From assembly GCF_000197735.1 (NCBI RefSeq), contig NC_014550.1, positions 1,984,001 to 2,048,000 of the forward strand: a DNA stretch of 64,000 nt. The letters are read 5' to 3'. This DNA is from Glutamicibacter arilaitensis Re117 (lineage in GTDB: Bacteria; Actinomycetota; Actinomycetes; Actinomycetales; Micrococcaceae). This document shows, piece after piece, positions 1 through 64,000 of the stretch. The notes below the pieces were generated by a model. It was not told the origin of the DNA. It saw nothing but the letters and a program-made list of their open reading frames with translations, and searched no databases. Position 1 is the first letter of the stretch; every line of letters begins with the position of its first letter. A program made the translations under genes and the position numbers.

Positions 1-12
1 GATTGATGACAT
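1..12 (-). CDS. Possible start of secD (partial, runs off the window)
   Basis: An ATG on the reverse strand at base 12 opens a frame that leaves the window after four codons (MSSI). It lies 60 bp downstream of the yajC stop, with a purine-rich GAGAAAG about 9 bases before it. In actinobacteria yajC is normally followed by secD and secF, so position is the only argument. Four residues cannot confirm identity. Confidence 0.35.
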
Positions 13-72
13 CTAATGTGCTTTCTCGTTTGAGTGGCTTGGCCTGCAGGCCACCGCTAGGCTGCCCGGAGC

Positions 73-483
73 TTAGGCGTTGCGCTCGTCCTTGCCCTCG
101 TCGTTCAAGCGACGCAGGGACTCTTCCGGGGTTTCGGTGGTGCTGGTGGACTCTGCAACTTCACCTGAGGCAGCTGGGGTTGCTGCGTCCTTGTCCAGGA
201 AGGTGGCGATGGCCTGGCGGTGCAGGTTCAGCACAACGCCGGGTGCTACCTCAACCTGTACGCGATCCTCAGCGTCAACGCCGACAACGGTGCCGTAGAT
301 GCCCGAGTTGGTCATCACCTTGGCGCCTGGCACGGTGTTGTTCTTCAGCTTCTCCTGCTGTGCAGCCTGCTTCTTGCGGCCACGGAACATCATGAAGATC
401 AAGACTGCGAACAGTGCGACCATCAGGATCAAGGATGGGTTGAAGCCGCCACCTGCGGCCTGAGCGATTACGAGGGGATTCAC
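73..483 (-). CDS. yajC: Preprotein translocase subunit YajC
   Basis: YajC is the small membrane partner of SecDF in the Sec export machinery. The frame stays open to an ATG at 537, but I prefer the GTG at 483, giving 136 aa. It starts VNPLVIAQAAGGG as in the family and has AGCAGG about 8 bases upstream. One N-terminal membrane segment (LILMVALFAVLIFMMF) is followed by a basic RGRKK stretch and the conserved cytosolic domain with VMTNSGIYGTVV. The tail is acidic and Ser/Thr-rich. It is the last complete gene of a reverse-strand run pdxT-yebC-ruvCAB-yajC. A hairpin separates it from ruvB, so it may also have its own promoter. Confidence 0.93.
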   Translation of the reverse strand: MNPLVIAQAAGGGFNPSLILMVALFAVLIFMMFRGRKKQAAQQEKLKNNTVPGAKVMTNSGIYGTVVGVDAEDRVQVEVAPGVVLNLHRQAIATFLDKDAATPAASGEVAESTSTTETPEESLRRLNDEGKDERNA

Positions 484-563
484 GTAGTTACCTGCTAACG
501 ATTTGTTGCGATTTGATCTGAAATTCTGGGATGCCATTACGCCATAAATGGACGCGCAACAGC

Positions 564-610
564 AAAGACGCCCTTCCCCACCCGAAAACGGGCATAGGTC
601 AGGCGTCTTT
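564..610 (-). terminator. Hairpin between ruvB and yajC
   Basis: Outer arms AAAGACGCC (564-572) and GGCGTCTTT (602-610) enclose a second hairpin CCCG-AAAA-CGGG (581-592). It follows the ruvB stop by about 60 bp on the reverse strand. The U-run after it is poor, so it may be a leaky terminator or a processing site, not a full stop. Confidence 0.5.
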
Positions 611-670
611 AGTCTAGTGCGTCACGGTGTACCAGCAGACCATTTACGCGAGCAGTGAAGTTATGCTTGC

Positions 671-1720
671 CTAATCCTCATCATTTTCATAGGTTTGCGC
701 ACTGGCGAAGATGGCATCTTTGGGCATGGCCAACCCCAGATGCTCCCAGGCTCCTGGCATGGCGATGCGGCCGCGTGGGGTCCGGCCCATCAGTCCTTCG
801 CGCACCAGATATGGCTCGGCCACAGTCTCCACGGTTTCGGTTTCTTCGCCTACGGCGATGGCCAGGGTAGATAGACCCACCGGTCCCCCGCCGAACTTGG
901 TGCACAAGGCTTCAAGCACGCCACGATCCAGGCGATCCAGCCCGCGGGCGTCTACCTCATACATGTCCAAGGCGGCAGCGGCTGCCTTGGCATCGATTTC
1001 TTCAAGCTTGTGCACCAAGGCCCAGTCGCGCACACGGCGCAACAGGCGGTTGGCGATACGCGGGGTACCGCGGGAGCGTCCGGCAATTTCGGTGAATGCG
1101 GCCGAGGTGACCGATAAGTCGAGCATCATCGCAGAACGGCGCAGCACCAGTTCCAATTCCTTGACTGCGTAGAACTCCAAATGGCCGGTGAAGCCGAAGC
1201 GGTCTCGCAGGGGGCCGGGCAGAAGGCCGGCGCGAGTGGTTGCCCCGACCAAGGTGAAAGGTGGAAGTTCCAACGGGATGGCTGTGGCGCCAGCTCCCTT
1301 GCCCACGATGATGTCCACGCGGAAATCTTCCATGGCCATATAGAGCATTTCTTCTGCCGGCCGGGACATGCGGTGGATCTCGTCGAGGAAGAGCACTTCG
1401 CCCTCGCTCAAGGAGGAGAGAATCGCAGCTAGATCACCAGCATGCTGGATAGCTGGGCCGGAGGAAATACGCAACGGGGCATTCATCTCCGCAGCGATGA
1501 TCATCGACAAAGTCGTCTTGCCCAAGCCGGGAGGGCCCGAGAGCAAAACGTGGTCGGCGGTGCGTTCACGGATTTTCGCTGCTTCTAGCACCAGTGAGAG
1601 CTGCTGGCGAACGCGCGACTGGCCCACGAAGTCGTCGAGGTTGCGCGGGCGCAGGGCCGCTTCAATGACGCGTTCCTCGGGTTCGCTGCCAGCGCTGGTG
1701 AGCCCGGTGGAATCATTCAT
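671..1720 (-). CDS. ruvB: Holliday junction DNA helicase RuvB
   Basis: RuvB is the hexameric AAA+ ATPase that drives branch migration of Holliday junctions with RuvA. The 349-aa protein has the usual length. An N-terminal [16 protein letters not shown] region is followed by Walker [10 protein letters not shown], Walker B LFLDEIHR, the sensor-1 stretch VGATTRAG and the C-terminal winged helix (RTPRGRIAM). The gene follows ruvA after 27 bp, with AGAGGA about 11 bases before the ATG. It belongs to the ruvCAB unit, which in many bacteria is SOS-induced. I see only a LexA half-site near ruvA. Confidence 0.98.
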
Positions 1721-1747
1721 GATCAGATTGTTCCTCTCGCAGACCGC

Positions 1748-2365
1748 TTAGGCGCGGGTTCCGCTAGACATGCTGCGCAATGCGGCACGCAGGATTTCGG
1801 CGACATTGCCAGCGGCAATGACATCCGGGTCAGCCTTGGATAGGGACTTCAAGGTTGCGGTGGCGTCCTTTTCGCTCCAGCCCAGGCCGGTGAGCGCTTC
1901 GATCACCTGTGGCTCCCAAACGCTCACGTTGCCACCGCCGGAGCTTGAAGGAACAGGGGCGCCGGTTGGCACCAGCTTGCCGTTCAATTCCAGCACAATA
2001 CGGCTTGCGCCCTTGGGACCAATGCCAGAAACCTTGGTGAAGGCAGCGGTGTCCTTGGTGTTGGCCGCGATGCGGACCTCTTCTGGAGAGTGCACCGCCA
2101 AGATGGCCAGACCGGTACGTGGACCAATGCCTGAAACGGAGATCAGCACCTCGAAGACATCGCGTTCCTCAGCGGTAGCGAAGCCGAAAAGGGTCATCGA
2201 GTCTTCGCGCACCACCATGGAGGTGAAAACCGTGGCTTCCCGACCTGCATGCAACGCAGATAGCGTCCCCGGGGTGGCGTTGACCAGCATTCCGAAGCCG
2301 TTGACGTCAATTACCGCGGTGTTCAAAGCAACCGCTTGCACGGTGCCGGTCAATGAGCTGATCAT
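1748..2365 (-). CDS. ruvA: Holliday junction branch migration protein RuvA
   Basis: RuvA binds the four-way junction as a tetramer and loads RuvB. The 205-aa product has the N-terminal OB fold (MISSLTGTVQAVALNTAVID), the helix-hairpin-helix pair (ISVSGIGPRTGLAIL and KVSGIGPKGASRIV) and a flexible linker of Pro/Ser/Gly before the C-terminal RuvB-binding domain (EALTGLGWSEKDA). A strong AAGGAG lies 4 bases before the ATG. 107 bp separate it from ruvC, so an internal promoter is possible. Confidence 0.98.
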   Translation of the reverse strand: MISSLTGTVQAVALNTAVIDVNGFGMLVNATPGTLSALHAGREATVFTSMVVREDSMTLFGFATAEERDVFEVLISVSGIGPRTGLAILAVHSPEEVRIAANTKDTAAFTKVSGIGPKGASRIVLELNGKLVPTGAPVPSSSGGGNVSVWEPQVIEALTGLGWSEKDATATLKSLSKADPDVIAAGNVAEILRAALRSMSSGTRA

Positions 2366-2472
2366 GCCACTCCTTGGGATATATGTTCGATCAAACCCAG
2401 TTTATCGAAGATACCTACGAATATCGATCCATCTGGCCCGCCGGTGCGTCGAGACCGCTGTCCCGAAGGTCG

Positions 2473-3072
2473 TTAGCGTCGAACCGCGCGCCGTTTCGCC
2501 GAAGCTTCAGCGGCAATCCACGCCTGCTGCGCCGCAGTGAGCTGCGAAGAGCCTCCCGCAGCAGCAGCCGAGGCTGACGCGTGGGAACCGCTCGCGGCTC
2601 CACGCCAACCATGGGTGATGGCCAGCGCTACAGCATCAGCGGCATCCGCTGGCTTGGGCGGTTCATCAAGCCGGCAGATCTTCGCGACCATCTTGCCAAT
2701 GGCCACCTTAGTAGCCTGCCCAGAGCCGGTAACCGCCGCTTTGACTTCGGTCGGCGTGTGCATTGCCACGGGGATCCCGCGACGGGCAGCGGCGGTGATT
2801 ACGACGCCGGTAACCTGCGCGGTGCCGATCACCGTGGAGACGTTCGCCGAGGCAAACACGCGTTCCAAGGCCAGCACATCTGGCTTATGCAGGTCCAGCC
2901 ACGCATCGATCGCGTCCGCGATCTTCAATAGCCGGGCATCGAGCGGAGTGCCCGGCGGGGTGCCGGCGACGGTGACGTCCACCAGCGAAACTTGCCTGTT
3001 TGCAGCGACGTCGACCACGGCAAGACCACAGCGGGTCAAGCCGGGGTCGACGCCCACAACACGTAAGGCCAA
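2473..3072 (-). CDS. ruvC: Crossover junction endodeoxyribonuclease RuvC
   Basis: RuvC is the dimeric Holliday junction resolvase with an RNase H fold. The 199-aa protein starts [16 protein letters not shown], where the Asp of GVDPG is the first catalytic acid. [17 protein letters not shown] holds the second, and [12 protein letters not shown] the C-terminal acids. The tail is longer than in E. coli and Ala/Ser-rich, as is common in actinobacteria. The start lies 3 bp after the yebC stop, so the two are surely co-transcribed. Confidence 0.97.
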
Positions 3073-3075
3073 GCC

Positions 3076-3834
3076 TTACTGCTCTTCGTCCAGCGCGGCG
3101 CGAACCTCATCGGACAGATCAGCGTTGGTGTAGATGCCCTGGACGTCGTCCAGTTCTTCCAATGCGTCGTAGAGCTTCAGGAACTTGCGGGCACCGTCTA
3201 CGTCCAGATCGACCTTCATGGATGGAATGAATTCCATTTCGTCGGATTCGTAGGCGATTTCAGCTTCGTCCAGAGCAGCCGCGACAGCACGCAGATCCGA
3301 AGGATCGCAAACGATGGCGAAGTTCTCGTCCTCGTCCATGATCTCGTCGGCACCGGCATCCAGTACGACCATCAGCAGGTCGTCTTCGGTCAGCTCGCCC
3401 TTAGGCAGGCGGACAACGCCCTGGCGGTTGAACAGGTAGGCAACCGAACCCGGGTCGGCGATGGTGCCGCCATTGCGGGTGATGCCCACGCGGACCTCGG
3501 ATGCCGCACGGTTCTTGTTGTCGGTCAGGCATTCGATCAACAGAGCCGAGCCCTGTGGGCCACGTGCTTCGTAGATGATCTCGGTGTAGTCGACGACCTC
3601 ACCGGTCAGGCCGGCACCGCGCTTGACTGCACGGTCGATGTTGTTGATCGGCACGGAGTTCTTCTTGGCCTTGCTGACAGCAAGTTCCAGTGCTGGGTTG
3701 CCGGCCATGTCGGCACCGCCGGCACGGGCAGCAACTTCAATGCCCTTAATGAATTTAGCGAAGGCCTTGGCGCGCTTGGCGTCGATCGCAGCCTTCTTGT
3801 GCTTGGTAGTTGCCCATTTGGAGTGGCCTGACAT
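3076..3834 (-). CDS. yebC: YebC/PmpR family transcriptional/translation regulator
   Basis: The 252-aa protein begins [15 protein letters not shown], the hallmark N-terminus of the YebC family. It continues with the conserved [20 protein letters not shown] block and an acidic C-terminal domain. Family members were described as DNA-binding regulators. Some are now linked to translation of polyproline stretches, so the exact role here is open. It sits between pdxT (3 bp away) and ruvC, the usual actinobacterial order. Confidence 0.96.
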
Positions 3835-3837
3835 GCT

Positions 3838-4449
3838 TTAAGCGTCTCCTCGCGTGAGATTGATGAAATATTGATGGATAGCAGTGCTGCCGGTGACTTC
3901 CGGGTGAAAGCTGGTTGCCAACAAATTTCCCTGGCGTACTGCAACAATTCTACCCTGTTCGCGTTCCGACCTCGCTTGGACGGTGCTGATCACCTGGACC
4001 CCTGGACCGATTTGCACGGCTTCTGGTGCGCGGATGAACACGGCTTCGAGGTTCTGGCCGTTGAAGTCCAAGCGGTACTCGAATGAATCGACCTGGCGTC
4101 CGAAGGCGTTGCGCTTCACCGTCATGTCGATACCGCCGAAGCTCTGCTGAACGGCGCCATCGCGTGAGATTGCGGGGTTTTCGATGCGATCTGCCAGCAT
4201 GATCATCCCGGCGCAGGAACCATAGGCAGGCATTCCGCCGGCGATGCGTTCCTTGATGGGCTCCGCTAACCCGTAATTGCGCGAAAGCCTGTCGATCACC
4301 GACGATTCGCCCCCGGGAATCACCAGCGCGTCGACCTGCGCCAGTTCCTGGATCGTGCGCACCATCTGCGCTGGTTCGCCGAGCCGCTCCAAGGAGGCCA
4401 GATGTTCGCGGAAATCCCCTTGTAGAGCGAGGACGCCTATGTTCGGCAT
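3838..4449 (-). CDS. pdxT: Pyridoxal 5'-phosphate synthase glutaminase subunit PdxT
   Basis: PdxT is the class I glutamine amidotransferase that feeds ammonia to PdxS for direct synthesis of pyridoxal 5'-phosphate. The open frame begins at 4464, but the ATG at 4449 fits best: 203 aa, starting MPNIGVLALQGDFREH, with AAGG about 7 bases upstream. Visible motifs are PGGESS, the nucleophile Cys in YGSCAGMIML, and the catalytic His/Glu in TSFHPEV near the C-terminus. Its partner pdxS is not adjacent as usual but about 8 kb upstream, at 12.5-13.4 kb. Confidence 0.97.
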   Translation of the reverse strand: MPNIGVLALQGDFREHLASLERLGEPAQMVRTIQELAQVDALVIPGGESSVIDRLSRNYGLAEPIKERIAGGMPAYGSCAGMIMLADRIENPAISRDGAVQQSFGGIDMTVKRNAFGRQVDSFEYRLDFNGQNLEAVFIRAPEAVQIGPGVQVISTVQARSEREQGRIVAVRQGNLLATSFHPEVTGSTAIHQYFINLTRGDA

Positions 4450-4606
4450 GGTTCTAACCTTCATGGTGTTCGGTGGTTGGCTGCACGGAAAGGCGCCGAA
4501 ATAACGTTAAACCCACGGAGCCCATGCGCCGGTTTTGTGTCCCGGTGTGTCGCGGATTCTTCGAAGCCTCCTGCCCGCCGGCGATCATTCTTGGTAGGTT
4601 CAGGAC

Positions 4607-5440
4607 ATGATCTCCGATATTTCTTCTCTCGAACTTGCCGGTGGCGTGAGCATGCCTTCGATCGGATTGGGGACCTGGCCCATGCGCGGACAGGAAGCGG
4701 CTGATGCAGTGCTCTCTGCACTGGAAATCGGCTACCGCCGTATCGATACAGCCGAGAACTATCGCAATGAAGATGCCGTAGGCCAGGCGTTGGCCAGCAG
4801 TGGACTGGATCGGGATGAATATTTCGTCACCACCAAGTTCAATAAGCAGTGGCATTCGGCAAAAGGCGTGCGCCAGGCGTTGGAGAACTCCTTGGCACGC
4901 TTGGGCCTGGAGCATTTGGACTTGTTCTTGATCCACTGGCCCAACCCCGAGCAGGGCACCTACGTTGAAGCCTTCACGGAGCTGGGCAAGCTTGTGGAAG
5001 AGGGCAAGATCCGAGCCGCCGGCGTTTCGAATTTCAAGCCCTACCAGCTGCAAAACGTCTTGGATGCCGGTCTCGTGCCAGCGCTAAACCAGATCCAGAT
5101 TGACCCCGAGCGGCAGTGCATCCAATGGCAGGGATTCAACACCGAGCATGGTGTGCGCACCGAAGCGTACTCCCCCTTGGGCCGGAAGCAATCGGACTTC
5201 CTTTCACATCCAACCCTTGCCCGTATCGCCCAGGCGCATGGAAAGAGCAGCGCCCAGATCACCCTGCGCTGGCATGTCCAATCCGGCCGAGCGGCAGCAC
5301 CCAAATCAGCCGACCCGCAACGGCAGGCCGAGAACTTGGATGTTTTTAATTTCCAGCTGACCCACGAGGAAATGGCAGCCATCAATGCCATGGATACTGG
5401 TGCTGGCCCGTTCACTGATTCTGACGAGTTCGGACACTAG
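4607..5440 (+). CDS. Aldo/keto reductase
   Basis: This is a 277-aa NADPH-dependent (beta/alpha)8 oxidoreductase of the 2,5-diketo-D-gluconate reductase type. Family signatures are GLGTWPMRG, RIDTAENYRNE with the catalytic Asp and Tyr, the Lys in VTTKFNKQW, and LFLIHWPNP with the catalytic His. The C-terminal part (APKSADPQRQAENL) is the NADP-phosphate-binding region, where PKS is typical. It is divergent from pdxT with about 157 bp between the starts. The substrate cannot be predicted. Confidence 0.93.
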   Translation: MISDISSLELAGGVSMPSIGLGTWPMRGQEAADAVLSALEIGYRRIDTAENYRNEDAVGQALASSGLDRDEYFVTTKFNKQWHSAKGVRQALENSLARLGLEHLDLFLIHWPNPEQGTYVEAFTELGKLVEEGKIRAAGVSNFKPYQLQNVLDAGLVPALNQIQIDPERQCIQWQGFNTEHGVRTEAYSPLGRKQSDFLSHPTLARIAQAHGKSSAQITLRWHVQSGRAAAPKSADPQRQAENLDVFNFQLTHEEMAAINAMDTGAGPFTDSDEFGH

Positions 5441-5485
5441 GCCTCATCTAATGCCGGCATACTCAATGGCAAGGAGAACCAGGTC

Positions 5486-6121
5486 ATGCTTCATGGCTAC
5501 CAGCGTCCGGAAATCGAATGGGCAGATTACTTTGACGAGCACGGCACGCTGATCCCCTACGGACAGCGCTGGGATGGGCTACCTCAGGCGGAGAGTTATT
5601 CGGTTACCTAGCACCCGCAACGCTTTGCCCCGGTGAAGCTGGTTGCCCAGGCGTTGCTGGATTGGATGCAAGGGAATTTTGAGGTGCGCTGCTTTGAAGA
5701 TCCCGAGCTTGCCAGGCAACTGCACGTTGATCCAGGCGAGGTGGTGAGCTCTGTTCGGATCATTCCGGCAGATTCACGTTGTGCTCCTGCAGGCATAGTC
5801 ATCACCACTTTTCCCGGGGTTCTTTTGGAGCTCGGGGCGCTGTACCAAGCGGTATTTCCCAATTGCGGTTGCGACGGATGCGACGATGATGTCCCCGAAA
5901 TCCTTGATGAACTAGAGACCCTGGTGGGGTCCGCCGTCTGCGGCGCTTTTGTCGAGATCCTGCAGAACGGCACGGGCCGACTTGTGCAACGTTTCGATTC
6001 TGCGGAGACGGGATTTGCCGAGCAGGCTAGCGCCCTCGACGATATTTCACCGGCACGGCTAGCCAGAGCGCATGCAATCCTACCGCCAAGCGGCGTGTGG
6101 GCACCCTGGTCCTTGCGCTAG
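5486..6121 (+). pseudogene. DUF6226 family protein broken by an in-frame TAG
   Basis: AAGGAG (5471-5476) precedes an ATG at 5486. The frame reads MLHGYQRPEIEWADYF ... IPYGQRWDGLPQ ... ESYSVT, then TAG at 5609-5611. It continues without any shift as HPQRFAPVKLVAQALLDWM to the stop at 6121. Together the two halves make about 211 aa that look like one DUF6226 protein, including FPNCGCDGCDDD with its Cys cluster. A single base change (for example TCG to TAG) would explain the break. Most of the protein could only be made from an internal start. The family has no known function. Confidence 0.8.
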
Positions 6122-6122
6122 A

Positions 6123-7325
6123 TCAGTCCAGCGTCCATTCTTGGAGGCCCTCAGCGAATGCCCCGTAGGCATCCACGGTGGCCATGGTGCGTTTCAATGA
6201 GGCTTTCGCTTCGGCTTCCGGAATGCATCCAGCAGGATCGACGACTTGGCACCACGCCACAGGCTCCTTCGACAGCTGGTGCGGAACCCAACTCAATTCG
6301 CTGACGTCCCATTCACCGGGTTCTTCCTGGGTGAACGTTGCCTTTACGCTGATGCCTTCGCGATTGAGAATGGTCGGTGTGGCATGTTTTGCCACCGAGT
6401 TTCCCAGTCCGTAGACGATCCAGGTACCCTTGTGCTTCTCAATGGGCAGGACCGAGTGGGTGTGGTGCATGTAAATGAAATCGAAGACACCGGATTCGGC
6501 CAGCTCCCGGCCAAGCCTTTTTTGGGATGCCGTCGGTTCAGTGGAGTATTCAGCCCCATCGTGCACCGCGGCCACGACAATCTCCGCTCCCGCCTTGCGT
6601 GTGGCCTTGCCCCGGGCGATGAGTTCCTTCGCATCCACCCCGGTATCTACTTGCCAGTCCGCTGCCTCCGGCAAGCCATTGAGTGAATAGGTGCTGGTCA
6701 CTACCCCGAGCTTCACGCCTTCTACGTCCAGGATCGAGGGCTTCTTGGACTCTTTTTCGGTGCGGTAGGATCCGGTGGCGAAAAGCTCGTTCGCTTCCAG
6801 CGCGTCAAGGGTTCGCTCGACTCCAGTGGTCCCGGCATCGACGGTGTGATTGGTGGCGGTGGTGCAACCGTCATAGCCAATGGCTTCGAGCTCACCCAGG
6901 ATCGCTTCTGGAACCGTAAATCGCGGGTAACCCGAATAAGGCGGCTCTCCAATTGGTGTTTCCAGGTTGCAAAGCGCCGTATCGGCGTCCTGCACGTAGG
7001 GAGCAAGCCCTGCAAGCAACGGACCGAAATCGTAGTCTTCTCCGTTGCCGGATTCCGTGCCAGCGGCTTGCTTCGCCTCATCGAGCAGCTGCGGATGCAG
7101 CAGCACATCGCCGGTAACCATCAGTGAGAATTCCGCAGGTACCTCAGGAGTTGCCGGAGCACTCGATGCCGGTTGTGGTGAGGCAGGGGTGATTGCTTCG
7201 GCCGAAGGTGCGGGAGCCGATGGCTGCGCGTTGTCGCTGGGAACTGCGGCGCAACCGCCAATTAGCAATGCAACTAGCAGAGTTGAGCCAAGCGGAAGAA
7301 ATGCGGGCAGTGGACGTTGGGGCAT
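6123..7325 (-). CDS. CapA-family lipoprotein (poly-gamma-glutamate synthesis-type)
   Basis: The 400-aa protein has a lipoprotein signal peptide: hydrophobic LLVALLIGGCAAV with the lipobox Cys near residue 25. A Pro/Ala/Ser-rich linker follows. The PGA_cap domain begins at FSLMVTGDVLLHPQLL and includes ALCNLETPIG, TTATNHTVDAG, VAAVHDGAEYS and MHHTHSVLPIE. These metal-binding motifs are typical of CapA, a calcineurin-like fold. CapA acts in polyglutamate capsule export in Bacillus, but no capB/capC is present, so the role here is unknown. It is divergent from the M3 peptidase gene across 76 bp. Confidence 0.92.
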   Translation of the reverse strand: MPQRPLPAFLPLGSTLLVALLIGGCAAVPSDNAQPSAPAPSAEAITPASPQPASSAPATPEVPAEFSLMVTGDVLLHPQLLDEAKQAAGTESGNGEDYDFGPLLAGLAPYVQDADTALCNLETPIGEPPYSGYPRFTVPEAILGELEAIGYDGCTTATNHTVDAGTTGVERTLDALEANELFATGSYRTEKESKKPSILDVEGVKLGVVTSTYSLNGLPEAADWQVDTGVDAKELIARGKATRKAGAEIVVAAVHDGAEYSTEPTASQKRLGRELAESGVFDFIYMHHTHSVLPIEKHKGTWIVYGLGNSVAKHATPTILNREGISVKATFTQEEPGEWDVSELSWVPHQLSKEPVAWCQVVDPAGCIPEAEAKASLKRTMATVDAYGAFAEGLQEWTLD

Positions 7326-7401
7326 GCATCGAGCCTAGCTCAGCTTGGTATCCGGGGTGTAAATGCAAGCTAAATCACGTTTTCCATGAAAACCTAGCCC
7401 T

Positions 7402-9414
7402 ATGCAAAACCCGCTTCTGACTCCCAGCACTAGGCCTTACCAATGGCCAGCTTTCGACCAGCTAACCGCTGAGCATTATTTGGAGGCGGTCCAGCTTGGC
7501 GCCTCCGAACAGCTTGACGAGCTGCAGCGCATCATTGATGATGCCCAGACACCCACTTTTGAGAACACCTTCCTTGCGCTGGAATCCAGCGGCCAGACCC
7601 TGCGCCGCGCTCTCATGACCTATTTTTCCGTGATTTCAGCTCACGGAACCGATGAGCTCCGCGTGGTCCAGTCTGAGATTTCTTCGATTTGGAGCAAGCA
7701 AGAAGACGCAATTTACCTAAATCAATCCTTGTATTCACGTTTACAAGCCTTAGATCTCTCCGGGTTGGAGGGCGAAGATGCCCGCCTCGCAGACCAGACC
7801 TTGAAGAATTTCCAATTGGCCGGTGCAGGTCTGGCAGACACCGACAAGGAGAAGCTCAAGAAACTAAATGCCAAGCTTGCTGAACTCTCCACCCAGTTCG
7901 CCAACCTCGTCCTGGAAAACCAGAATGCGCATGCGGTGCATTTTGAGGATGCACAAGAGCTGGCAGGGCTTTCCAGCCAAGCAATTGATTCAGCTGCTCA
8001 GGCGGCCAAACAGGCAGGCCACGCTTCGGGGTACCTGCTGACCTTGGTCTCACCCAGCCAGCAACCAGTTCTTGAGTCGCTGGATTCCAGCGAGTCACGC
8101 CGCAAGGTGTTCAACGCATCGCTGAGCCGCGGCACCGAAAATAATCCAACCATTCATGTGGCCGCAGAAATGGCACAACTGCGTGCCGAGCGTGCCGCGC
8201 TGCTCGGTTTTGCCAATCATGCAGAAACCGTACTCGCGCAGGCAACAGCTCCGTCCACCGTTGCAGTAGCAGAGCGCTTGGCCGAGCTCACCAAAGCTGC
8301 CACCGCCAATGCGCGCAAGGAAGCTGCAGTGCTCAGCAGGGTCGCTGGCGCTGAGATCAACGCATGGGATTGGAAATACTTCTCCAACAAGGTGCTGCGC
8401 GTCGAGTACTCCGTGGATTCCGAAGCTCTGCGCGATTACTTCGAGCTGGATCGGGTGCTGATTGATGGCGTCTTCGCCACGGCAACCAAGCTCTTCGGCA
8501 TCACGTTCACCGAGCGTTTCGATCTGCCTACCTACCACGATGACGTTCGTGTTTTCGAAGTCTTCGATGCCGATGGAACACCACTGGCCATCTATACCGG
8601 CGATTTCCTGACGCGTGATACGAAGAAGGGCGGGGCGTGGATGACCAGCCTGCGCGATGCCTCTTCCTTCCTCGATGAACGTCCGATCGTCACCAACACC
8701 TTGAACATCACCCCGCCTGCGCCGGGCAATCCCGTCCTGCTCTCCTTGGACGAGGCCAATACCCTCTTCCACGAGTTCGGCCATGCGCTGCACGGCATGT
8801 TCTCCAATGGCAAGTACGCGTCGCTTTCCGGCACCTCGGTCCCCCGCGACTTCGTGGAATTCCCTTCCCAGGTCAATGAGATGTGGATGCTTCACGAGGA
8901 TGTCGTCTCCGGTTACGCCGTCCATCACCACAGCGGTGAAACGCTGGACGCTTCGCTAATCGAAAAGATCCGCGCGGCTTCGCTTTGGGGCCAGGGGTTT
9001 GCAACGACCGAGTACCTGGCCGCCAGTGTCCTTGACTGGGAATGGCACACGATCAGCGCTGGCACCGTTATCGATGACCCGCTGCAGTTCGAACAGGATG
9101 CCTTGAAGCGTGCCGGTTTCGACACCGCCATGATTCCACCTCGCTACCGCACCGGTTATTTCCAGCACATTTTCGCCAATGGATACTCCGCTGGCTACTA
9201 CTCCTACATCTGGAGTGAGGTGCTCGATGCCGACACTGTGCAGTGGTTCGAGGAAAATGGGGGCTTAATGCGCGAAAATGGTAATCGGTTCCGTGAGGAA
9301 CTGCTTTCGCGCGGTAATACGCGCGATCCCCTAGAGTCCTACGAATTATTCCGCGGCCGCACCGCATGGGTAGAACCGCTGCTGCGCCGTCGAGGATTGG
9401 TGAACGCAGAATAA
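7402..9414 (+). CDS. M3 family zinc oligopeptidase / peptidyl-dipeptidase
   Basis: The 670-aa size and sequence match oligopeptidase A/Dcp-type thimet peptidases, cytosolic enzymes that cut short peptides. The zinc motif HEFGH is at residues 457-461 (LFHEFGHALHGMF). The third ligand lies in VEFPSQVNEMW, and the C-terminal substrate region has YRTGYFQHIFANGYSAGYYSY. It probably forms an operon with the following GNAT gene, whose ATG shares one base with the TAA stop. Choosing between Dcp and OpdA would need phylogeny. Confidence 0.96.
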   Translation: MQNPLLTPSTRPYQWPAFDQLTAEHYLEAVQLGASEQLDELQRIIDDAQTPTFENTFLALESSGQTLRRALMTYFSVISAHGTDELRVVQSEISSIWSKQEDAIYLNQSLYSRLQALDLSGLEGEDARLADQTLKNFQLAGAGLADTDKEKLKKLNAKLAELSTQFANLVLENQNAHAVHFEDAQELAGLSSQAIDSAAQAAKQAGHASGYLLTLVSPSQQPVLESLDSSESRRKVFNASLSRGTENNPTIHVAAEMAQLRAERAALLGFANHAETVLAQATAPSTVAVAERLAELTKAATANARKEAAVLSRVAGAEINAWDWKYFSNKVLRVEYSVDSEALRDYFELDRVLIDGVFATATKLFGITFTERFDLPTYHDDVRVFEVFDADGTPLAIYTGDFLTRDTKKGGAWMTSLRDASSFLDERPIVTNTLNITPPAPGNPVLLSLDEANTLFHEFGHALHGMFSNGKYASLSGTSVPRDFVEFPSQVNEMWMLHEDVVSGYAVHHHSGETLDASLIEKIRAASLWGQGFATTEYLAASVLDWEWHTISAGTVIDDPLQFEQDALKRAGFDTAMIPPRYRTGYFQHIFANGYSAGYYSYIWSEVLDADTVQWFEENGGLMRENGNRFREELLSRGNTRDPLESYELFRGRTAWVEPLLRRRGLVNAE

Positions 9415-10181
9415 TGACGACTATTGCCTCCGCACAGGAAGCACTGAGCCACTGGCATCAGGCATTGGCAGTTGCCACCGGCGGCAAGATCTTTACCACC
9501 CACGGTTGCTCGTGGGTTTGGCAGCCGGTGCGCAAGCGCTTGATCTTGCTCTTCCCTGAGCAACCTGAACAAGCAGGACTGCGCCCTGCGCTGGCCGAAG
9601 GGCAGCGTCTGGGCGCACGTCGGGTGGAAGCATGGGTCAATTCCGGGGCTCACTCCCATGAGTTGAAGGCCGCTGGCTTCTCCGATAATGCACAGGTGTC
9701 TTGGCATGCCGGTCCGCTGGCTATCCCGATGGATCGCTGGGCCGGCAAGATTCGCCTAGGCACCAATGTGCCTGAAGCATCAGGGGCTGATGCTGCCGAG
9801 TTGAACGTGACCAACCTGTGGCGCGAAACCAGTTCCCAGCTCTCCAGCGGCCACCCCGCCCTGCGACGTGTCGAACATGCTGTGGCGCGCACTGAAGAGG
9901 GCGAGATTGTCGGCCGTGGCTTTGCCCAGCAGGGCTTGAATGGCCAGCTGATGATTCATTCGCTCGCGATCGGAAAGGGCCACCGCCGTCAAGGTGCTGG
10001 CACCGCATTGCTTCATGGACTCTCCCGCTCCATGATCAATCCGCTTTCGCCACCGGATGAAGAAGTTCCCCAGGAGCTCTTGGCGGCGGCGACTCCATCA
10101 AGCGCTGACTTCTTCAGCGCCAACGGACTGAAGCTCTTGGGCCGCGGACGCCACATGGTCCTGCGCTCATGGGATCAGTAG
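9414..10181 (+). CDS. GNAT family N-acetyltransferase
   Basis: I place the start at the ATG at 9414 because it overlaps the previous stop (TAATG). The longer frame from 9366 only adds residues read inside the peptidase gene. The 255-aa product has a divergent N-terminal half and a GNAT acetyl-CoA-binding core near residues 175-215 (MIHSLAIGKGHRRQGAGTALL, with RRQGAG as the pyrophosphate loop). The substrate is unknown. It is translationally coupled to the M3 peptidase gene. Confidence 0.82.
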   Translation: MTTIASAQEALSHWHQALAVATGGKIFTTHGCSWVWQPVRKRLILLFPEQPEQAGLRPALAEGQRLGARRVEAWVNSGAHSHELKAAGFSDNAQVSWHAGPLAIPMDRWAGKIRLGTNVPEASGADAAELNVTNLWRETSSQLSSGHPALRRVEHAVARTEEGEIVGRGFAQQGLNGQLMIHSLAIGKGHRRQGAGTALLHGLSRSMINPLSPPDEEVPQELLAAATPSSADFFSANGLKLLGRGRHMVLRSWDQ

Positions 10182-10201
10182 ACAACATTTAATAGTGAGT
10201 T

Positions 10202-10241
10202 GAATCTGCCGGCCACAGGTATTCCTGTGGCCGGCAGATTC
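10202..10241. terminator. Bidirectional terminator, 18-bp perfect stem
   Basis: Perfect arms at 10202-10219 and 10224-10241 with a TATT loop lie between the convergent GNAT and RibD-like genes. A run of A (GAAAAAAGG) follows on the plus strand, and A/T-rich bases follow on the other side. It can serve both genes. Confidence 0.85.
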
Positions 10242-10255
10242 GATTGAAAAAAGGT

Positions 10256-10816
10256 TCACCATGAGTCGTGCACTCGGTAGACGAGGCGGGCAAAGGGTCC
10301 GGCCTTGTGCGCCTGGACCAGTTCGAGGCGTTCGCTGCCAATATTCCGAGGCAGCAATTCAGTTCCTCTAGCTAAAGCCACGGGGGCGATGGTCAATGCC
10401 AAAATGTCGATGGCACCGGCATCAAGGAATTGTCCCAGAAGCTCTCCACCACCAAGCACCCAGATATTCTTGAGTCCCGCGGTGCCACGAATTTCCGGCA
10501 AGAATTTTGCAACTGGCCCGTTGACCAGGCGCACATCTGCGCCGTCGGGAATGGGCAGATCCCTTGAAGTAAAGACATAGGTCGTGACTCCTGGATAATA
10601 TTCCTGCCACTTGTGCGGATTTTCCATGAGCTGTTCATTGTCGATCAACCACTTATAGGTGTTTGCGCCTTCGACGTGAACGCCAACATTCTTGGGCAAT
10701 AAGTCCGGGTCGGGTTCCTGTGCTCCCGGCACGTCAAAAAGCCATTGCAACCCATGGTTCTCGTCGGCCAAATAGCCGTTGAGCGACACCGCGGCATCGA
10801 AGATAATTTCGCTCAT
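10256..10816 (-). CDS. Dihydrofolate reductase / RibD C-terminal family protein
   Basis: The 186-aa protein starts at the ATG at 10816 (MSEIIFDAAVSLNGYLADE). The upstream extension is not credible coding sequence. NGYLADENHGLQW and the glycine-rich NIWVLGGGELLGQFLDAG place it in the RibD C-terminal domain superfamily, NADPH-dependent reductases related to DHFR. The end EIRGTAGLKNIWVLGG...LARGTELLP is typical of the small stand-alone members found in many actinobacteria. The substrate is unknown. The Shine-Dalgarno site is weak. Confidence 0.87.
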   Translation of the reverse strand: MSEIIFDAAVSLNGYLADENHGLQWLFDVPGAQEPDPDLLPKNVGVHVEGANTYKWLIDNEQLMENPHKWQEYYPGVTTYVFTSRDLPIPDGADVRLVNGPVAKFLPEIRGTAGLKNIWVLGGGELLGQFLDAGAIDILALTIAPVALARGTELLPRNIGSERLELVQAHKAGPFARLVYRVHDSW

Positions 10817-11277
10817 GTCACACAGTCTGCCACACGAAAATTCTCCTGTGCTCCGGGAGCAATAATGCGGCTGTCGCACCACCCGGGACCCCGAGCAACT
10901 GGATGCCGGGGCTCCGCTGCTCGGCACCGACGCCAACGGAAGAAACGTCCTCGCGTAACAGCAAGAACAAGGGCCCCAAAATGACATCATAATTGGAACT
11001 GCAGCCTCAAAATCGGCCACACCAGATTTAGATAATCTGAAATTTCCAAAGGCCAGCGACCAAGATGTTCAGTGTCTGCTTCTTTCCAATTTCAAGTAGG
11101 CACTGTAGGCCCTGCAACCGGCGTTTCTGGGCGATGGCGTTCCTGCAGGACTTCTCATTCCGGTTCTCTGGCATGCCCGTCGTTGCAAAGCGACTTGGCC
11201 CGAACCAAATACGACTAAGCGGCTCTGCCTTGACCCCTCGACAGTGTCCCGGCCTGCTTGCTGCGGTAGGTGCGTTG
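10817..11277. other. Gene-poor stretch
   Basis: About 460 bp lie between the RibD-like start and the MmyB fragment. Short frames occur on both strands (up to about 100 codons) but none resembles a known protein or has a convincing ribosome site. An inverted repeat CCGAGCA...TGCTCGG (about 10899-10932) is the only structure I noted. Confidence 0.5.
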
Positions 11278-11871
11278 CTAGGATTCCCGTGCCAGAGATC
11301 CCAGAGCGGGTTTCGCGAATTCAGTGGCGGCCCACGAGGCAAGCAAGCTCAACGCCTCTTCGGATTTTGAACCTGGCTCGGCGGAGTAGATGGTCAAGGT
11401 CAGGCCAGGCTCCGCTGCCATCTCCAAGCCCTCGTAGGCCAAGGTGAGTTCACCAACGACCGAATGGTGGAAGGTTTTGGATCCAGTGCCGTGATGGCGA
11501 ACGTTGTGTGCTCCATAACGTTGTCGGAATTCCTTGGAGCGGGTGCTGAGCTCCCCGATAAGGTCGTGCAGTTCCTTGTTGTGCGGGTCACGCGAAGCTT
11601 CAGTGCGCAGGATCGCGACGGTCACTTCGGCGAAGAGATCCCAATCCGGATAGAAGTCGTGTGCCCTGTCGTCTAGGAACGTATAGCGGGCGATGTTCGG
11701 TGGCTGCCCGGGCATCAGGTAGACATCCTTGTAGAATGCGCGCGCCAGGGAGTTGACGGCAAGGATGTCCATGCGGCCATAGTGCACGAATGCCGGGCCA
11801 GCGGTGATCGCGTCCAACGTCCATTGCAGGGACTGGTGCGGGATCCAAGTCTTCGGATTAGCCGGGGTCAA
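11278..11871 (-). pseudogene. MmyB-like regulator: ligand-binding domain only, HTH missing
   Basis: The 197 codons match the C-terminal MmyB ligand-binding domain found after an XRE helix-turn-helix. Visible are HQSLQWTLDAITAGPAFVH, RMDILAVNSLARAFY, RAHDFYPDWDLFAE, DLIGELSTRSKEFRQRYGAHNV, HHSVVGELTLAYEGLEM and LTLTIYSAEPGS. A full member would have about 90 more residues in front with an XRE HTH. The frame stays open upstream (…GWNPRGADPLGRAGSIAGLIL) but shows no HTH, and the first usable codon is TTG. I read this as an N-terminally truncated regulator, probably not functional. Confidence 0.75.
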
Positions 11872-11881
11872 GATTAGCCCG

Positions 11882-12075
11882 GCAATGCTTCCTGCCCTGC
11901 CCAGGGGATCTGCACCTCGTGGATTCCATCCAGCGAAAGCATCCCGGCTGCCCCGAGCGCGTCCTGCGTGACGTTTTGGATGTGGTCACCAGGCGTTCGA
12001 AGGAGATACCAAGGTGCCTCGATCACACAGTGAACACCACGGTCCGGCAGGTGGCGAGCCAGTGGCCGGGTTCAG
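11882..12075 (-). pseudogene. Unrecognised C-terminal gene fragment
   Basis: On the reverse strand a frame opens after a TGA near 12084. It reads …LARHLPDRGVHCVIEAPWY and ends …IHEVQIPWAGQEALPG followed by TAA at about 11882. Its composition is protein-like, but it has no good start and I do not recognise the family. It overlaps the upstream extension of the MmyB fragment in another frame, which suggests rearranged remains. Apart from this, 11.9-12.5 kb shows only short frames without recognisable content. Confidence 0.35.
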
Positions 12076-12428
12076 CGCGCAGGCGGCTGTGGTTTAGACA
12101 CGGACTTCCGAACCAATATGGGTGCCCTGCTGCCTGCCAGGGCCTGCGGTCGACCCGAGCCTTGGCGCACGCTCATTGCGTTTGAGGTAGTCTGGCCGGG
12201 CTGTGGAACCCTGCCCACCAGCCTCGCCAGTAGCCGGTACGTATTAGTTCGGCCGCCAGGCTCCAGGACCGATCTGAGGGACCAGCAGCGCATTGCACCT
12301 CCCCCTGATCATTGCGTCTGCAATAAGTCGATATACGCTGCTTTTGAAAACACTTGACCGAGAAGGCCAGATCACGGTCCCTCGTTGCAGCTCGTACCGG
12401 AGGGAGATCTGGAAGACCAAATGCACCA

Positions 12429-12468
12429 AGGCCGAAGACGCGGACTGTTACATCCACTTCTTCGGCCT
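12429..12468 (-). terminator. Probable pdxS terminator
   Basis: Arms AGGCCGAAG (12429-12437) and CTTCGGCCT (12460-12468), a perfect 9-bp stem with a 22-base loop, lie 26 bp past the pdxS stop. The U-run is weak. Confidence 0.5.
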
Positions 12469-12493
12469 CGGCACGGGCTACTCAGGGCAGTTT

Positions 12494-13396
12494 CTACCAG
12501 CCGCGCTCCGAGAGGCGGTGAGGTACCGGCACGTCGGCAACATTGATGCCGACCATTGCTTCGCCCAGGCCACGGGAGATCTTGGCCAGTTCATCTGGGT
12601 TGTCGAAGAAGGTGGTGGCCTTCACGATGGCTTCAGCGCGCTGAACCGGGTTGCCGGACTTGAAGATACCCGAACCAACGAACACGCCGTCGGCACCGAG
12701 CTGCATCATCATGGCTGCATCGGCAGGGGTCGCAATGCCGCCCGCGGTGAACAGGACAACTGGCAGCTTGCCGGTGTGGGCAATTTCCTTGACCAGCTCG
12801 TATGGTGCCTGCAGTTCCTTGGCGGCCACGTATAGCTCGTCTTCTGGCAGTGCCGAGAGCTTGGCGATCTCTGCGCGGATCTTGCGCATGTGACCGGTTG
12901 CGTTCGATACATCGCCGGTGCCGGCTTCGCCCTTGGAGCGGATCATCGCCGCGCCCTCGTTGATGCGGCGCAGCGCTTCGCCGAGGTTAGTGGCGCCGCA
13001 AACGAATGGGACGGTGAATGGCCACTTGTCGATGTGGTTCTCATAGTCCGCTGGCGAGAGCACCTCGGACTCGTCGATGTAGTCAACGCCGAGGGACTGC
13101 AGGATCTGCGCTTCGACGAAGTGGCCGATGCGGGCCTTGGCCATCACTGGGATCGAAACTTCGGCGATGATGCCATCGATCATGTCCGGGTCGCTCATGC
13201 GCGAAACGCCGCCCTGGGCGCGGATGTCGGCTGGGACGCGTTCGAGCGCCATGACGGCTACGGCGCCGGCATCTTCAGCGATGCGCGCTTGCTCCGGGGT
13301 GACCACGTCCATGATGACGCCGCCCTTGAGCATTTCGGCCATACCGCGCTTGACGCGTTCCGAGCCGATGACGGAGTTCTGGTTGTTCGTAGACAT
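12494..13396 (-). CDS. pdxS: Pyridoxal 5'-phosphate synthase lyase subunit PdxS
   Basis: PdxS condenses ribose 5-phosphate, glyceraldehyde 3-phosphate and ammonia to pyridoxal 5'-phosphate, as a dodecamer with PdxT bound. The 300-aa protein has the conserved blocks [62 protein letters not shown] and [14 protein letters not shown], with the active-site lysines in the expected places. AAAGGA lies about 11 bases before the ATG. It normally sits beside pdxT. Here about 8 kb of unrelated genes lie between, so the 1:1 supply must come from two transcripts. Confidence 0.98.
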
Positions 13397-13924
13397 GGAG
13401 GAATGGTTCCTTTCGACACTGCGTTGATTCGCTGCATGCCCGGAAATTCAGGGGATTTAGCGAGGTGGTACGCCAGTAATCGTAGGATCGGTTTCGATTA
13501 TTACCTCGCGTGTTGCGTCATATTGTTACACCAGTCGACAAGTCACCCTAACAGGGGTTAGTGCGTAACATAGTCATTCAAAATGAATCCTCTAGTCAAC
13601 ACCCAGTTTTTCGCTTAGTCGAGGGTTTTTTTCCAGTTCCTTTCAGGAGCAGGAATTTCTTGCGTCGTCAACTCGCCGTAATCAACTTTCACCCGCTCGG
13701 CTAGAGTGCAACGCATCATTTGCTCGCGCAACCCTAAGCCGGATTCCCGGCATGCAGCACCGCCCACCGTGGCAGGCATCTGCGCCACATGCCCGAAAGC
13801 ACTGCTGCTGACCGGGATCCGGGAATGGACCGCAGACCTTCAAGTAGTGGGACAGTTCCTTCAAGTAGGAGATCTCTCGACCCGAAGGCTTCCGGCAGTC
13901 CCGTTCAAGCCCGCTTAAACGACG
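13397..13924. other. Intergenic region pdxS-HIT gene
   Basis: About 530 bp. The pdxS promoter must be in the part next to 13397. A T-run (GAGGGTTTTTTTCC, around 13620) and short frames without family resemblance are visible (for example 13706-13918, which ends LPAVPFKPA). I see no RNA gene and no clear regulatory motif. Confidence 0.5.
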
Positions 13925-13960
13925 CTGGGCGGTGGAACATTTCCATGTTCCACCGCCCAG
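13925..13960 (-). terminator. Terminator of the thrS-HIT unit, 16-bp perfect stem
   Basis: Arms 13925-13940 and 13945-13960 (CTGGGCGGTGGAACAT and its complement) with a TTCC loop, 16 bp past the HIT-gene stop. Confidence 0.8.
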
Positions 13961-13975
13961 TCAGCTGTTTCCAGC

Positions 13976-14542
13976 CTAGCTTGGGTTTTCGCTATCCCAT
14001 GCCTCAGCAATCGCTTCGCGTACCTCGGAGAGAGTCTGCGGAATTGCCTTGGTCTGGGCGATGATCGGGAAGAAATTCCCGTCGCCATTCCACCGCGGCA
14101 CGATATGCTGGTGCAGGTGCGCGGCAATGCCCGCTCCCCCGGCTTCACCCTGGTTCATGCCCAGGTTGAACCCCGCAGGATTCGAGACCTTGCGCAGCAC
14201 GCGCATGGACTGCTGCGCCAACGCCGCCATCTCGGCCGTTTCCTCCACCGTGATATCGGTGTAGTTGGGCACATGGCGGTACGGGCAGACCAACAGGTGG
14301 CCAGGATTGTACGGGAAGAGGTTCAGGATCACGTAGCAGGTTTTGCCACGATGGACGATCAGCGCCTCTTCATCAGTACGCCCGGGACCGGCACAGAATG
14401 GGCAGCTGGCCTCATCCTTGACCTGATCCTGCCCACCCTTGATATAAGCCATCCGGTAGGGAGTCCATAGGCGCTGGAACGAATCCGGCACCCCGGCGAG
14501 CTCGAAGTCGTCGGTAACGGACCGGTCTGCTTCTTCCTGCAT
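13976..14542 (-). CDS. HIT domain hydrolase/phosphorylase
   Basis: The 188-aa protein belongs to the histidine-triad superfamily that hydrolyses or phosphorolyses nucleotide substrates such as Ap4A. The triad is in AAHLHQHIVPRW (H-L-H-Q-H). The paired CPFC and the HRGKTCYVILNLFPYNPGH block match the actinobacterial HIT proteins that sit beside thrS. The gene starts 24 bp after the thrS stop and is almost certainly in the same transcript. Confidence 0.94.
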   Translation of the reverse strand: MQEEADRSVTDDFELAGVPDSFQRLWTPYRMAYIKGGQDQVKDEASCPFCAGPGRTDEEALIVHRGKTCYVILNLFPYNPGHLLVCPYRHVPNYTDITVEETAEMAALAQQSMRVLRKVSNPAGFNLGMNQGEAGGAGIAAHLHQHIVPRWNGDGNFFPIIAQTKAIPQTLSEVREAIAEAWDSENPS

Positions 14543-14565
14543 GCTTGATGGACTCCCTATCCGTA

Positions 14566-16581
14566 CTAGTTGTTGTTGTCGCGGCTCTTGATGGCTTCAA
14601 CGATGCGGGCTACAGCATCGTCGACTGGCACCTGGTTTTCCTGGCTGCCATCGCGGAAGCGGAAGGACACGGCATTCGCATCGGCATCTTCGCCACCGGC
14701 GATGAGCACGAAAGGAATCTTGTCCTTGGATGCGTTGCGGATCTTCTTCGGGAAGCGATCCGAGGAATCATCCAGTTCCACGCGCACGCCGGCGGCCTTG
14801 AGCTTGGCGACCACCTCGCCGAGGTAGTCGTTGAAGGCTTCAGCCACAGGGATTGCACGAACCTGCACCGGCGAGAGCCATGCTGGGAAGGCACCTGCAT
14901 AGTGCTCGGTGAGCACACCCAAGAAGCGTTCGATGGAACCGAACTTCGCAGCGTGGATCATCACCGGTTCCTGGCGGGTGCCGTCGGCTGCCTGGTACTC
15001 CAAGCCGAAGCGCGCTGGCTGGTTGAAGTCGTATTGCACGGTGCCCATCTGCCAGGTACGGCCGATGGCATCCTTGGCCTGGACCGAGATCTTCGGGCCG
15101 TAGAATGCAGCTCCACCTGGGTCGGCAACCAGTTCGACACCGGATTCGGTGGCGACGCGCTCGAGCACGGCGGTAGCTTCGTTCCACTGCTCATCCGAGC
15201 CGATGAACTTATCCGATTCCGGATCGCGGGTGGACAGCTCCAGGTAGAAGTCATCCATGCCGAAGTCGCGCAGCAGCGAAAGCATGAAGTTCAGCAGGTG
15301 CTCAACCTCGGCAGGAGCCTGTTCCTTGGTGACGTAGGAGTGGCTGTCATCCTGCGAGAAGCCGCGAACGCGGGTCAGTCCGTGGACTACGCCGGACTTC
15401 TCGTAGCGGTAGACGTGCCCGAATTCGAACAGGCGCAACGGCAGTTCGCGGTAGGAGCGTCCGCGGCCGCGGAAGATCAGGTTGTGCATCGGGCAGTTCA
15501 TGGCCTTAAGCCGGTATTCCTGGCCCTGCTTGGTGATGTTGCCGTCTTCGTCGCGCTCTTCATCGATGTGCAGCGCTGGGAACATGGTGTCCGCGTAGTA
15601 CGGCAGGTGGCCCGAAGTGTGGAACAGCCCATCCTTGGAGATGTGCGGGGTGCCTACGTACTGGAAGCCTTCTTCTACGTGGCGATCACGTACGTAGTCT
15701 TCCATCTCGCGCTTGATGATGCCGCCCTTGGGGTGGAACACCGGCAGGCCCGAGCCCAGTTCATCCGGGAAGGAGAACAGGTCCAGTTCGGCACCGAGCT
15801 TGCGGTGGTCGCGGCGCTCAGCCTCGGCCAAGCGCTCCTGGTAGGCCTTCAGGTCGTCCTTGGTTGGCCATGCGGTGCCGTAGATGCGCTGCAGCTGCTT
15901 ATTCTTCTCGCTGCCCAGCCAATAGGCGGCGGCCGAACGGGTCAGCGCGTACGCATTCTTGATCAGCTTGGTATTAGGCAGGTGCGGGCCGCGGCACAGG
16001 TCCTTCCAGACCGTCTCGCCGGACTTGCGATCCACGTTGTCGTAGATGGTGGTTTCGCCGGCAGCGACCTCAACGGTGACGCCTTCGCCTGAAGTGTCCG
16101 CGGAGTCGGCCTTGGCCAGCAATTCGCACTTGTATGGCTCGTTGGCCATTTCCGCCTTGGCTTCCTCCGGGGAAACTTCGCGGCGGACAAAGAGCTGGTT
16201 CTGGTTGATGATCTTCTGCATCATCTTTTCCAGCTGCTTGAGGTCTTCTGGGGTGAACGGGTCCTCGACATCGAAGTCGAAGTAGAAACCGTCGGTGATG
16301 TATGGGCCGATTCCTAGCTTGGAATCCGGGCGCAGCTGCTGTACAGCCTGGGCCATCACGTGCGCGGTCGAGTGACGCAGCACCTCCAATCCTTCTGGAT
16401 CGGTGATGGTTACGCGGGTGACAGTGGTTCCGGCTTCCAGTTCGCGGGCCAGGTCGCGCAATACGCCATCGACGTGCATAACAACCACGTCTTTATCATT
16501 GGCAAAATGCTGCAGACCGGTCGTTCCCGCGTCCACCTGTACCTGCTCGCCGTCAATGGTGAGAGTCAGCTGCTCGCTCAT
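14566..16581 (-). CDS. thrS: Threonyl-tRNA synthetase
   Basis: A class II aminoacyl-tRNA synthetase of 671 aa. Residues 1-65 form the TGS domain, followed by the editing-domain region with [11 protein letters not shown] and the second-half [19 protein letters not shown]. The catalytic core has the motif-1 region, the zinc Cys in [26 protein letters not shown], motif 2 ([13 protein letters not shown]) and motif 3 ([12 protein letters not shown]). The C-terminal anticodon-binding domain has [18 protein letters not shown] see no T-box in the leader, so regulation is unclear. Confidence 0.98.
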
Positions 16582-17065
16582 GAGATCGGGTTCTACCTTT
16601 CAATCTGTGATGGCTTCATAGCTTGTGGCATACCTTGGCCACAGCCAGCCAGAATCTAGTTTAGTTCAGGACCCCGCTCTGGCGCGCCCTCACATCGGGT
16701 TTTGCGGTGATTGATCCGCCTCGTGTGACTGGTTCAACAGCGATTCCGCGTTGATCAGCGTCATCACGTGCCAGACTTCGCGCTCTTCGGCCGAACCGAG
16801 CATCCCTGCCCGCAATGCGAGCACCCGCGGTTCCCGCCCACCGGTACGTCCGCGGCAGCATCACAGCCAATTCCCATCACCGTACGGCCATGAACCGCAC
16901 ACCACGCAGCATCAACTGCCACCCACCGAGCAGTGGAACTACCTCTAGCCGCGAGCTGAGAATGCGCGCAAGGCTTCAGCGGGGACCGCCGCCTGCGAGT
17001 ACCCTATTGCTACTGGGCGGCGCCGCTTCGATCTTTCCAAGGCTTGGTCCAGGGAAGGGTCATTC
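16582..17065. other. Intergenic region with a possible short gene remnant
   Basis: About 480 bp between thrS and the LuxR remnant. On the reverse strand a frame ending near 16690 reads …GREPRVLALRAGMLGSAEE… and ends …ADQSPQNPM. It looks protein-like but I do not recognise it and it has no clear start. It may be the end of a decayed gene. The thrS promoter should be in the part next to 16581. Confidence 0.4.
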
Positions 17066-17833
17066 ATGGCTGGTATCAACGTGTTACGCGCCCTGTGACT
17101 GTCAGCCGGCGCAGAGATTTTGCATGAAACCAATCCACTTATCGGCCGGCAGATCCTCAATGATGCACTGCTGCGTTCGTTGCGGGCCTATGCCGGATCC
17201 CGCGTGCCCCTGCCTGGCGTCGGCGGTTCAGGAACGATTGGCCTGTTTGGAGAATACCCGGCGATCGATCCAGAACAGCTGAAAATGGCCGCCGAGCAGG
17301 CACTAACCGATCACCCGCTGATTGCCTATCACAACACCATCGCCGACCCCGCGGTGATGACCTTGGAACGGGTAGGCGAACTTGGGTGGCGGATCTCGGA
17401 GGAAGCAGCAGATATCATCGAGCGGCTTGGCATGCGCACCAATCAGATCTCTCTTCCGATCACCGTGCCCGGAAACGGCGCAACCACCTATGCGCTGGTA
17501 AGCGAGGATCCCTATACCGAACGGGATATCAACACCGCGATGCAGATCCTCCCGATGATTTCCGGGTTGGATACGCATCTGGCCCTGCTCGAACTGCTCA
17601 GGCCGGCAGGCCCCCTGGACGGCTCTGCCCAGGCACTGACCACCCGCGAACAGGTTGTGCTCAAGCTGCTGGGCGAAGGAAACACCGCGAACTCCATCGC
17701 TGCGTAGTTGCGGATTTCCCCGCGCACCATCCACAAGCACCAAGAGAACCTGTACCGGAAGCTGGGCGCGGCAGATCGTCTCTCGGCTGTCCTGCGCGCC
17801 CAGCAATGCGGATTGCTCGCCACACCCCCATGA
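17066..17833 (+). pseudogene. LuxR-type regulator with in-frame TGA and TAG
   Basis: AGGGAAGGG (about 17051-17059) precedes an ATG at 17066. The frame reads MAGINVLRAL, TGA at 17096, then LSAGAEILHETNPLIGRQIL on to …GNTANSIAA, TAG at 17705, then LRISPRTIHKHQENLYRKLG and QQCGLLATPP before TGA at 17831. The C-terminal part is a clear LuxR helix-turn-helix, and the amber codon falls inside it between the two helices. A TTG at 17120 could restart translation after the first stop, but the protein would still lack the recognition helix. The gene is most likely dead. Confidence 0.8.
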
Positions 17834-18206
17834 TCTGTCCGTGGCGCGCGACCCCAGGGCTTTGCCTCCTGCGAGTCAGAAACAGCAACCCCGTCGCCGA
17901 CTGCATCGGCGAAGACCGGTCTGCACAGGGTCTGAGGACCATCGAGATGGTTCTCGACATCGCTAGCGGCATAGGCGACCCCCGCCAGAATCCAACACGT
18001 CCATCTCGGCATTCTCATGAGCGTTCGAGCTGTTCGACGGCAGCAGCAAGGCTTGTCCAGCCGCCGTCATTGATTCTTTCCAATCTTCGACGGCGCATCG
18101 CACCGCCATGCTCCAGTCTGCCCCGCACTTACTCTGCCCGCTATACGCAGTGATGCGTAGCGCCGCATCCCTTTCGCAATCCCCGCCATCGGCATAGGCT
18201 CGAGGC
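17834..18206. other. Gene-free stretch before the VOC gene
   Basis: About 370 bp in which I see no coding sequence with recognisable content, no hairpin of note and no RNA gene. The promoter of the VOC gene should lie in its last part. Confidence 0.45.
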
Positions 18207-18647
18207 ATGAACAAGTCGACCCCACCGGTCATCAGCGCCATTACCCTCGGCGTGCGCGATGTCGGTGCTTCAACCAAGTTCTACACCGAGGGGCTGGGCT
18301 TTGAACTGGTCCAGCCAGCCCATCCGGAAATTGCCTTTGTCCGCGCTGGATACGGCTTGATGCTGGCACTGTGGGATATCAAGCAGATGCCCTCCGAGTA
18401 CGGCAATGTAGGCCACGGCGAATCGGCGCCTCCAATATCCTTGGGCCACAATGTCCACACCGATGCAGAGGTGGATCACCACTACCGGCGAGCGCTGGAT
18501 GCGGGAGCAACTTCGGTTTCCGAGCCTACGGTGCAGCCGTGGGGCGGGAAGAGCGCCTGTGTGGCGGATCCCGACGGTTTCCGCTGGGATTTCGTGCACA
18601 ATCCTTCATTCGTGATTGACGCCGACGGGCATATTTCCTCGGTCTAG
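18207..18647 (+). CDS. VOC (glyoxalase/bleomycin resistance) family protein
   Basis: A 146-aa single-gene VOC protein with paired beta-alpha-beta-beta-beta modules. SAITLGVRDVGASTKFYTEGLGF is the first module. The second is DHHYRRALDAGATSVSEP, WGGKSACVADPDGFRWDF, ending in the usual D-P-D-G motif. Members bind a metal and act as dioxygenases, isomerases or drug-binding proteins. The substrate cannot be told here. The gene is convergent with dnaE2: their stops are adjacent. Confidence 0.88.
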   Translation: MNKSTPPVISAITLGVRDVGASTKFYTEGLGFELVQPAHPEIAFVRAGYGLMLALWDIKQMPSEYGNVGHGESAPPISLGHNVHTDAEVDHHYRRALDAGATSVSEPTVQPWGGKSACVADPDGFRWDFVHNPSFVIDADGHISSV

Positions 18648-21600
18648 CTACGCGCCGCGCTGGTCCAGGCCTTCAGCCTCCATGCGCTTGGCAAGCTGCG
18701 CGACAGATTCGAGCTTCCCGGCTTCCTGTCCCAGCTTCGGCCTATAGCTTGGCTGCGGACGGCTTTCCGCTTCGAGGTATCCGGCCGCAGGCAGCGTCTC
18801 GGGCTGGTGCAGGTCCCAGGCGTTCAGCGCTTGCAGGGAAATGCCGCGCGGTCCGGTACGCCGGGTTACCCCGTGGATGAGCAGCATGCGGGTGGAGAAG
18901 AGCAATGGTCCTGTGCGCTGCTGGGTGTCGTCGAAGAAGGTGGCGTCAATGCAGCCGCTTCCGTCATCCACGGAAATGAACACCACGCGCTTGCCTCCCC
19001 GCATCGGCGGGGTCTGCGTGGCTACGCGTACCCCGGCAACGAGCACCTCGGTTCCGTTGCGCAGGTGCAGCAGCTCGGCCGCTTGCGTGATGGTCAGGTG
19101 GGCTAGGCGTTGGCGGTATGAGGTGATCAGGTGCTCGCTGGCATCCAGATGCATCAGGTCCAGTTCGTTGCGCACGATATCTGCCGGGTCCAACTGCTTT
19201 CCGGTTTCGGCAATATGCTCGATTCGTCCGAGGTCCAAGGCAAGCTGGCCGGGTCCGGGGCGGTATTTGGCCGGCAGGGAGCTGTGCGACATGGATTGGG
19301 TGTGGGCGATCGTGTCAGCGCGCGAGGTTCCTGTCAGCAGGGAATCGAACACTCCGAGTGCTGCAAGGTTCTGGTAGGTGCGCCGGGACAGCCCTGCACG
19401 GGCGCGGACATCGGCCAGGTGCTCATAGGGTTGTCCGGCAACCAGTCGCTGCACTTCGCGTTCGCTCATCTGGTGGATGTCGCGGAAGGCCAGGCGGATG
19501 CCGTAGCGTCCGGGGCGCTGGGATCCAACGGCGCGAGGTACCGCAGGCACGGCAGCCGGAGCATGTTCGAATATGCGTTCGACTCGATAGTGCCCGGTGG
19601 AGCGGTTGATATCCAGCGGAAGGATCGGAACGCCCATGCGCCGCGCTTCAGAGACCAGCAGCCGCTTGGGATACATCCCCGGGTCATGTTCCCAGATCCC
19701 GGCAAGGAAGGCCTCGGGGTGATGGGCCTTGAGCCAGGCAGAATGGTAGGTGGGTACAGCAAAGGCCGCCCCGTGGGCCTTGCAGAAGCCGAAGGAGCCG
19801 AAGCCGGAGAGCACCTCCCATACCTTGTCGATGGTTTCCTGGGCATAGCCGCGCTTGGCCGCTTCGGTGCGCACATAGCGTTCCACTGCGGGTTCCTTCT
19901 CGGGGTCCCCCAGCAGACGCCGGTAGACATCAGCCATGCCCAGCCCGCAACCGGTGAGCACATGCAAGATGCGCAGCACCTGCTCGTGGAAGACGGTCAC
20001 CCCGTGGGTTTCGGCGAGCGCGGGAATCAAATCCGGGTGCAGGTATTGGGCGGGAGCGAATCCGTGGCGGTGCTCCAGGTAGGGCTTGACCATATTCGAT
20101 TGCATGGGACCTGGGCGGAACAGGGAGATGTCGATGATCAGGTCGTTGAATTCGCGCGGGGCGAGCTTGCCGACCAGTTCGCGCTGCCCTGGGGATTCGA
20201 TCTGGAAGCAGCCCAGCGTATGGGTGGAGCGGATCAATTCGAAAGTCGGTTCGTCATCCAGCGGCACCCGGGCCAGGTCGATCACCCCGGTGGCGGAAAT
20301 GTAGCTGTCATCGACATGCCCTCCGGCGCGGGCCGCTGACCGCTTGTCCGGGTGCATCCGGGCGATCTCCTCCAGCGTGTAGGCGATGGCCGATTGCATG
20401 CGTACCCCCAGCACATCCAGCTTGATCAGCCCCATGAGGTCCATGTCGTGCTTGTCGAACTGGCTCATCTGCAGCCCAATGCCCGAGGGCTGGACAGGGG
20501 TGCGGTCCAGCAGGGACGCATCGGAGAGGATCACCCCGCAAGGGTGCATGGAGATATGCCGGGGCAGCCGGTCCAGGCGTTCGGTGGCGTCAATGAGGAT
20601 ATCGAGCTGGGTGTCGTCGGTAATGCGCTCAGCCAAGGCGGCCAGTTCGGGTTTCTCGCTCAGTGCTTCACGGAAGGAGGAGGCGGAGAAACGCCAGAGC
20701 TGCTTAGCGATCTCATCCACCTGTTCTTGCTCCACCCCGAGAGCCGCTCCGGCATCGCGCACTGCTCCGCGGGCACGGTAGGCGTTCTGCATGCTCATCA
20801 GGCTTACCCGTTCTTCACCGAAGCTGGAGAAGATCTCGCGGTAGATCTCGTGGCGGCGTGCGGATTCCACGTCAATGTCGATATCCGGCAAGGTGGTACG
20901 GGTATCGGAGAGGAAGCGTTCGAACACCAGGTCGTGGGCCAGCGGATTCACTTGGCTGATGCCCAGCAGGTAGTTCACCAGCGAGGAGGCGCCGGAGCCG
21001 CGGGCGGCTACGCGGATCCCCATGCCGGTGATCAGCTTGACGGTTTCGGCGACAGTCAGGAAGTAGCCGGCGAAATCCAGCCGGTCGATCACCCCGAGCT
21101 CCAGGGCAAGGCGTTTTTCAACCACACTGCGCTTCTCAGCGCCCAATAGCCCAGGCACTGCCCCATGGACACGCTCGGTGAGTTCCTGCATGGCTGGGCG
21201 GCGCAGGCCAATGACCTTAGCTTCGGGAATCACCGGTTTCTTCCATCCAAGATCAGCCACCGGGTCTACTGCGGCCCATTCGGCGAGTGCTTCGGTTTCG
21301 CGCAAGAGCTGGTGCGCCCAGCTTTTTTCGGTGGCCTGCCCGATTTCCTTGGCCAGCTGGCGCATCTGCTGCGGGGTTTTCAGCCATCCTTGGCCGTTGG
21401 GCTGGCAGGAGTCCAGGTTCTTCAGGCTGTGCAGGGCGCGTGCGGAGTCCAGGATGTCTGCGGTGACCGCTCCGTCGGGGTCTACGTAGCGCACGGCATT
21501 GGTGAGCACGGCCTTGATCCCCCGCTCGTGGGCGTAGCGCAGCAAGCGGGCTGCTTCACCGAGGCTGTAGCGCGATCCTGGGCTGGAGAGATATGTGGCG

Positions 21601-22103
21601 ATTTCCACGCGCAGCATTTTTCCCAGCCGTTTCTTCCAGCCAGCGAGCAAGGCGCGGGCTTGGGTGTAGCTGCCCTTGAGGATTGCGCGGGCCACGTCTG
21701 ATTCGCCGCCTAGCAGGAGCACCAGGTTTCCGGCAGCAGCCAAGTGCGCCAGTTGCTCGATCCTCAGCCCCGGAACGCCATGCGCAGTACTGTGCGCGAG
21801 GGTGATAGCTCGGCATAGCGCCGCATATCCGGCACCGTTGCAGCGTCCACGGGCCAGCAGGATAATCCGCCCATGGGTGTCGCCGTGGGTATCGAGCACC
21901 GCAAGGTTCACTCCGAGAATCGGGTCCAGTCCTTCTGCCATGCACGCCGCCACATGCTTGACCGTTCCATAGAGTCCATCGCGGTCGGTGAGCGCGAGCA
22001 TCTGCGCGCCCTGCGCCTTGGCCGCCTGGGCCAGCTGCTTCGGGTGCGAGACCCCGTAGTGGGCACTGTAGGAAGAACTGACGTTCAGGTGGGTGAAGCT
22101 CAT
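18648..22103 (-). CDS. dnaE2: Error-prone DNA polymerase III alpha subunit DnaE2
   Basis: DnaE2 (ImuC) is the translesion C-family polymerase of SOS mutagenesis. The start is the ATG at 22103 (MSFTHLNVSSSYSAHYGV) with AAGGA 6 bases upstream, giving 1151 aa. An N-terminal PHP domain (QMLALTDRDGLYG) is followed by the polymerase core with GSGASSLVNYLLGI, PDIDIDVE (two catalytic Asp) and GLIKLDVLG, the FGFCKAHGAAFAVPTYHSAW thumb/finger block, and a C-terminal OB fold (VLVAGVRVATQTPP, VFISVDDGSG). It lies 37 bp after the DUF6504 gene, downstream of a LexA box. Confidence 0.97.
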   Translation of the reverse strand: MSFTHLNVSSSYSAHYGVSHPKQLAQAAKAQGAQMLALTDRDGLYGTVKHVAACMAEGLDPILGVNLAVLDTHGDTHGRIILLARGRCNGAGYAALCRAITLAHSTAHGVPGLRIEQLAHLAAAGNLVLLLGGESDVARAILKGSYTQARALLAGWKKRLGKMLRVEIATYLSSPGSRYSLGEAARLLRYAHERGIKAVLTNAVRYVDPDGAVTADILDSARALHSLKNLDSCQPNGQGWLKTPQQMRQLAKEIGQATEKSWAHQLLRETEALAEWAAVDPVADLGWKKPVIPEAKVIGLRRPAMQELTERVHGAVPGLLGAEKRSVVEKRLALELGVIDRLDFAGYFLTVAETVKLITGMGIRVAARGSGASSLVNYLLGISQVNPLAHDLVFERFLSDTRTTLPDIDIDVESARRHEIYREIFSSFGEERVSLMSMQNAYRARGAVRDAGAALGVEQEQVDEIAKQLWRFSASSFREALSEKPELAALAERITDDTQLDILIDATERLDRLPRHISMHPCGVILSDASLLDRTPVQPSGIGLQMSQFDKHDMDLMGLIKLDVLGVRMQSAIAYTLEEIARMHPDKRSAARAGGHVDDSYISATGVIDLARVPLDDEPTFELIRSTHTLGCFQIESPGQRELVGKLAPREFNDLIIDISLFRPGPMQSNMVKPYLEHRHGFAPAQYLHPDLIPALAETHGVTVFHEQVLRILHVLTGCGLGMADVYRRLLGDPEKEPAVERYVRTEAAKRGYAQETIDKVWEVLSGFGSFGFCKAHGAAFAVPTYHSAWLKAHHPEAFLAGIWEHDPGMYPKRLLVSEARRMGVPILPLDINRSTGHYRVERIFEHAPAAVPAVPRAVGSQRPGRYGIRLAFRDIHQMSEREVQRLVAGQPYEHLADVRARAGLSRRTYQNLAALGVFDSLLTGTSRADTIAHTQSMSHSSLPAKYRPGPGQLALDLGRIEHIAETGKQLDPADIVRNELDLMHLDASEHLITSYRQRLAHLTITQAAELLHLRNGTEVLVAGVRVATQTPPMRGGKRVVFISVDDGSGCIDATFFDDTQQRTGPLLFSTRMLLIHGVTRRTGPRGISLQALNAWDLHQPETLPAAGYLEAESRPQPSYRPKLGQEAGKLESVAQLAKRMEAEGLDQRGA

Positions 22104-22140
22104 GGAGGTCCTTCGAAGATATGTTCGCCTTCCCGCGTTC

Positions 22141-22455
22141 TCAGGCGCTGCGGGCCAGGGTTTGGTGCACTCGCACCAGTCGCCACCGTTGGGTTTGCGC
22201 ATCGAAGCTCACATCAACACTGTGCACCTCTTGGGATCCGCGCACCGCAACCAGCTGCAGGCGCCACATCTCATAGTCGGCAATTCCAGCACCAATGCCG
22301 CGCGGGATCCGCAGGTTCTCGTCCCACCATTTGCGGCGTTCGAACCAACGCTGAGGTTCGGCAACCAGACGGTAGTCCCGCCCCCGCCATTTCACGCGCA
22401 ACGGCATTCCATCCGTTGCGCGAGCAACCTCGATCGACTCGGTGAATATCCCCAC
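22141..22455 (-). CDS. DUF6504 family protein of the SOS mutagenesis unit
   Basis: A 104-aa protein starting at a GTG at 22455 with AAGGAG 7 bases upstream. RVKWRGRDYRLVAEPQRWFERR and WRLQLVA match the DUF6504 family, small proteins usually found next to imuB/dnaE2 in actinobacteria. No catalytic motif is visible and the role is unknown. It is the first gene behind the LexA box and is followed directly by dnaE2, so it is expected to be DNA-damage induced. Confidence 0.82.
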   Translation of the reverse strand: MGIFTESIEVARATDGMPLRVKWRGRDYRLVAEPQRWFERRKWWDENLRIPRGIGAGIADYEMWRLQLVAVRGSQEVHSVDVSFDAQTQRWRLVRVHQTLARSA

Positions 22456-22488
22456 GAGCGCACTCCTTACTAGGTGAATCCATTATAT

Positions 22489-22504
22489 TCGAACATGCGT
22501 TCGA
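22489..22504. promoter_or_regulatory. LexA-binding SOS box
   Basis: TCGAAC-ATGC-GTTCGA is a perfect match to the actinobacterial LexA consensus TCGAAC-N4-GTTCGA. It lies 34 bp before the DUF6504 start codon. This places DUF6504-dnaE2 under SOS control. Confidence 0.93.
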
Positions 22505-22505
22505 A

Positions 22506-22926
22506 CGATAGCTACACTAGTCAGTTGCACCGACAGTTAGATGCGCGCTCGATACTCGCAAGGAAACTCCGACCGAGGGAGGGAAGCTGAATCTGACCTG
22601 CCGAGGCTCGCAGCTGCGCAAGGCTCAGTGCGTAAACCCGGCGGAACGTTGCACTCCAAGACGTTGGCATGGGCACGCTATGAAGAACGTTGGCTCAAGG
22701 CAAACTCCGTGCGGGCGATCAGCTCCGCGGCCGGTGCTACTCTCTTGCTTGCCGGAACCTGATGCCGCATTCGTCACTTTCTTGACCACCGAAACCCTTG
22801 GTCAGCCTGAGCAAATTGGCTCTGCGCGAAACTTCCTACGTCATGGGTCGCCCAATACTCGATTAGCGCGCGGCACACCGATAGCATCGAGACAGTAACA
22901 GCCAATACTTTCAGGAGCTTATTTCC
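22506..22926. other. Intergenic region, possible remnant
   Basis: About 420 bp between the LexA box and mscR. A plus-strand frame ending at 22762 reads …WARYEERWLKANSVRAIS… and ends in a hydrophobic stretch. This faintly resembles the C-terminus of DUF1772-type membrane proteins and may be a remnant (low confidence). No ImuA or ImuB coding sequence is seen. CAGGAG at about 22912 is the mscR ribosome site. Confidence 0.35.
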
Positions 22927-24012
22927 ATGTCCCATAAGGTCAAAGCCGTCATTTCGCGCGCTAAGGACGCACCTGTAGAGGTCGTCGACATCATCGTCCC
23001 GAATCCAGGACCCGGAGAAGTCGTCGTTGACGTGCTGACCACCGGTGTCTGCCACACCGACCTGCACTACAAGCTCGGCGGCATCGGCGATGAATTCCCG
23101 TACCTGCTGGGCCACGAGTCCACCGCAGTAGTCAGCGAGATTGGCGAGAACGTCACCAACGTCAAGGTGGGCGACCGCGTCATCCTGAACTGGCGCGCAG
23201 TGTGCGGCCAGTGCCGCGCGTGCGCCAAGGGCGAGCCGAAGTACTGCTTCAACACCTTCAACGCCACCCAGAAGATGACCCTGGAAGATGGCACCGAGCT
23301 CTCACCTGCACTGGGCATCGGGTCCTTCGCCGAGAAGACCCTGGTCCACGCAGGCCAGTGCACCATCGTTGACGAAGATGCCGATCCAGCTGCCGTAGGC
23401 CTGCTCGGTTGCGGCATCATGGCCGGCATCGGTGCCGCCATCAACACCGGCGAGATCAAGCGCGGCGAGTCCGTAGCCGTGATCGGTTGCGGTGGCGTGG
23501 GCGCTGCGGCAATTGCCGGCGCACAGCTGGCCGGGGCGACCACCATCATCGCGGTGGATGTGAACTCGGACAAGCTGGAAGGCGCCAAGAAGTTCGGCGC
23601 CACCCACACCGTGAATTCCTCCAAGGTCGATGCAGTTGAAGCCATTCAGGAACTGACCGGCGGCTTCGGTGCCGACGTCGTGATCGACGCAGTGGGCCGC
23701 CCGGAAACCTACAAGCAGGCCTTCTACGCCCGCGACCTTGCCGGCCGCGTCGTGCTGGTGGGCGTGCCTACCCCGGAAATGAAGATCGAGCTGCCACTGC
23801 TCGATGTCTTCGGCCGCGGCGGTTCGCTGAAGAGCTCCTGGTACGGCGACTGCCTGCCGAGCCACGACTTCCCGATGCTCGTCGAGCAGTACAAGCTGGG
23901 CCGCCTGGATCTGGATTCCTTCGTCACCGAGCGCATCAAGATCGATGAAATCGAAGAAGCGTTCAAGAAGATGCACGAAGGCACCGTGCTGCGTTCGGTG
24001 GTGGAGCTCTAA
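22927..24012 (+). CDS. mscR: S-(hydroxymethyl)mycothiol dehydrogenase
   Basis: MscR is the NAD-dependent, zinc alcohol dehydrogenase that oxidises the formaldehyde-mycothiol adduct. The 361-aa protein has the catalytic zinc ligands Cys42 (GVCHTD) and His63-Glu64 (LLGHES), and the structural zinc cysteines Cys93, Cys96, Cys99 and Cys107 ([15 protein letters not shown]). The Rossmann motif is [19 protein letters not shown] lies 9 bases upstream. It overlaps the next gene by one base (TAATG). The same mscR-MBL pair is known from mycobacteria and Rhodococcus. Confidence 0.96.
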
Positions 24013-24641
24013 TGAGCGCCCGCATTGAAAACGTCGTCACCTCCGGCACCTTCTCGCTGGATGGCGGCACGTGGGATGTCGATAACAATGTCTGGATCAT
24101 CGGCGATGATTCCGAGGTCATGGTGATCGACCCGGCCCACGATGTTGCCAAGATCCGCGAGGCTGTCGGTGAACGCGAAGTGATGGCCGTGCTGCTCACC
24201 CATGGACACGATGACCACATTCGTGCCGCCGGAGAATTCGCAGATGCCGTAGACGCTCCGCTGTTCTTGAACCCGGAAGACCGCATGCTTTGGGAAGCTG
24301 TCTACCCGGAGCGCGACGTGGACGCAGAAATCAGCGAAGGCGACACCTTCACCATCGCCGGCACCACGCTCACCGCCCTGCACACCCCTGGGCACTCGCC
24401 TGGTTCCACCTGCTTCTACGCAGAAGACCTGGGCGTGCTGTTCAGCGGTGACACGCTGTTCAACGGCGGCCCTGGCGCTACCGGCCGCAGCTACTCCAGC
24501 TTCGAGACGATCGTTGAATCGATCCGTACCAAGCTGCTGGATCTGCCAGGCGAAACCGTGGTCAACACCGGCCATGGCGATGCCACCACGATCGGTGCCG
24601 AAGCACCGAATCTGGATGAATGGATCAAGCGCGGTCACTAA
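24012..24641 (+). CDS. MBL-fold metallo-hydrolase linked to mscR
   Basis: The 209-aa protein has the metallo-beta-lactamase motif THGHDDHI near residue 60 and the downstream metal ligands in HTPGHSPGS and FSGDTLF, as in glyoxalase II-type hydrolases. It shares a base with the mscR stop, so the two are co-translated. The conserved pairing suggests that it hydrolyses the S-formylmycothiol formed by MscR or a related thioester. That is inference from context. Confidence 0.92.
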   Translation: MSARIENVVTSGTFSLDGGTWDVDNNVWIIGDDSEVMVIDPAHDVAKIREAVGEREVMAVLLTHGHDDHIRAAGEFADAVDAPLFLNPEDRMLWEAVYPERDVDAEISEGDTFTIAGTTLTALHTPGHSPGSTCFYAEDLGVLFSGDTLFNGGPGATGRSYSSFETIVESIRTKLLDLPGETVVNTGHGDATTIGAEAPNLDEWIKRGH

Positions 24642-24652
24642 GCACCACGCAT

Positions 24653-24689
24653 CGAGCGGCAGCAGACCTTTAGGGCCGGCTGCCGCTCG
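24653..24689 (+). terminator. Terminator of the mscR operon
   Basis: 11-bp perfect arms CGAGCGGCAGC (24653-24663) and GCTGCCGCTCG (24679-24689), followed by TGTTTAAA, 12 bp past the stop of the MBL gene. Confidence 0.8.
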
Positions 24690-24737
24690 TGTTTAAAGTT
24701 GATGCGCAAAACATCTGGTGATGGCAAGATTAAATAC

Positions 24738-25250
24738 ATGCCTTCAGATAAACGCTACAAGTCCGCCGCTGCCTTATTCCTGGGCGCGGCAGTATTCATC
24801 ATCGTCGGCATCGTCGTGCTGTGGTGGGACAGTCAGCAAGAAGTAGTTTTCTACTCTGGATCCTATGTACCGCTGGTCGAAGACTCTGAAATCTACTTTG
24901 GCCCGGGTCCCACCGAAGTTCTCGGTTGGGTGCTGGCTTTGCTCGGCGTTGGAGCGCTTGGGGTTGCCAGCGGCTTATCGCTTCGCCAGCTCACGCGGTT
25001 CAAGGCCTGGTTCCTGATCGCCGGATTATTGCTGGCAGCTGGTGGTATCGCAGCACTGGTATGGGACTACAACCAGGTTCGAACCTTCGGCTGGTTCGCC
25101 TATGCGCCGCTGAGCGAAGCGGAATTCGCTCCGGCCAGCATGGCCAGCGTCATGGGAAAGCTGGGGCTTGTGGCCGGAACCTTGCTGGCCAGCAGCTATC
25201 TGGGATTCCGGTACCATTCCAAGCCCAACGGCTCAGCCATCCGAGGCTAG
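24738..25250 (+). CDS. Small multi-pass membrane protein, unknown
   Basis: I do not recognise the family. From the ATG at 24738 (MPSDKRYKS) the protein is 170 aa. A 39-base upstream extension to 24699 is also open. Four membrane segments are visible: AAALFLGAAVFIIVGIVVLWW, EVLGWVLALLGVGALGVASG, AWFLIAGLLLAAGGIAALVW and LGLVAGTLLASSYLGF. A short outside loop holds the SGSYVPLVEDSEIYFG stretch. It lies alone between the mscR operon terminator and the convergent SRAP gene. Confidence 0.7.
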   Translation: MPSDKRYKSAAALFLGAAVFIIVGIVVLWWDSQQEVVFYSGSYVPLVEDSEIYFGPGPTEVLGWVLALLGVGALGVASGLSLRQLTRFKAWFLIAGLLLAAGGIAALVWDYNQVRTFGWFAYAPLSEAEFAPASMASVMGKLGLVAGTLLASSYLGFRYHSKPNGSAIRG

Positions 25251-25975
25251 AACAATGAGTTGCTGTGCTCTTCGATGAGCTCCGGAGAATTATTGCGCAC
25301 GTTGCCCACTGCGGTATCGACCTCATGCATTCTCCAAGTGGAAGCCACATCAAAGGCTTGGGCACGGATCTGTTCAATGAGCCCTTCGCCGTCTTCTTCG
25401 GCGGGGTTCAGCCAGCGGCCCATCATCTCCTGATCCAGCGGAATCGGCAGACGATCATGCAGGCCAGCTAGTTCACCGAGCACTCCGGGTTCTTCTGCCG
25501 ATGGTGAGTCCATGGTCATGATCGAGGTCGACAGGACCCAGGCGCCGTCCTCGTCTTTCCACCATTCATAGAGTCCGGCGAAGAAGATCAGCTTCCCATC
25601 CTCGCGATGCACGTAGAAGGGACGCTTCTTGCTGCCTTCTTTCTTCCACTCGTAGTAGCCTTGCACCGGCACGAGCGCACGACGCTTCTTCACCGCCGAA
25701 CGGAACGTCGGCTTGGTGCTGGCCGTCTCGCTGCGTGCGTTGAAGGCACGCACGCCTACGGACAGTTCCTTGGCCCAGCCTGGCACCAAGCCCCAGCGGG
25801 CCACGTGAATCTGGCGATGCAGCTCATCGTCGATCAGCCGCTCGAGCACGATCGGCACGTCGGTGGTCGGAGCGACGTTCCACGACTGCCGCAGTTCCAG
25901 GTTGGTGTCGGTTTCTGCCTCGGCCTCGGCTACCAGATCGCCGATGGCCTTGGCCATCACATACCGTCCGCACAT
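25247..25975 (-). CDS. SRAP domain protein (YedK/HMCES type)
   Basis: A 242-aa SOS response-associated peptidase family protein. It starts MCGRYVMAKA, so after Met removal Cys2 is the nucleophile that crosslinks abasic DNA. ARSETASTKPTFRSAVKKRRALVPVQGYYEWKK contains the other active-site region, with the Glu of GYYEW, and the His is in DRLPIPLDQEM-flanked sequence. The family protects abasic sites and processes DNA-protein crosslinks. No LexA box is visible before it. The end overlaps that of the membrane protein gene by 4 bases. Confidence 0.95.
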   Translation of the reverse strand: MCGRYVMAKAIGDLVAEAEAETDTNLELRQSWNVAPTTDVPIVLERLIDDELHRQIHVARWGLVPGWAKELSVGVRAFNARSETASTKPTFRSAVKKRRALVPVQGYYEWKKEGSKKRPFYVHREDGKLIFFAGLYEWWKDEDGAWVLSTSIMTMDSPSAEEPGVLGELAGLHDRLPIPLDQEMMGRWLNPAEEDGEGLIEQIRAQAFDVASTWRMHEVDTAVGNVRNNSPELIEEHSNSLF

Positions 25976-26101
25976 CGCCTGCCCCTTAAGCTTGGATCTC
26001 TAGGAAAATCTGCTCCCAGTCTAGCGAGCGAGCGCAAAGAAATCAGTGAACTTTTCCGCCTACAGGGGAACAAAGCGAACAGTGCTGCCGTTACACCAAG
26101 T

Positions 26102-26380
26102 ATGAGCAACGAATTGAACCTTGACCAGTATGTACCCGCTGCAGGCGGAGTCACCATGTTCACCACCAGCTGGTGCGGCTACTGCCGCAACCTCAAGCGT
26201 CTGATGGATCAGAAGGGTGTTGCGTACACCGAGGTGAACATCGAGGAAGTTGAAGGCACGGCAGAGATCGTCGAGTCCTTCAACAACGGCAACCAGACCG
26301 TACCAACCCTGATCTTCCCTGACGGCACCGCAGCGACCAACCCACGCATCGAAGAGGTCGTTACGCGCGTCGGCGCCTAG
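26102..26380 (+). CDS. Mycoredoxin (glutaredoxin-like)
   Basis: The ATG at 26102 gives a 92-aa thioredoxin-fold protein. The redox motif CGYC is in MFTTSWCGYCRNLKRLM, and the cis-Pro region is NGNQTVPTLIFPDG. CGYC and the length match mycoredoxin-1, which uses mycothiol to reduce mixed disulfides. The open frame reaches back to 25607 but that part is antisense to the SRAP gene. A perfect terminator follows. Confidence 0.92.
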   Translation: MSNELNLDQYVPAAGGVTMFTTSWCGYCRNLKRLMDQKGVAYTEVNIEEVEGTAEIVESFNNGNQTVPTLIFPDGTAATNPRIEEVVTRVGA

Positions 26381-26390
26381 TCCCTTCACC

Positions 26391-26422
26391 AATGAATCGG
26401 CACCTGCTGGTGCCGATTCATT
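26391..26422. terminator. Bidirectional terminator, 14-bp perfect stem
   Basis: Arms 26391-26404 (AATGAATCGGCACC) and 26409-26422 with a TGCT loop lie between the convergent mycoredoxin and lipoate ligase-like genes. Confidence 0.85.
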
Positions 26423-26435
26423 GCTTTAAGCCCGG

Positions 26436-27173
26436 TTAGAGCCCAATCAGCGTGGCGTGCTCACGGTATTCTTCGAGCAACGCAGCACTAAACGCTTCGG
26501 TGGTAACCCCGGCAAGCAGATCATTGGCCGCGCCTACCGTCGTTGGATCCATCGCCACGCCCATGGCCTGGTAAACCCCGTCCAGCACCTGGCGCAGCGA
26601 GACGGAACCCTCCACCACGAATACCGAGGAGAACAGCCACGCGCCGGAAACCACACGCTGGGCCGTGCCGACCAGTTTCACCGGAAATTTTCGCGGCGAA
26701 CTCTCATCGGGGGTTCCGTGAACCGAATGATCCCCGGGGCAGTATTCCCCCGGAATTGGCCCCACCTGCGCATTGACGCCAACTCGCTGGAAAGCATTGG
26801 CATACAGCTGCGCGAAAGTTTCAAAACGGATCTGCTGGCGCATCACCGAACCATCCTCAGGCTCAATGTGATCGACGATCAAGGTGCCACGGTGATAGGC
26901 CGCAGCCCGACCGCCAGCTTTGCGTACCAAGGGCGCGAAGCCGTGCTGTTGGGCAACTTCTCTCGCCGCTTCGTATCCAGCCAGTCGTATATCTCGCTGG
27001 CCGAAAGCCAAGGTGGGGTCCGGCCGGTAAATCCGGAGCAAGGCTCCACGCTCGCCGGATTGCACTTGCCTCAGCAGCTGCACCCCGCGTTCCAAATCAG
27101 CCGACGGGTCACCGCTAGGATCTTCGATCACTACTGACAACGGCTTATCTGACTGGGGATTCCACAAACTCAT
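26436..27173 (-). CDS. Lipoate-protein ligase A family protein
   Basis: The 245-aa protein has the biotin/lipoate A/B ligase fold. LLRIYRPDPTLAFGQRDI is the N-terminal signature, VRKAGGRAAAYHRGTLIVDHI the lipoyl-AMP-binding RRxxGGG-like loop (here RKAGGRAA), and IPGEYCPGDHSVHG the later conserved block. The Lys in KLVGTAQRVV is the catalytic position. No lipoyl-domain gene lies nearby, so it could be a lipoate ligase, an octanoyltransferase or an unassigned relative. Confidence 0.88.
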   Translation of the reverse strand: MSLWNPQSDKPLSVVIEDPSGDPSADLERGVQLLRQVQSGERGALLRIYRPDPTLAFGQRDIRLAGYEAAREVAQQHGFAPLVRKAGGRAAAYHRGTLIVDHIEPEDGSVMRQQIRFETFAQLYANAFQRVGVNAQVGPIPGEYCPGDHSVHGTPDESSPRKFPVKLVGTAQRVVSGAWLFSSVFVVEGSVSLRQVLDGVYQAMGVAMDPTTVGAANDLLAGVTTEAFSAALLEEYREHATLIGL

Positions 27174-27214
27174 AAAACTGAGTCTAATTCAGCATTTGGT
27201 CCCAGATGGATTAG

Positions 27215-27883
27215 ATGTCACAGCACTTGACTGCCCCTGCCCAGCTTTTCTGGGCCATAATAAAAAGCGTGCCAAATTCTTCGACCCCTGTCATCCTGAT
27301 CGGCGGACCTTCAGGTTCGGGCAAGTCCTACCTCGCCTCGCGATTCGGCCGACCCCACCTGCCGCTTGATGAGTTCTACCGCCAGATCAGCGAAGACGGG
27401 GAATCCTTCGCCTTCCCGCGAACTGCATACGGTGAGATCGATTGGGATCATTCAGCGACCTGGAACAAGGAAGCCGCGCTCCAGGCCATCGATGATCTGC
27501 TGGAGCACGGCACCACAATGGTGCCTAACTACTCGATCGCTACCTCAAGCTACGACGGGCACCGGGAAATCACCTGTATCGGTGGTCCCATCGTGGCCGA
27601 AGGCATCTTCCTCTACGAGATCCTTGAGCCATTACGAGCCAAGGGACTGAACGTTCAGGCCTACTATGTCGATGAACCTGCACTAGTCACCGCACTTCGC
27701 CGCTTTGTCCGCGACGTGGCGCAGCGCCGCAAGCCAATCCTGTTCTTGATCAAGCGCGGCTACGCACTGTTCCAAGCCCACGGAGCAGACCGGGAAAAGT
27801 ACCGCCAACGCCAGTTCATTTTGAAGTCGAAACCCGAATTGAAGAAGCTTCTGGCTGGGCTGCATACCTCGGCACCGAATTAG
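27215..27883 (+). CDS. P-loop ATP-binding protein, uridine kinase-like
   Basis: Walker A GGPSGSGKS lies near residues 30-38, followed by LPLDEFYRQI, the Asp of the uridine/pantothenate kinase group, and WDHSATWNKEAALQAIDDLL. The length, 222 aa from 27215, is normal. A GTG at 27269 (VPNSSTPVILIGG) is an equally possible start, as neither has a strong ribosome site. The C-terminal RFVRDVAQRRKP block fits nucleoside kinases. The real substrate is not certain. The stop overlaps the convergent thioesterase stop. Confidence 0.82.
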   Translation: MSQHLTAPAQLFWAIIKSVPNSSTPVILIGGPSGSGKSYLASRFGRPHLPLDEFYRQISEDGESFAFPRTAYGEIDWDHSATWNKEAALQAIDDLLEHGTTMVPNYSIATSSYDGHREITCIGGPIVAEGIFLYEILEPLRAKGLNVQAYYVDEPALVTALRRFVRDVAQRRKPILFLIKRGYALFQAHGADREKYRQRQFILKSKPELKKLLAGLHTSAPN

Positions 27884-28698
27884 CGAGAACGCACCGTCAA
27901 GATCTGTTCAGCGCGCCCGAAAGGGCCAGCGACATCGTGCAATACCGTCGAGGTCAGGCCGATTCCATCAGTACCGAAGCTCTGCTGGACTTCAAGCCCC
28001 AGCCACTTGCCGACAGGCCGCCGGTACATGTGGATTTGCAGGTCCACATTCGGATAGATCCAGGTTCCCTCGCTAGGATTCACCCGGGGCACCACTCCAT
28101 TAGCGGTGTCGATCATTCCCACAAGGCTGGACATGTCGCTCGCATCTTTGGTGTCAACCAGGGCATAGGGAGTTCGCAGCCACGCGAAACCGCGTCCTGG
28201 ACGGAGCTGCTCATTGGCACGCATCTCGATGGACTTGATGTAGCCGCCGGGCCATTGCTCGCTGATAGCTTGGACAGCACAGGTTTCAGGACCGGGAATT
28301 GACCGGTCCTCGATCCCAGCTACTTCGTTGGTGTCGGCCGTGATAACTCGCCACGCGCGGGCCACAATGCTTGTGCGTCCCTTGGCCGTCATTTCAGCTT
28401 CGATCAGCTCAATGGTGCGGCCAGGGCGGACCATGCGTGTGGTGATCTCAAATTCTCCGGCGTGAATCAAACCGTGAATCTCATAGCTGATCCGGGCGAT
28501 GCGCATATCTTCGCGAGGCTCGAAATTTTCCAAGGCGTAAGCCAAAATTCCCGAAGCAGGCCCCATGTGCTGTTCGTGCGGGTTCCAAGCTCCTTGGGAA
28601 TGCCACGATGAGCGGAAGCGTCCTTCGCCGAGGGATTCAAAATAGAAATCGCCGTCAGCCAGGACCTTTTCTAGCTCTTCATTGAGCTGGTGTGTCAT
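27880..28698 (-). CDS. Acyl-CoA thioesterase family protein (double hotdog)
   Basis: From the second ATG (28698, 6 bases after AGGAGG) the product is 272 aa. It contains two hotdog units: GRFRSSWHSQGAWNPHEQHMGP with RIARISYEIHGLIHAGEFEI, and later PSEGTWIYPNVDLQIHMYRRPVG with DGIGLTSTVLHDVAGPFGRAEQ. This is the TesB-like thioesterase superfamily, hydrolysing acyl-CoAs. The exact substrate is unknown. Confidence 0.85.
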   Translation of the reverse strand: MTHQLNEELEKVLADGDFYFESLGEGRFRSSWHSQGAWNPHEQHMGPASGILAYALENFEPREDMRIARISYEIHGLIHAGEFEITTRMVRPGRTIELIEAEMTAKGRTSIVARAWRVITADTNEVAGIEDRSIPGPETCAVQAISEQWPGGYIKSIEMRANEQLRPGRGFAWLRTPYALVDTKDASDMSSLVGMIDTANGVVPRVNPSEGTWIYPNVDLQIHMYRRPVGKWLGLEVQQSFGTDGIGLTSTVLHDVAGPFGRAEQILTVRSR

Positions 28699-28771
28699 CA
28701 TTGCCCTCCTGGCATCACAAAGTTATTTACTCTGATCTCAGGTTATCCAATGAGTAATAGAAATCACTAAA

Positions 28772-29347
28772 CTACTTGGCTGTGTCGTGTTCATGTGCCC
28801 GCTGACCAGCGTTATCCATAATTCCCAGCACCTCAGCTATGCCGCCAACGGCCCACAACGCATGCGGTGTCATCGTGTCGAACTGTGCCGACTGCCCTGC
28901 CTTCACGTGATAGATCCGCTCACCGAGCTTCAGCTGGATTTCACCAAGCAGCACGGTGAACCATTCCTTGCCAGGATGGATCCGCAGCTCGGTGGGCGCA
29001 GGAGCCTTTGACGGATCGAAACGCATTTTCGAAACATTGACGCCGTTAACCGCGTCTTCCGTAGAGAGCTTCCACATGGTGATTCCGGGCATCGAAATTG
29101 GCTCAGGACGAATGATGATCTGCGCTTCAGAGGTCGATACCAGCTCATCAAGACTGGTGTTCAAGGCCTTCGCAATCGGAATCAGCTGGTCCAGTGCGAT
29201 ACGGCGGCTGCCAGTTTCAATTCTGCTGAGCGTAGAAACGCTCATTGAGGCCTTGGAAGCCAGCGACTCCAGCGACCATCCCAGATTTTGCCGCAGGTTT
29301 CTTATGCGTTGGCGAATGACTTGATCTACTTCGAATTCTTGCGTCAT
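28772..29347 (-). CDS. XRE family regulator with cupin domain
   Basis: Start set at the ATG at 29347 (191 aa). No Shine-Dalgarno site is seen, so it may be leaderless. Residues 5-65 are an XRE helix-turn-helix (RQRIRNLRQNLGWSLESLA, STLSRIETGSRR). The C-terminal half is a single cupin barrel (RIHPGKEWFTVLLGEIQLKLG, HVKAGQSAQFDTMTPHALWA). Such proteins sense a small ligand and often repress the neighbouring gene. The neighbour here is a divergent flavin oxidoreductase, 74 bp away. Confidence 0.93.
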   Translation of the reverse strand: MTQEFEVDQVIRQRIRNLRQNLGWSLESLASKASMSVSTLSRIETGSRRIALDQLIPIAKALNTSLDELVSTSEAQIIIRPEPISMPGITMWKLSTEDAVNGVNVSKMRFDPSKAPAPTELRIHPGKEWFTVLLGEIQLKLGERIYHVKAGQSAQFDTMTPHALWAVGGIAEVLGIMDNAGQRAHEHDTAK

Positions 29348-29371
29348 ACGCAAATCATAGTTACTGACGCG

Positions 29372-29390
29372 CAAAACATCGATAGTTTTG
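29372..29390. promoter_or_regulatory. Possible operator of the XRE-cupin/oxidoreductase pair
   Basis: CAAAAC-ATCGAT-A-GTTTTG is a palindrome that lacks one base for perfection, placed in the 74-bp divergent region. A related half GCAAATCATAGTT lies at 29350. This is a good candidate site for the XRE regulator. It is seen only as sequence symmetry. Confidence 0.45.
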
Positions 29391-29421
29391 AGCCAACGCC
29401 ACAATAAACACTGGAGGAGCA

Positions 29422-30339
29422 ATGGAACATTTTGAAGCAATCGTCATTGGCGGCGGAAGTGCCGGGCTGGCCGCAGCAGTCGCCTTAGGCAGATCGAGAC
29501 GCACCGTGCTAGTCATCGATGAAGGAAATCCACGCAACGCGAAGGCCTCGCATGCCCATAACATCTTGGGGCAAGAAGGAACCAACCCAATGGACCTTTT
29601 GGAACGAGGACGAGACGAAGCCCGGCATTACGGCGCTCGGATCATCGAGGGAAAGGTGGACACCCTCACCGGATCACTGGATACAGGCTTCACCGTGACG
29701 ATGACTGAGCGATCCTACAGCGCCGAACGGATCGTTCTAGCTACGGGCCTCATTGATAATTTGCCGGAAATACCTGGATTGGCTCAAGCCTGGGGCAAGA
29801 GCGCTATTCACTGCGCCTATTGCCACGGATGGGAAGTTCGGAATCAAGAGCTTTTAGTTCTCGGCATCGGAGCCATGAGCAGCCATCAAGCAATGATGTT
29901 CAACCAGCTGAGCTCGAAAATCACTTTCATCAACCACAACTCCAGCGCACTAGCTGAAGAGAACCGGGCAACCCTGGAAGCCTTGGGCATTCCTGTCCTG
30001 GAACAGTCGGTGATAGCCGTCGAATTCGACGATCAAGGCACCCTCGCCTCGGTACTGCTGGCAAACAATCAGCGGCTCAACGCCGAAACGCTAGTGGTTG
30101 CAACCCACATGCAGGCACAAGCTGCCCTCTACGAATCACTCGGTGGAAGCCTCGCCGAAAACCCGTTGGGGACGTATATCAGCGTTAATGAAATGGGCGC
30201 TACGGAAGTCGCAGGCATTTATGCTGCAGGGAATGTCTGCAATCTGGGGGCCATGGTTATGGCAGCCGCCGCATCGGGAACGATCGCCGGAGCTGCCATT
30301 AACGCGGACCTGATTAGTTCCCAACTTGCCACCAGCTAA
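29422..30339 (+). CDS. NAD(P)/FAD-dependent oxidoreductase, thioredoxin reductase-like
   Basis: The 305-aa flavoprotein has an N-terminal FAD motif (AIVIGGGSAGLAAAVALG), the redox pair in IHCAYCHGWEV (C-A-Y-C) and an NAD(P)-binding half that lacks a clean GxGxxA (VLGIGAMSSHQAM). The C-terminal FAD contact is AGIYAAGNVCNLGAMVMAAAASG. It is shorter and more divergent than TrxB, and no thioredoxin gene is next to it. GGAGG precedes the ATG. It is likely controlled by the divergent XRE-cupin protein. Confidence 0.92.
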   Translation: MEHFEAIVIGGGSAGLAAAVALGRSRRTVLVIDEGNPRNAKASHAHNILGQEGTNPMDLLERGRDEARHYGARIIEGKVDTLTGSLDTGFTVTMTERSYSAERIVLATGLIDNLPEIPGLAQAWGKSAIHCAYCHGWEVRNQELLVLGIGAMSSHQAMMFNQLSSKITFINHNSSALAEENRATLEALGIPVLEQSVIAVEFDDQGTLASVLLANNQRLNAETLVVATHMQAQAALYESLGGSLAENPLGTYISVNEMGATEVAGIYAAGNVCNLGAMVMAAAASGTIAGAAINADLISSQLATS

Positions 30340-30360
30340 GCAAGAAAACGTTGGCATCCG

Positions 30361-30405
30361 CTTGCCCCACCCGGGCCAATAATCGTTGGGTTCGGATGGG
30401 GCAAG
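30361..30405 (+). terminator. Terminator after the oxidoreductase
   Basis: Arms CTTGCCCCA (30361-30369) and TGGGGCAAG (30397-30405), extendable with G-T pairs, about 20 bp past the stop. Confidence 0.65.
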
Positions 30406-30577
30406 TGGCAACACGTGGATGGATTGGAAGGCGCGCATCAATTTCGAAAAAAATAATTTCTACATACCCCCATGTCAAAGGGATTTAACTGGCGCATCGC
30501 GGCATTCTCAATGCCCGCAAAACACCTACGTAGCACTCATCACTTCCCACAGGCCAGCGATCGATGGTACGCTTGAT

Positions 30578-31024
30578 CTGTTACCTCAACGGTTACAGGT
30601 GTGAGTCCCCGCCAGTAATCGTTAGCAGTAGGATTTGTAGCACAGCCAACAAATCGTCTGTGCTTTACAAATCGGTTCACCGATCTTTAGATCGAATGAA
30701 CTCCTATCGAAACGAATTCTTCATCTTCTCTTCTTCACTGCAGATACAACATCTCGACGACTCTGTACGTCACAATTCTGTGGATTCCTTGTTCTACTCC
30801 GCTAGCGTGGGGTCATTACCCGTTAGCAGCCTGGATTCCGACGATGTTTAAGCAAGTGCAGCGACACCCGTTTTGGCCGATACCGGCAAAATCAGTATTC
30901 GATTCTCCGTATCGACGGCAGGCGAATCGTTCTCGGCAGCTCTGCACGAGGTAACCCCTAAATTTTCCGATTCGGAACTTCGGATCGGCAACCCGGCCAC
31001 AACGTGGCCAATCAATAAATAAGG
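30578..31024 (+). promoter_or_regulatory. Structured leader region upstream of the cold-shock gene
   Basis: No protein is recognisable in the roughly 630 bp between the terminator at 30405 and the csp gene. Consecutive inverted repeats lie at 30578-30598 (CTGTTACC/GGTTACAG), 30632-30673 (GATTTGTAGCACAG with CTGTGCTTTACAAATC) and 30675-30701 (GTTCA..CGATC with GATCG..TGAAC). Two more, CCGAT/ATCGG and GGCCAC/GTGGCC (30995-31009), lie just before the csp ribosome site. This could be a long 5' UTR with thermosensing structure or contain a small RNA. The transcription start is unknown. Confidence 0.45.
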
Positions 31025-31034
31025 ATATAACACT

Positions 31035-31238
31035 ATGGCCACTGGCACCGTGAAATGGTTCAACGCTGAAAAGGGCTTCGGCTTCATCGCTCCTTCGGAT
31101 GGATCGGCTGACGTCTTCGCACACTACAGCGCAATCCAGAGCTTCGGTTTCCGTAGCCTCGAAGAGGGCCAGACCGTTGAGTACACCCTGGAAGCTGGTC
31201 CAAAGGGCCCACAGGCTACCAACATTCAGGCTCGCTAA
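31035..31238 (+). CDS. Cold shock protein, CspA family
   Basis: A 67-aa single-stranded nucleic acid-binding OB fold. RNP1 is KGFGFIAPS and RNP2 is VFAHYSAI, and the start [16 protein letters not shown] is canonical. It acts as an RNA chaperone. AAGGAT precedes the ATG by about 9 bases. A hairpin terminator follows. The long, hairpin-rich upstream region is discussed separately. Confidence 0.97.
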
Positions 31239-31250
31239 GAGACTTTCTTC

Positions 31251-31288
31251 AAAGGTGTAGTTCCCCGCAAGGTTGGAACTGCACCTTT
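31251..31288 (+). terminator. Terminator of the cold-shock gene
   Basis: Arms AAAGGTG-(TA)-GTTCC from 31251 and GGAACT-GCACCTTT to 31288, followed by the T-rich TTTGTTGCTTTT. A classic intrinsic terminator. Confidence 0.85.
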
Positions 31289-31310
31289 GTTGCTTTTAAC
31301 CGGCTGCCAG

Positions 31311-31325
31311 TGACAGCCCATCTCG
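31311..31325. repeat. Left 15-bp target duplication of the IS481-like element
   Basis: TGACAGCCCATCTCG here is repeated exactly at 36931-36945. The pair flanks the outer element directly. IS481-family elements are known to make duplications of up to 15 bp. Confidence 0.8.
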
Positions 31326-31339
31326 TGTAATCACTCGGT

Positions 31340-31447
31340 AGTTTGTTTACACACGAACTCACCACATCGCTTACAACCAAACTCAGGACATCGTAGACAC
31401 GCGGCATCAGCACATCGCTGACAACCAAACTCACAACATCGCTGACA
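31340..31447 (+). repeat. Phased 12-bp repeats, left end of the IS481-like element
   Basis: Copies of ACATCGCTGACA lie at 31364 (CTTACA variant), 31388 (GTAGACA variant), 31412 and 31436 (both exact). A degenerate copy AGTTTGTTTACA is at 31340. All starts are exactly 24 bp apart, and the outermost begins 14 bp from the element tip. They are likely transposase-binding sites. Confidence 0.8.
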
Positions 31448-31470
31448 CCGTGCGCAACGAATCTCCTTAG

Positions 31471-32370
31471 CTAGGAAACGGCGACGTCAGACGAATAGTA
31501 GATGTCCTCATACTCGATCCGCTTCTGAGTCCAGGCCGGCTTCGGATCCCTGATCCGGGCTCCATACACCTGCCACAACGGCACCAAACGCGCACTGGAA
31601 TGCAGCCTGACCGGTAACGGAAATGACAGTGATTGCTCACCATCAACAGTGCTGTAAAGCGTATAAGCATCCTTGCTCAAGACCAGCTGGTATTCACCGA
31701 TCAGGTGAGCTGGCACCTTGAAAACACGGCCACGAAAATAGATCTGCGGATTCGTCCGTCGAATCTGGATCACATCATCGCGTTGATCCGTCAGTACGCT
31801 GGGGCTACCGGTGTAGTTTTCAACCTTCGTACGTCCCAACACCTGAAGCCCATCATCCACTACGCCCTCCGGAACCAAATCGGCTTTCACGGCCAGAGCC
31901 TTGTCCAAGTACGACTGGGCTTTGGCCTGTATCCGGGCAATATCGATGGCCACGCCATCCGAACCACGATGATCACCGGCTTCCCACGCTTGAGCAGGCG
32001 TCAGATACGTGTGCCCCACTTTCAGCGCCTGGTGGCGCCGACGGTGGTTATAGTGATTCCGATACTGCTCCAACAACGTGGAAAGCTCCGCCAGGTTATG
32101 TGGTGCATGCGCGTCGAGGAACCGGGTCAACGTATTATGGCTGCGTTCGTTCTTGCCTTGCGTTTGCGGATGACTGAACCGGCCCGTAATCGCTTCGCAG
32201 CCCACGCTAGCCAAGAATATTTCAGTCTGGTTCACCAGGCCCTGCCGAGAAAGATTGAAAGCACCACCATTGTCGCTGAGAAGTTGTTGCGGCACCCCAT
32301 ACTCCGCGAACGCTGCCTTGAGCGTTTCCATCGCATCTTGCGCGTTCTCCATTTGCTCAAAGCACCGCGT
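31471..32370 (-). pseudogene. IS481-like transposase, C-terminal part
   Basis: This 300-codon part carries the second catalytic Asp (VPQQLLSDNGGAF) and the catalytic Glu (HPQTQGKNERSHNTL) of the DDE integrase core. After it comes NHYNHRRRHQALKVG and a long C-terminal extension with a beta-rich domain (IYFRGRVFKVPAHLIGEYQL). Reading upstream, the frame passes …TRCFEQMENAQD and hits the IS21-like insertion at 32370. The missing N-terminus with the HTH and first Asp is at 36247-36799. Confidence 0.88.
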
Positions 32371-32481
32371 GAATATTCGACTCTTTGGGGGCCACTGAAA
32401 TTGTCTTTGGGAGCCATTACCGCAAATCGTGATTATTGTGCTCGGGTGCCACCTATGGCTTCATTGGGGACCACAAAGTAA

Positions 32482-32520
32482 GCTCCTTTCACTATGTGAG
32501 GGCCACATGGTGAAAGGAGC
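32482..32520 (+). promoter_or_regulatory. Hairpin that covers the istA ribosome site
   Basis: Arms GCTCCTTTCAC (32482-32492) and GTGAAAGGAGC (32510-32520). The right arm contains the AAGGAG (32514-32519) that lies 9 bases before the istA ATG. A transcript entering from outside would fold and hide the site, a protection known from other insertion sequences. Confidence 0.65.
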
Positions 32521-32528
32521 CATTTTCA

Positions 32529-34085
32529 ATGGTACGTAAAATCCAGACGAAGCCAATCCTGAGGCTTCGATCCGAAGGATTCTCGCAAAGGTCGATCTCC
32601 ACATCCCAGGGATTCTCCCGTCGTAGCGTTGCTGCCGTCTTCGAAGCAGCAGACCGCGAACAACTTGACTGGGAGGCAGCCCGAGACATCCCTGAGTCCA
32701 CTGTCTACGACAGATTATTCCCAGGCAGAGGAACCCACACCAGCGTCTTCGTCCAACCTGATTGGGCACGTGTGCACCAAGAACTGGCGAAGGTCGGCGT
32801 GACGCTCAAGCTTCTCCACAGCGAATACGTTGACCAGCATTTCCGGCCTGATACGCCCACGATGGGCTACGACCGTTTCTGCAAGACTTACCAACGCTTT
32901 GTGTTGGAGTCTAATGTAGCTTCCCGCGTCGAACACAAAGCGGGGATGAGCGTGGAAGTGGACTGGTCGGGACCGACCATGACACTCACAGATCCGCTGA
33001 CCGGGGCACCTTCCAAGGTGTATTTGTTCGTCGCTTGCTTGCCATTCAGCCGGTACGCATTCGTCGAATCGACCTTGAACATGAACCAGGATTCCTGGCT
33101 CAGAGCGCACGTGAGCATGTTCGAAGCCTTCACGGGCAGCGTCCCGCGGATCGTGCCGGACAACCTGAAAACAGGCGTGACCCGCCATCCAACCGAAGGT
33201 GAGATCGTGCTCAACGATGCCTACCGGCACATGGCGGCGCACTACAGTGCTGCTGTGCTGCCAGGACGGGTACGCAAGCCGAAAGACAAAGCCAGCGTAG
33301 AGAACACCGTTGGACATATCGCTACCTGGGTCATCGCCGGTTTGCGGCATAGCACCTATACCAGCTTGAACGAATTACGCCAGGCAATCCGCGAACGGGT
33401 CCACGCCTACAACGCGCAGCCTTTTCAGAAGCGTGCTGGCTCGCGTACCAGCGTGTTCCGCGAACAAGAGCAGCCTCTGCTGCATCCCTTGCCAGCCGTG
33501 CCATATGTCATCAGCACCTGGGTTTACGGGCGCAAAGTCGCGAAGAACAGCTACGTCTCGTACAAGCGGAACTATTATTCGGTTCCGGTCGCCCATCTCG
33601 GGGCCAGCGTGGACTTGCGCGTCACTGACACGGTGCTGGAAATCTTCAAAGGACATCAGCGGTTGGGTAGCCATGTGTTGCTGTCCGCGCAGAGTGTGAA
33701 CCAGTACCAAACGAATGATTCGGATATCCCAGCAGAACACCGCTTCACTCAATGGGATCCGCAGCGAGTGCGGGAGTGGGCGCAACGGTGTGGAGTGCAG
33801 ACTTTGGAAGTGGTTGACCGGATTTTTGCTGCAGTCCAGGTTCAGGAACAAGGGATCAACCCTGCATTAGCGGTGCTGCGGTTAAGCCGTAAGTACAGTT
33901 CAGACAGGTTGGACGCAGCATGCAGAATCGCTTTGGAAAGTGCTATCAACTCGCCGCGATACGCCCATTTGGAGCCGATCTTGAAGACTGGGCAGGACAA
34001 GAACCTCATTGCTGAAGTCCCTGTTGTTGCGGATTCTGGTGGCTACGTCCGTGGTAGCGCTTACTACGACGGAGGACAGCGATGA
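32529..34085 (+). CDS. istA: IS21 family transposase IstA
   Basis: The 518-aa transposase has an N-terminal helix-turn-helix (RLRSEGFSQRSISTSQGFSRRSV) and a DDE integrase core starting with VEVDWSGPTM. The second Asp follows in VPDNLKTGV and the Glu in KPKDKASVENTVGHI. The C-terminal part (SYVSYKRNYYSVPVAHLG) is the usual Mu-type beta domain. It is full length and looks intact, but its partner istB is split by an IS3-family element. It overlaps istB by 4 bases (ATGA). Confidence 0.94.
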   Translation: MVRKIQTKPILRLRSEGFSQRSISTSQGFSRRSVAAVFEAADREQLDWEAARDIPESTVYDRLFPGRGTHTSVFVQPDWARVHQELAKVGVTLKLLHSEYVDQHFRPDTPTMGYDRFCKTYQRFVLESNVASRVEHKAGMSVEVDWSGPTMTLTDPLTGAPSKVYLFVACLPFSRYAFVESTLNMNQDSWLRAHVSMFEAFTGSVPRIVPDNLKTGVTRHPTEGEIVLNDAYRHMAAHYSAAVLPGRVRKPKDKASVENTVGHIATWVIAGLRHSTYTSLNELRQAIRERVHAYNAQPFQKRAGSRTSVFREQEQPLLHPLPAVPYVISTWVYGRKVAKNSYVSYKRNYYSVPVAHLGASVDLRVTDTVLEIFKGHQRLGSHVLLSAQSVNQYQTNDSDIPAEHRFTQWDPQRVREWAQRCGVQTLEVVDRIFAAVQVQEQGINPALAVLRLSRKYSSDRLDAACRIALESAINSPRYAHLEPILKTGQDKNLIAEVPVVADSGGYVRGSAYYDGGQR

Positions 34086-34330
34086 GCGGTTTGGATCTGG
34101 AGACCAAAAGAAAACTGCGCGAGATGGGTGCGGTTGAATTGCTGCATGCGGTCGAAGCGCAGGACGAGTCATTAAGCATGAGCCTAAGGTTCAATGAGCG
34201 GATGCGGATGGCCGTGGACGAAGCACATTCGGCCTACACCACGGGACGCGTGGGAGGGCTGGTTCGGCGGGCCAAGCTTCGTTACCCCGATGCTGACCTG
34301 CGTACCTTGGATTTCGTCGAAGAGCGTGGC
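34082..34330 (+). pseudogene. istB: istB, 5' part, cut by the IS3-family element
   Basis: The 83 codons (MSGLDLETKRKLREMGAVEL… LDFVEERG) are the N-terminal domain of the IstB ATPase helper. The frame runs into the IS3 end after the Gly codon GGC at 34328-34330, which is also the 3-bp target duplication. The P-loop part is at 35638-36132. Confidence 0.9.
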
Positions 34331-34405
34331 TGGGCTGCTATGGATATTTCGGACAGTGGCACCCCATGAAATGATGGGGTTCACCGAAATGAGGAAGCAC
34401 CACAA

Positions 34406-34702
34406 ATGTCATCAACACGACGCAAGTTCAGCCAGGAATTCAAAGACGAACTCTGCCGCGAAGTCATCGACACAGCCAGACCCATCAAGTCTGTCGCCAC
34501 TGAATACGGCGTCGGCACCGAAACGCTACGCAACTGGCTGAAGAAGTACAAAGAAGCCCACGGCGGCCCTGAGACCGAGCCGGAACTCAACGTTTCCGAA
34601 CGTGCCCGACTCAAGGAACTCGAACGCGAAAACCAAGAGCTGAAGGCCGAAGCAGCGTTCCTAAAAAAAGCGGCCGCATACTTCGCAAGGGAGCCACGGT
34701 AG
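34406..34702 (+). CDS. IS3 family transposase OrfA
   Basis: A 98-aa protein with a helix-turn-helix (RKFSQEFKDELCREV, SVATEYGVGTETLRNWLKKY) and a C-terminal leucine-zipper-like coil (ELERENQELKAEAAFLKKA). The run A7-G at 34663-34670 (A-AAA-AAG) lies near its end. A -1 shift there enters the orfB frame without meeting a stop and gives an OrfAB fusion. Confidence 0.92.
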   Translation: MSSTRRKFSQEFKDELCREVIDTARPIKSVATEYGVGTETLRNWLKKYKEAHGGPETEPELNVSERARLKELERENQELKAEAAFLKKAAAYFAREPR

Positions 34703-35592
34703 TGGCGAAGTATGAATTCATCGACTCCTACGCAGCAGACTCGTCAACTCCGGCGATTGTGAAGATGTGCCGATGGCTGGAGGTCTCCCGGTCCGGGTTC
34801 TACCACTGGCGCTCCCGCCCAGTCTCGGCCACCGCGGCTCGCAGACAGGCTTTGGCGGACCGTGTGAGCCATTTCTTCGAGGAATCAGAAGGAACCTACG
34901 GGTACCGCAGGATCCACGCGGACCTCGCCGCTGAGAACAGCGAGTGCTCACCGGAGCTGGTCCGCCAGATCATGCGCCAAGAGGGCCTGGTGCCGTGTCA
35001 GCCACGACCGTTTAGGACCACTACCGAAGCGGATGCCGAAGCTGCTGCAAGCATGCCTGATCTGGTGAAACGTGACTTCACCGCGAATCGCCCGGGCCTC
35101 AAGTTCGTCGGTGATATTACGTATATTCACACGTGGCAGGGGTTCATCTATCTGGCGACGGTCATCGACTGCTATTCGAAGAAAGTCGTTGGCTGGGCGA
35201 TCGAGGATCACATGCGTGCCGAGCTGGTGGAGAAGGCCCTGCGCAACGCTGCGGATACGAGCAGGATCGAGCCGAACGCGATCAGCCACAGCGACCGCGG
35301 AAGTGTTTATACCTCGGCTTCATACCGGGCTTTGGTTGCCCGGTTGGGGATGCGTTCGTCCATGGGTAAGACCGGGATTTGCTGGGACAATAGCCAGGCA
35401 GAAACTTTTTTCTCGGCGTTGAAGAACGAGCGGGTCTACCGCACGACCTACGCTACGAAGGAACGGGCCCGCAAGGACGTTATCCGCTATATTGAGGGGT
35501 TCTATAACAGTCGTAGGCGTCATTCGGCGCTTGGTTATCGGCGTCCGAATGAAGTCCATTATAGTTATCAGCAGTCGGCTACGGCAGCGTAG
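34702..35592 (+). CDS. IS3 family transposase OrfB
   Basis: A 296-aa catalytic part with the DDE triad: the first Asp in KFVGDITYIHT, the second in ISHSDRGSVYTS, and the Glu in NSQAETFFSALKNE. Before it lies the conserved GTYGYRRIHADL block, and the end is YNSRRRHSALGYRRPNEV. The separate start is a GTG that overlaps the orfA stop by one base (TAGTG). The functional product is probably the frameshifted OrfAB. Confidence 0.94.
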   Translation: MAKYEFIDSYAADSSTPAIVKMCRWLEVSRSGFYHWRSRPVSATAARRQALADRVSHFFEESEGTYGYRRIHADLAAENSECSPELVRQIMRQEGLVPCQPRPFRTTTEADAEAAASMPDLVKRDFTANRPGLKFVGDITYIHTWQGFIYLATVIDCYSKKVVGWAIEDHMRAELVEKALRNAADTSRIEPNAISHSDRGSVYTSASYRALVARLGMRSSMGKTGICWDNSQAETFFSALKNERVYRTTYATKERARKDVIRYIEGFYNSRRRHSALGYRRPNEVHYSYQQSATAA

Positions 35593-35637
35593 AGAAACCA
35601 TTAATCCGCTGTCCGAAAACTCCTAAGCAGCCCAGGC

Positions 35638-36132
35638 CTAGACCAAACCACTTTGGCTTCGTTGGGCAGTTGCGGTTTCATCGCCCAGAACCATAACGTG
35701 GTTTTCCAAGGCTTCACTGGCTCAGGGAAGTCCTATCTGGGATGCGCGTTGGCTAAGCAGGCGTGCCGTCATCAGATTCGTACTTTTTACGTACGGATGC
35801 CGGACTTGGAAGAAGAATGGGTTCAAGTTCAGGACAAGCCGTTGGGCGCTTCGAAATTCTTGAAGAAATATGGGTCGTACACGCTGCTGGTCATTGACGA
35901 GTGGCTGTTGGATCGACCTGATGGCGATTTCCTTCGAATGCTTCTGGAGCTGATGGAACGCCGTTATGGAACATCATCGACGGTGTTCTGCACCCAGTAT
36001 CCGAAGAAGGATTGGCATCAGCGGCTCGGTTCCGGGGTTCATGCAGACGCGATCATGGATCGGATCATTCACAACACGACGTGGTTCGAGACCGGGACGT
36101 ACAACATGCGTGAACAGTTGAGCTCTTCGTAA
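35638..36132 (+). pseudogene. istB: istB, 3' part with the ATPase motifs
   Basis: The frame continues LDQTTLASLGSCGFIAQNHN and contains Walker A QGFTGSGKSY and Walker B TLLVIDEWLL. It ends with the family block FCTQYPKKDWHQRLG and DRIIHNTTW. Joined to 34082-34330 it makes 247 codons plus stop with no frame change. An internal ATG at 35653 exists but would give a truncated ATPase. Confidence 0.9.
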
Positions 36133-36246
36133 CTAGGAATGCTGTTGGGGGCTGGTGGTTCCCTTCCGAGAGATCGCTGGCTCCCAACGGCAATACTTGT
36201 GGTCCCCAAAGGCAATATCTGGTGGTACCCAGACCTACGAATATTC

Positions 36247-36799
36247 ACCGCGTACCCACGTCGAATCGGGAGCCGTCATCAATGAGCTGATAGATCATCG
36301 CCTTGGTCGCGTCCTGGTCGAACAATCGATATTCCAGTCCGTCGATCTGCCACATTTCCATCGGATGCGAACGGGCGAAGCGCAGCCATGATTTACGGGG
36401 GCGTTTGCGCGGGTTTCGCTTGGTAGCTCCGGCCTCGGCAAGGATCCTGCCGATCGTGGCCACCGAGGGGCGTAGCTCACCGAACTCCTGAGTATCAAGG
36501 CTTTCGAACCAGATAGATAAGGGCCCGTTGTCCCACCCGTCCTTGGCCAGTCGCTTGCGGATGCGTAGGACCGTGGTTTTGGTTTGGTCGCTGTAGATGC
36601 GCCGGTCTGTTTTCGGGGCTCTGGAGTGCGGGTTGAGTGCTTTGTTCCCTTCGGCAACGAATCGCTCTTTGACTTTGTAGTAGGAGGGTCTGCTGATTCC
36701 CAGTTCCTTGCAGAACTGCGAGATACTCAAGGAGTCTGGCAGGCCCGGATCGAACTCGATGATTTGGCGGCGTATCGACGCCGATAATGAATTTGACAC
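36247..36799 (-). pseudogene. IS481-like transposase, N-terminal part
   Basis: It begins at a GTG (36799, MSNSLSASIRRQII). It carries the helix-turn-helix (LSISQFCKELGISRPSYYKV), the linker RRIYSDQTKTTVLRIRKRLA, and the first catalytic Asp in MEMWQIDGLEYRLF with IYQLIDDGSRFDVGTR. The frame hits TGA inside the IS21 end. The rest of the gene is at 31471-32370. Confidence 0.88.
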
Positions 36800-36856
36800 G
36801 TTTAATTATCAAATTGATCGCTGACCAGAAGGGGCCTGCCAGCATGTCTTGCTACC

Positions 36857-36916
36857 TGTCAGCGATGTGCTGATACATCCTGTAAGCGATGTTGTGAGTC
36901 AGGGTGTAAGCGATGT
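36857..36916 (-). repeat. Phased 12-bp repeats, right end of the IS481-like element
   Basis: Inverted copies TGTCAGCGATGT (36857) and TGTAAGCGATGT (36881 and 36905), again 24 bp apart. The outermost ends 14 bp from the tip at 36930, mirroring the left end. Confidence 0.8.
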
Positions 36917-36930
36917 TCTGAGAGAGGACA

Positions 36931-36945
36931 TGACAGCCCATCTCG
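36931..36945. repeat. Right 15-bp target duplication of the IS481-like element
   Basis: Exact copy of 31311-31325. The 270 bp after it, up to the MFS gene end, show no gene or RNA that I can recognise. Confidence 0.8.
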
Positions 36946-37219
36946 CAGTCGGTATCACCAGCGTGGCAATGTTGCCGGGGATCACTGCAATCTGCGTCAG
37001 TGCTTAGCCCGTATCCAGACGCTGAACACAAATCGCGCTAACGCGAAAACACTGGTGGTCCTGCAAGACACCAAGCACGCATTATGAAAACTGCTGCCGG
37101 CCCATTTTCTACGCGCGAGCAGTTAACCGGCGGTCTCCCCCACTGATGCTGCATAGCGGTCAATCTTCCATAGGCCCGCTTTGCTAGCATAAATGTCCGC
37201 ATCCGTTGAAGACAACTAG

Positions 37220-38491
37220 CTACCCGTGGACAATATTAGAGCTGTTGGATTTCAAATTCACGACGATCATGACCATCGCGCAGATCAGCAACACCACTGC
37301 CAGTCCTTGGAATCCGACGGCACCCAGAATTGGACCGGCACAAAGACCGCCGACTACACCAGCTAAATTCATGCAGAGATCCGAAGTACCCTGCAGCTGC
37401 GGGCGCTCTGCGATTCCCACTGCCCCGGTAATCATCGTTGCACCAGCCACCGTTGCTGCCGACCATCCAAGTCCCAAACTCAACAGGGCCAACGTGGTTA
37501 CGGTATGGCTCTGGCCGTTGCTCCACACCAAGACACTTGCGGTAATCAGCAATGCCTGCCCGGCGAAGATAATGGTGCGCGGACCGGCCTTATCCGTGAG
37601 CCAGCCGAATACCGGTGACAGCGCGTACATCCCAGCAACATGAATTGAAATCGTGATACCGATTAGCGTTAAGCTAGCGCCTTGGTGCTGCATATGGATC
37701 GGCGTCATTGACATCAAGGACACCATGTAGAGATGTGTTAATGCCACAGTGAGCACCGCACGTCTGGCTATGGGGGTGTTTTTTAGAATGCTCCAACCTC
37801 GCCGGCGAAGCTGGGTATTATCCGCTTTCACGGCCGCTTGGTGCTGTGCCACTTGTAAGGGATCCGGACGCAGTCCCAGCCAATAAACAAACACGCCAAT
37901 CAGCTGCGCGCACATGGCGATGAGAAAGCCACCGGTAAACGGCGGAAGACTGATGAATCGCGCAAGCTCTTCGCCCGGTTCAAATAAGTTTGGACCTATC
38001 ACAGCGCCCACCGTTGTTGACCACACCACAACTGACAGGTCACGCCCTCGCGTTGCTTTGGTGGATAGGTCCGTAGCTGCAAACCGCGATTGCAAGTTCA
38101 TTGCCGAGCCAGTTCCCAGAACCAGCATGCCCAGCAAAAGCAAAGGCCAGTAGCGGAGAAATGCGGAAGAAATAATAATGACGACACCGCTGGCTGCAAT
38201 TAATGCGCCTGTTGAGAGCGAAATACGCCGACCGAACTTCTGCGCGAGAACCGCCAGTGGCAGAGCCATGAAGGCAGCACCTAGCGTATTCATGGTTGCA
38301 GCCATACCGGCCAACTCGTCAAGTCCCGAAATGTCTACGATCAGCAGCGATCCTAACGTTAGGGTTGCACCGCTACCTAGTCCCCCGAGAATCTGGCCGG
38401 CAGCAAGAATCGAAATCGATTTGCGCCGAATCCGGGTAATCTCCCGGTCACCCAGCGAATTACGTTCATTGGATGAGGCTTCGATCTGCAC
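37220..38491 (-). CDS. Major facilitator superfamily transporter
   Basis: I place the start at the GTG at 38491 (VQIEASSNERNS), with GGGAG 6 bases upstream, giving 423 aa. The longer frame to 38608 enters a perfect hairpin. About 12 membrane segments are visible, for example ISILAAGQILGGLGSGATLTLGS-region, YWPLLLLGMLVLGTG and GGFLIAMCAQLIGVFVYWLG. The typical MFS loop FGWLTDKAGPRT is present. The substrate is unknown; drug export is possible. The gene stands between the IS nest and a zone of gene remains. Confidence 0.87.
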   Translation of the reverse strand: MQIEASSNERNSLGDREITRIRRKSISILAAGQILGGLGSGATLTLGSLLIVDISGLDELAGMAATMNTLGAAFMALPLAVLAQKFGRRISLSTGALIAASGVVIIISSAFLRYWPLLLLGMLVLGTGSAMNLQSRFAATDLSTKATRGRDLSVVVWSTTVGAVIGPNLFEPGEELARFISLPPFTGGFLIAMCAQLIGVFVYWLGLRPDPLQVAQHQAAVKADNTQLRRRGWSILKNTPIARRAVLTVALTHLYMVSLMSMTPIHMQHQGASLTLIGITISIHVAGMYALSPVFGWLTDKAGPRTIIFAGQALLITASVLVWSNGQSHTVTTLALLSLGLGWSAATVAGATMITGAVGIAERPQLQGTSDLCMNLAGVVGGLCAGPILGAVGFQGLAVVLLICAMVMIVVNLKSNSSNIVHG

Positions 38492-38566
38492 AGCTGCTCC
38501 CGCACTCGCATAGTTTCTCTTACCGTCTAAGTATCTACTAAATACTGCTTGGAATTGCCCTTTTTC

Positions 38567-38615
38567 GCCATGCGTGACGTTGGCCCGCCCAGGCGGGGCC
38601 AACGTCACGCATGGC
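38567..38615. repeat. Long perfect inverted repeat upstream of the MFS gene
   Basis: 19-bp arms GCCATGCGTGACGTTGGCC (38567-38585) and its complement (38597-38615), with more pairing (CGCC/GGCG) inside. It may be a terminator for a transcript that has since been lost, or a regulatory site of the MFS gene 76 bp away. There is no U-run on the reverse side, while TTTTT precedes it on the plus strand. Confidence 0.55.
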
Positions 38616-38692
38616 TTGGCAGAAATTCCTGATTCGAATCCTCAGGTACCTGCCATGGTTCCAGGCCCTCATCATTCGAGTCTCAAATCAGG

Positions 38693-38820
38693 CCAGCATA
38701 TCGCTCCGTCTGTTCAGCGCTCAGTCCTGTTTTAACCTGACAGCTCAGGTCATCGACGAGTATTTCTGTTACACCGGATTCAGGACCGTCCAGTGCCTGG
38801 GATACGACGTGGAAAGCTGA
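38693..38820 (-). pseudogene. SDR oxidoreductase, C-terminal remnant
   Basis: On the reverse strand the frame reads SAFHVVSQALDGPESG, then TEILVDDLSCQVKTGLS and ends …RYAGLI-TGA (38693-38695). This resembles the end of short-chain dehydrogenases (…EVLADE…RVKAGLS). No SDR core lies upstream. It is a leftover of a deleted gene. Confidence 0.55.
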
Positions 38821-38850
38821 TGTCTTTTCACTTTCCAGTGCAGCTGACTC

Positions 38851-38974
38851 ACCGCAACGTCAATCATCAATTTAACTACTGAGATGGGAATCCGCGCGAC
38901 CAGCTTTTACGCGGCTTTCGGGAACAAGGAGAGCTCCTTAGAGTAAGCAAGCGCTGTACTATGCCGAAGTCTCT
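38851..38974 (+). pseudogene. TetR regulator, HTH remnant with frameshift
   Basis: The plus-strand frame reads TATSIINLTTEMGIRATSF then YAAFGNKESSLE and a TAA at 38944. The next frame continues QALYYAEVS. This is a recognisable piece of a TetR helix-turn-helix, with a stop upstream and a shift inside. It lies back to back with the SDR remnant, the arrangement of a regulator and its target. Confidence 0.6.
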
Positions 38975-39425
38975 AAAATGTCACCACTGCGATCGCCCAA
39001 CCAACAACCAGCGAATCTGTAGCCAAATTGCTTCGAATTAGTTCCGAACGCCTATGTCGATGAAGCGACCCCGCCCGGAAGCCTGCTCATCTCCGAGCCA
39101 CGTCTATCAAGCAAGCGAGAACAGCCGGCCAGAACTATAAGTGAACGGCTGGGGCAAAGAGTTGAAAAAGACGAGCTCTTACCTGAGACAAACACCGGTA
39201 ACTTGGCTTCTTCCATTCTTGCGGTAGCTCTAGGCATGTCTCGACGCGCTTGCGACGATAGAAAATGTGGGGATCTGATTTCCATTGCCAATACCGCCAT
39301 GGCGGCAATTCCACTGGTCAAATAGCTGCTCTCTTCAACGGCCAGCACACTTCGTTCGCACAAGGCAATGCACGATGTCCCGGAACCTGCCGCTGCACGG
39401 TCTTTCGAAAGTGGTTTAAAGACAA
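38975..39425. other. Gene-poor stretch after the TetR remnant
   Basis: About 450 bp without a convincing gene. The 103-codon reverse frame at 39052-39363 has no family resemblance or ribosome site. Confidence 0.45.
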
Positions 39426-39460
39426 GAAGACCACGGACTCAATATGGGTCCATGGCCTTC
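39426..39460 (-). terminator. nrdF terminator
   Basis: Imperfect arms GAAGACCACGGAC (39426-39438) and GTCCATGGCCTTC (39448-39460), about 36 bp past the nrdF stop, with T-rich CTTGTCTTTAAA following on the reverse strand. Confidence 0.65.
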
Positions 39461-39495
39461 TATTCATCAGCAATCGAGATGAAGATTCTTTAGAA

Positions 39496-40476
<981 letters not shown>

Positions 40477-40565
40477 TCATCGAAAAGCTAAATCGTGTTA
40501 AGAACTTTGCCTACAACTCTACCGTTGTTTTCAACGGCACCTGCTCAGCAAGGCCCTAAGTTAAT

Positions 40566-40642
40566 CTCGGATCGCTAACACGATCCGAGGTGGTTTTGAT
40601 ATGCAACAGCTGCCGCTGGACGGAACCCCACGGCAGCTGTTG
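40566..40642 (-). terminator. Two hairpins between nrdE and nrdF
   Basis: CTCGGATCG/CGATCCGAG (40566-40574, 40581-40589) and CAACAGCTGCCG/CGGCAGCTGTTG (40604-40615, 40631-40642) are both perfect. No strong U-run follows. They may act as attenuators, processing signals or partial terminators. Confidence 0.5.
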
Positions 40643-40684
40643 CGTGAAGCCAAAGGCCGGCAAGCCGGTCAATGACTCAAGGTC

Positions 40685-42823
40685 TTACAGTGCGCAGGAA
40701 ACGCAGCCTTCAACCTCGGTGCCTTCCAGCGCGAGCTGGCGAAGGCGGATGTAGTACAGGCTCTTGATGCCCTTGCGCCATGCGTAGATCTGAGCCTTGT
40801 TGATGTCACGAGTGGTGACGGTGTCCTTGAAGAACAAGGTCAACGACAGGCCCTGGTCCACGTGCTGGGTTGCCGCAGCGTAGGTGTCAATGATCTTCTC
40901 GTAGCCGATTTCGTAAGCGTCTTCGTAGAAGTCGATGTTCTCGTTGTTCATGTAAGGAGCCGGGTAGTAAACGCGGCCGATCTTACCTTCCTTGCGGATC
41001 TCGATCTTCGCTGCGACCGGGTGGATCGAGGAAGTCGAATTGTTGATGTACGAGATCGAACCGGTAGGAGGTACTGCCTGCAGGTTCTGGTTGTAGATGC
41101 CGTGCTCCATAACCGAAGCCTTCAGCGTCTTCCAATCTTCCTGGGTAGGAATATGCATGCCGTCGAACAGTTCGCGAACACGTTCGGTTGCTGGAACCCA
41201 TTCCTGATCGGTGTACTTGTCGAAGAACTCACCCGACGCGTACTTCGAGTTCTCGAAGTTATCGAAGGTCTCACCACGCTCCATGGCGATCTTGTTCGAT
41301 GCGGTCAGCGCATGGAACAGAATCGTGTAGAAGTAGATGTTGGTGAAGTCGATGCCTTCTTCGGAACCGTAGTAGATGTGCTCACGAGCGAGGAAGCCGT
41401 GCAGGTTCATCTGGCCCAGGCCGATAGCGTGCGACTTACGGTTGCCATCAGCAATCGAAGGTACCGAAGCGATGTAGGACATGTCCGAAACTGCGCTCAA
41501 CGCGCGGATGGCGATATCGACTGAAGTAGCCAGATCCTTGCCGTCCATGGCCTTGGCGATATTCATCGAACCGAGGTTGCAGGAGATGTCCTTGCCGACG
41601 GTCTTGTAGCTCAAGTCATCGGAGAACTCGGAGGCCGAGGACACCTGGAGGATTTCCGAGCACAGGTTCGACATGGTGATGCGGCCAGCAATTGGGTTGG
41701 CCTTGTTCACGGTGTCTTCGAACATGATGTACGGGTAACCGGACTCGAACTGGATCTCTGCCAAGGTCTGGAAGAATTCGCGTGCGCTGATCTTGGTCTT
41801 CTTGATCCGCGCGTCATCGACCATGTCATAGTACTTCTCGGTGACGGAGATTTCGCTGAACGGTACGCCGTAGACGCGTTCAACGTCGTACGGGCTGAAC
41901 AGGTACATGTCTTCGTTCTTGCGAGCAAGTTCGAAGGTGACATCCGGAATGACAACACCCAGGGACAGGGTCTTGATACGGATCTTCTCGTCAGCGTTTT
42001 CACGCTTGGTATCCAAGAAGCGGTAAATGTCTGGGTGGTGTGCGTTCAGGTAAACGGCACCGGCACCCTGACGTGCACCGAGCTGGTTTGCGTAGGAGAA
42101 GGAATCTTCAAGAAGCTTCATCACTGGGATGACGCCGGAGGACTGGTTCTCGATCTGCTTGATCGGAGCACCGTGCTCGCGCAGGTTGGTCAACGACAGC
42201 GCAACGCCACCGCCGCGCTTGGAAAGCTGCAGCGAGGAGTTTACGGCGCGGGCAATCGACTCCATGTTGTCTTCAATGCGAAGCAGGAAGCAGGAGACGA
42301 GCTCGCCGCGCTGAGCCTTGCCGGCGTTCAAGAACGTTGGAGTTGCAGGCTGGAAACGGCCTTCGATGATCTCATCGACCAGGTGCAGAGCCAGCTTTTC
42401 ATCGCCACGTGCCAGGTGCAGTGCAACCATGCACACGCGGTCTTCGTAGCGTTCCAGGTAGCGCTTACCATCGAAGGTCTTCAAGGTGTACGAGGTGTAG
42501 AACTTGAAAGCGCCCAAGAAGGTTTCAAAACGGAACTTCTTGCCGAAGGCGTGCTTGAACAGATCACGGATGAAGTTCATCGAGTACTGGTCGAGGGTTT
42601 CACGCTCGTAGTACTCGTGCTTCACCAGGTATTCAAGCTTCTCATCGAGATCATGGAAGAACACGGTGTTGTTGTTCACGTGATCCAAGAAGTATTGGCG
42701 GGCAGCATAGCGGTCCACCTCAAACTGAATCTTTCCATCTGGACCGTAAAGGTTCAGCATGGCGTTCAGATCGTTGTAGCTCAAGCCCTGGAACTGGGCT
42801 GGAAGCTCCTTTGAGCTCTTCAT
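40685..42823 (-). CDS. nrdE: Class Ib ribonucleotide reductase large subunit NrdE
   Basis: NrdE reduces ribonucleoside diphosphates. I choose the ATG at 42823 ([20 protein letters not shown], 712 aa) because it overlaps the nrdI stop as ATGA. The longer start at 42856 is a TTG inside nrdI. The first active-site region is [18 protein letters not shown], the radical-site block [10 protein letters not shown], the finger loop SVAPTGS-like [14 protein letters not shown], and the C-terminal swinging cysteines GCVSC, which are re-reduced by NrdH. Confidence 0.98.
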
Positions 42824-43305
42824 CGTTGCTGCCGGTTCTGCGACGCTGGTGTCCAAAAGGTTTCAAGCCCTTCTTTGACTTTGAGAACATCGTCCGAGGT
42901 TCCCATGAGTTCGAATTTATAGAGGACGGGTACGTTGCATTTCTGCGCAATGCGTTTTGCCGCAATGCAGTAGTACGCGCCGAAGTTTGTATTCCCCGCA
43001 CCGATCACTCCGCGAAGATTTTCTCGGTTCTGCTCGACCTGCAGGAATTTCATGATCTGCGGCAGGATCGAGCGCTTGCCATGCTCTCCTCCATACGTGG
43101 GTATGAGCAAGACATACGGTGCGGTTGAGATCAGTTGCGGCTCGGTCGCGAAGACCGGGATCCGAGCCACATCCATCTCAAGTTTGCCCACGAACCTCTT
43201 GGTGTTCTCCGAAACCGAAGAGAAATAAATCAGCTTCGAATCGGTGAACTGCACCGGGTTCTGGGCCTCAGCATTTGGCCTGTCGGCAAGCGCTGTAGGT
43301 GGCAT
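42820..43305 (-). CDS. nrdI: Flavodoxin-like protein NrdI
   Basis: NrdI is the flavodoxin that supplies the oxidant for assembling the Mn2-tyrosyl cofactor in NrdF. The ATG at 43305 has GGAGG about 8 bases upstream, giving 161 aa. The FMN-binding loops are visible as [22 protein letters not shown] and [13 protein letters not shown]. It lies between nrdH and nrdE and shares its stop with the nrdE start. Confidence 0.97.
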
Positions 43306-43346
43306 TACTTTTCGCCTCCACTGCAAGCGAGCGGATGGAGTTTTTA

Positions 43347-43577
43347 CTAGTTGGCTGGAGCCAGCAGTTCGATCTTGTCTGGGCGGAAGCCCGACCAGTG
43401 ATCGTCATCGGTGATTACGACAGGTGCCTGCATGTAGCCCAAGCCTCGAACGTGCTCCAGTGCTGCCGCATCCTGAGAGATGTCTACCTTGTTGTACTCG
43501 ACACCCTTCTTATCCAGCGCGCGGTAAGTAGCGTTGCACTGAACGCAGGAAGGCTTCGTGTAAACCGTGATGGCCAT
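43347..43577 (-). CDS. nrdH: Glutaredoxin-like protein NrdH
   Basis: The 76-aa electron donor of class Ib ribonucleotide reductase. It starts at the ATG at 43577 (MAITVYTKPSC), and the redox motif is C-V-Q-C. APVVITDDDHWSGFRPDKI is the family's C-terminal block. The reading frame extends to 43751 but that part is not conserved. It is the first gene of nrdHIEF, 41 bp before nrdI. Confidence 0.97.
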   Translation of the reverse strand: MAITVYTKPSCVQCNATYRALDKKGVEYNKVDISQDAAALEHVRGLGYMQAPVVITDDDHWSGFRPDKIELLAPAN

Positions 43578-43710
43578 GTCCCTGATCCCCTTTGGAAAGT
43601 CTTTGTTTCGGCTAGGTTCCCGGTTTTTCCGAAATCTCCTAGCCATCCTCTCGGATGCCTCAAAACCACTGTTCGAGGTGCTTCTGGTGCGAGCCGCACC
43701 AACGGGTTCA

Positions 43711-43760
43711 ATACTACATCTTGTGTTTGGCCGGTCAAGCGGCCACAACATGATGTATTA
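43711..43760. promoter_or_regulatory. Pair of NrdR-box-like sites
   Basis: ATACTACATCTTGTGT (43711-43726) and CACAACATGATGTATT (about 43744-43759) resemble the 16-bp NrdR boxes that come in pairs about 31-33 bp apart. They lie roughly 135-185 bp before the nrdH start, at a fitting distance for the promoter. Confidence 0.55.
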
Positions 43761-43784
43761 CAAGTATGTCATTCATCCACTGGG

Positions 43785-43858
43785 ACGTCCACAGGATCTG
43801 TGGATATTAACCCCCGTTTAAACCGCGATTTCTCGCGGACTGGCGACCTTTGTCCACA
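43785..43858. promoter_or_regulatory. Cluster of three DnaA-box-like 9-mers
   Basis: ACGTCCACA (43785-43793), TGTGGATAT (43799-43807, the reverse of ATATCCACA) and TTGTCCACA (43850-43858) lie within 74 bp. TTGTCCACA is the standard actinobacterial DnaA box. They lie upstream of nrdH, between the NrdR-like pair and a third NrdR-like palindrome. Confidence 0.5.
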
Positions 43859-43956
43859 GGTTGGCAGAAGTCGCTTGTGGGTTAAAAATTCTTCTTGTGA
43901 GATGTTCGTCGGCGTGTTCTGCACCCTTCATCTAGTTCCGGGTACACGGCGTGCAC

Positions 43957-43970
43957 CACTACATGTAGTG
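43957..43970. promoter_or_regulatory. Perfect palindrome, NrdR-box-like
   Basis: CACTACATGTAGTG is a 14-bp perfect palindrome with the NrdR consensus core (ACTA-N4-TAGT). It lies 380 bp before nrdH. The rest of 43578-44090 has no gene. Confidence 0.5.
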
Positions 43971-44090
43971 TCCGCCCACGAACAGACAGTTTGGGAACGG
44001 CAGGACCGCTTGTGGAGAACGCAGACAGCGAGCAGCCGGTAAATCACCAGCTGCTCGTGGCTGCTAAGCCCAAGTGGCGCCCAGAGGCTC

Positions 44091-44828
44091 TTAGGCCGGG
44101 TAGCTACGGGCTCCGAAGATACCTTGGCCAACACGAACCACAGTGGCTCCCTCGGCGATGGCCAGCTCGTAATCGCCACTCATCCCCATGGACAGGTGCT
44201 GGAAGCCCGCAGGAGCATCCTGCTGCAACCGGTCACGAGTTTCGCGCAGCAAGGAGAAGCTGGCACGAACAGCGGCCTGGTCCGTGGTGTTTGCAGCCAT
44301 CGTCATCAGGCCCACCGGCGTCAAGCGATCCAACGGCGCCAGGGAACCGAGCAGGTTGGCAGCGTCGGCCGCTTCAATGCCGGACTTGCTTTCTTCCCCC
44401 GAGGTATTGACCTGGATGAAGACTTCCAGTGTCCTGTCTTCCAATTCCAAACGCCGCTGCAAGGTCTCGGCGAGTTTCAACGAGTCCAAAGCATGGAACT
44501 CGTCGGCGAACTTCGCCACGAACTTCGCCTTATTGGTCTGCAACGGTCCGATAATGGCATAGCGCAGGTGCGGGAACTGCTCGATAAAGTGCTCGTACTT
44601 ATCCTGGGCTTCCTGGACCTTGTTCTCCCCCAGCGTCTCTACGCCGGCAGCAATCGCCAACGCCAGGCGATCGGTGTCAATGGTCTTGGTGACCGGAAGA
44701 AGCCGAACCGAGTGCCGATCGCGGCCGGCCACCTCAGCAGCCGCAGCGATCTTCTGGTTGACCGCAGCCAGATTGCGGGTGAAATCTTCGGTGGTGGCCG
44801 CATGCGCTGCGGCAGGTTGCGAAGTCAA
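44091..44828 (-). CDS. YggS family PLP homeostasis protein, copy 1
   Basis: YggS/PLPBP proteins bind pyridoxal 5'-phosphate and balance vitamin B6 pools, without known catalysis. The 245-aa protein has the PLP lysine in RLLPVTKTI, plus TLGENKVQEAQDKY, GPLQTNKAKFVAKF, FIQVNTSGEESKSGI and LSMGMSGDYELAIAEGATVVRVG. The start is a TTG in this reading. A second copy lies at 46791. The hairpin at 44856 separates it from poxB. Confidence 0.93.
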   Translation of the reverse strand: MTSQPAAAHAATTEDFTRNLAAVNQKIAAAAEVAGRDRHSVRLLPVTKTIDTDRLALAIAAGVETLGENKVQEAQDKYEHFIEQFPHLRYAIIGPLQTNKAKFVAKFADEFHALDSLKLAETLQRRLELEDRTLEVFIQVNTSGEESKSGIEAADAANLLGSLAPLDRLTPVGLMTMAANTTDQAAVRASFSLLRETRDRLQQDAPAGFQHLSMGMSGDYELAIAEGATVVRVGQGIFGARSYPA

Positions 44829-44855
44829 AGCGCCAACTTTCTTGATGTCACAAAA

Positions 44856-44886
44856 TTGTTGCTGGTGCCAATGGCACCAGCAACAA
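44856..44886 (-). terminator. poxB terminator, 15-bp arms
   Basis: TTGTTGCTGGTGCCA (44856-44870) and its complement (44872-44886), followed on the reverse strand by ATTTTGTG, 18 bp past the poxB stop. Confidence 0.8.
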
Positions 44887-44903
44887 GCATAGGCATAAAA
44901 GAA

Positions 44904-46628
44904 CTAGAACATTTGCCGCCAATTGGTTTTCGCCAGATCCAGCAGCTCATCACCGCGCCCGGAGAGCACAGTACGAATGGCATACAGGGCAAAGCCCTTG
45001 GCCTGTTCCATCTTGATTTCAGGCGGCATGGACATCTCCTGCCGGTCAGTGACCACATCCAGCAGTGCCGGCCCGTCGTGCGCCAGGAATTCTTGGACAG
45101 TGGCTTCAAGCTGCGCCGAGTCATCCACGCGGTAGCCCTTGAGCCCCGAAGCCGTCGCTACCGCGCCGAAGTCCGGGTTGTGCAAATCGGTGGCATAGGT
45201 GACGAACCCGGCAGCCTTCATTTCCAGCTCGACGAAGTTCAGCGAGGAGTTGTTGAAGACCACGATCTTGATCGGCAGCTTGTTCTGCGTGGCGGTGAGC
45301 AGTTCACCGAGCATCATCGCCAATCCGCCGTCCCCGGCAAAGGCAATGACCTGCCGCTGCCGGTCGATCGCCTGGGCTCCCAGGGCATGGCATAGTGCGT
45401 TGGCCATCGAACCGTGGTTGAAGGAACCGAGCACCCGGCGCTTGCCTGTCATGGTCAGGTAGCGTGCGGCCCAAATCACCGGCGAGCCGACATCGGCAGT
45501 GAAAATCGCATCCTCGGCGGCGTACTGGTCGATCAGCCGGGCCAGGTACTGCGGGTGGATGGCTGCCCCGGGCTTGGAAGGCGTAGCCAGTTCATCGAGC
45601 TTGGTGCGCGTCTTGCGGTAGTGCTCCACCGCGGTCTCCAGGTGCTTGCGCCGGGTCTGCACCGGCAGCAAGGCGGTCAGCGCCGCGGCCGTGTCCTTCA
45701 CGGTGCCCACCAGCGGAATATCCACCCGGGTGCGCTTGCCGATCTGCTCCCCGCGGATATCCACCTGGATGATGGTGGCGTCTTGCGGGTAGAACTGCTG
45801 GTACGGGAAGTCGGTGCCCAGCATCAGCAGCACATCGCACTCGGCGATCGCCTTGGCGCCGGAAGCGAAGCCCAGCAGCCCGGTCATGCCAACATCGAAG
45901 GGGTTGTCGTATTCGATGTGCTCCTTGCCGCGCATCGCGTGCACGATCGGTGCGCCGAGCTTGTCGGCCAGCGCAATCACCTCATCGTGGGCCCCGGCGA
46001 CCCCGGCACCTGCCAGGATGGTGATCTTGCGCGATCCTTCCAGGATTTCGGCGGTGCGCTCAAGCTCTTCTTCATTAGGCAGCACGCGCGGGTTGGTTTT
46101 GGTGATCTTCTGCGTCGGCGTGCGTTCCATCTCGGCCAGGGCCACATCCCCGGAAATCACCAGCACGGCCACCCCGCGCTTCTCGATGGCCTCGCGCATC
46201 GCAATGCGCAGCATCCGCGGCATCTGCTTGGGATCGGAGACCTGTTCGGCATAGACCGAGCAGCCACGGAAGACTTCCACCGGGTGGGTCTCCTGGAAGT
46301 AGTTGGAGCCGATCTCCTCGGTAGGGATATGCGCGGCGATGGCCAGCACCGGAACGCGCGAACGGTTCGCATCGTACAGGCCGTTGATCAGATGCAGGTT
46401 GCCCGGGCCGCAGGAACCCACGCAGACGGTCAGCTCCCCGGTAATTTCAGCTTCGGCGGCCGCCGCAAACGCAGCGGCTTCCTCGTGGCGGTGGTGGACC
46501 CATTCGATCCGCCCGTTCTCCCGCAAGGAATCGGTCAAGCCGTTCAGCGAGTCCCCCGGGATGCCGTAGATTCGGCGCACTCCCTGGGTATCGAGCTGTT
46601 CAATCAGGTGGTCGGCTACGGTAGGCAA
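44904..46628 (-). CDS. poxB: Pyruvate dehydrogenase (quinone) / pyruvate oxidase PoxB
   Basis: PoxB is a ThDP- and FAD-dependent peripheral membrane enzyme that oxidises pyruvate to acetate and CO2 with quinone as acceptor. The start is uncertain: AGGAGG stands 6 bases before a TTG at 46628 (PTVADHLIEQL, 574 aa). A GTG at 46646 would place the Shine-Dalgarno site inside the gene. Visible are YGIPGDSLNGL, HRHEEAAAFAAAAEAEITG with the ThDP Glu, SCGPGNLHLINGLYDA, ILAGAGVAGAHDEV in the FAD domain, and GDGGLAMMLGELLTA…VFNN, the ThDP motif. Confidence 0.94.
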   Translation of the reverse strand: MPTVADHLIEQLDTQGVRRIYGIPGDSLNGLTDSLRENGRIEWVHHRHEEAAAFAAAAEAEITGELTVCVGSCGPGNLHLINGLYDANRSRVPVLAIAAHIPTEEIGSNYFQETHPVEVFRGCSVYAEQVSDPKQMPRMLRIAMREAIEKRGVAVLVISGDVALAEMERTPTQKITKTNPRVLPNEEELERTAEILEGSRKITILAGAGVAGAHDEVIALADKLGAPIVHAMRGKEHIEYDNPFDVGMTGLLGFASGAKAIAECDVLLMLGTDFPYQQFYPQDATIIQVDIRGEQIGKRTRVDIPLVGTVKDTAAALTALLPVQTRRKHLETAVEHYRKTRTKLDELATPSKPGAAIHPQYLARLIDQYAAEDAIFTADVGSPVIWAARYLTMTGKRRVLGSFNHGSMANALCHALGAQAIDRQRQVIAFAGDGGLAMMLGELLTATQNKLPIKIVVFNNSSLNFVELEMKAAGFVTYATDLHNPDFGAVATASGLKGYRVDDSAQLEATVQEFLAHDGPALLDVVTDRQEMSMPPEIKMEQAKGFALYAIRTVLSGRGDELLDLAKTNWRQMF

Positions 46629-46721
46629 AACATTCCTCCTGCACACAATATTCCAGTGGGTCTACTGTTCACCCTACTGCGTCATTCCCCCATGTGCCAT
46701 GCATTTTTGACACTTCGCAGG

Positions 46722-46757
46722 GTTCTTCGGCCCACACCAGCACGTGGTGCGAAGAAC
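46722..46757 (-). terminator. Terminator after yggS copy 2
   Basis: GTTCTTCG (46722-46729) and CGAAGAAC (46750-46757) with extra pairing inside, followed on the reverse strand by a stretch with AAAAATGC. About 34 bp past the gene end. Confidence 0.5.
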
Positions 46758-46790
46758 ACCGGCAAGCCGACGCCTAATTATCCCTGCAGG

Positions 46791-47552
46791 CTACGTGGCG
46801 AACCCCGGCCAGTAGTGCGAATCGGGCAGGGCCCGCGCCCCGAAAATCCCCTGGCCCACACGCACCACGGTTGCCCCTTCGGCAATGGCCAGCTCGAAGT
46901 CACCGCTCATCCCCATGGACAGTTCTTCCACGTTGCCCAGGTCCAGTTCGCGCAGCTCTTGGCGCACGGCAACCAGCTTCCGGAAGCACGCGCGCACCAG
47001 TTCCTGCTCGGGAGAAAATACCGCCAGGGTCATCAGCCCTTTGACCTGCAGCCGTTCGAAGACCTGCAGCTGCTTGAGGAATCCAGCCGCCTGCGCCGGT
47101 TGGATCCCGAACTTGGATTCTTCACCGGAGGTGTTGACCTGGATGAAGACCGGCAAGATCCGGTCCTCGACCTCCAGCCGGCGCTCCAAAGCCTGGGCCT
47201 GGCGCAGATTATCCAGCGCCTGGAACTCATCGGCGAAGCGGGCCACATACTTGGCCTTATTGGTCTGCAAGTGCCCGATCACCGAGTACTTCAGCTGCGG
47301 CACATCCGCCAGCTGCTGGGATTTCTCCCACGCTTCTTGCACCTTGTTCTCACCCAGCCAGCTGACCCCGGCCTCAATGGCCAGGCGCAACCGCTGCGCC
47401 GGAACAGTCTTGGTCACCGGCAGCAGCCGTACGCTGCCAGCCCGCCGGCCAGCAGCAGTTTCAGCCGCGGCGATCCGCGCCCGGACAGAGGCGAGGTTGG
47501 CCGCGAAATCGGCCCGGGTCCGCGCATGCGCTGCGGCTGGATTCTGGTTCAT
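46791..47552 (-). CDS. YggS family PLP homeostasis protein, copy 2
   Basis: From the ATG at 47552 (GGAG 5 bases upstream) this is 253 aa. It has the same blocks as copy 1: RLLPVTKTV with the PLP Lys, WLGENKVQEAWEKS, GHLQTNKAKYVARF, FIQVNTSGEESKFGI and LSMGMSGDFELAIAEGATVVRVG. By eye roughly half of the positions are identical to copy 1, so the duplication is old or one copy was acquired. In most bacteria there is a single yggS, usually near ftsZ/sepF. Confidence 0.93.
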   Translation of the reverse strand: MNQNPAAAHARTRADFAANLASVRARIAAAETAAGRRAGSVRLLPVTKTVPAQRLRLAIEAGVSWLGENKVQEAWEKSQQLADVPQLKYSVIGHLQTNKAKYVARFADEFQALDNLRQAQALERRLEVEDRILPVFIQVNTSGEESKFGIQPAQAAGFLKQLQVFERLQVKGLMTLAVFSPEQELVRACFRKLVAVRQELRELDLGNVEELSMGMSGDFELAIAEGATVVRVGQGIFGARALPDSHYWPGFAT

Positions 47553-47641
47553 CAGCACTCCTTCATCGATCCCATCCTAGGCACGAACCTGCGCGCATTG
47601 GATAGGCTGGAAGCTGCAGCACCAAAGACCAAGGAGTAACA

Positions 47642-48001
47642 ATGCCCGAACCGCGCCGCATGGCCAACACCACCGAACTGGCCGCCGGAGAAACCAGCGG
47701 CGCAATCTGGAAGCTGGAACCGGAGCAACGCGATCTGGATGCCAATGTCATTTCGCTGGCACCCGGAGAAGAAATCGGGGCGCACCAAGGGCCGGAACTC
47801 GATGTGCTGCTGCATGTCTTCGCCGGCTCAGGCACGCTGCATACCGCCAGCGGCAACATCGACCTGGCCATCGGCGACATCATCTACCTGCCAGCCAGGT
47901 CCCAGCGCCACTTCATCGCCGGCGCGGAAGGCCTGGGCTACTTCTCGGTGCACCAGCGCAAGAAGCGCACCGGGCTGATGCCCACCCTGCGCAGCAGCTA
48001 G
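47642..48001 (+). CDS. Cupin domain protein
   Basis: A 119-aa single cupin. Motif 1 is [28 protein letters not shown], motif 2 [16 protein letters not shown]. The metal ligands are only partly conserved: there is one His in motif 1 and one in motif 2. It could bind a metal or a small molecule. Its stop overlaps the convergent Cds1-like gene by 4 bases. The function is unknown. Confidence 0.82.
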
Positions 48002-49059
48002 TCCCAGAGCCCGGTCTGCAAGAAGTGCTCCAGCTGGGCGGTATGCGGAGCCAAATCCAGGCCCTGCTCGGTGACCCACTGCTGGTTGTAATAGGTGTTC
48101 GCGTAGCGCTCGCCGGAGTCGCAGATCAGCGTTACCACCGAGCCCTGCTGCCCGCGTTCGAGCATCTGCGCGATGATCCCGAACGCCGCATACAGGTTGG
48201 TTCCGGTGGAGCCGCCGGCAAAGTAGCGGGTTTTGGCGCGCAGCAAATGCATGGCCGCCAGCGAGGCCGCATCCGGCACCTGCACCATGTGGTCGATCAC
48301 CCCGGGCACGAAGCTGGGCTCCACGCTGGGCCTGCCGATCCCCTCGATGCGCGAACCCTTCCCCGTGGCGTACCCCATGTTTCCCGTGCGCCATCCCTCA
48401 TAGAAGGAGGATCCTTCTGGGTCGCCCACGCAGATCTTGGTCTCATGGCGCTTGTAGCGGGCGTAGCGCCCGAAGGTGGCGCTGGTGCCGCCGGTTCCTG
48501 CACCGATCACGATCCAGCTGGGGATCGGGTGGGCTTCGGCGGCCATCTGCGCGTACACCGACTCGGCAATGTTGTTATTCCCCCGCCAGTCCGTGGCCCG
48601 CTCGGCGTAGGTGAACTGGTCCAGGTAGTAGCCGCCGCTTTCTGCCGCCAGCGCGCGGGCCGCCTCATCGACCTGGCCGGCCGCATCCACCAGGTGGCAG
48701 CGCCCGGCGTAGAACTCGATCAGCTCGATCTTCTCGATGCTCGTGGTTTTGGGGACCACGGCGATGAAATCCAGCCCCAGCATCCGCGCGAAGTACGCTT
48801 CGGAAACGGCCGTGGACCCGCTGGAGGCCTCCACCAGCGTAGTGCCCTCGGCGATCTTCCCGTTGACCAGCCCGTAGAGAATCAGCGAGCGCGCCAGCCG
48901 GTGCTTGAGCGAGCCGGTGGGGTGCACCGATTCGTCCTTCAAGTAGAGCTCGATCCCCCAGTGGCTGGGAAGTTCGAAGCGATGCAGGTGGGTGTCGGCG
49001 CTGCGGTTCGCGTCAGCGTCGAGCAGGGAAATGGCACGGCGTACCCAAAGATCTGTCAT
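47998..49059 (-). CDS. PLP-dependent cysteine desulfhydrase (Cds1-like)
   Basis: The 353-aa fold type II PLP enzyme belongs to the cysteine synthase superfamily. The PLP lysine is in [15 protein letters not shown], the Asn/Ser loop is [16 protein letters not shown], and the phosphate-binding glycines are in [36 protein letters not shown] matches mycobacterial Cds1, which degrades cysteine to sulfide, pyruvate and ammonia. A cysteine synthase role is less likely given this block. Confidence 0.9.
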
Positions 49060-49119
49060 GGCTCCACTCTAACCGTGGCGGACCTATTTAGTCCCTGCGT
49101 CCGTGGTAACTTCAGAATC

Positions 49120-49926
49120 GTGAAACGTAGGCTGGTTACCGGCGCTTATGCCGCCTTCATCTTGCTCGGTTTGGGCTGGGCCGGATGGGCCGCGCTCTCG
49201 ACTGCCGGGCTGGAAACGATTGCCGGCGGGTGGCTGGGCCCGGATGCCACCGTCACCTCGGTACCGCGCTTGGGGCAGCTGCCCTGGTTCGCGCTGATGA
49301 TCGCAGTCGCGTTCTATGCGATCTGGCAGGCCGTCGCCGCGCAGCGCGGGATGCTGCACCGGTCGCTGCGCCCCTGGGTGCTGGCCGCGGTGCTGTGCAA
49401 TGCCCTGTGGGTGTCGTTCTTGGAGCGCGACCGCATCGGCGCCTCGCTGGCCTTCGGCATCATGCTGCTGGCGGTACTGGTGCGCGTCGTGGTGATGATC
49501 GCCAAAAGCCAGTTGCTGCAACAGGTGGACCGATGGATCACCCGTGCCAGCTTCGGGCTGTTCACCGGGTGGCTCTCGGTCATCGTGCTGGTCGAAGCCG
49601 TGGCCTTCTGCGCAGTTTCCGGAGCCGATTCCAGCACGCTGATGTTCAAGGGCGCTTGCGCGCTGGCCGTGCTGCTGCTGGCCTTGTTCTTGTGCGCCAT
49701 GAGCTTCAAGAACCCGCTGGGCATCTACCTCAACGCCGGAGCCCTGTGGGTGATCAGTGCAATCATCGTGGACCGCTATACCGGACACGCCAACTCCCCG
49801 GCATTTGCCACGGTGCTTTCGGTGGCCGCAGTGCTGATGTGCGCGTGCCTGTTCAGCGCAGTGCGCACCCGGATCCGTGCGCTGCTGGCCCGCCGCGATT
49901 CCCAGCTTCCTCCCAGTTCGCAGTGA
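49120..49926 (+). CDS. Integral membrane protein, TspO/tryptophan-rich-like
   Basis: The start is a GTG at 49120 (VKRRLVTGAYAAFILLG), 268 aa. About seven or eight hydrophobic segments are visible, for example LPWFALMIAVAFYAIWQAVA, RPWVLAAVLCNALWVSFLE, LAFGIMLLAVLVRVVVMIA and FTGWLSVIVLVEAVAFCAVSG. The pattern resembles actinobacterial tryptophan-rich TspO-related proteins, but the assignment is weak. It is divergent from the Cds1-like gene. Confidence 0.7.
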   Translation: MKRRLVTGAYAAFILLGLGWAGWAALSTAGLETIAGGWLGPDATVTSVPRLGQLPWFALMIAVAFYAIWQAVAAQRGMLHRSLRPWVLAAVLCNALWVSFLERDRIGASLAFGIMLLAVLVRVVVMIAKSQLLQQVDRWITRASFGLFTGWLSVIVLVEAVAFCAVSGADSSTLMFKGACALAVLLLALFLCAMSFKNPLGIYLNAGALWVISAIIVDRYTGHANSPAFATVLSVAAVLMCACLFSAVRTRIRALLARRDSQLPPSSQ

Positions 49927-49983
49927 GCGCAATAGCAGGTTCTTGAGCGCCCACCTCGCTCTGGCTAGGCTGGGGGTTGAGAC

Positions 49984-50015
49984 CTCAAGGTCCATCAGAC
50001 TCAAGGTCCATCAGA
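49984..50015 (+). repeat. Perfect tandem repeat, 2 x 16 bp
   Basis: CTCAAGGTCCATCAGA at 49984-49999 is repeated without a gap at 50000-50015. It lies directly before the GAGGA ribosome site of the 115-aa protein gene. Confidence 0.85.
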
Positions 50016-50025
50016 GAGGAACAAC

Positions 50026-50373
50026 ATGTCGAAGACTGCCAAGAGCTTGAAGCAAGTTGAAAAGTCGCTGGCGAAACTCGCCAAGACTGCCAAGGAAGAG
50101 CTCCCCAAGGAAATCCGTGGCGGCTGGAATGAAGCCGTCTCGGGTGTGAATACCGATGCGATCAGCAAGGCCGGAGCCAACCTGATTGAAAACGTGGGAG
50201 GAAACTCCAAGGCCGCCAAGCGTGCCCGCGCCTCCGTGGAAAGCGCCGTGCAGGCCGCGCAGAAGAACCTGGCCTCCCAGGACAAGAAGTCCTGCAAGAG
50301 CGGGAAGTTCCTGCTCATCTCGCTGGTCCTGGCCGCAGTTGCCGCGGTCGTGATTTCGCAGAAGAAAAACTAG
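50026..50373 (+). CDS. Small Lys/Ala-rich protein with C-terminal membrane anchor
   Basis: I do not recognise the family. The 115-aa product is helical and charged (SKTAKSLKQVEKSLAKLAKT). It has several short alanine-rich repeats (AAKRARASVESAVQAAQKN) and ends in one membrane segment (FLLISLVLAAVAAVVIS) plus KKN. It should be tail-anchored with the basic domain in the cytoplasm. A good AGAGGA site lies 8 bases upstream and a strong terminator follows, so it is a real single-gene unit. DNA binding or an envelope role is conceivable. Confidence 0.75.
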   Translation: MSKTAKSLKQVEKSLAKLAKTAKEELPKEIRGGWNEAVSGVNTDAISKAGANLIENVGGNSKAAKRARASVESAVQAAQKNLASQDKKSCKSGKFLLISLVLAAVAAVVISQKKN

Positions 50374-50382
50374 CTGACCGGC

Positions 50383-50414
50383 AAGGCGCGGCACCCAACT
50401 GGGTGCCGCGCCTT
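50383..50414 (+). terminator. Terminator, 14-bp perfect stem
   Basis: AAGGCGCGGCACCC (50383-50396), loop AACT, complement to 50414, then TTGTTGC. It serves the small protein gene and may also serve the convergent phytase-like gene. Confidence 0.85.
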
Positions 50415-50437
50415 TGTTGCATTCCGGGTCCCGCCGG

Positions 50438-52954
50438 CTACTTCGTCCGGGTTCGCGCGGACTTGATGGCCGCAGCTGCACCGAGCAGGGCGATCACCGC
50501 ACCCACCGGAATCAGCCACAGGCTTCTGGCACCGGTCTCGGCCAGATCCTTATCTGGCTTCGCCTGCCGGTCGATATCCGAGATGGCCTGCGGCTCGATC
50601 GGCGCCGAGGGTTGCGGTGCGTGCGGCTGTCCGGATTCCTCGGCGTCCTTGCCGGATTCTGCTTCCGAGTTTTCGCTGGGCGCAGGTTCTGCACTCGGCT
50701 TATCCTCTGGTTCCTCTTCCGGCGCCGGGGTTGGTGCGGCAAGGTCGAAGAGCTCAGCTGCCGCGCCGAGGTTCGCGAACACGGTTTCGCCACTGGCCTC
50801 ATCCACCGCATCGTTATCGGTCACCACGTGGACCTGGCCGCCGGCCACAGCAAGCCCCTCCAGTTTTTCCTGGGTCCACCCGTTGGTTTCGCGCAGCACC
50901 GGCAGCACATCGACGGCCAGTTCCTTGCCAACCAGCGGCACCTCGCGCTCACTGCCTGCCGGAAGCGCGAACTGGTATACCGCCTTGCGCTTGGCCTTCG
51001 GGCCCGCCTGGTTATCGCGTTCGATCACCGCGTAGGTGCCATCGGGCAGCGCGGTAATTTCCGACAGCCCGTTCCATGCACCATCTTCGGCCGCTTCAAG
51101 CTGGTAGCCGTACCAGTTGAACTGGCCGGTGTCCGGCAGATACCGGCCCACGCGCACAAAGTCCTCGCCGGGCAGTTCACGCTGCAAGGCGAAGACTACT
51201 TCTTCCTGCGCTCCGCTTGCGCGCACGGCGACACCTTCCAGGCCGTGCTTGCCCAGCTGGTCGACTCCTGGCAGCGCGATTTCTTCTTGCACTGCACCGG
51301 CGGAGTCGATGCGCACCAGGAGGTTCTCTGCGCCGGTCTCCCCCTCATGGGCAGCCCAGAAACCGCCCTCGGCACGTGCGGCAATGCCTTCCAGATCCAG
51401 TTCGACGCTGGCTCCGGTCACCGGCATCGAGGATTCCACCACGCCGCCCTCGGTGCGCAGCGTGTAGATCCGCGGCGCGTAGGCGTTGTCGCTGACGGCA
51501 AAGAGCCGCGAATCATCAGCGGGGTTGGCCGACAGGCCGCTCAGCGCACCAAAGGGCACCGGATCCGCGTCGTCCGAGGACAGCTGCGGGAATTGCGCCT
51601 CGTCGGCGCCGAAGGAGTACAGGGCTAGCGTGGAACGCACCTCGCCCTCATCGGTTTCCGAGGAGATGGCCAGCAGGTTGCGTTCGGGGATCGGCAAGAT
51701 GCCTTCCGGGCCGTTGGTGGTCGGCAGCACCTGCACGAAGCGCGGCGCCGATGGGTCGCTCAAATCGTAGACGGCCACGAAGTTGCCGCGTTCGGAGGCC
51801 ACGAAACCGTAGTCCACGCCGTCGAATTCGGCGATGGCCAGCCCTTCAGGCTCGACACCCTTCTTGCCGGAGCGATGCTCCGGGTACAACCCGTGGGACA
51901 GCGCGAGCTGCTCGAAGCTGTTCCCGGCATCCCACACCACCTTTCCGGTGGCCGCATCGAAGATGCTGAACCCGCGGCTGCCGCCCTTCCAGTCCCCTTC
52001 ATTGGCGGTAGCCAGGTAGCCTTCGCCCAGCCAGCTGATGGCATCGGGCTCGCGGGGAATCTGCGACAGCGATCCGCTGGGGTCAAGCACTCCGTCTTTT
52101 TCGGTGTCGATCCCTTCCAGATCCACGGCCCCGGTGCCAAAGGCGCTGGTGATCTTCCCTTCAGCCAGGTCGATCAGCACCACGCCGTTGTTTTCCTGCA
52201 AGGTGACCGCCAGCTGGTTCGCGGCGTTGATGCTCACGTATTCGGGTTCGGGGTCTTGCGGGGTGTCCAGCCCTGCACCTTCCAGCATCGGCAGTGCAAC
52301 AGGTGCGGTGCGGGTTCCGGCGCTCAGCGGCACCTCGCGCAGTGTCCAGCCTGCAGGCTCCGCGCCGTCCAGGTTCATGATGGCGATCGATCCGGCCGGG
52401 GCCTGCGGCAATCCGCCGTCCCCAGCATCCTCGTCGCGCTCATTTTCAATGGCGATGCCGGCATAGGCGCCGTCAGCGGAGATCGCGATGGAATCGGGCT
52501 GGCCGGGCAAATCGAAACTGTGCACCAGCGTGCGATCGGCGATGCGCACTACGTCCACCCGACCGGAGGGATCGCTGTAGCTGGCCGAGGTGTTGACCAC
52601 GACGAACACGTACTGCTCGTAGGCGGCCACGCTGGTTGGCTCATCCTCGGCGCTGCCCAGCTGGTGCAGCCCCAGCAGGCCCAGGCCCTGCGGCTGCGCT
52701 GGGTCGGAAATGTCCAGGAAGCCGATGCTGCGCGAGAGGGCGTCGGAGTAGATCAGCGTGTTGCCGTCGGCCGACACGGTGGAAATCTCGGCAGCGGTGG
52801 TGGCGGCCGCGCCGTCTGGATGGTTCTGGTAGACCGGGTAGGTGGCCACCCGTTCGAAGTATTCTCCCGAGTCTGCGATGGCTGCGGCCGGCGTCAGGCT
52901 CGCGGCGATGGCTGCGGCCAGGAATGCCGCACCTTTGATGGATTTGCGATGCAC
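50438..52954 (-). CDS. Cell-wall anchored phytase/esterase-like protein
   Basis: From the GTG at 52954 (AGGGAGAA upstream) this is 838 aa. It has a signal peptide (KGAAFLAAAIAASLTPAAAIA). A long N-terminal beta-propeller-like region (SGRVDVVRIADRTLVHSF, DAISWLGEGYLATANEGDW) resembles choice-of-anchor alkaline phosphatase-type modules. From about residue 470 an esterase-like phytase domain follows (LSGLSANPADDSRLFAVSDN, ELDLEGIAARAEGGFWAAHEG, GLSEITALPDGTYAVIERDN). A Pro/Glu/Ser-rich spacer leads to LAETG, a hydrophobic segment and KSARTRTK, which is a sortase signal. It is probably a surface phosphoesterase. Confidence 0.88.
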   Translation of the reverse strand: MHRKSIKGAAFLAAAIAASLTPAAAIADSGEYFERVATYPVYQNHPDGAAATTAAEISTVSADGNTLIYSDALSRSIGFLDISDPAQPQGLGLLGLHQLGSAEDEPTSVAAYEQYVFVVVNTSASYSDPSGRVDVVRIADRTLVHSFDLPGQPDSIAISADGAYAGIAIENERDEDAGDGGLPQAPAGSIAIMNLDGAEPAGWTLREVPLSAGTRTAPVALPMLEGAGLDTPQDPEPEYVSINAANQLAVTLQENNGVVLIDLAEGKITSAFGTGAVDLEGIDTEKDGVLDPSGSLSQIPREPDAISWLGEGYLATANEGDWKGGSRGFSIFDAATGKVVWDAGNSFEQLALSHGLYPEHRSGKKGVEPEGLAIAEFDGVDYGFVASERGNFVAVYDLSDPSAPRFVQVLPTTNGPEGILPIPERNLLAISSETDEGEVRSTLALYSFGADEAQFPQLSSDDADPVPFGALSGLSANPADDSRLFAVSDNAYAPRIYTLRTEGGVVESSMPVTGASVELDLEGIAARAEGGFWAAHEGETGAENLLVRIDSAGAVQEEIALPGVDQLGKHGLEGVAVRASGAQEEVVFALQRELPGEDFVRVGRYLPDTGQFNWYGYQLEAAEDGAWNGLSEITALPDGTYAVIERDNQAGPKAKRKAVYQFALPAGSEREVPLVGKELAVDVLPVLRETNGWTQEKLEGLAVAGGQVHVVTDNDAVDEASGETVFANLGAAAELFDLAAPTPAPEEEPEDKPSAEPAPSENSEAESGKDAEESGQPHAPQPSAPIEPQAISDIDRQAKPDKDLAETGARSLWLIPVGAVIALLGAAAAIKSARTRTK

Positions 52955-53048
52955 GTTCTTCTCCCTGCTGGATGATGACTCCCCCCACAGTTCCAGCATC
53001 ATCTGGCCAAAAGGTTAACGCCGGGCAACGGCTTAGGGCGGCCGGACG

Positions 53049-53423
53049 TTACCCATCCCAGTCGGCCAGCGGCGGCAGGCTTCTGGCATCGACTTGAAGC
53101 GTGGCAATGATCCAGTCGTGGTCGAAGTCCGTGCCCGCCGGCACATGCACGGTGTCCTGCACGAGTACTTCGTCGGCAAGCCCTGAGCTTCCGGCCTGCC
53201 CAGCACGCACCCGGTCCCGATACTGGATGCGCGCAACACGTGCGGGCACTGCGGCCACCGGCACCCCGGTGCACTCAAAGGTGCCATGGTCATCGAGCTC
53301 GAAGGTAATCGCCCCTCGTGAATTGCGCACCTGGGCCAGCTGCCAGCGCACCTGATCGCCTACCGAAAATCCCTCGTGGCAGCAGGCATGCAGCCCTCCG
53401 TAGATTTCGACCCTGATCAGCAT
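53049..53423 (-). CDS. DUF6578 family protein
   Basis: A 124-aa protein from the ATG at 53423 (MLIRVEIYGGLHACCHEGFS). The start region with paired Cys and SVGDQVRWQLAQ, then TGVPVAAVPARVARIQY, is the DUF6578 pattern known from Streptomyces and Arthrobacter relatives. No function is known. It is divergent from the ABC-F gene, only 30 bp apart, so the two promoters overlap. The frame stays open far upstream but that is antisense to the ABC-F gene. Confidence 0.75.
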   Translation of the reverse strand: MLIRVEIYGGLHACCHEGFSVGDQVRWQLAQVRNSRGAITFELDDHGTFECTGVPVAAVPARVARIQYRDRVRAGQAGSSGLADEVLVQDTVHVPAGTDFDHDWIIATLQVDARSLPPLADWDG

Positions 53424-53453
53424 GTTCGACAATCTACCCGATAGGATGATCTG

Positions 53454-55136
53454 GTGGCCCATATTGACGTGACAGACATCCAGTACTTCCTCTCCGACGG
53501 CACCCAGCTGCTGGGCGGGGTGAGCTTCAAGGTCACCGCCGGTTCCAAGACCGCGCTGATCGGACCCAACGGCACCGGCAAGACAACGCTGTTCAAGATC
53601 ATCTCCGGGGACCTGAAAGCCGATGAGGGGTCGATCAACCGCACCGGCAGCCTGGGAATCATGCGCCAGTTCGTCGGCCAGGTGCGCGATGATTCCACGG
53701 TGAAGGACCTGCTGCTGTCCACCGCGGCCCCGCAACTGGCCCAGGCCGCGGCGAAGGTCGCCAAGTATGAAGCGGCGATGGCCACCAGCGAGGACGAGAA
53801 AGTCCACATGCGCTACGCCGAAGCGATCATCGAATGGGGCGATGCCGGCGGCTACGAGCTGGAAACCACCTGGGACAAGGTCTGCATGGCCGCCCTGGGC
53901 ATCGAATTCGACGCCGCCTCCACCCGGCTGGCCCGCACCCTCTCCGGCGGCGAGCAGAAACGCCTGGTGCTCGAAGCCCTCTTCGAGGGCAATGACGAAC
54001 TGCTGCTGCTGGATGAGCCGGATAACTACCTGGATGTCCCGGGCAAGCGCTGGCTCGAAGAGAAGATGCGCCTCTCGCCCAAGACCGTGCTGTTCATCAG
54101 CCACGACCGCGAGCTGCTGAACAATGCCGCCACCCGCATCGTCACCCTGGAGCCGGGGCACGGCGGGGCGACCGCGTGGATCCACGGCGGTGCGTTCGAC
54201 TCCTATGTGCAAGCCCGCCAAGAACGCAACGAGCGCTTCGAGGAGCTGCGCAAGCGCTGGGACGAAGAGCACGCCAAGCTCAAGGAACTGGTCAATATGT
54301 ACAAGACCAAGGCCGCGTTCCGCTCCGATATGGCCAACCGCTACCACGCGGCGACCACCCGGCTGGAAAAGTTCCTTCAGGCCGGCCCTCCGCAGGCGAT
54401 CCCGCTGGAGCAGAACGTGCAGATGCGGCTCAAGGGCGGGCGCACCGCCAAGCGCGCGGTCATCGCCGAGAAGCTGGAACTGGCCGGGCTGATGAAGCCC
54501 TTCAACGCCGAAATCTGGTTCGGCGACCGGGTGGGCGTGCTGGGCTCCAACGGGTCGGGCAAGTCGCACTTCCTGCGCCTGCTGGCCTCCGGCGGCACCG
54601 ACCCCGAACGCGAGCACCTGCCGGTCTCCGACGTGGTGATCGCCCCGGTGGAACATGCCGGCACGGTGAAGCTCGGTGCGCGTATCCGCCCTGGCTACTT
54701 CGCCCAGACCCATACCCGGCCAGACCTCTTTGGCCGCACCCTGCTCGAAATCCTGCACCGCGGCGACGAGCACCGCTCCGGGATGCCGCGCGAGGCGGCG
54801 GCCGGTGCGCTGGATGGCTATGGCCTGGCCGCGCAGTCCGAGCAGAAGTTCGAATCGCTTTCCGGCGGCCAGCAGGCGCGCTTCCAGATCCTGCTGCTGC
54901 AGCTCTCCGGTGCCACCTTGCTGCTGCTCGATGAGCCCACCGATAACTTGGATCTGCATTCGGGCGAAGCGCTGGAACGGGCCATCGATGCCTTCGAAGG
55001 CACCGTGCTGGCGGTGACCCACGACCGCTGGTTCGCCCGCGGCTTCGACCGCTTCCTGGTCTTCGGCTCCGACGGCACCGTCTACGAGTCCGACGAGCCG
55101 GTCTGGGACGAGGCCCGGGTGCAGCGCAAGCGCTAG
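53454..55136 (+). CDS. ABC-F family ATPase
   Basis: A 560-aa protein with two ABC domains in one chain and no membrane part, starting at a GTG. Domain 1 has LIGPNGTGKTTLF, RTLSGGEQKRLVLEAL and LLLLDEPDNYLDV. Domain 2 has VLGSNGSGKSHFL, SLSGGQQARFQIL and LLLLDEPTDNLDL. The linker is charged and helical (QARQERNERFEELRKRWDEEH). ABC-F proteins act on the ribosome, some as antibiotic-protection factors. The sequence does not tell which type this is. Confidence 0.94.
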   Translation: MAHIDVTDIQYFLSDGTQLLGGVSFKVTAGSKTALIGPNGTGKTTLFKIISGDLKADEGSINRTGSLGIMRQFVGQVRDDSTVKDLLLSTAAPQLAQAAAKVAKYEAAMATSEDEKVHMRYAEAIIEWGDAGGYELETTWDKVCMAALGIEFDAASTRLARTLSGGEQKRLVLEALFEGNDELLLLDEPDNYLDVPGKRWLEEKMRLSPKTVLFISHDRELLNNAATRIVTLEPGHGGATAWIHGGAFDSYVQARQERNERFEELRKRWDEEHAKLKELVNMYKTKAAFRSDMANRYHAATTRLEKFLQAGPPQAIPLEQNVQMRLKGGRTAKRAVIAEKLELAGLMKPFNAEIWFGDRVGVLGSNGSGKSHFLRLLASGGTDPEREHLPVSDVVIAPVEHAGTVKLGARIRPGYFAQTHTRPDLFGRTLLEILHRGDEHRSGMPREAAAGALDGYGLAAQSEQKFESLSGGQQARFQILLLQLSGATLLLLDEPTDNLDLHSGEALERAIDAFEGTVLAVTHDRWFARGFDRFLVFGSDGTVYESDEPVWDEARVQRKR

Positions 55137-55752
55137 GCTGCCTCCTGCATGGAGCGCCAGGTGCTGCGGCTTTCCAGCAGCTGAATCCGGCGGCCGCGGC
55201 CAGCACGCAGAGGGCGGTCCAACCCGCAGCCGGCGACGTGGACCACCGCTCGTTCTGCGCGAACAGCGCCGGGATGGTGCTGCTCGGGATGCCGGCGCTG
55301 AGCATCAACCATGCGGTGGCCACGGGCACCTGGACCGGGCCGAGCCGGCGCAGCCCCAGCCCGTCGGAGAGGAACAGGCCCAGCCACATCAGCGCCCAGG
55401 CCAGCCAGATGACCGCGAACAGCGGGTCCGGGCCGATGGACAGCACGCTCTTGTAGAGCGCGATCGCGGCTACGAACGCGCTGAACTAGCCCAGCGCGGT
55501 CGGGTCGAAACCGAATAGGGTGTTGAACCCGACCAGCAGATAGGTCATCCCGAACAGGTAGCTGGGCCAGGTGGCATTGACCAGTGCGATGTCGCTGCCT
55601 GCCTGGCTGAGTATCAAGGTCGGCAACATGATCTGCAGCGCGCCGACCATCAGGTTGAGCACCGCCGCCGAACGGGCCGGAATCCGGCCCAGCCCCACCA
55701 GCGCATTCACACTCAGAATCAGTCCCACGAATACGAGCCCCACATGGGCCAT
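55133..55752 (-). pseudogene. AmiS/UreI-type channel broken by TAG and a frameshift
   Basis: The frame starts MAHVGLVFVGLILSVNALVG (55752) and reads …TYLLVGFNTLFGFDPTALG, then TAG at 55488-55486. It continues in phase FSAFVAAIALYKSVLSIGP … SDGLGLRRLGP … LSAGIPSSTIPALF, which is the AmiS/UreI urea/amide channel family. A Trp (TGG) is expected at the amber position. Near 55180 the frame also shifts, after which LLESRSTWRSMQEAA leads to the stop at 55133. No urease or amidase gene is nearby. The gene is probably dead. Confidence 0.82.
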
Positions 55753-55851
55753 CCCATCCTCCACTCGCGAAGGGCACCCACGCCTGGCCGGTCGCCCACT
55801 GAGCTCAGTTTCAGCGCAGCCGCCGGGCCTTGGCAAGTTCGCACCGGTTCA

Positions 55852-57576
55852 TTACTCCACGAGCTTGCCTGCCTGCGATACCTCGGAAATCAGCGCGGCC
55901 ACTTCTCCAGGCACCTCGGGGATCGGCTCACGGGTAATGCCCTCGGGCGACCAAATGAGGTTCACCTGCAGCTGCGGATCGGTGTGTGGATAGTCGCTGC
56001 GGTTATGGCAGCCGCGGGTTTCCCGGCGCTCCAACGCTGACTCCAAGGTGGCGCGCGCGGCCAGCACCGATGACTTCAGGTCGAAGGCGTGGCACAGATC
56101 CTGGTAGCCGGCGATGTCCGGGTGGATGCCCACCCGCGCCATCCGCGCTTCGACCTCTGCAAGCTTCTCCAGCCCCAGCTTCAGCCCCGCCTCCTCGCGC
56201 ACGACTCCGGCGTGCTGGGTCATGATGTCGCGGATCGCCCGCTGCAGGGACCGGACATTTTCCTGCCCGTCGGCGGCCAGCAGCCGGTCCACTTCCCCGC
56301 GGGCCTTCTCGATGGCCGCCTGCGAACGGGGCTGGGAAGTGAGCGCACGCGAATACCGGGCAGCTCCCTGCCCGACGATCCGGCCGAAGACCAGCAGCTC
56401 GATCAGCGAATTTCCGCCCAGCCGATTAGCTCCATGCAGGCCCGAGGAGGCTTCGCCGATCGCGTACAGGCCCGGTACTTCGGTTACGTGGGTGAGCGGG
56501 TCCACCTGCACCCCGCCCATGGAATAGTGCGCCGTCGGGGCGATCTCGATCTTCTGCTTGGTAATGTCCAGCATCTGCTCCTCGAGCAGCGTCTGGTAGA
56601 CCCGGGGCAGCCGTTCCATGATGGTGGCCCGGGGCAGGTGGGAGACATCCAGCCACACCCCGCCCTTGGCAGTGCCGCGCCCGGCCGCGATTTCGCTATA
56701 GGCGGCCAAGGCGACGCGGTCGCGGGTGGATAGTTCCATGCGCTGGGGATCGTAGCGCTCCATGAAGCGTTCGCCCAGGGCGTTGGTCAGGATCCCGCCT
56801 TCGCCGCGGGCCGCCTCGGAGACCAGGGTCCCGGCCACCGATTCGGGTTCGATGATGCCCGAGGGGTGGAATTGGACGAGCTCGGCATCGCGCAGCCGGG
56901 CACCGGCTTCCACGGCCAGGCGGAAGGCGTCGCCGGTGTTCTCGTCGCGCCGCGAGCTGCTGCGCCGCCAGATGCGGGTGTGGCCGCCGGCGGCCAGGAT
57001 GACCGCGTCGGCATGGATCAGGTACCCGGTGCCATCGTTGACGTCGAAGCCGTAGGCGCCGAAGACCCGCCCCTCGGCTACCAGCAGCTTCGTGATGTAG
57101 ACCGAGTCCAGGATAGGGACCTGCAGTTGCTGCGCCCGGCGGATCAGGGTGCGCTGGATTTCCAGCCCGGTGTAGTCCCCGGCGAAAGCTGTGCGGCGGA
57201 ATTTGTGGGCGCCGAAGAAACGTTGGGAGATCCGGCCATCGGCTTCGCGGGCGAAGTTCATGCCGTATCGCTCCAAGTCCTCGATGCCGCGGGCAGCACC
57301 TTGGGCGACCACCTGGACAGTGCGCGGGTCGGCCAGGAAGTAGCTTTCCTTGATGGTGTCAGCGGCATGCTGCTGCCAGCTGTCCTCGGCATCCATCGTT
57401 CCCAGTGCTGCGTTGATGCCGCCGGCGGCCAGCGAGGTGTGTGCGTCGTGGCGCGGGCGCTTGCCTACGGCCAGCACGTCTGTTCCCGATTCTGCCAGTT
57501 CGATCGCCGCGCGCAAGCCGGAACCGCCGGTGCCGATGACCAGAACAGAGGTGGATATTTGCTGTTCATTTCTCAT
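55852..57576 (-). CDS. FAD-binding fumarate reductase/succinate dehydrogenase-type flavoprotein
   Basis: From the ATG at 57576 (MRNEQQISTSVLVIGTGGSG) this is 574 aa. Visible are the FAD motif IGTGGSGLRAAIELAESG, the HTSLAAGGINAALG loop, QFHPSGI and AHYSMGGVQVD of the active site, and LYAIGEASSGLHGANRLGGNSL. The C-terminal part DYPHTDPQLQVNLIWSPEG is the typical SdhA end. No iron-sulfur or membrane subunit gene is adjacent, so the electron partner is unknown. L-aspartate oxidase is an alternative. The divergent LysR gene is its likely regulator. Confidence 0.87.
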   Translation of the reverse strand: MRNEQQISTSVLVIGTGGSGLRAAIELAESGTDVLAVGKRPRHDAHTSLAAGGINAALGTMDAEDSWQQHAADTIKESYFLADPRTVQVVAQGAARGIEDLERYGMNFAREADGRISQRFFGAHKFRRTAFAGDYTGLEIQRTLIRRAQQLQVPILDSVYITKLLVAEGRVFGAYGFDVNDGTGYLIHADAVILAAGGHTRIWRRSSSRRDENTGDAFRLAVEAGARLRDAELVQFHPSGIIEPESVAGTLVSEAARGEGGILTNALGERFMERYDPQRMELSTRDRVALAAYSEIAAGRGTAKGGVWLDVSHLPRATIMERLPRVYQTLLEEQMLDITKQKIEIAPTAHYSMGGVQVDPLTHVTEVPGLYAIGEASSGLHGANRLGGNSLIELLVFGRIVGQGAARYSRALTSQPRSQAAIEKARGEVDRLLAADGQENVRSLQRAIRDIMTQHAGVVREEAGLKLGLEKLAEVEARMARVGIHPDIAGYQDLCHAFDLKSSVLAARATLESALERRETRGCHNRSDYPHTDPQLQVNLIWSPEGITREPIPEVPGEVAALISEVSQAGKLVE

Positions 57577-57654
57577 GTTTTCCAGCATCGACCCGTGCCC
57601 GGAATACGTCCAATGAATTATTAGCATGATGTTGATAGCAGTAGGCTATCTATC

Positions 57655-58576
57655 ATGAATCTAGAGCAATTGCGCGGCTTCACCACCGTCGCCGAGGTGG
57701 GGGCACTTCACACGAGCTGCCGAGCAGCTGCATCTTGCCCAGCCATCGCTCAGCCGGCAGATCGCCACCTTGGAGCAGGAGCTGGGCTCCGAGCTGTTCC
57801 ACCGGGCGCGCGGAAATATCACGCTCACCGCTGCCGGGCAGGCGTTGCTGCCCCGAGCCCGGCGGGTGCTGGCCGACGAAGAATCAATCCGCACCGAAAT
57901 GGCAGATTTGGCTGGACTGCGACGCGGGAGGGTTCGCCTGGGTGCACCGCCGACCCTCTGCGTGTCGCTGGTCGCCGAAGCGCTAACCATCTTCCGCGCC
58001 CGCTACCCCGGGGTGCAGCTGCAGATTATCGAGGCAGGCTCGCACAGGCTGCTCGAACAACTCAGCGGCGGCGAGCTGGACCTGGCGCTCATCGTGACCT
58101 CGGAGCACGCGGTGAACGACAAGCACCTGGAGAACCTGCCCCTGCTCGAAGAGGAATTGGTGGTCATCGATTCGCTGGAGCACCCGCACCTGGCTGGCTC
58201 GGAGCTGGATCTGCGCGCCCTGGCCTCGGTGCCGCAGCTGGCCTTCTCGCACAGCTACGATCTGCGCGCCAGTACCGCCCTTGCCTACAAGAACGCCGGC
58301 CTGGCCCCGAATATCGTCGTGGAAGGCGGGGAAATGGATGCGGTGCTGCGCTTCGTGCAACGCGGGCTCGGCGTTGCCGTGGTTCCGGCGACGGTGGCCC
58401 TGGATGCACCGGGTGTGCGCTCCATTGCCTTGCCCGAACCACTGACCCGCACTATCGGACTGGCGCATCGGCGCGATGTCTCACTGACCCGCGCCGCGAC
58501 TGCCATGGCGGCGCTGCTGGCAGACACTGCCGGGCAGCTGGCCTCCGGGAACGGGCAAATCAGTTCGCTAGCTTGA
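57655..58576 (+). pseudogene. LysR-type regulator with a frameshift in a G5 run
   Basis: The ATG at 57655 opens MNLEQLRGFTTVAEVG. At the five G of 57699-57703 the frame must change by one base to continue HFTRAAEQLHLAQPSLSRQI, the rest of the LysR helix-turn-helix. From there the frame is open to 58576 with a full effector domain (VRLGAPPTLCVSLVAEAL, GGELDLALIVTS, GLGVAVVPATVAL). With four G the gene would be intact and about 307 aa. It is either a recent mutation or a sequencing error. Confidence 0.82.
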
Positions 58577-59186
58577 TCCCCAGATATCCGGCCATCTCTT
58601 CGGCCAGCACCCCCAGCTGCAGCGCGCTGATCTGCGCTCCACGCAGGAATTCAATGCCCTGCACTTGCGCAGAATCCAGCCCTTCGACGTTCACTTCGCG
58701 CAGTTGCGCCCCGGTGCAGGTCAGCAGGCCGGTACGCGAATCCTCAAAGGCCACCCGCTGGATCCTGCCGCCCAGGTCGATCTCCTCGAACTGGCAGTTG
58801 CGGAAAACCACGTCGCGCACTATCGCGCCGGCAAGGTTCAACCAGCCGAATTTGCAGTTCTCGAACACCACGCCATCCAATTCGGCCTCGGCGAAGTCTG
58901 CTGACCCGAAGCGGCTGTGTTCCACCCGCACGTCGTTGAGGAACACTCCGGCACCGGCCAGGGCAGGCGACCCGGATTGTTCCAGTTCGCACTGGATCAG
59001 CCGGGCATTGCGCAACGACTGGATCTGCACGGAGCTGAACCTGCATTCTTCCAGCCGCGCGCCATCGGCTGCCAGCGGTTCGGCGAAATCCTTGAAGTGC
59101 AGCAGCTCGATGTAGTCATCGCCAAAGTCGCCCGGGTAGCCAGTGGCCAGGTCGGACAGGATGAAGCGGCGGATTTTGGGTTTCAT
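58560..59186 (-). CDS. Pentapeptide-repeat-like protein
   Basis: A 208-aa protein from the ATG at 59186 (MKPKIRRFILSDLATGYPG). Repeats of the A(D/N)Lxx type run through the middle: DGARLEECRFSSVQIQSLRNARL, FLNDVRVEHSRFGSADFAEAELDGVVFENCKFGWLNLAGA, IVRDVVFRNCQFEEIDLGG. They should form a right-handed quadrilateral helix. Some members mimic DNA and protect gyrase, but the role is not visible here. It overlaps the end of the convergent LysR gene by 17 bp. Confidence 0.82.
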   Translation of the reverse strand: MKPKIRRFILSDLATGYPGDFGDDYIELLHFKDFAEPLAADGARLEECRFSSVQIQSLRNARLIQCELEQSGSPALAGAGVFLNDVRVEHSRFGSADFAEAELDGVVFENCKFGWLNLAGAIVRDVVFRNCQFEEIDLGGRIQRVAFEDSRTGLLTCTGAQLREVNVEGLDSAQVQGIEFLRGAQISALQLGVLAEEMAGYLGIKLAN

Positions 59187-59191
59187 GGTTC

Positions 59192-60181
59192 CTAGCGTCG
59201 GGTTGGTGAAAGGGTGGCGGCCACATCGTCCAGGGCCGGATCCAGATCCGGGTAGCGGAAGGTGTAGCCGGTGCGTTCCAGCACCGCTGGCAGCGCCCAG
59301 CGGGATTTGAGCAGCATTTCCGGTTCCACGCGGAGCACGAACATGGCTGGTTCCAGCATCCACCGGTAGGAAGGCAGCCCGAATTTGGCGCCGGCCACGC
59401 GGCGAAGCGATGCCATGAGGGCGCGGTTGGTTACCGGGTTCGGTGCGGCCAGATTCACCGGCCCGGAAATTTGCGGGTGCTCGATAATGTGCCAGATCGC
59501 TCCGAGCACATCCTCGACATGGATCCAGCTGAAAAGCTGGTTGCCGCCGCTGCGGTACCAGGTGCTGCGCTCCGGTCCGCTCGGGTCCGTGCCGATGCCG
59601 CGGTAGCGGCGGTGGGCCGGCCACCAGCTGTCGTGTTGCGCCCCGCCCAGGCCCCAGCGTGCGACGTTGAGCAATTTCGTGGTGGCAGGGCCATCGCCCA
59701 GCACGATCGCCATGCGCAGGGCGACCCGGCGCGTAGGAAGATCGCCGTTGAAGAATTCGCGCTCCCAGCTGCGTGCCACATCCACCGAGAAGCCTTCGCC
59801 GATCCGCCCATCTTCCTCGGTGTTCGGCGCATCCATGCTGTGCCGGTAGATGGTCGCGGTGGACGCGTTCAGCCACAGCTGCGGCGGGTTGGCCGCCCGG
59901 GACACCGCTTGATGCAGCACCCGGGTCGTTTCCACCCGCGAGGACAGGATTTCGTTGCGGGCCGCCTCGTGATAGCGGCAGCCGACATTCTTCCCGGCGA
60001 GATTCACCAGCAGCGCCGCACCATCAACCAGCGGACCCAGGTCCTCATCCCAGCTGGCATCGGCCTGCGAGGTTCGGCCGATGGTGGCCACCTGGTATCC
60101 GGCTTCGCGCAACCGCGCAACCAGCAGCCTGCCGATAAATCCGTTGGCCCCTGCAACCACTGCCCGGCGTACGCTCGCCAT
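59192..60181 (-). CDS. TIGR01777 family NAD(P)-binding oxidoreductase
   Basis: The 329-aa extended SDR has the Rossmann motif VAGANGFIGRLLVARLREAG at the N-terminus. LLVNLAGKNVGCRYHEAARNEI and SSRVETTRVLHQAV match TIGR01777/YfcH proteins. A C-terminal DUF1731 region ends RTGYTFRYPDLDPALDDVAA. Members are epimerase-like and of unknown function. The gene is 6 bp from the pentapeptide gene and 11 bp from the VOC gene, all in one direction, so an operon is likely. Confidence 0.92.
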   Translation of the reverse strand: MASVRRAVVAGANGFIGRLLVARLREAGYQVATIGRTSQADASWDEDLGPLVDGAALLVNLAGKNVGCRYHEAARNEILSSRVETTRVLHQAVSRAANPPQLWLNASTATIYRHSMDAPNTEEDGRIGEGFSVDVARSWEREFFNGDLPTRRVALRMAIVLGDGPATTKLLNVARWGLGGAQHDSWWPAHRRYRGIGTDPSGPERSTWYRSGGNQLFSWIHVEDVLGAIWHIIEHPQISGPVNLAAPNPVTNRALMASLRRVAGAKFGLPSYRWMLEPAMFVLRVEPEMLLKSRWALPAVLERTGYTFRYPDLDPALDDVAATLSPTRR

Positions 60182-60191
60182 GGATCCCCCG

Positions 60192-61067
60192 CTAAAATTC
60201 GTCGATCACCAGTTTCTTCATGCTCAGCATATGCTCGAAAGCATCTGGACGTTCCATCAGCTCGCCCATGTTCTCTGGCACAATTTGCCAACTCACCCCG
60301 AATCTATCGGTCAGCCAGCCACAGGCTTCGGCTTCGGGCACGGCAGACAGGGCCTGCCAGATGCGGTCGATCTCCGCCTGGTCGGCACAGGGCCATTCCA
60401 AGGAGACTCCGGGGGTGAAACTGACGTCCTGCGGCACGGCCGAGTCCATGGCCGCCACGCAATCATCGCCGAGGGTGAATTGCGCGAACATCAGTGCTTC
60501 AGCGGTGGCGGACTCGGTGGCCTGGCCATAGGGGAAGGCGCTGTCGAGCTGCGCGCCCAGGACCTGCCCGTAGAATTCGATGGCTTCGGCGGCTCGGTTC
60601 TGCGCTTCTCCGCCGAACATCAGCGAAGGGATCACCGATTCGGCCACGGCCACCGGCTCATCGGATTCCATCAGCTGCCAAGAAACCCCGTACTTGTCGG
60701 TAACCCAGCCATAGCGGGCGCTGAACGGGTAGGAATCCAGCGGCATCAGCGCGCTGCCGCCTTCCATCAGGGCCGTCCAGGTGCTCTCCAGCGAGGCCCG
60801 GTCATCGGCGTTGAAGCACAAGATGATCGAGATCGAGGGATTCGGACTGAATTCACCGCCGGCGTTGATCATAGTGATTTTGGTTTCGCGCACCCACAGC
60901 GAGACGGTCAGCGCCTTGCCGGCGAAAGGCTGCTGGAAGTCCAACAGTCCTTCGGTGGGATAACGTGATTCAATTTCGGTGCGGGCCTGTGGCAGGGCGC
61001 TGGCATAGAACTGCCCGGCCTCCTCGGCGTTGCCCTGCATCCATAGGTTGACGGTGAGCTTTTGCAT
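60192..61067 (-). CDS. Tandem PhnB/3-demethylubiquinone-type VOC protein
   Basis: The 291-aa protein contains two VOC/PhnB halves. The first starts KLTVNLWMQGNAEEAGQFY and ends with YGWVTDKYGVSWQLMESDEP. The second starts SVIPSLMFGGEAQNRAAEAI and ends with CGWLTDRFGVSWQIVPENMG. The doubled WxTD(K/R)(Y/F)GVSWQ pattern is typical. These proteins resemble 3-demethylubiquinone methyltransferase-like folds without proven activity. Confidence 0.9.
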   Translation of the reverse strand: MQKLTVNLWMQGNAEEAGQFYASALPQARTEIESRYPTEGLLDFQQPFAGKALTVSLWVRETKITMINAGGEFSPNPSISIILCFNADDRASLESTWTALMEGGSALMPLDSYPFSARYGWVTDKYGVSWQLMESDEPVAVAESVIPSLMFGGEAQNRAAEAIEFYGQVLGAQLDSAFPYGQATESATAEALMFAQFTLGDDCVAAMDSAVPQDVSFTPGVSLEWPCADQAEIDRIWQALSAVPEAEACGWLTDRFGVSWQIVPENMGELMERPDAFEHMLSMKKLVIDEF

Positions 61068-61130
61068 GAGTCCTCCTTGGCGGGATGATGCTCATATGCT
61101 ACCGCCGCGGCTTCGCGGCCAACAGGTGCG

Positions 61131-61988
61131 TCAGCGAACTTCCAGCCGCTCTTCACCGGTTGTTTCCCGTGTCCGCCCGGTGAACTCGTCCATCGAATGG
61201 TAGACGCCGATGACCTTGTCCGCGACGAAGTCCCAGGCCGGCCGCGGCAGCGCCCCACGCAGGAATTGGCCAAGCTTGCTGGTCCACGGCATGAGCACCA
61301 GCGGGGTACCGGCCAGCATCGCCCGCCAAGCGCGATCGACCACGACTTCAGGCTGCATCATCGGGGTGAGCAGCATTGACTTGGCCCCGGCGAACATGCC
61401 GGTGTTGATGTAGGTCGGGCAGATGGTGCTGATGCCGATATTCGGATTGGCTTCCAGCTCCAGGCGCAGCGAGTCGCTCCACGACATGGCCGCGGCCTTG
61501 GAGGCGGCATACACGCTCATATTCGGATTCGATACCAGAGCGGCGGCCGAGGCCATGGTCAGCACCCGACCCCTTCCGCTGCGGCCCAGCTGTGGCAGCA
61601 AGGCATGGGTCAGGTACATCGGTGCAAGTGCGTTGACCGCCATGGTGGCGGTAATCTGTGCGCTGCGGTGCTCGGCGAAGGAAGATCCGGTGACCACTCC
61701 TGCGTTGTTCACCAGCACGTCGACTCCCCCGGACTCGATCACTTGGGCAGCCTGTTCTTCGATCTGCTGCTGCTGGGCCAGATCCACGCGGTGGGCTTGG
61801 ACGTTTCCGCCCAGCTGGCGCAGTTCTTCGGCAGCGGCCGCAAGCTTCGCCTCGTCGATATCCCAGATCACCACGCGGGCCGCACCCTCTCGGCAAGCCT
61901 GCTTGGCGAAGAGCAAGCCCATCCCCTGTGCTGCTCCGGTGATTAAAACATGCAGACCAGCAACCGATTCCATCTTTTCCACTGCCAT
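61131..61988 (-). CDS. SDR family oxidoreductase
   Basis: From the ATG at 61988 (GAGGGAG upstream) this is 285 aa. NAD(P) motif LHVLITGAAQGMGLLFAK, then NNAGV, SVYAASKAAAMSWSDSL with the catalytic Tyr and Lys, and TICPTYINTGMF after them. The C-terminal extension is typical of the classical SDR subgroup close to 3-oxoacyl or retinol-type dehydrogenases. The substrate is unknown. Confidence 0.92.
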   Translation of the reverse strand: MAVEKMESVAGLHVLITGAAQGMGLLFAKQACREGAARVVIWDIDEAKLAAAAEELRQLGGNVQAHRVDLAQQQQIEEQAAQVIESGGVDVLVNNAGVVTGSSFAEHRSAQITATMAVNALAPMYLTHALLPQLGRSGRGRVLTMASAAALVSNPNMSVYAASKAAAMSWSDSLRLELEANPNIGISTICPTYINTGMFAGAKSMLLTPMMQPEVVVDRAWRAMLAGTPLVLMPWTSKLGQFLRGALPRPAWDFVADKVIGVYHSMDEFTGRTRETTGEERLEVR

Positions 61989-62132
61989 GCCGAACTCCCT
62001 CATCACGTGCCATCGCCTTGGTACCCTCCAGCTTATCCCGTGGCACAGCTAACACTTGGAACATTTTCGCAGGGCCCTTCCAGGAACCGGGCTAGCCTAG
62101 GAACAGGACAGCTTTACCCATGAACTGAAGGG

Positions 62133-62645
62133 ATGACCGTGCGCATTGACCGGCTCGACGCGGATTTGATCGAACTACTTACCGATTCGCCGATGCTCCC
62201 GGTTATGGAGTGTGCCCGACGGCTGGGCGTGGCCCGTGGCACCGTCAGCGCGCGCCTGGCCCGCCTGCACGAAGCCGGCGTCATCCAGGGCATCATCCCG
62301 CGAATCAAGCCGGCCGGGTTCGGCTACTCGCTGGTGGCCTTCTGCCAGGTGGAGATCATCCAGCGCTACGGGCACGACCCGGTAGCCAACGCATTGGAAC
62401 AAACCATCCCAGAGATCGTGGACATGTACACCGTGACCGGCAGTTCGGATTTGCAGCTGCGCGTGGTTGCCCGGACCCCGGAAGACCTGCAGGCCATCTT
62501 CAACCGCATCAACAAGGTACCCGGTGTGGCCCGGACCTCATCATCCTTCGCACTGCATGAGCACTTCCAAGGAAGAACCCTGCCGCTAGTGGCAGCCTGC
62601 GCTAGAGAAGAACACGATATGGAAAAGACTGCGCACAATGACTAG
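62133..62645 (+). CDS. Lrp/AsnC family transcriptional regulator
   Basis: A 170-aa regulator with an N-terminal winged HTH (IDRLDADLIELLTDSP, CARRLGVARGTVSARLARLHEAGVI) and an RAM ligand domain (LVAFCQVEIIQRYG, VDMYTVTGSSDLQLRVVARTPEDLQAI). Such proteins sense amino acids and control transport and metabolism. The next genes encode an aminotransferase and an amino acid permease, so they are likely its targets. Confidence 0.93.
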   Translation: MTVRIDRLDADLIELLTDSPMLPVMECARRLGVARGTVSARLARLHEAGVIQGIIPRIKPAGFGYSLVAFCQVEIIQRYGHDPVANALEQTIPEIVDMYTVTGSSDLQLRVVARTPEDLQAIFNRINKVPGVARTSSSFALHEHFQGRTLPLVAACAREEHDMEKTAHND

Positions 62646-62850
62646 TAAAATGGGCTAGTTGGCGGCAATCGCTATACAACCTGCATAGAGACGGGTGCTG
62701 CGATTGCGCCGGAAGAACTAACCAACCTACAGTCGATGCTTGTGAATCGCGACACGCGAGGATGTAAGCAAGACCACCGCTGCTCTTGACGGCTTGGTCA
62801 TACAATCAACTGCCACCCTCGATCAGTTCTGGCAGTCGGAGAGGAAACTC

Positions 62851-63909
62851 ATGACCCTTCACCAGCGTCCTTCGTTGCAGGAGGTCCCCGCTTACAAGCA
62901 GGGCAAGCCCGCAGCCGCTGGAGCTTCCAAGCTCTCATCCAATGAATCCCCGCACACCCCGTTGCCCTCGGTACTGGCCAGCATCCAAGAGGGCCTGGCC
63001 ACCATCCACCGGTACCCGAGCATCGCAGCACCGGAATTAACCGGCGCGTTGAGCCAGCAGTTCGACATCCCGGCCGAGCACATCACCTTGGGTGCCGGTT
63101 CGGTCGAGGTCGCTGCCCAGCTCATCCATGCACTGGCCGCCGAAGGCGACGAGGTCATGTACGCATGGCGCTCCTTCGAGGCCTATCCTTCGCTGGTGCG
63201 CATCGCCGGAGCAACCCCGGTAGAAGTACCGCTGAACGCCGAGCACTGCCACGATCTGCCCGCAATGCTTGCCGCAATCACCGAGAAGACCCGGCTGATC
63301 TTCATCTGCAACCCGAACAACCCGACCGGTACCGTGGTGCAGGCAGAAGCGCTGGATGAGTTCATCAACGCCGTGCCGCGCAACGTGCTGGTCGTCGTCG
63401 ACGAAGCCTATGTGCACTTTGACCGTTCGGAGCGCGCCGATGGTGTGGCCCTGTTCCGCAAGTACCCGCACGTAGCCGTGCTGCACACCTTCTCCAAGGC
63501 CTATGGCCTGGCCGGACTGCGCGTCGGCTACGCCATCAGCCCGCTGGAAGTAGCCGCCAACCTGCGCAAGGTAGCGGTGCCATTCGGCGTCTCGGACCTG
63601 GCCCAGCGCGCCGCGGTAGCCTCGCTGGCCGCCATCGAAGAACTCTCGGTACGCATCGAGGAAGTCGTTACCCAGCGCGAACGCATGTACGAGGGACTGG
63701 CCGCTGCCGGGTACCCGGTAGTGAAGTCCCAAGCGAACTTCGTCTGGGTCGATGCCGGTGAAGCCACCGAGCTGCTGGAAGCCAAACTCTCTGCAGGCGG
63801 TGTAGTGGTGCGCGCCTTCCCAAGCGAGGGCCTGCGCATCTCCTCGGGCACCGCAGAAGATGTTGACCGTGTGCTCGCCGCCCTGACGGTAAAGGAGGCC
63901 ACCGCGTGA
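62851..63909 (+). CDS. PLP-dependent aminotransferase, HisC/Pat type
   Basis: From the ATG at 62851 (GAGAGGAAACTC upstream, SD GAGG) this is 352 aa. Class I/II fold: KLSSNESPHTPLPSVLASI, FICNPNNPTGT, VVVDEAYVHF, the PLP Lys in HTFSKAYGLAGLRVGYAIS and FPSEGLRISSGT. It could be a histidinol-phosphate or an aromatic amino acid aminotransferase. The Lrp and permease neighbours favour an aromatic or catabolic role. It overlaps the permease start by 4 bases (GTGA). Confidence 0.92.
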   Translation: MTLHQRPSLQEVPAYKQGKPAAAGASKLSSNESPHTPLPSVLASIQEGLATIHRYPSIAAPELTGALSQQFDIPAEHITLGAGSVEVAAQLIHALAAEGDEVMYAWRSFEAYPSLVRIAGATPVEVPLNAEHCHDLPAMLAAITEKTRLIFICNPNNPTGTVVQAEALDEFINAVPRNVLVVVDEAYVHFDRSERADGVALFRKYPHVAVLHTFSKAYGLAGLRVGYAISPLEVAANLRKVAVPFGVSDLAQRAAVASLAAIEELSVRIEEVVTQRERMYEGLAAAGYPVVKSQANFVWVDAGEATELLEAKLSAGGVVVRAFPSEGLRISSGTAEDVDRVLAALTVKEATA

Positions 63910-64000
63910 GCGCAGTTAAAACTCCCGAGCAGCTGCACACCGGGCTGACTCCGCGCCAGATCTCCATGATGGGACTGGGCGGGGCGATCGGCGCAGGCCT
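63906..64000 (+). CDS. APC family amino acid permease, partial
   Basis: The GTG at 63906 overlaps the aminotransferase stop (GTGA). The 31 visible codons read LHTGLTPRQISMMGLGGAIGAG, the N-terminus of AAT-type amino acid permeases up to the first membrane segment. The window ends here. Co-translation links it with the aminotransferase. Confidence 0.85.
   Translation, partial: MSAVKTPEQLHTGLTPRQISMMGLGGAIGAG

Follow-up and report, generated by a model that had tools for sequence, protein, structure and literature searches.

Positions 31,311 to 36,945 of the analysed window hold three insertion sequences (ISs) stacked one inside another: an IS481-family element holds an IS21-family element, whose istB gene in turn holds an IS3-family element. 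With near certainty, the best explanation of this stretch is that ordinary DDE insertion sequences arrived here independently, in three events. The insertions and their order are evident from the nesting itself and from copies of the elements that lack the inserts. As such the nest is ordinary, this very genome having earlier been reported to contain nests of this kind; the sole part that may be new is a possible target motif of the outer element, offset from its duplicated target.

The window is the whole stretch of DNA that was analysed, 64,000 nucleotides at C3:1984001-2048000; the genome (G000) comprises 3 contigs that total 3,918,192 bases. The strain was described as Arthrobacter arilaitensis Re117, a species now placed in the genus Glutamicibacter. 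According to its genome paper (PMC2991359), it is a cheese-surface bacterium with a chromosome of 3,859,257 bases and one plasmid of 50,407 bases. Further along the window lie two genes of the YggS family (PLP-dependent), at 44091-44828 and 46791-47558, with stretches that are 72-82% identical, and between them a gene of the pyruvate-dehydrogenase (quinone) type (44904-46646). The parts of the nest are listed below by window position; G001 is the genome that matches Glutamicibacter ardleyensis.

31326..36930, minus (transposase strand): outer IS481-family element with TGT...ACA ends, 5605 bp with its inserts and 1722 bp unbroken
31311..31325, no strand: left copy of the 15-bp target duplication, identical to 36931-36945
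36931..36945, no strand: right copy of the 15-bp target duplication, identical to 31311-31325
36248..36799, minus: 5' part of the outer transposase gene; NF033577 (IS481) 119.9 bits, below the whole-protein cut-off of 224
31471..32369, minus: 3' part of the outer transposase gene; NF033577 109.2 bits for 31471-32352, below the cut-off of 224
32370..36247, plus: IS21-family element, TGAATATTCG...CGAATATTCA, 3878 bp, or 2571 bp without the IS3 element and one GGC; IstA and IstB profiles
32365..32369, no strand: CCGCG, left copy of the 5-bp duplication (preferred reading), a junction repeat
36248..36252, no strand: CCGCG, right copy, a junction repeat
32529..34085, plus: istA, 518 codons, intact; NF033546 (IS21 transposase) 240.3 bits, cut-off 160
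34082..34330, plus: istB, 5' part; shares 81 of 83 residues with the unbroken IstB of G001 and by itself matches no profile
35638..36132, plus: istB, 3' part; shares 158 of 165 positions, the stop included, with the IstB of G001; PF01695 107.4 bits, cut-off 24.1, at 35653-36132
34331..35634, plus: IS3-family element, 1304 bp; two more identical copies, with duplications GTC and CAC
34328..34330, no strand: GGC, left copy of the IS3 duplication; a single GGC in G001
35635..35637, no strand: GGC, right copy of the IS3 duplication, a junction repeat
34406..34702, plus: IS3 orfA, 98 codons; PF01527 58.8 bits, cut-off 24.1
34702..35592, plus: IS3 orfB, 296 codons; NF033516 (IS3 transposase) 312.4 bits, cut-off 160
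34663..34669, plus: A AAA AAA, by its sequence a probable site of -1 frameshifting, in frame with orfA; from this point the -1 frame stays open until orfB ends
36952..36956, plus: GTATC, possible target motif of the outer element at +7 to +11, in the same register at other insertion sites

The outermost level is bounded by the 15-bp repeat TGACAGCCCATCTCG at 31311-31325 and 36931-36945. The exact duplication claimed for this level in the first-pass annotation was borne out: of the 58,365 pairs of positions in the window that are this far apart, only the nest's own shows identical 15-mers. The same genome carries five uninterrupted copies of the element, each of 1722 bp (L005, L007-L010). The two outer pieces of the window copy (1045 and 684 bases), which overlap only by the repeat, show no difference from L005, and the other four unbroken copies differ from it at 1, 1, 1 and 6 positions. 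When the intervening DNA is removed, the two parts of the transposase gene (546 and 900 bases) join into the 481 codons plus stop that had been predicted, which is the length of the unbroken gene at L005:1646-3091; the protein of this unbroken gene reaches 243 bits against NF033577, above the IS481 cut-off of 224. A 15-bp duplication flanks all seven near-full copies in the genome (the window copy, L005, L007-L010 and L160), exact at six of them and with one mismatch at L008, and a remnant of the element of about 220 bases lies at C3:1661182. The copy L160 (G000:C3:2577522-2582100) is itself split, at about 1078-2676, by a 1599-base insert with the 3-bp repeat TGG. This insert holds a long frame that by eye resembles a DDE transposase; its outermost ends are not inverted repeats, and TGAGACC/GGTCTCA lies about 20 bp inside them.

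Matches to the outer element were found in two of the 18 genomes of the genus (Re117 and G008) and in 18 of 345 genomes of the family, with only two candidates scored per genome. Three relatives, L199 and L216 from one genome of the family and L166 from an Arthrobacter plasmid, are about 70% identical to it, measure 1715-1718 bp and have exact 15-bp duplications; among the five relatives scanned, no direct duplication was found at L198 and L200. The nearest relative, L198 (G008:C1:457405-459102), is flanked by 15-bp repeats in inverted rather than direct orientation (14/15), the arrangement that an intramolecular event, or inversion between two copies, would leave. Within the window copy, several 24-bp repeats around ACATCGCTnACA at 31326-31452 and 36855-36922, inverted between the outer ends, are probable transposase-binding sites.

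The middle element splits the outer transposase gene, as the first-pass annotation had stated, and this part of its reading stands; the 7-bp ACCGCGT duplication given there gives way to a better reading. The direct repeat at the junctions is 8 bp long (CACCGCGT, 32363-32370 and 36246-36253), and since these letters would equally arise from a 5-bp duplication next to the terminal T and A of TG...CA ends, lengths of 5, 7 and 8 bp look alike from this site alone. The best reading is a 5-bp duplication, CCGCG, with TG...CA ends, which would place the element at 32370-36247; it is preferred because relatives, with three exceptions, speak for TG...CA ends and 4-6 bp, the ground on which 7 bp was ranked below it, and because an IS21 member is reported to have produced 5-bp duplications on insertion in vitro (PMC10122671). 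The comparison of ends comprised 36 entries, namely 34 of 77 loci, taken from the longer ones by no fixed rule, and the relative in the element's own genome, entered twice (L165, L014). Six of the 36 (L032, L041, L042, L064, L072, L091) have TGA(A/G)TATT ends and 4-6 bp duplications. In three (L030, L033, L075), whose duplications are 4-5 bp, complementarity extends one base pair beyond TG...CA; this goes against a strict TG...CA rule. The end pairs at L069 and L090 look spurious. The own-genome relative reads by eye as TGAATATT...AATATTCA with TGAA, where the automated scan chose an inner pair, and the remaining 23 entries gave no end pair at the threshold used.

The IS21-family element is single-copy in the genome, with one relative of 65-69% identity at C3:3846162. 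Some match was present in six of the 18 genomes of the genus, the sole close one besides its own being that in G001, which is 94.8-95.8% identical over three segments. There, istB is unbroken at 247 codons, and just one GGC stands at the place that the IS3 element occupies in the window. The two parts of istB in the nest (249 and 495 bases) likewise add up to 247 codons plus stop, as the first-pass annotation had them. As for the IstB helper ATPase expected of the family, the 3' piece passes the PF01695 cut-off; against NCBIfam NF038214 (cut-off 200), it scores 141.3 bits and the unbroken protein of G001 161.6 bits. The G001 copy is without its left end and its istA is broken by another insert of about 1.7 kb, so that every close copy of the middle element that was found has a break somewhere. 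This copy (L161, G001:C4:1-6500) sits within a pile of mobile elements, with a stretch to its left that by eye is long and integrase-like. A contig of Glutamicibacter ardleyensis has a near copy of IstA (96% over residues 93-456).

The innermost insertion, an IS3-family element at 34331-35634 splitting istB with a 3-bp GGC duplication, was confirmed as first described: the repeats are exact, G001 has the single GGC, and the element has two sister copies. The further copies lie on the chromosome (GTC) and on the 50-kb contig (CAC), and all three full copies thus have 3-bp duplications and the ends TGGGCTGCT...AGCAGCCCA. The identical copy on the 50,407-base plasmid contig (L003, G000:C2:16492-17795) indicates that the element was shared between chromosome and plasmid. 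Among the 18 genomes of the genus, those other than its own gave nothing beyond short partial matches to it. Both of its frames are whole, orfB following orfA in -1 register, and -1 frameshifting at A AAA AAA probably links the two. It is the sole one of the three elements to retain all of its parts; the earlier statement that only the IS3 element is complete therefore stands for whole elements and needs qualifying for genes, istA (518 codons) being intact too.

Each inner element breaks a gene of the element that encloses it, and the broken gene is known unbroken elsewhere: the outer element occurs without the IS21-family element in five copies of the same genome, and istB occurs without the IS3 element in G001. 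The order of arrival is thus IS481-like, then IS21-like, then IS3, and the copies without an inner element support both this order and the three families as originally proposed. The genome's other copies and G001 also agree with the reconstructed ends and genes. The history began with the entry of the IS481-family element between two genes, one of which, judged from its sequence, is a cold-shock-protein gene and the other of which is transporter-like only (NCBIfam matches under cut-off), with duplication of 15 bp. The IS21-family element then entered the outer transposase gene, duplicating 5 bp on the best reading, and the IS3-family element entered istB last, duplicating 3 bp. By these insertions, the IS481-family and IS21-family elements of the nest are disarmed in cis. 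The outer copy could presumably still be moved in trans by the five unbroken outer copies, and the IS3 element, which keeps both frames and both ends, is presumably active.

Comparison with nine related loci (G011, G007, L133-L139) yielded no exact empty site for the outermost insertion in a sister species. On the cold-shock side these loci are conserved (88-100%), by eye through a hairpin and T-run behind that gene, and homology is lost 21-26 bp before the outer element. With no bare site seen, the evidence for the outermost insertion is the 15-bp repeat together with the sister copies.

The nest might instead be a composite that moves as a unit, with the inner elements as cargo between the outer ends. 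In favour of this, neither outer end is damaged, the genome has unbroken transposase genes, and PMC2991359 reports two further IS couples of Re117 as identical nests at two places. However, the IS21-family element, and hence the block, occurs once in the genome; movement of the whole block as one unit had been named at the outset as the case that would tell against stepwise arrival, and no second copy of it is present. Moreover, in collections that may omit this genome's records, the junction patterns had no match in viral contigs and none of 82 matching plasmid records covers 80% of the block, and movement as a unit is accordingly very improbable. Carriage of the block by a phage or a plasmid was considered and rejected: two junction patterns and the outer left end have no match in viral contigs, 32371-36246 is without a match in phages, and the 82 plasmid records hold just pieces of 60-90% identity.

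It is scarcely credible, in turn, that the nest is an artefact in which repeats were wrongly joined during assembly. The outer and IS3 elements are repeats of 1.3-1.7 kb, and repeats of this length are a common source of misjoins. Against this, the IS21-family element is single-copy, each level has a separate, exact direct repeat at its borders, and the chromosome is one contig of the length published in PMC2991359, a paper that also states that gene fragments were checked for sequencing or assembly errors.

The possible target motif of the outer element appears when the right flanks of the seven genome sites are aligned in element orientation, where, counted outward from the duplication, GTA(C/T)(C/T) occupies +7 to +11. 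Six of the seven flanks have G at +7, six have T at +8, and all seven have A at +9 and pyrimidines at +10 and +11. The best stretches of 4, 5 and 6 columns were equalled by none of 3000 random sets of seven drawn from window stretches outside the nest, each set being scored at its own best place. Among four relative sites checked later, L198 of G008 fits, in a register that presumes the same 15 bp (an inverted repeat there), L199 agrees from +8 to +11, and neither L216 nor L166 fits. Overall, xTA(C/T)(C/T) occurs at +7 to +11 in eight of 11 sites versus 0.7% of background positions, and GTA(C/T)(C/T) in six of 11 versus 0.22%; among the flanks inspected for it are the window flank (36946-36965) and those of L005, L007-L010, L160, L198 and L199. 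On balance, these flanks favour the view that the outer element picks its targets by xTA(C/T)(C/T), with GGTAC as the best form, outside the duplicated 15 bp and on the right-end side only, and this placement suggests target recognition outside the duplicated stretch. If this is true, the element would recognise its target at a physical distance from where it cuts, a possible reason for the long duplications of this IS481 branch. A dispersed repeat as the outer target was also considered and rejected; some right flanks are alike over about 20 bp, and only the short motif is kept. With up to three mismatches, GGTACCNNNNNNGCACTATTC has one match in the window versus 0.86 expected; in the genome it has 93 matches versus 35 for the reversed control, the best with two mismatches, and these form no clear repeat family. 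A limited search of the literature on IS481 targets did not find the offset motif, which is weak evidence of its absence there; the motif can be looked for at IS481 members whose duplications are likewise near 15 bp.

In a genome whose IS expansion was known before, the nest shows with clarity how the stratigraphy of ISs can be read, and it is usable as a test case for IS annotation. The outer element resembles other IS481 members in its DDE transposase, which when unbroken exceeds the NCBIfam cut-off, in its TGT...ACA ends and in a duplication within the range of 2-15 bp that PMC10045372, a paper on eukaryotic relatives, gives for the family. Most members duplicate 6 bp according to that source, and the 15 bp duplicated here differ from these; they represent the known upper end for IS481 and are not new. 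The middle element has the istA/istB overlap of 4 bp, the TGAATATT...AATATTCA type of ends, TG...CA, a short duplication and an IstA transposase in common with the IS21 family, and departs from it in that its istB is broken by the IS3 element. The inner element has the orfA/orfB -1 register, A7 slip site, TG...CA ends and 3-bp duplications of the IS3 family, from which no difference was seen. The arrangement as a whole also has precedents in the same genome: the 2010 Re117 paper reports 'russian doll' ISs inserted one within another (PMC2991359). The couples named there, ISAar16 in ISAar15 and ISAar18 in ISAar17, occur twice each, as identical nests at two places, and seem to have moved together. 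The present nest is unnamed in the IS section of that paper; it shares with the 'russian doll' ISs both the genome and the placing of ISs within ISs, and is distinguished from the two named couples by having three levels and by being found once.
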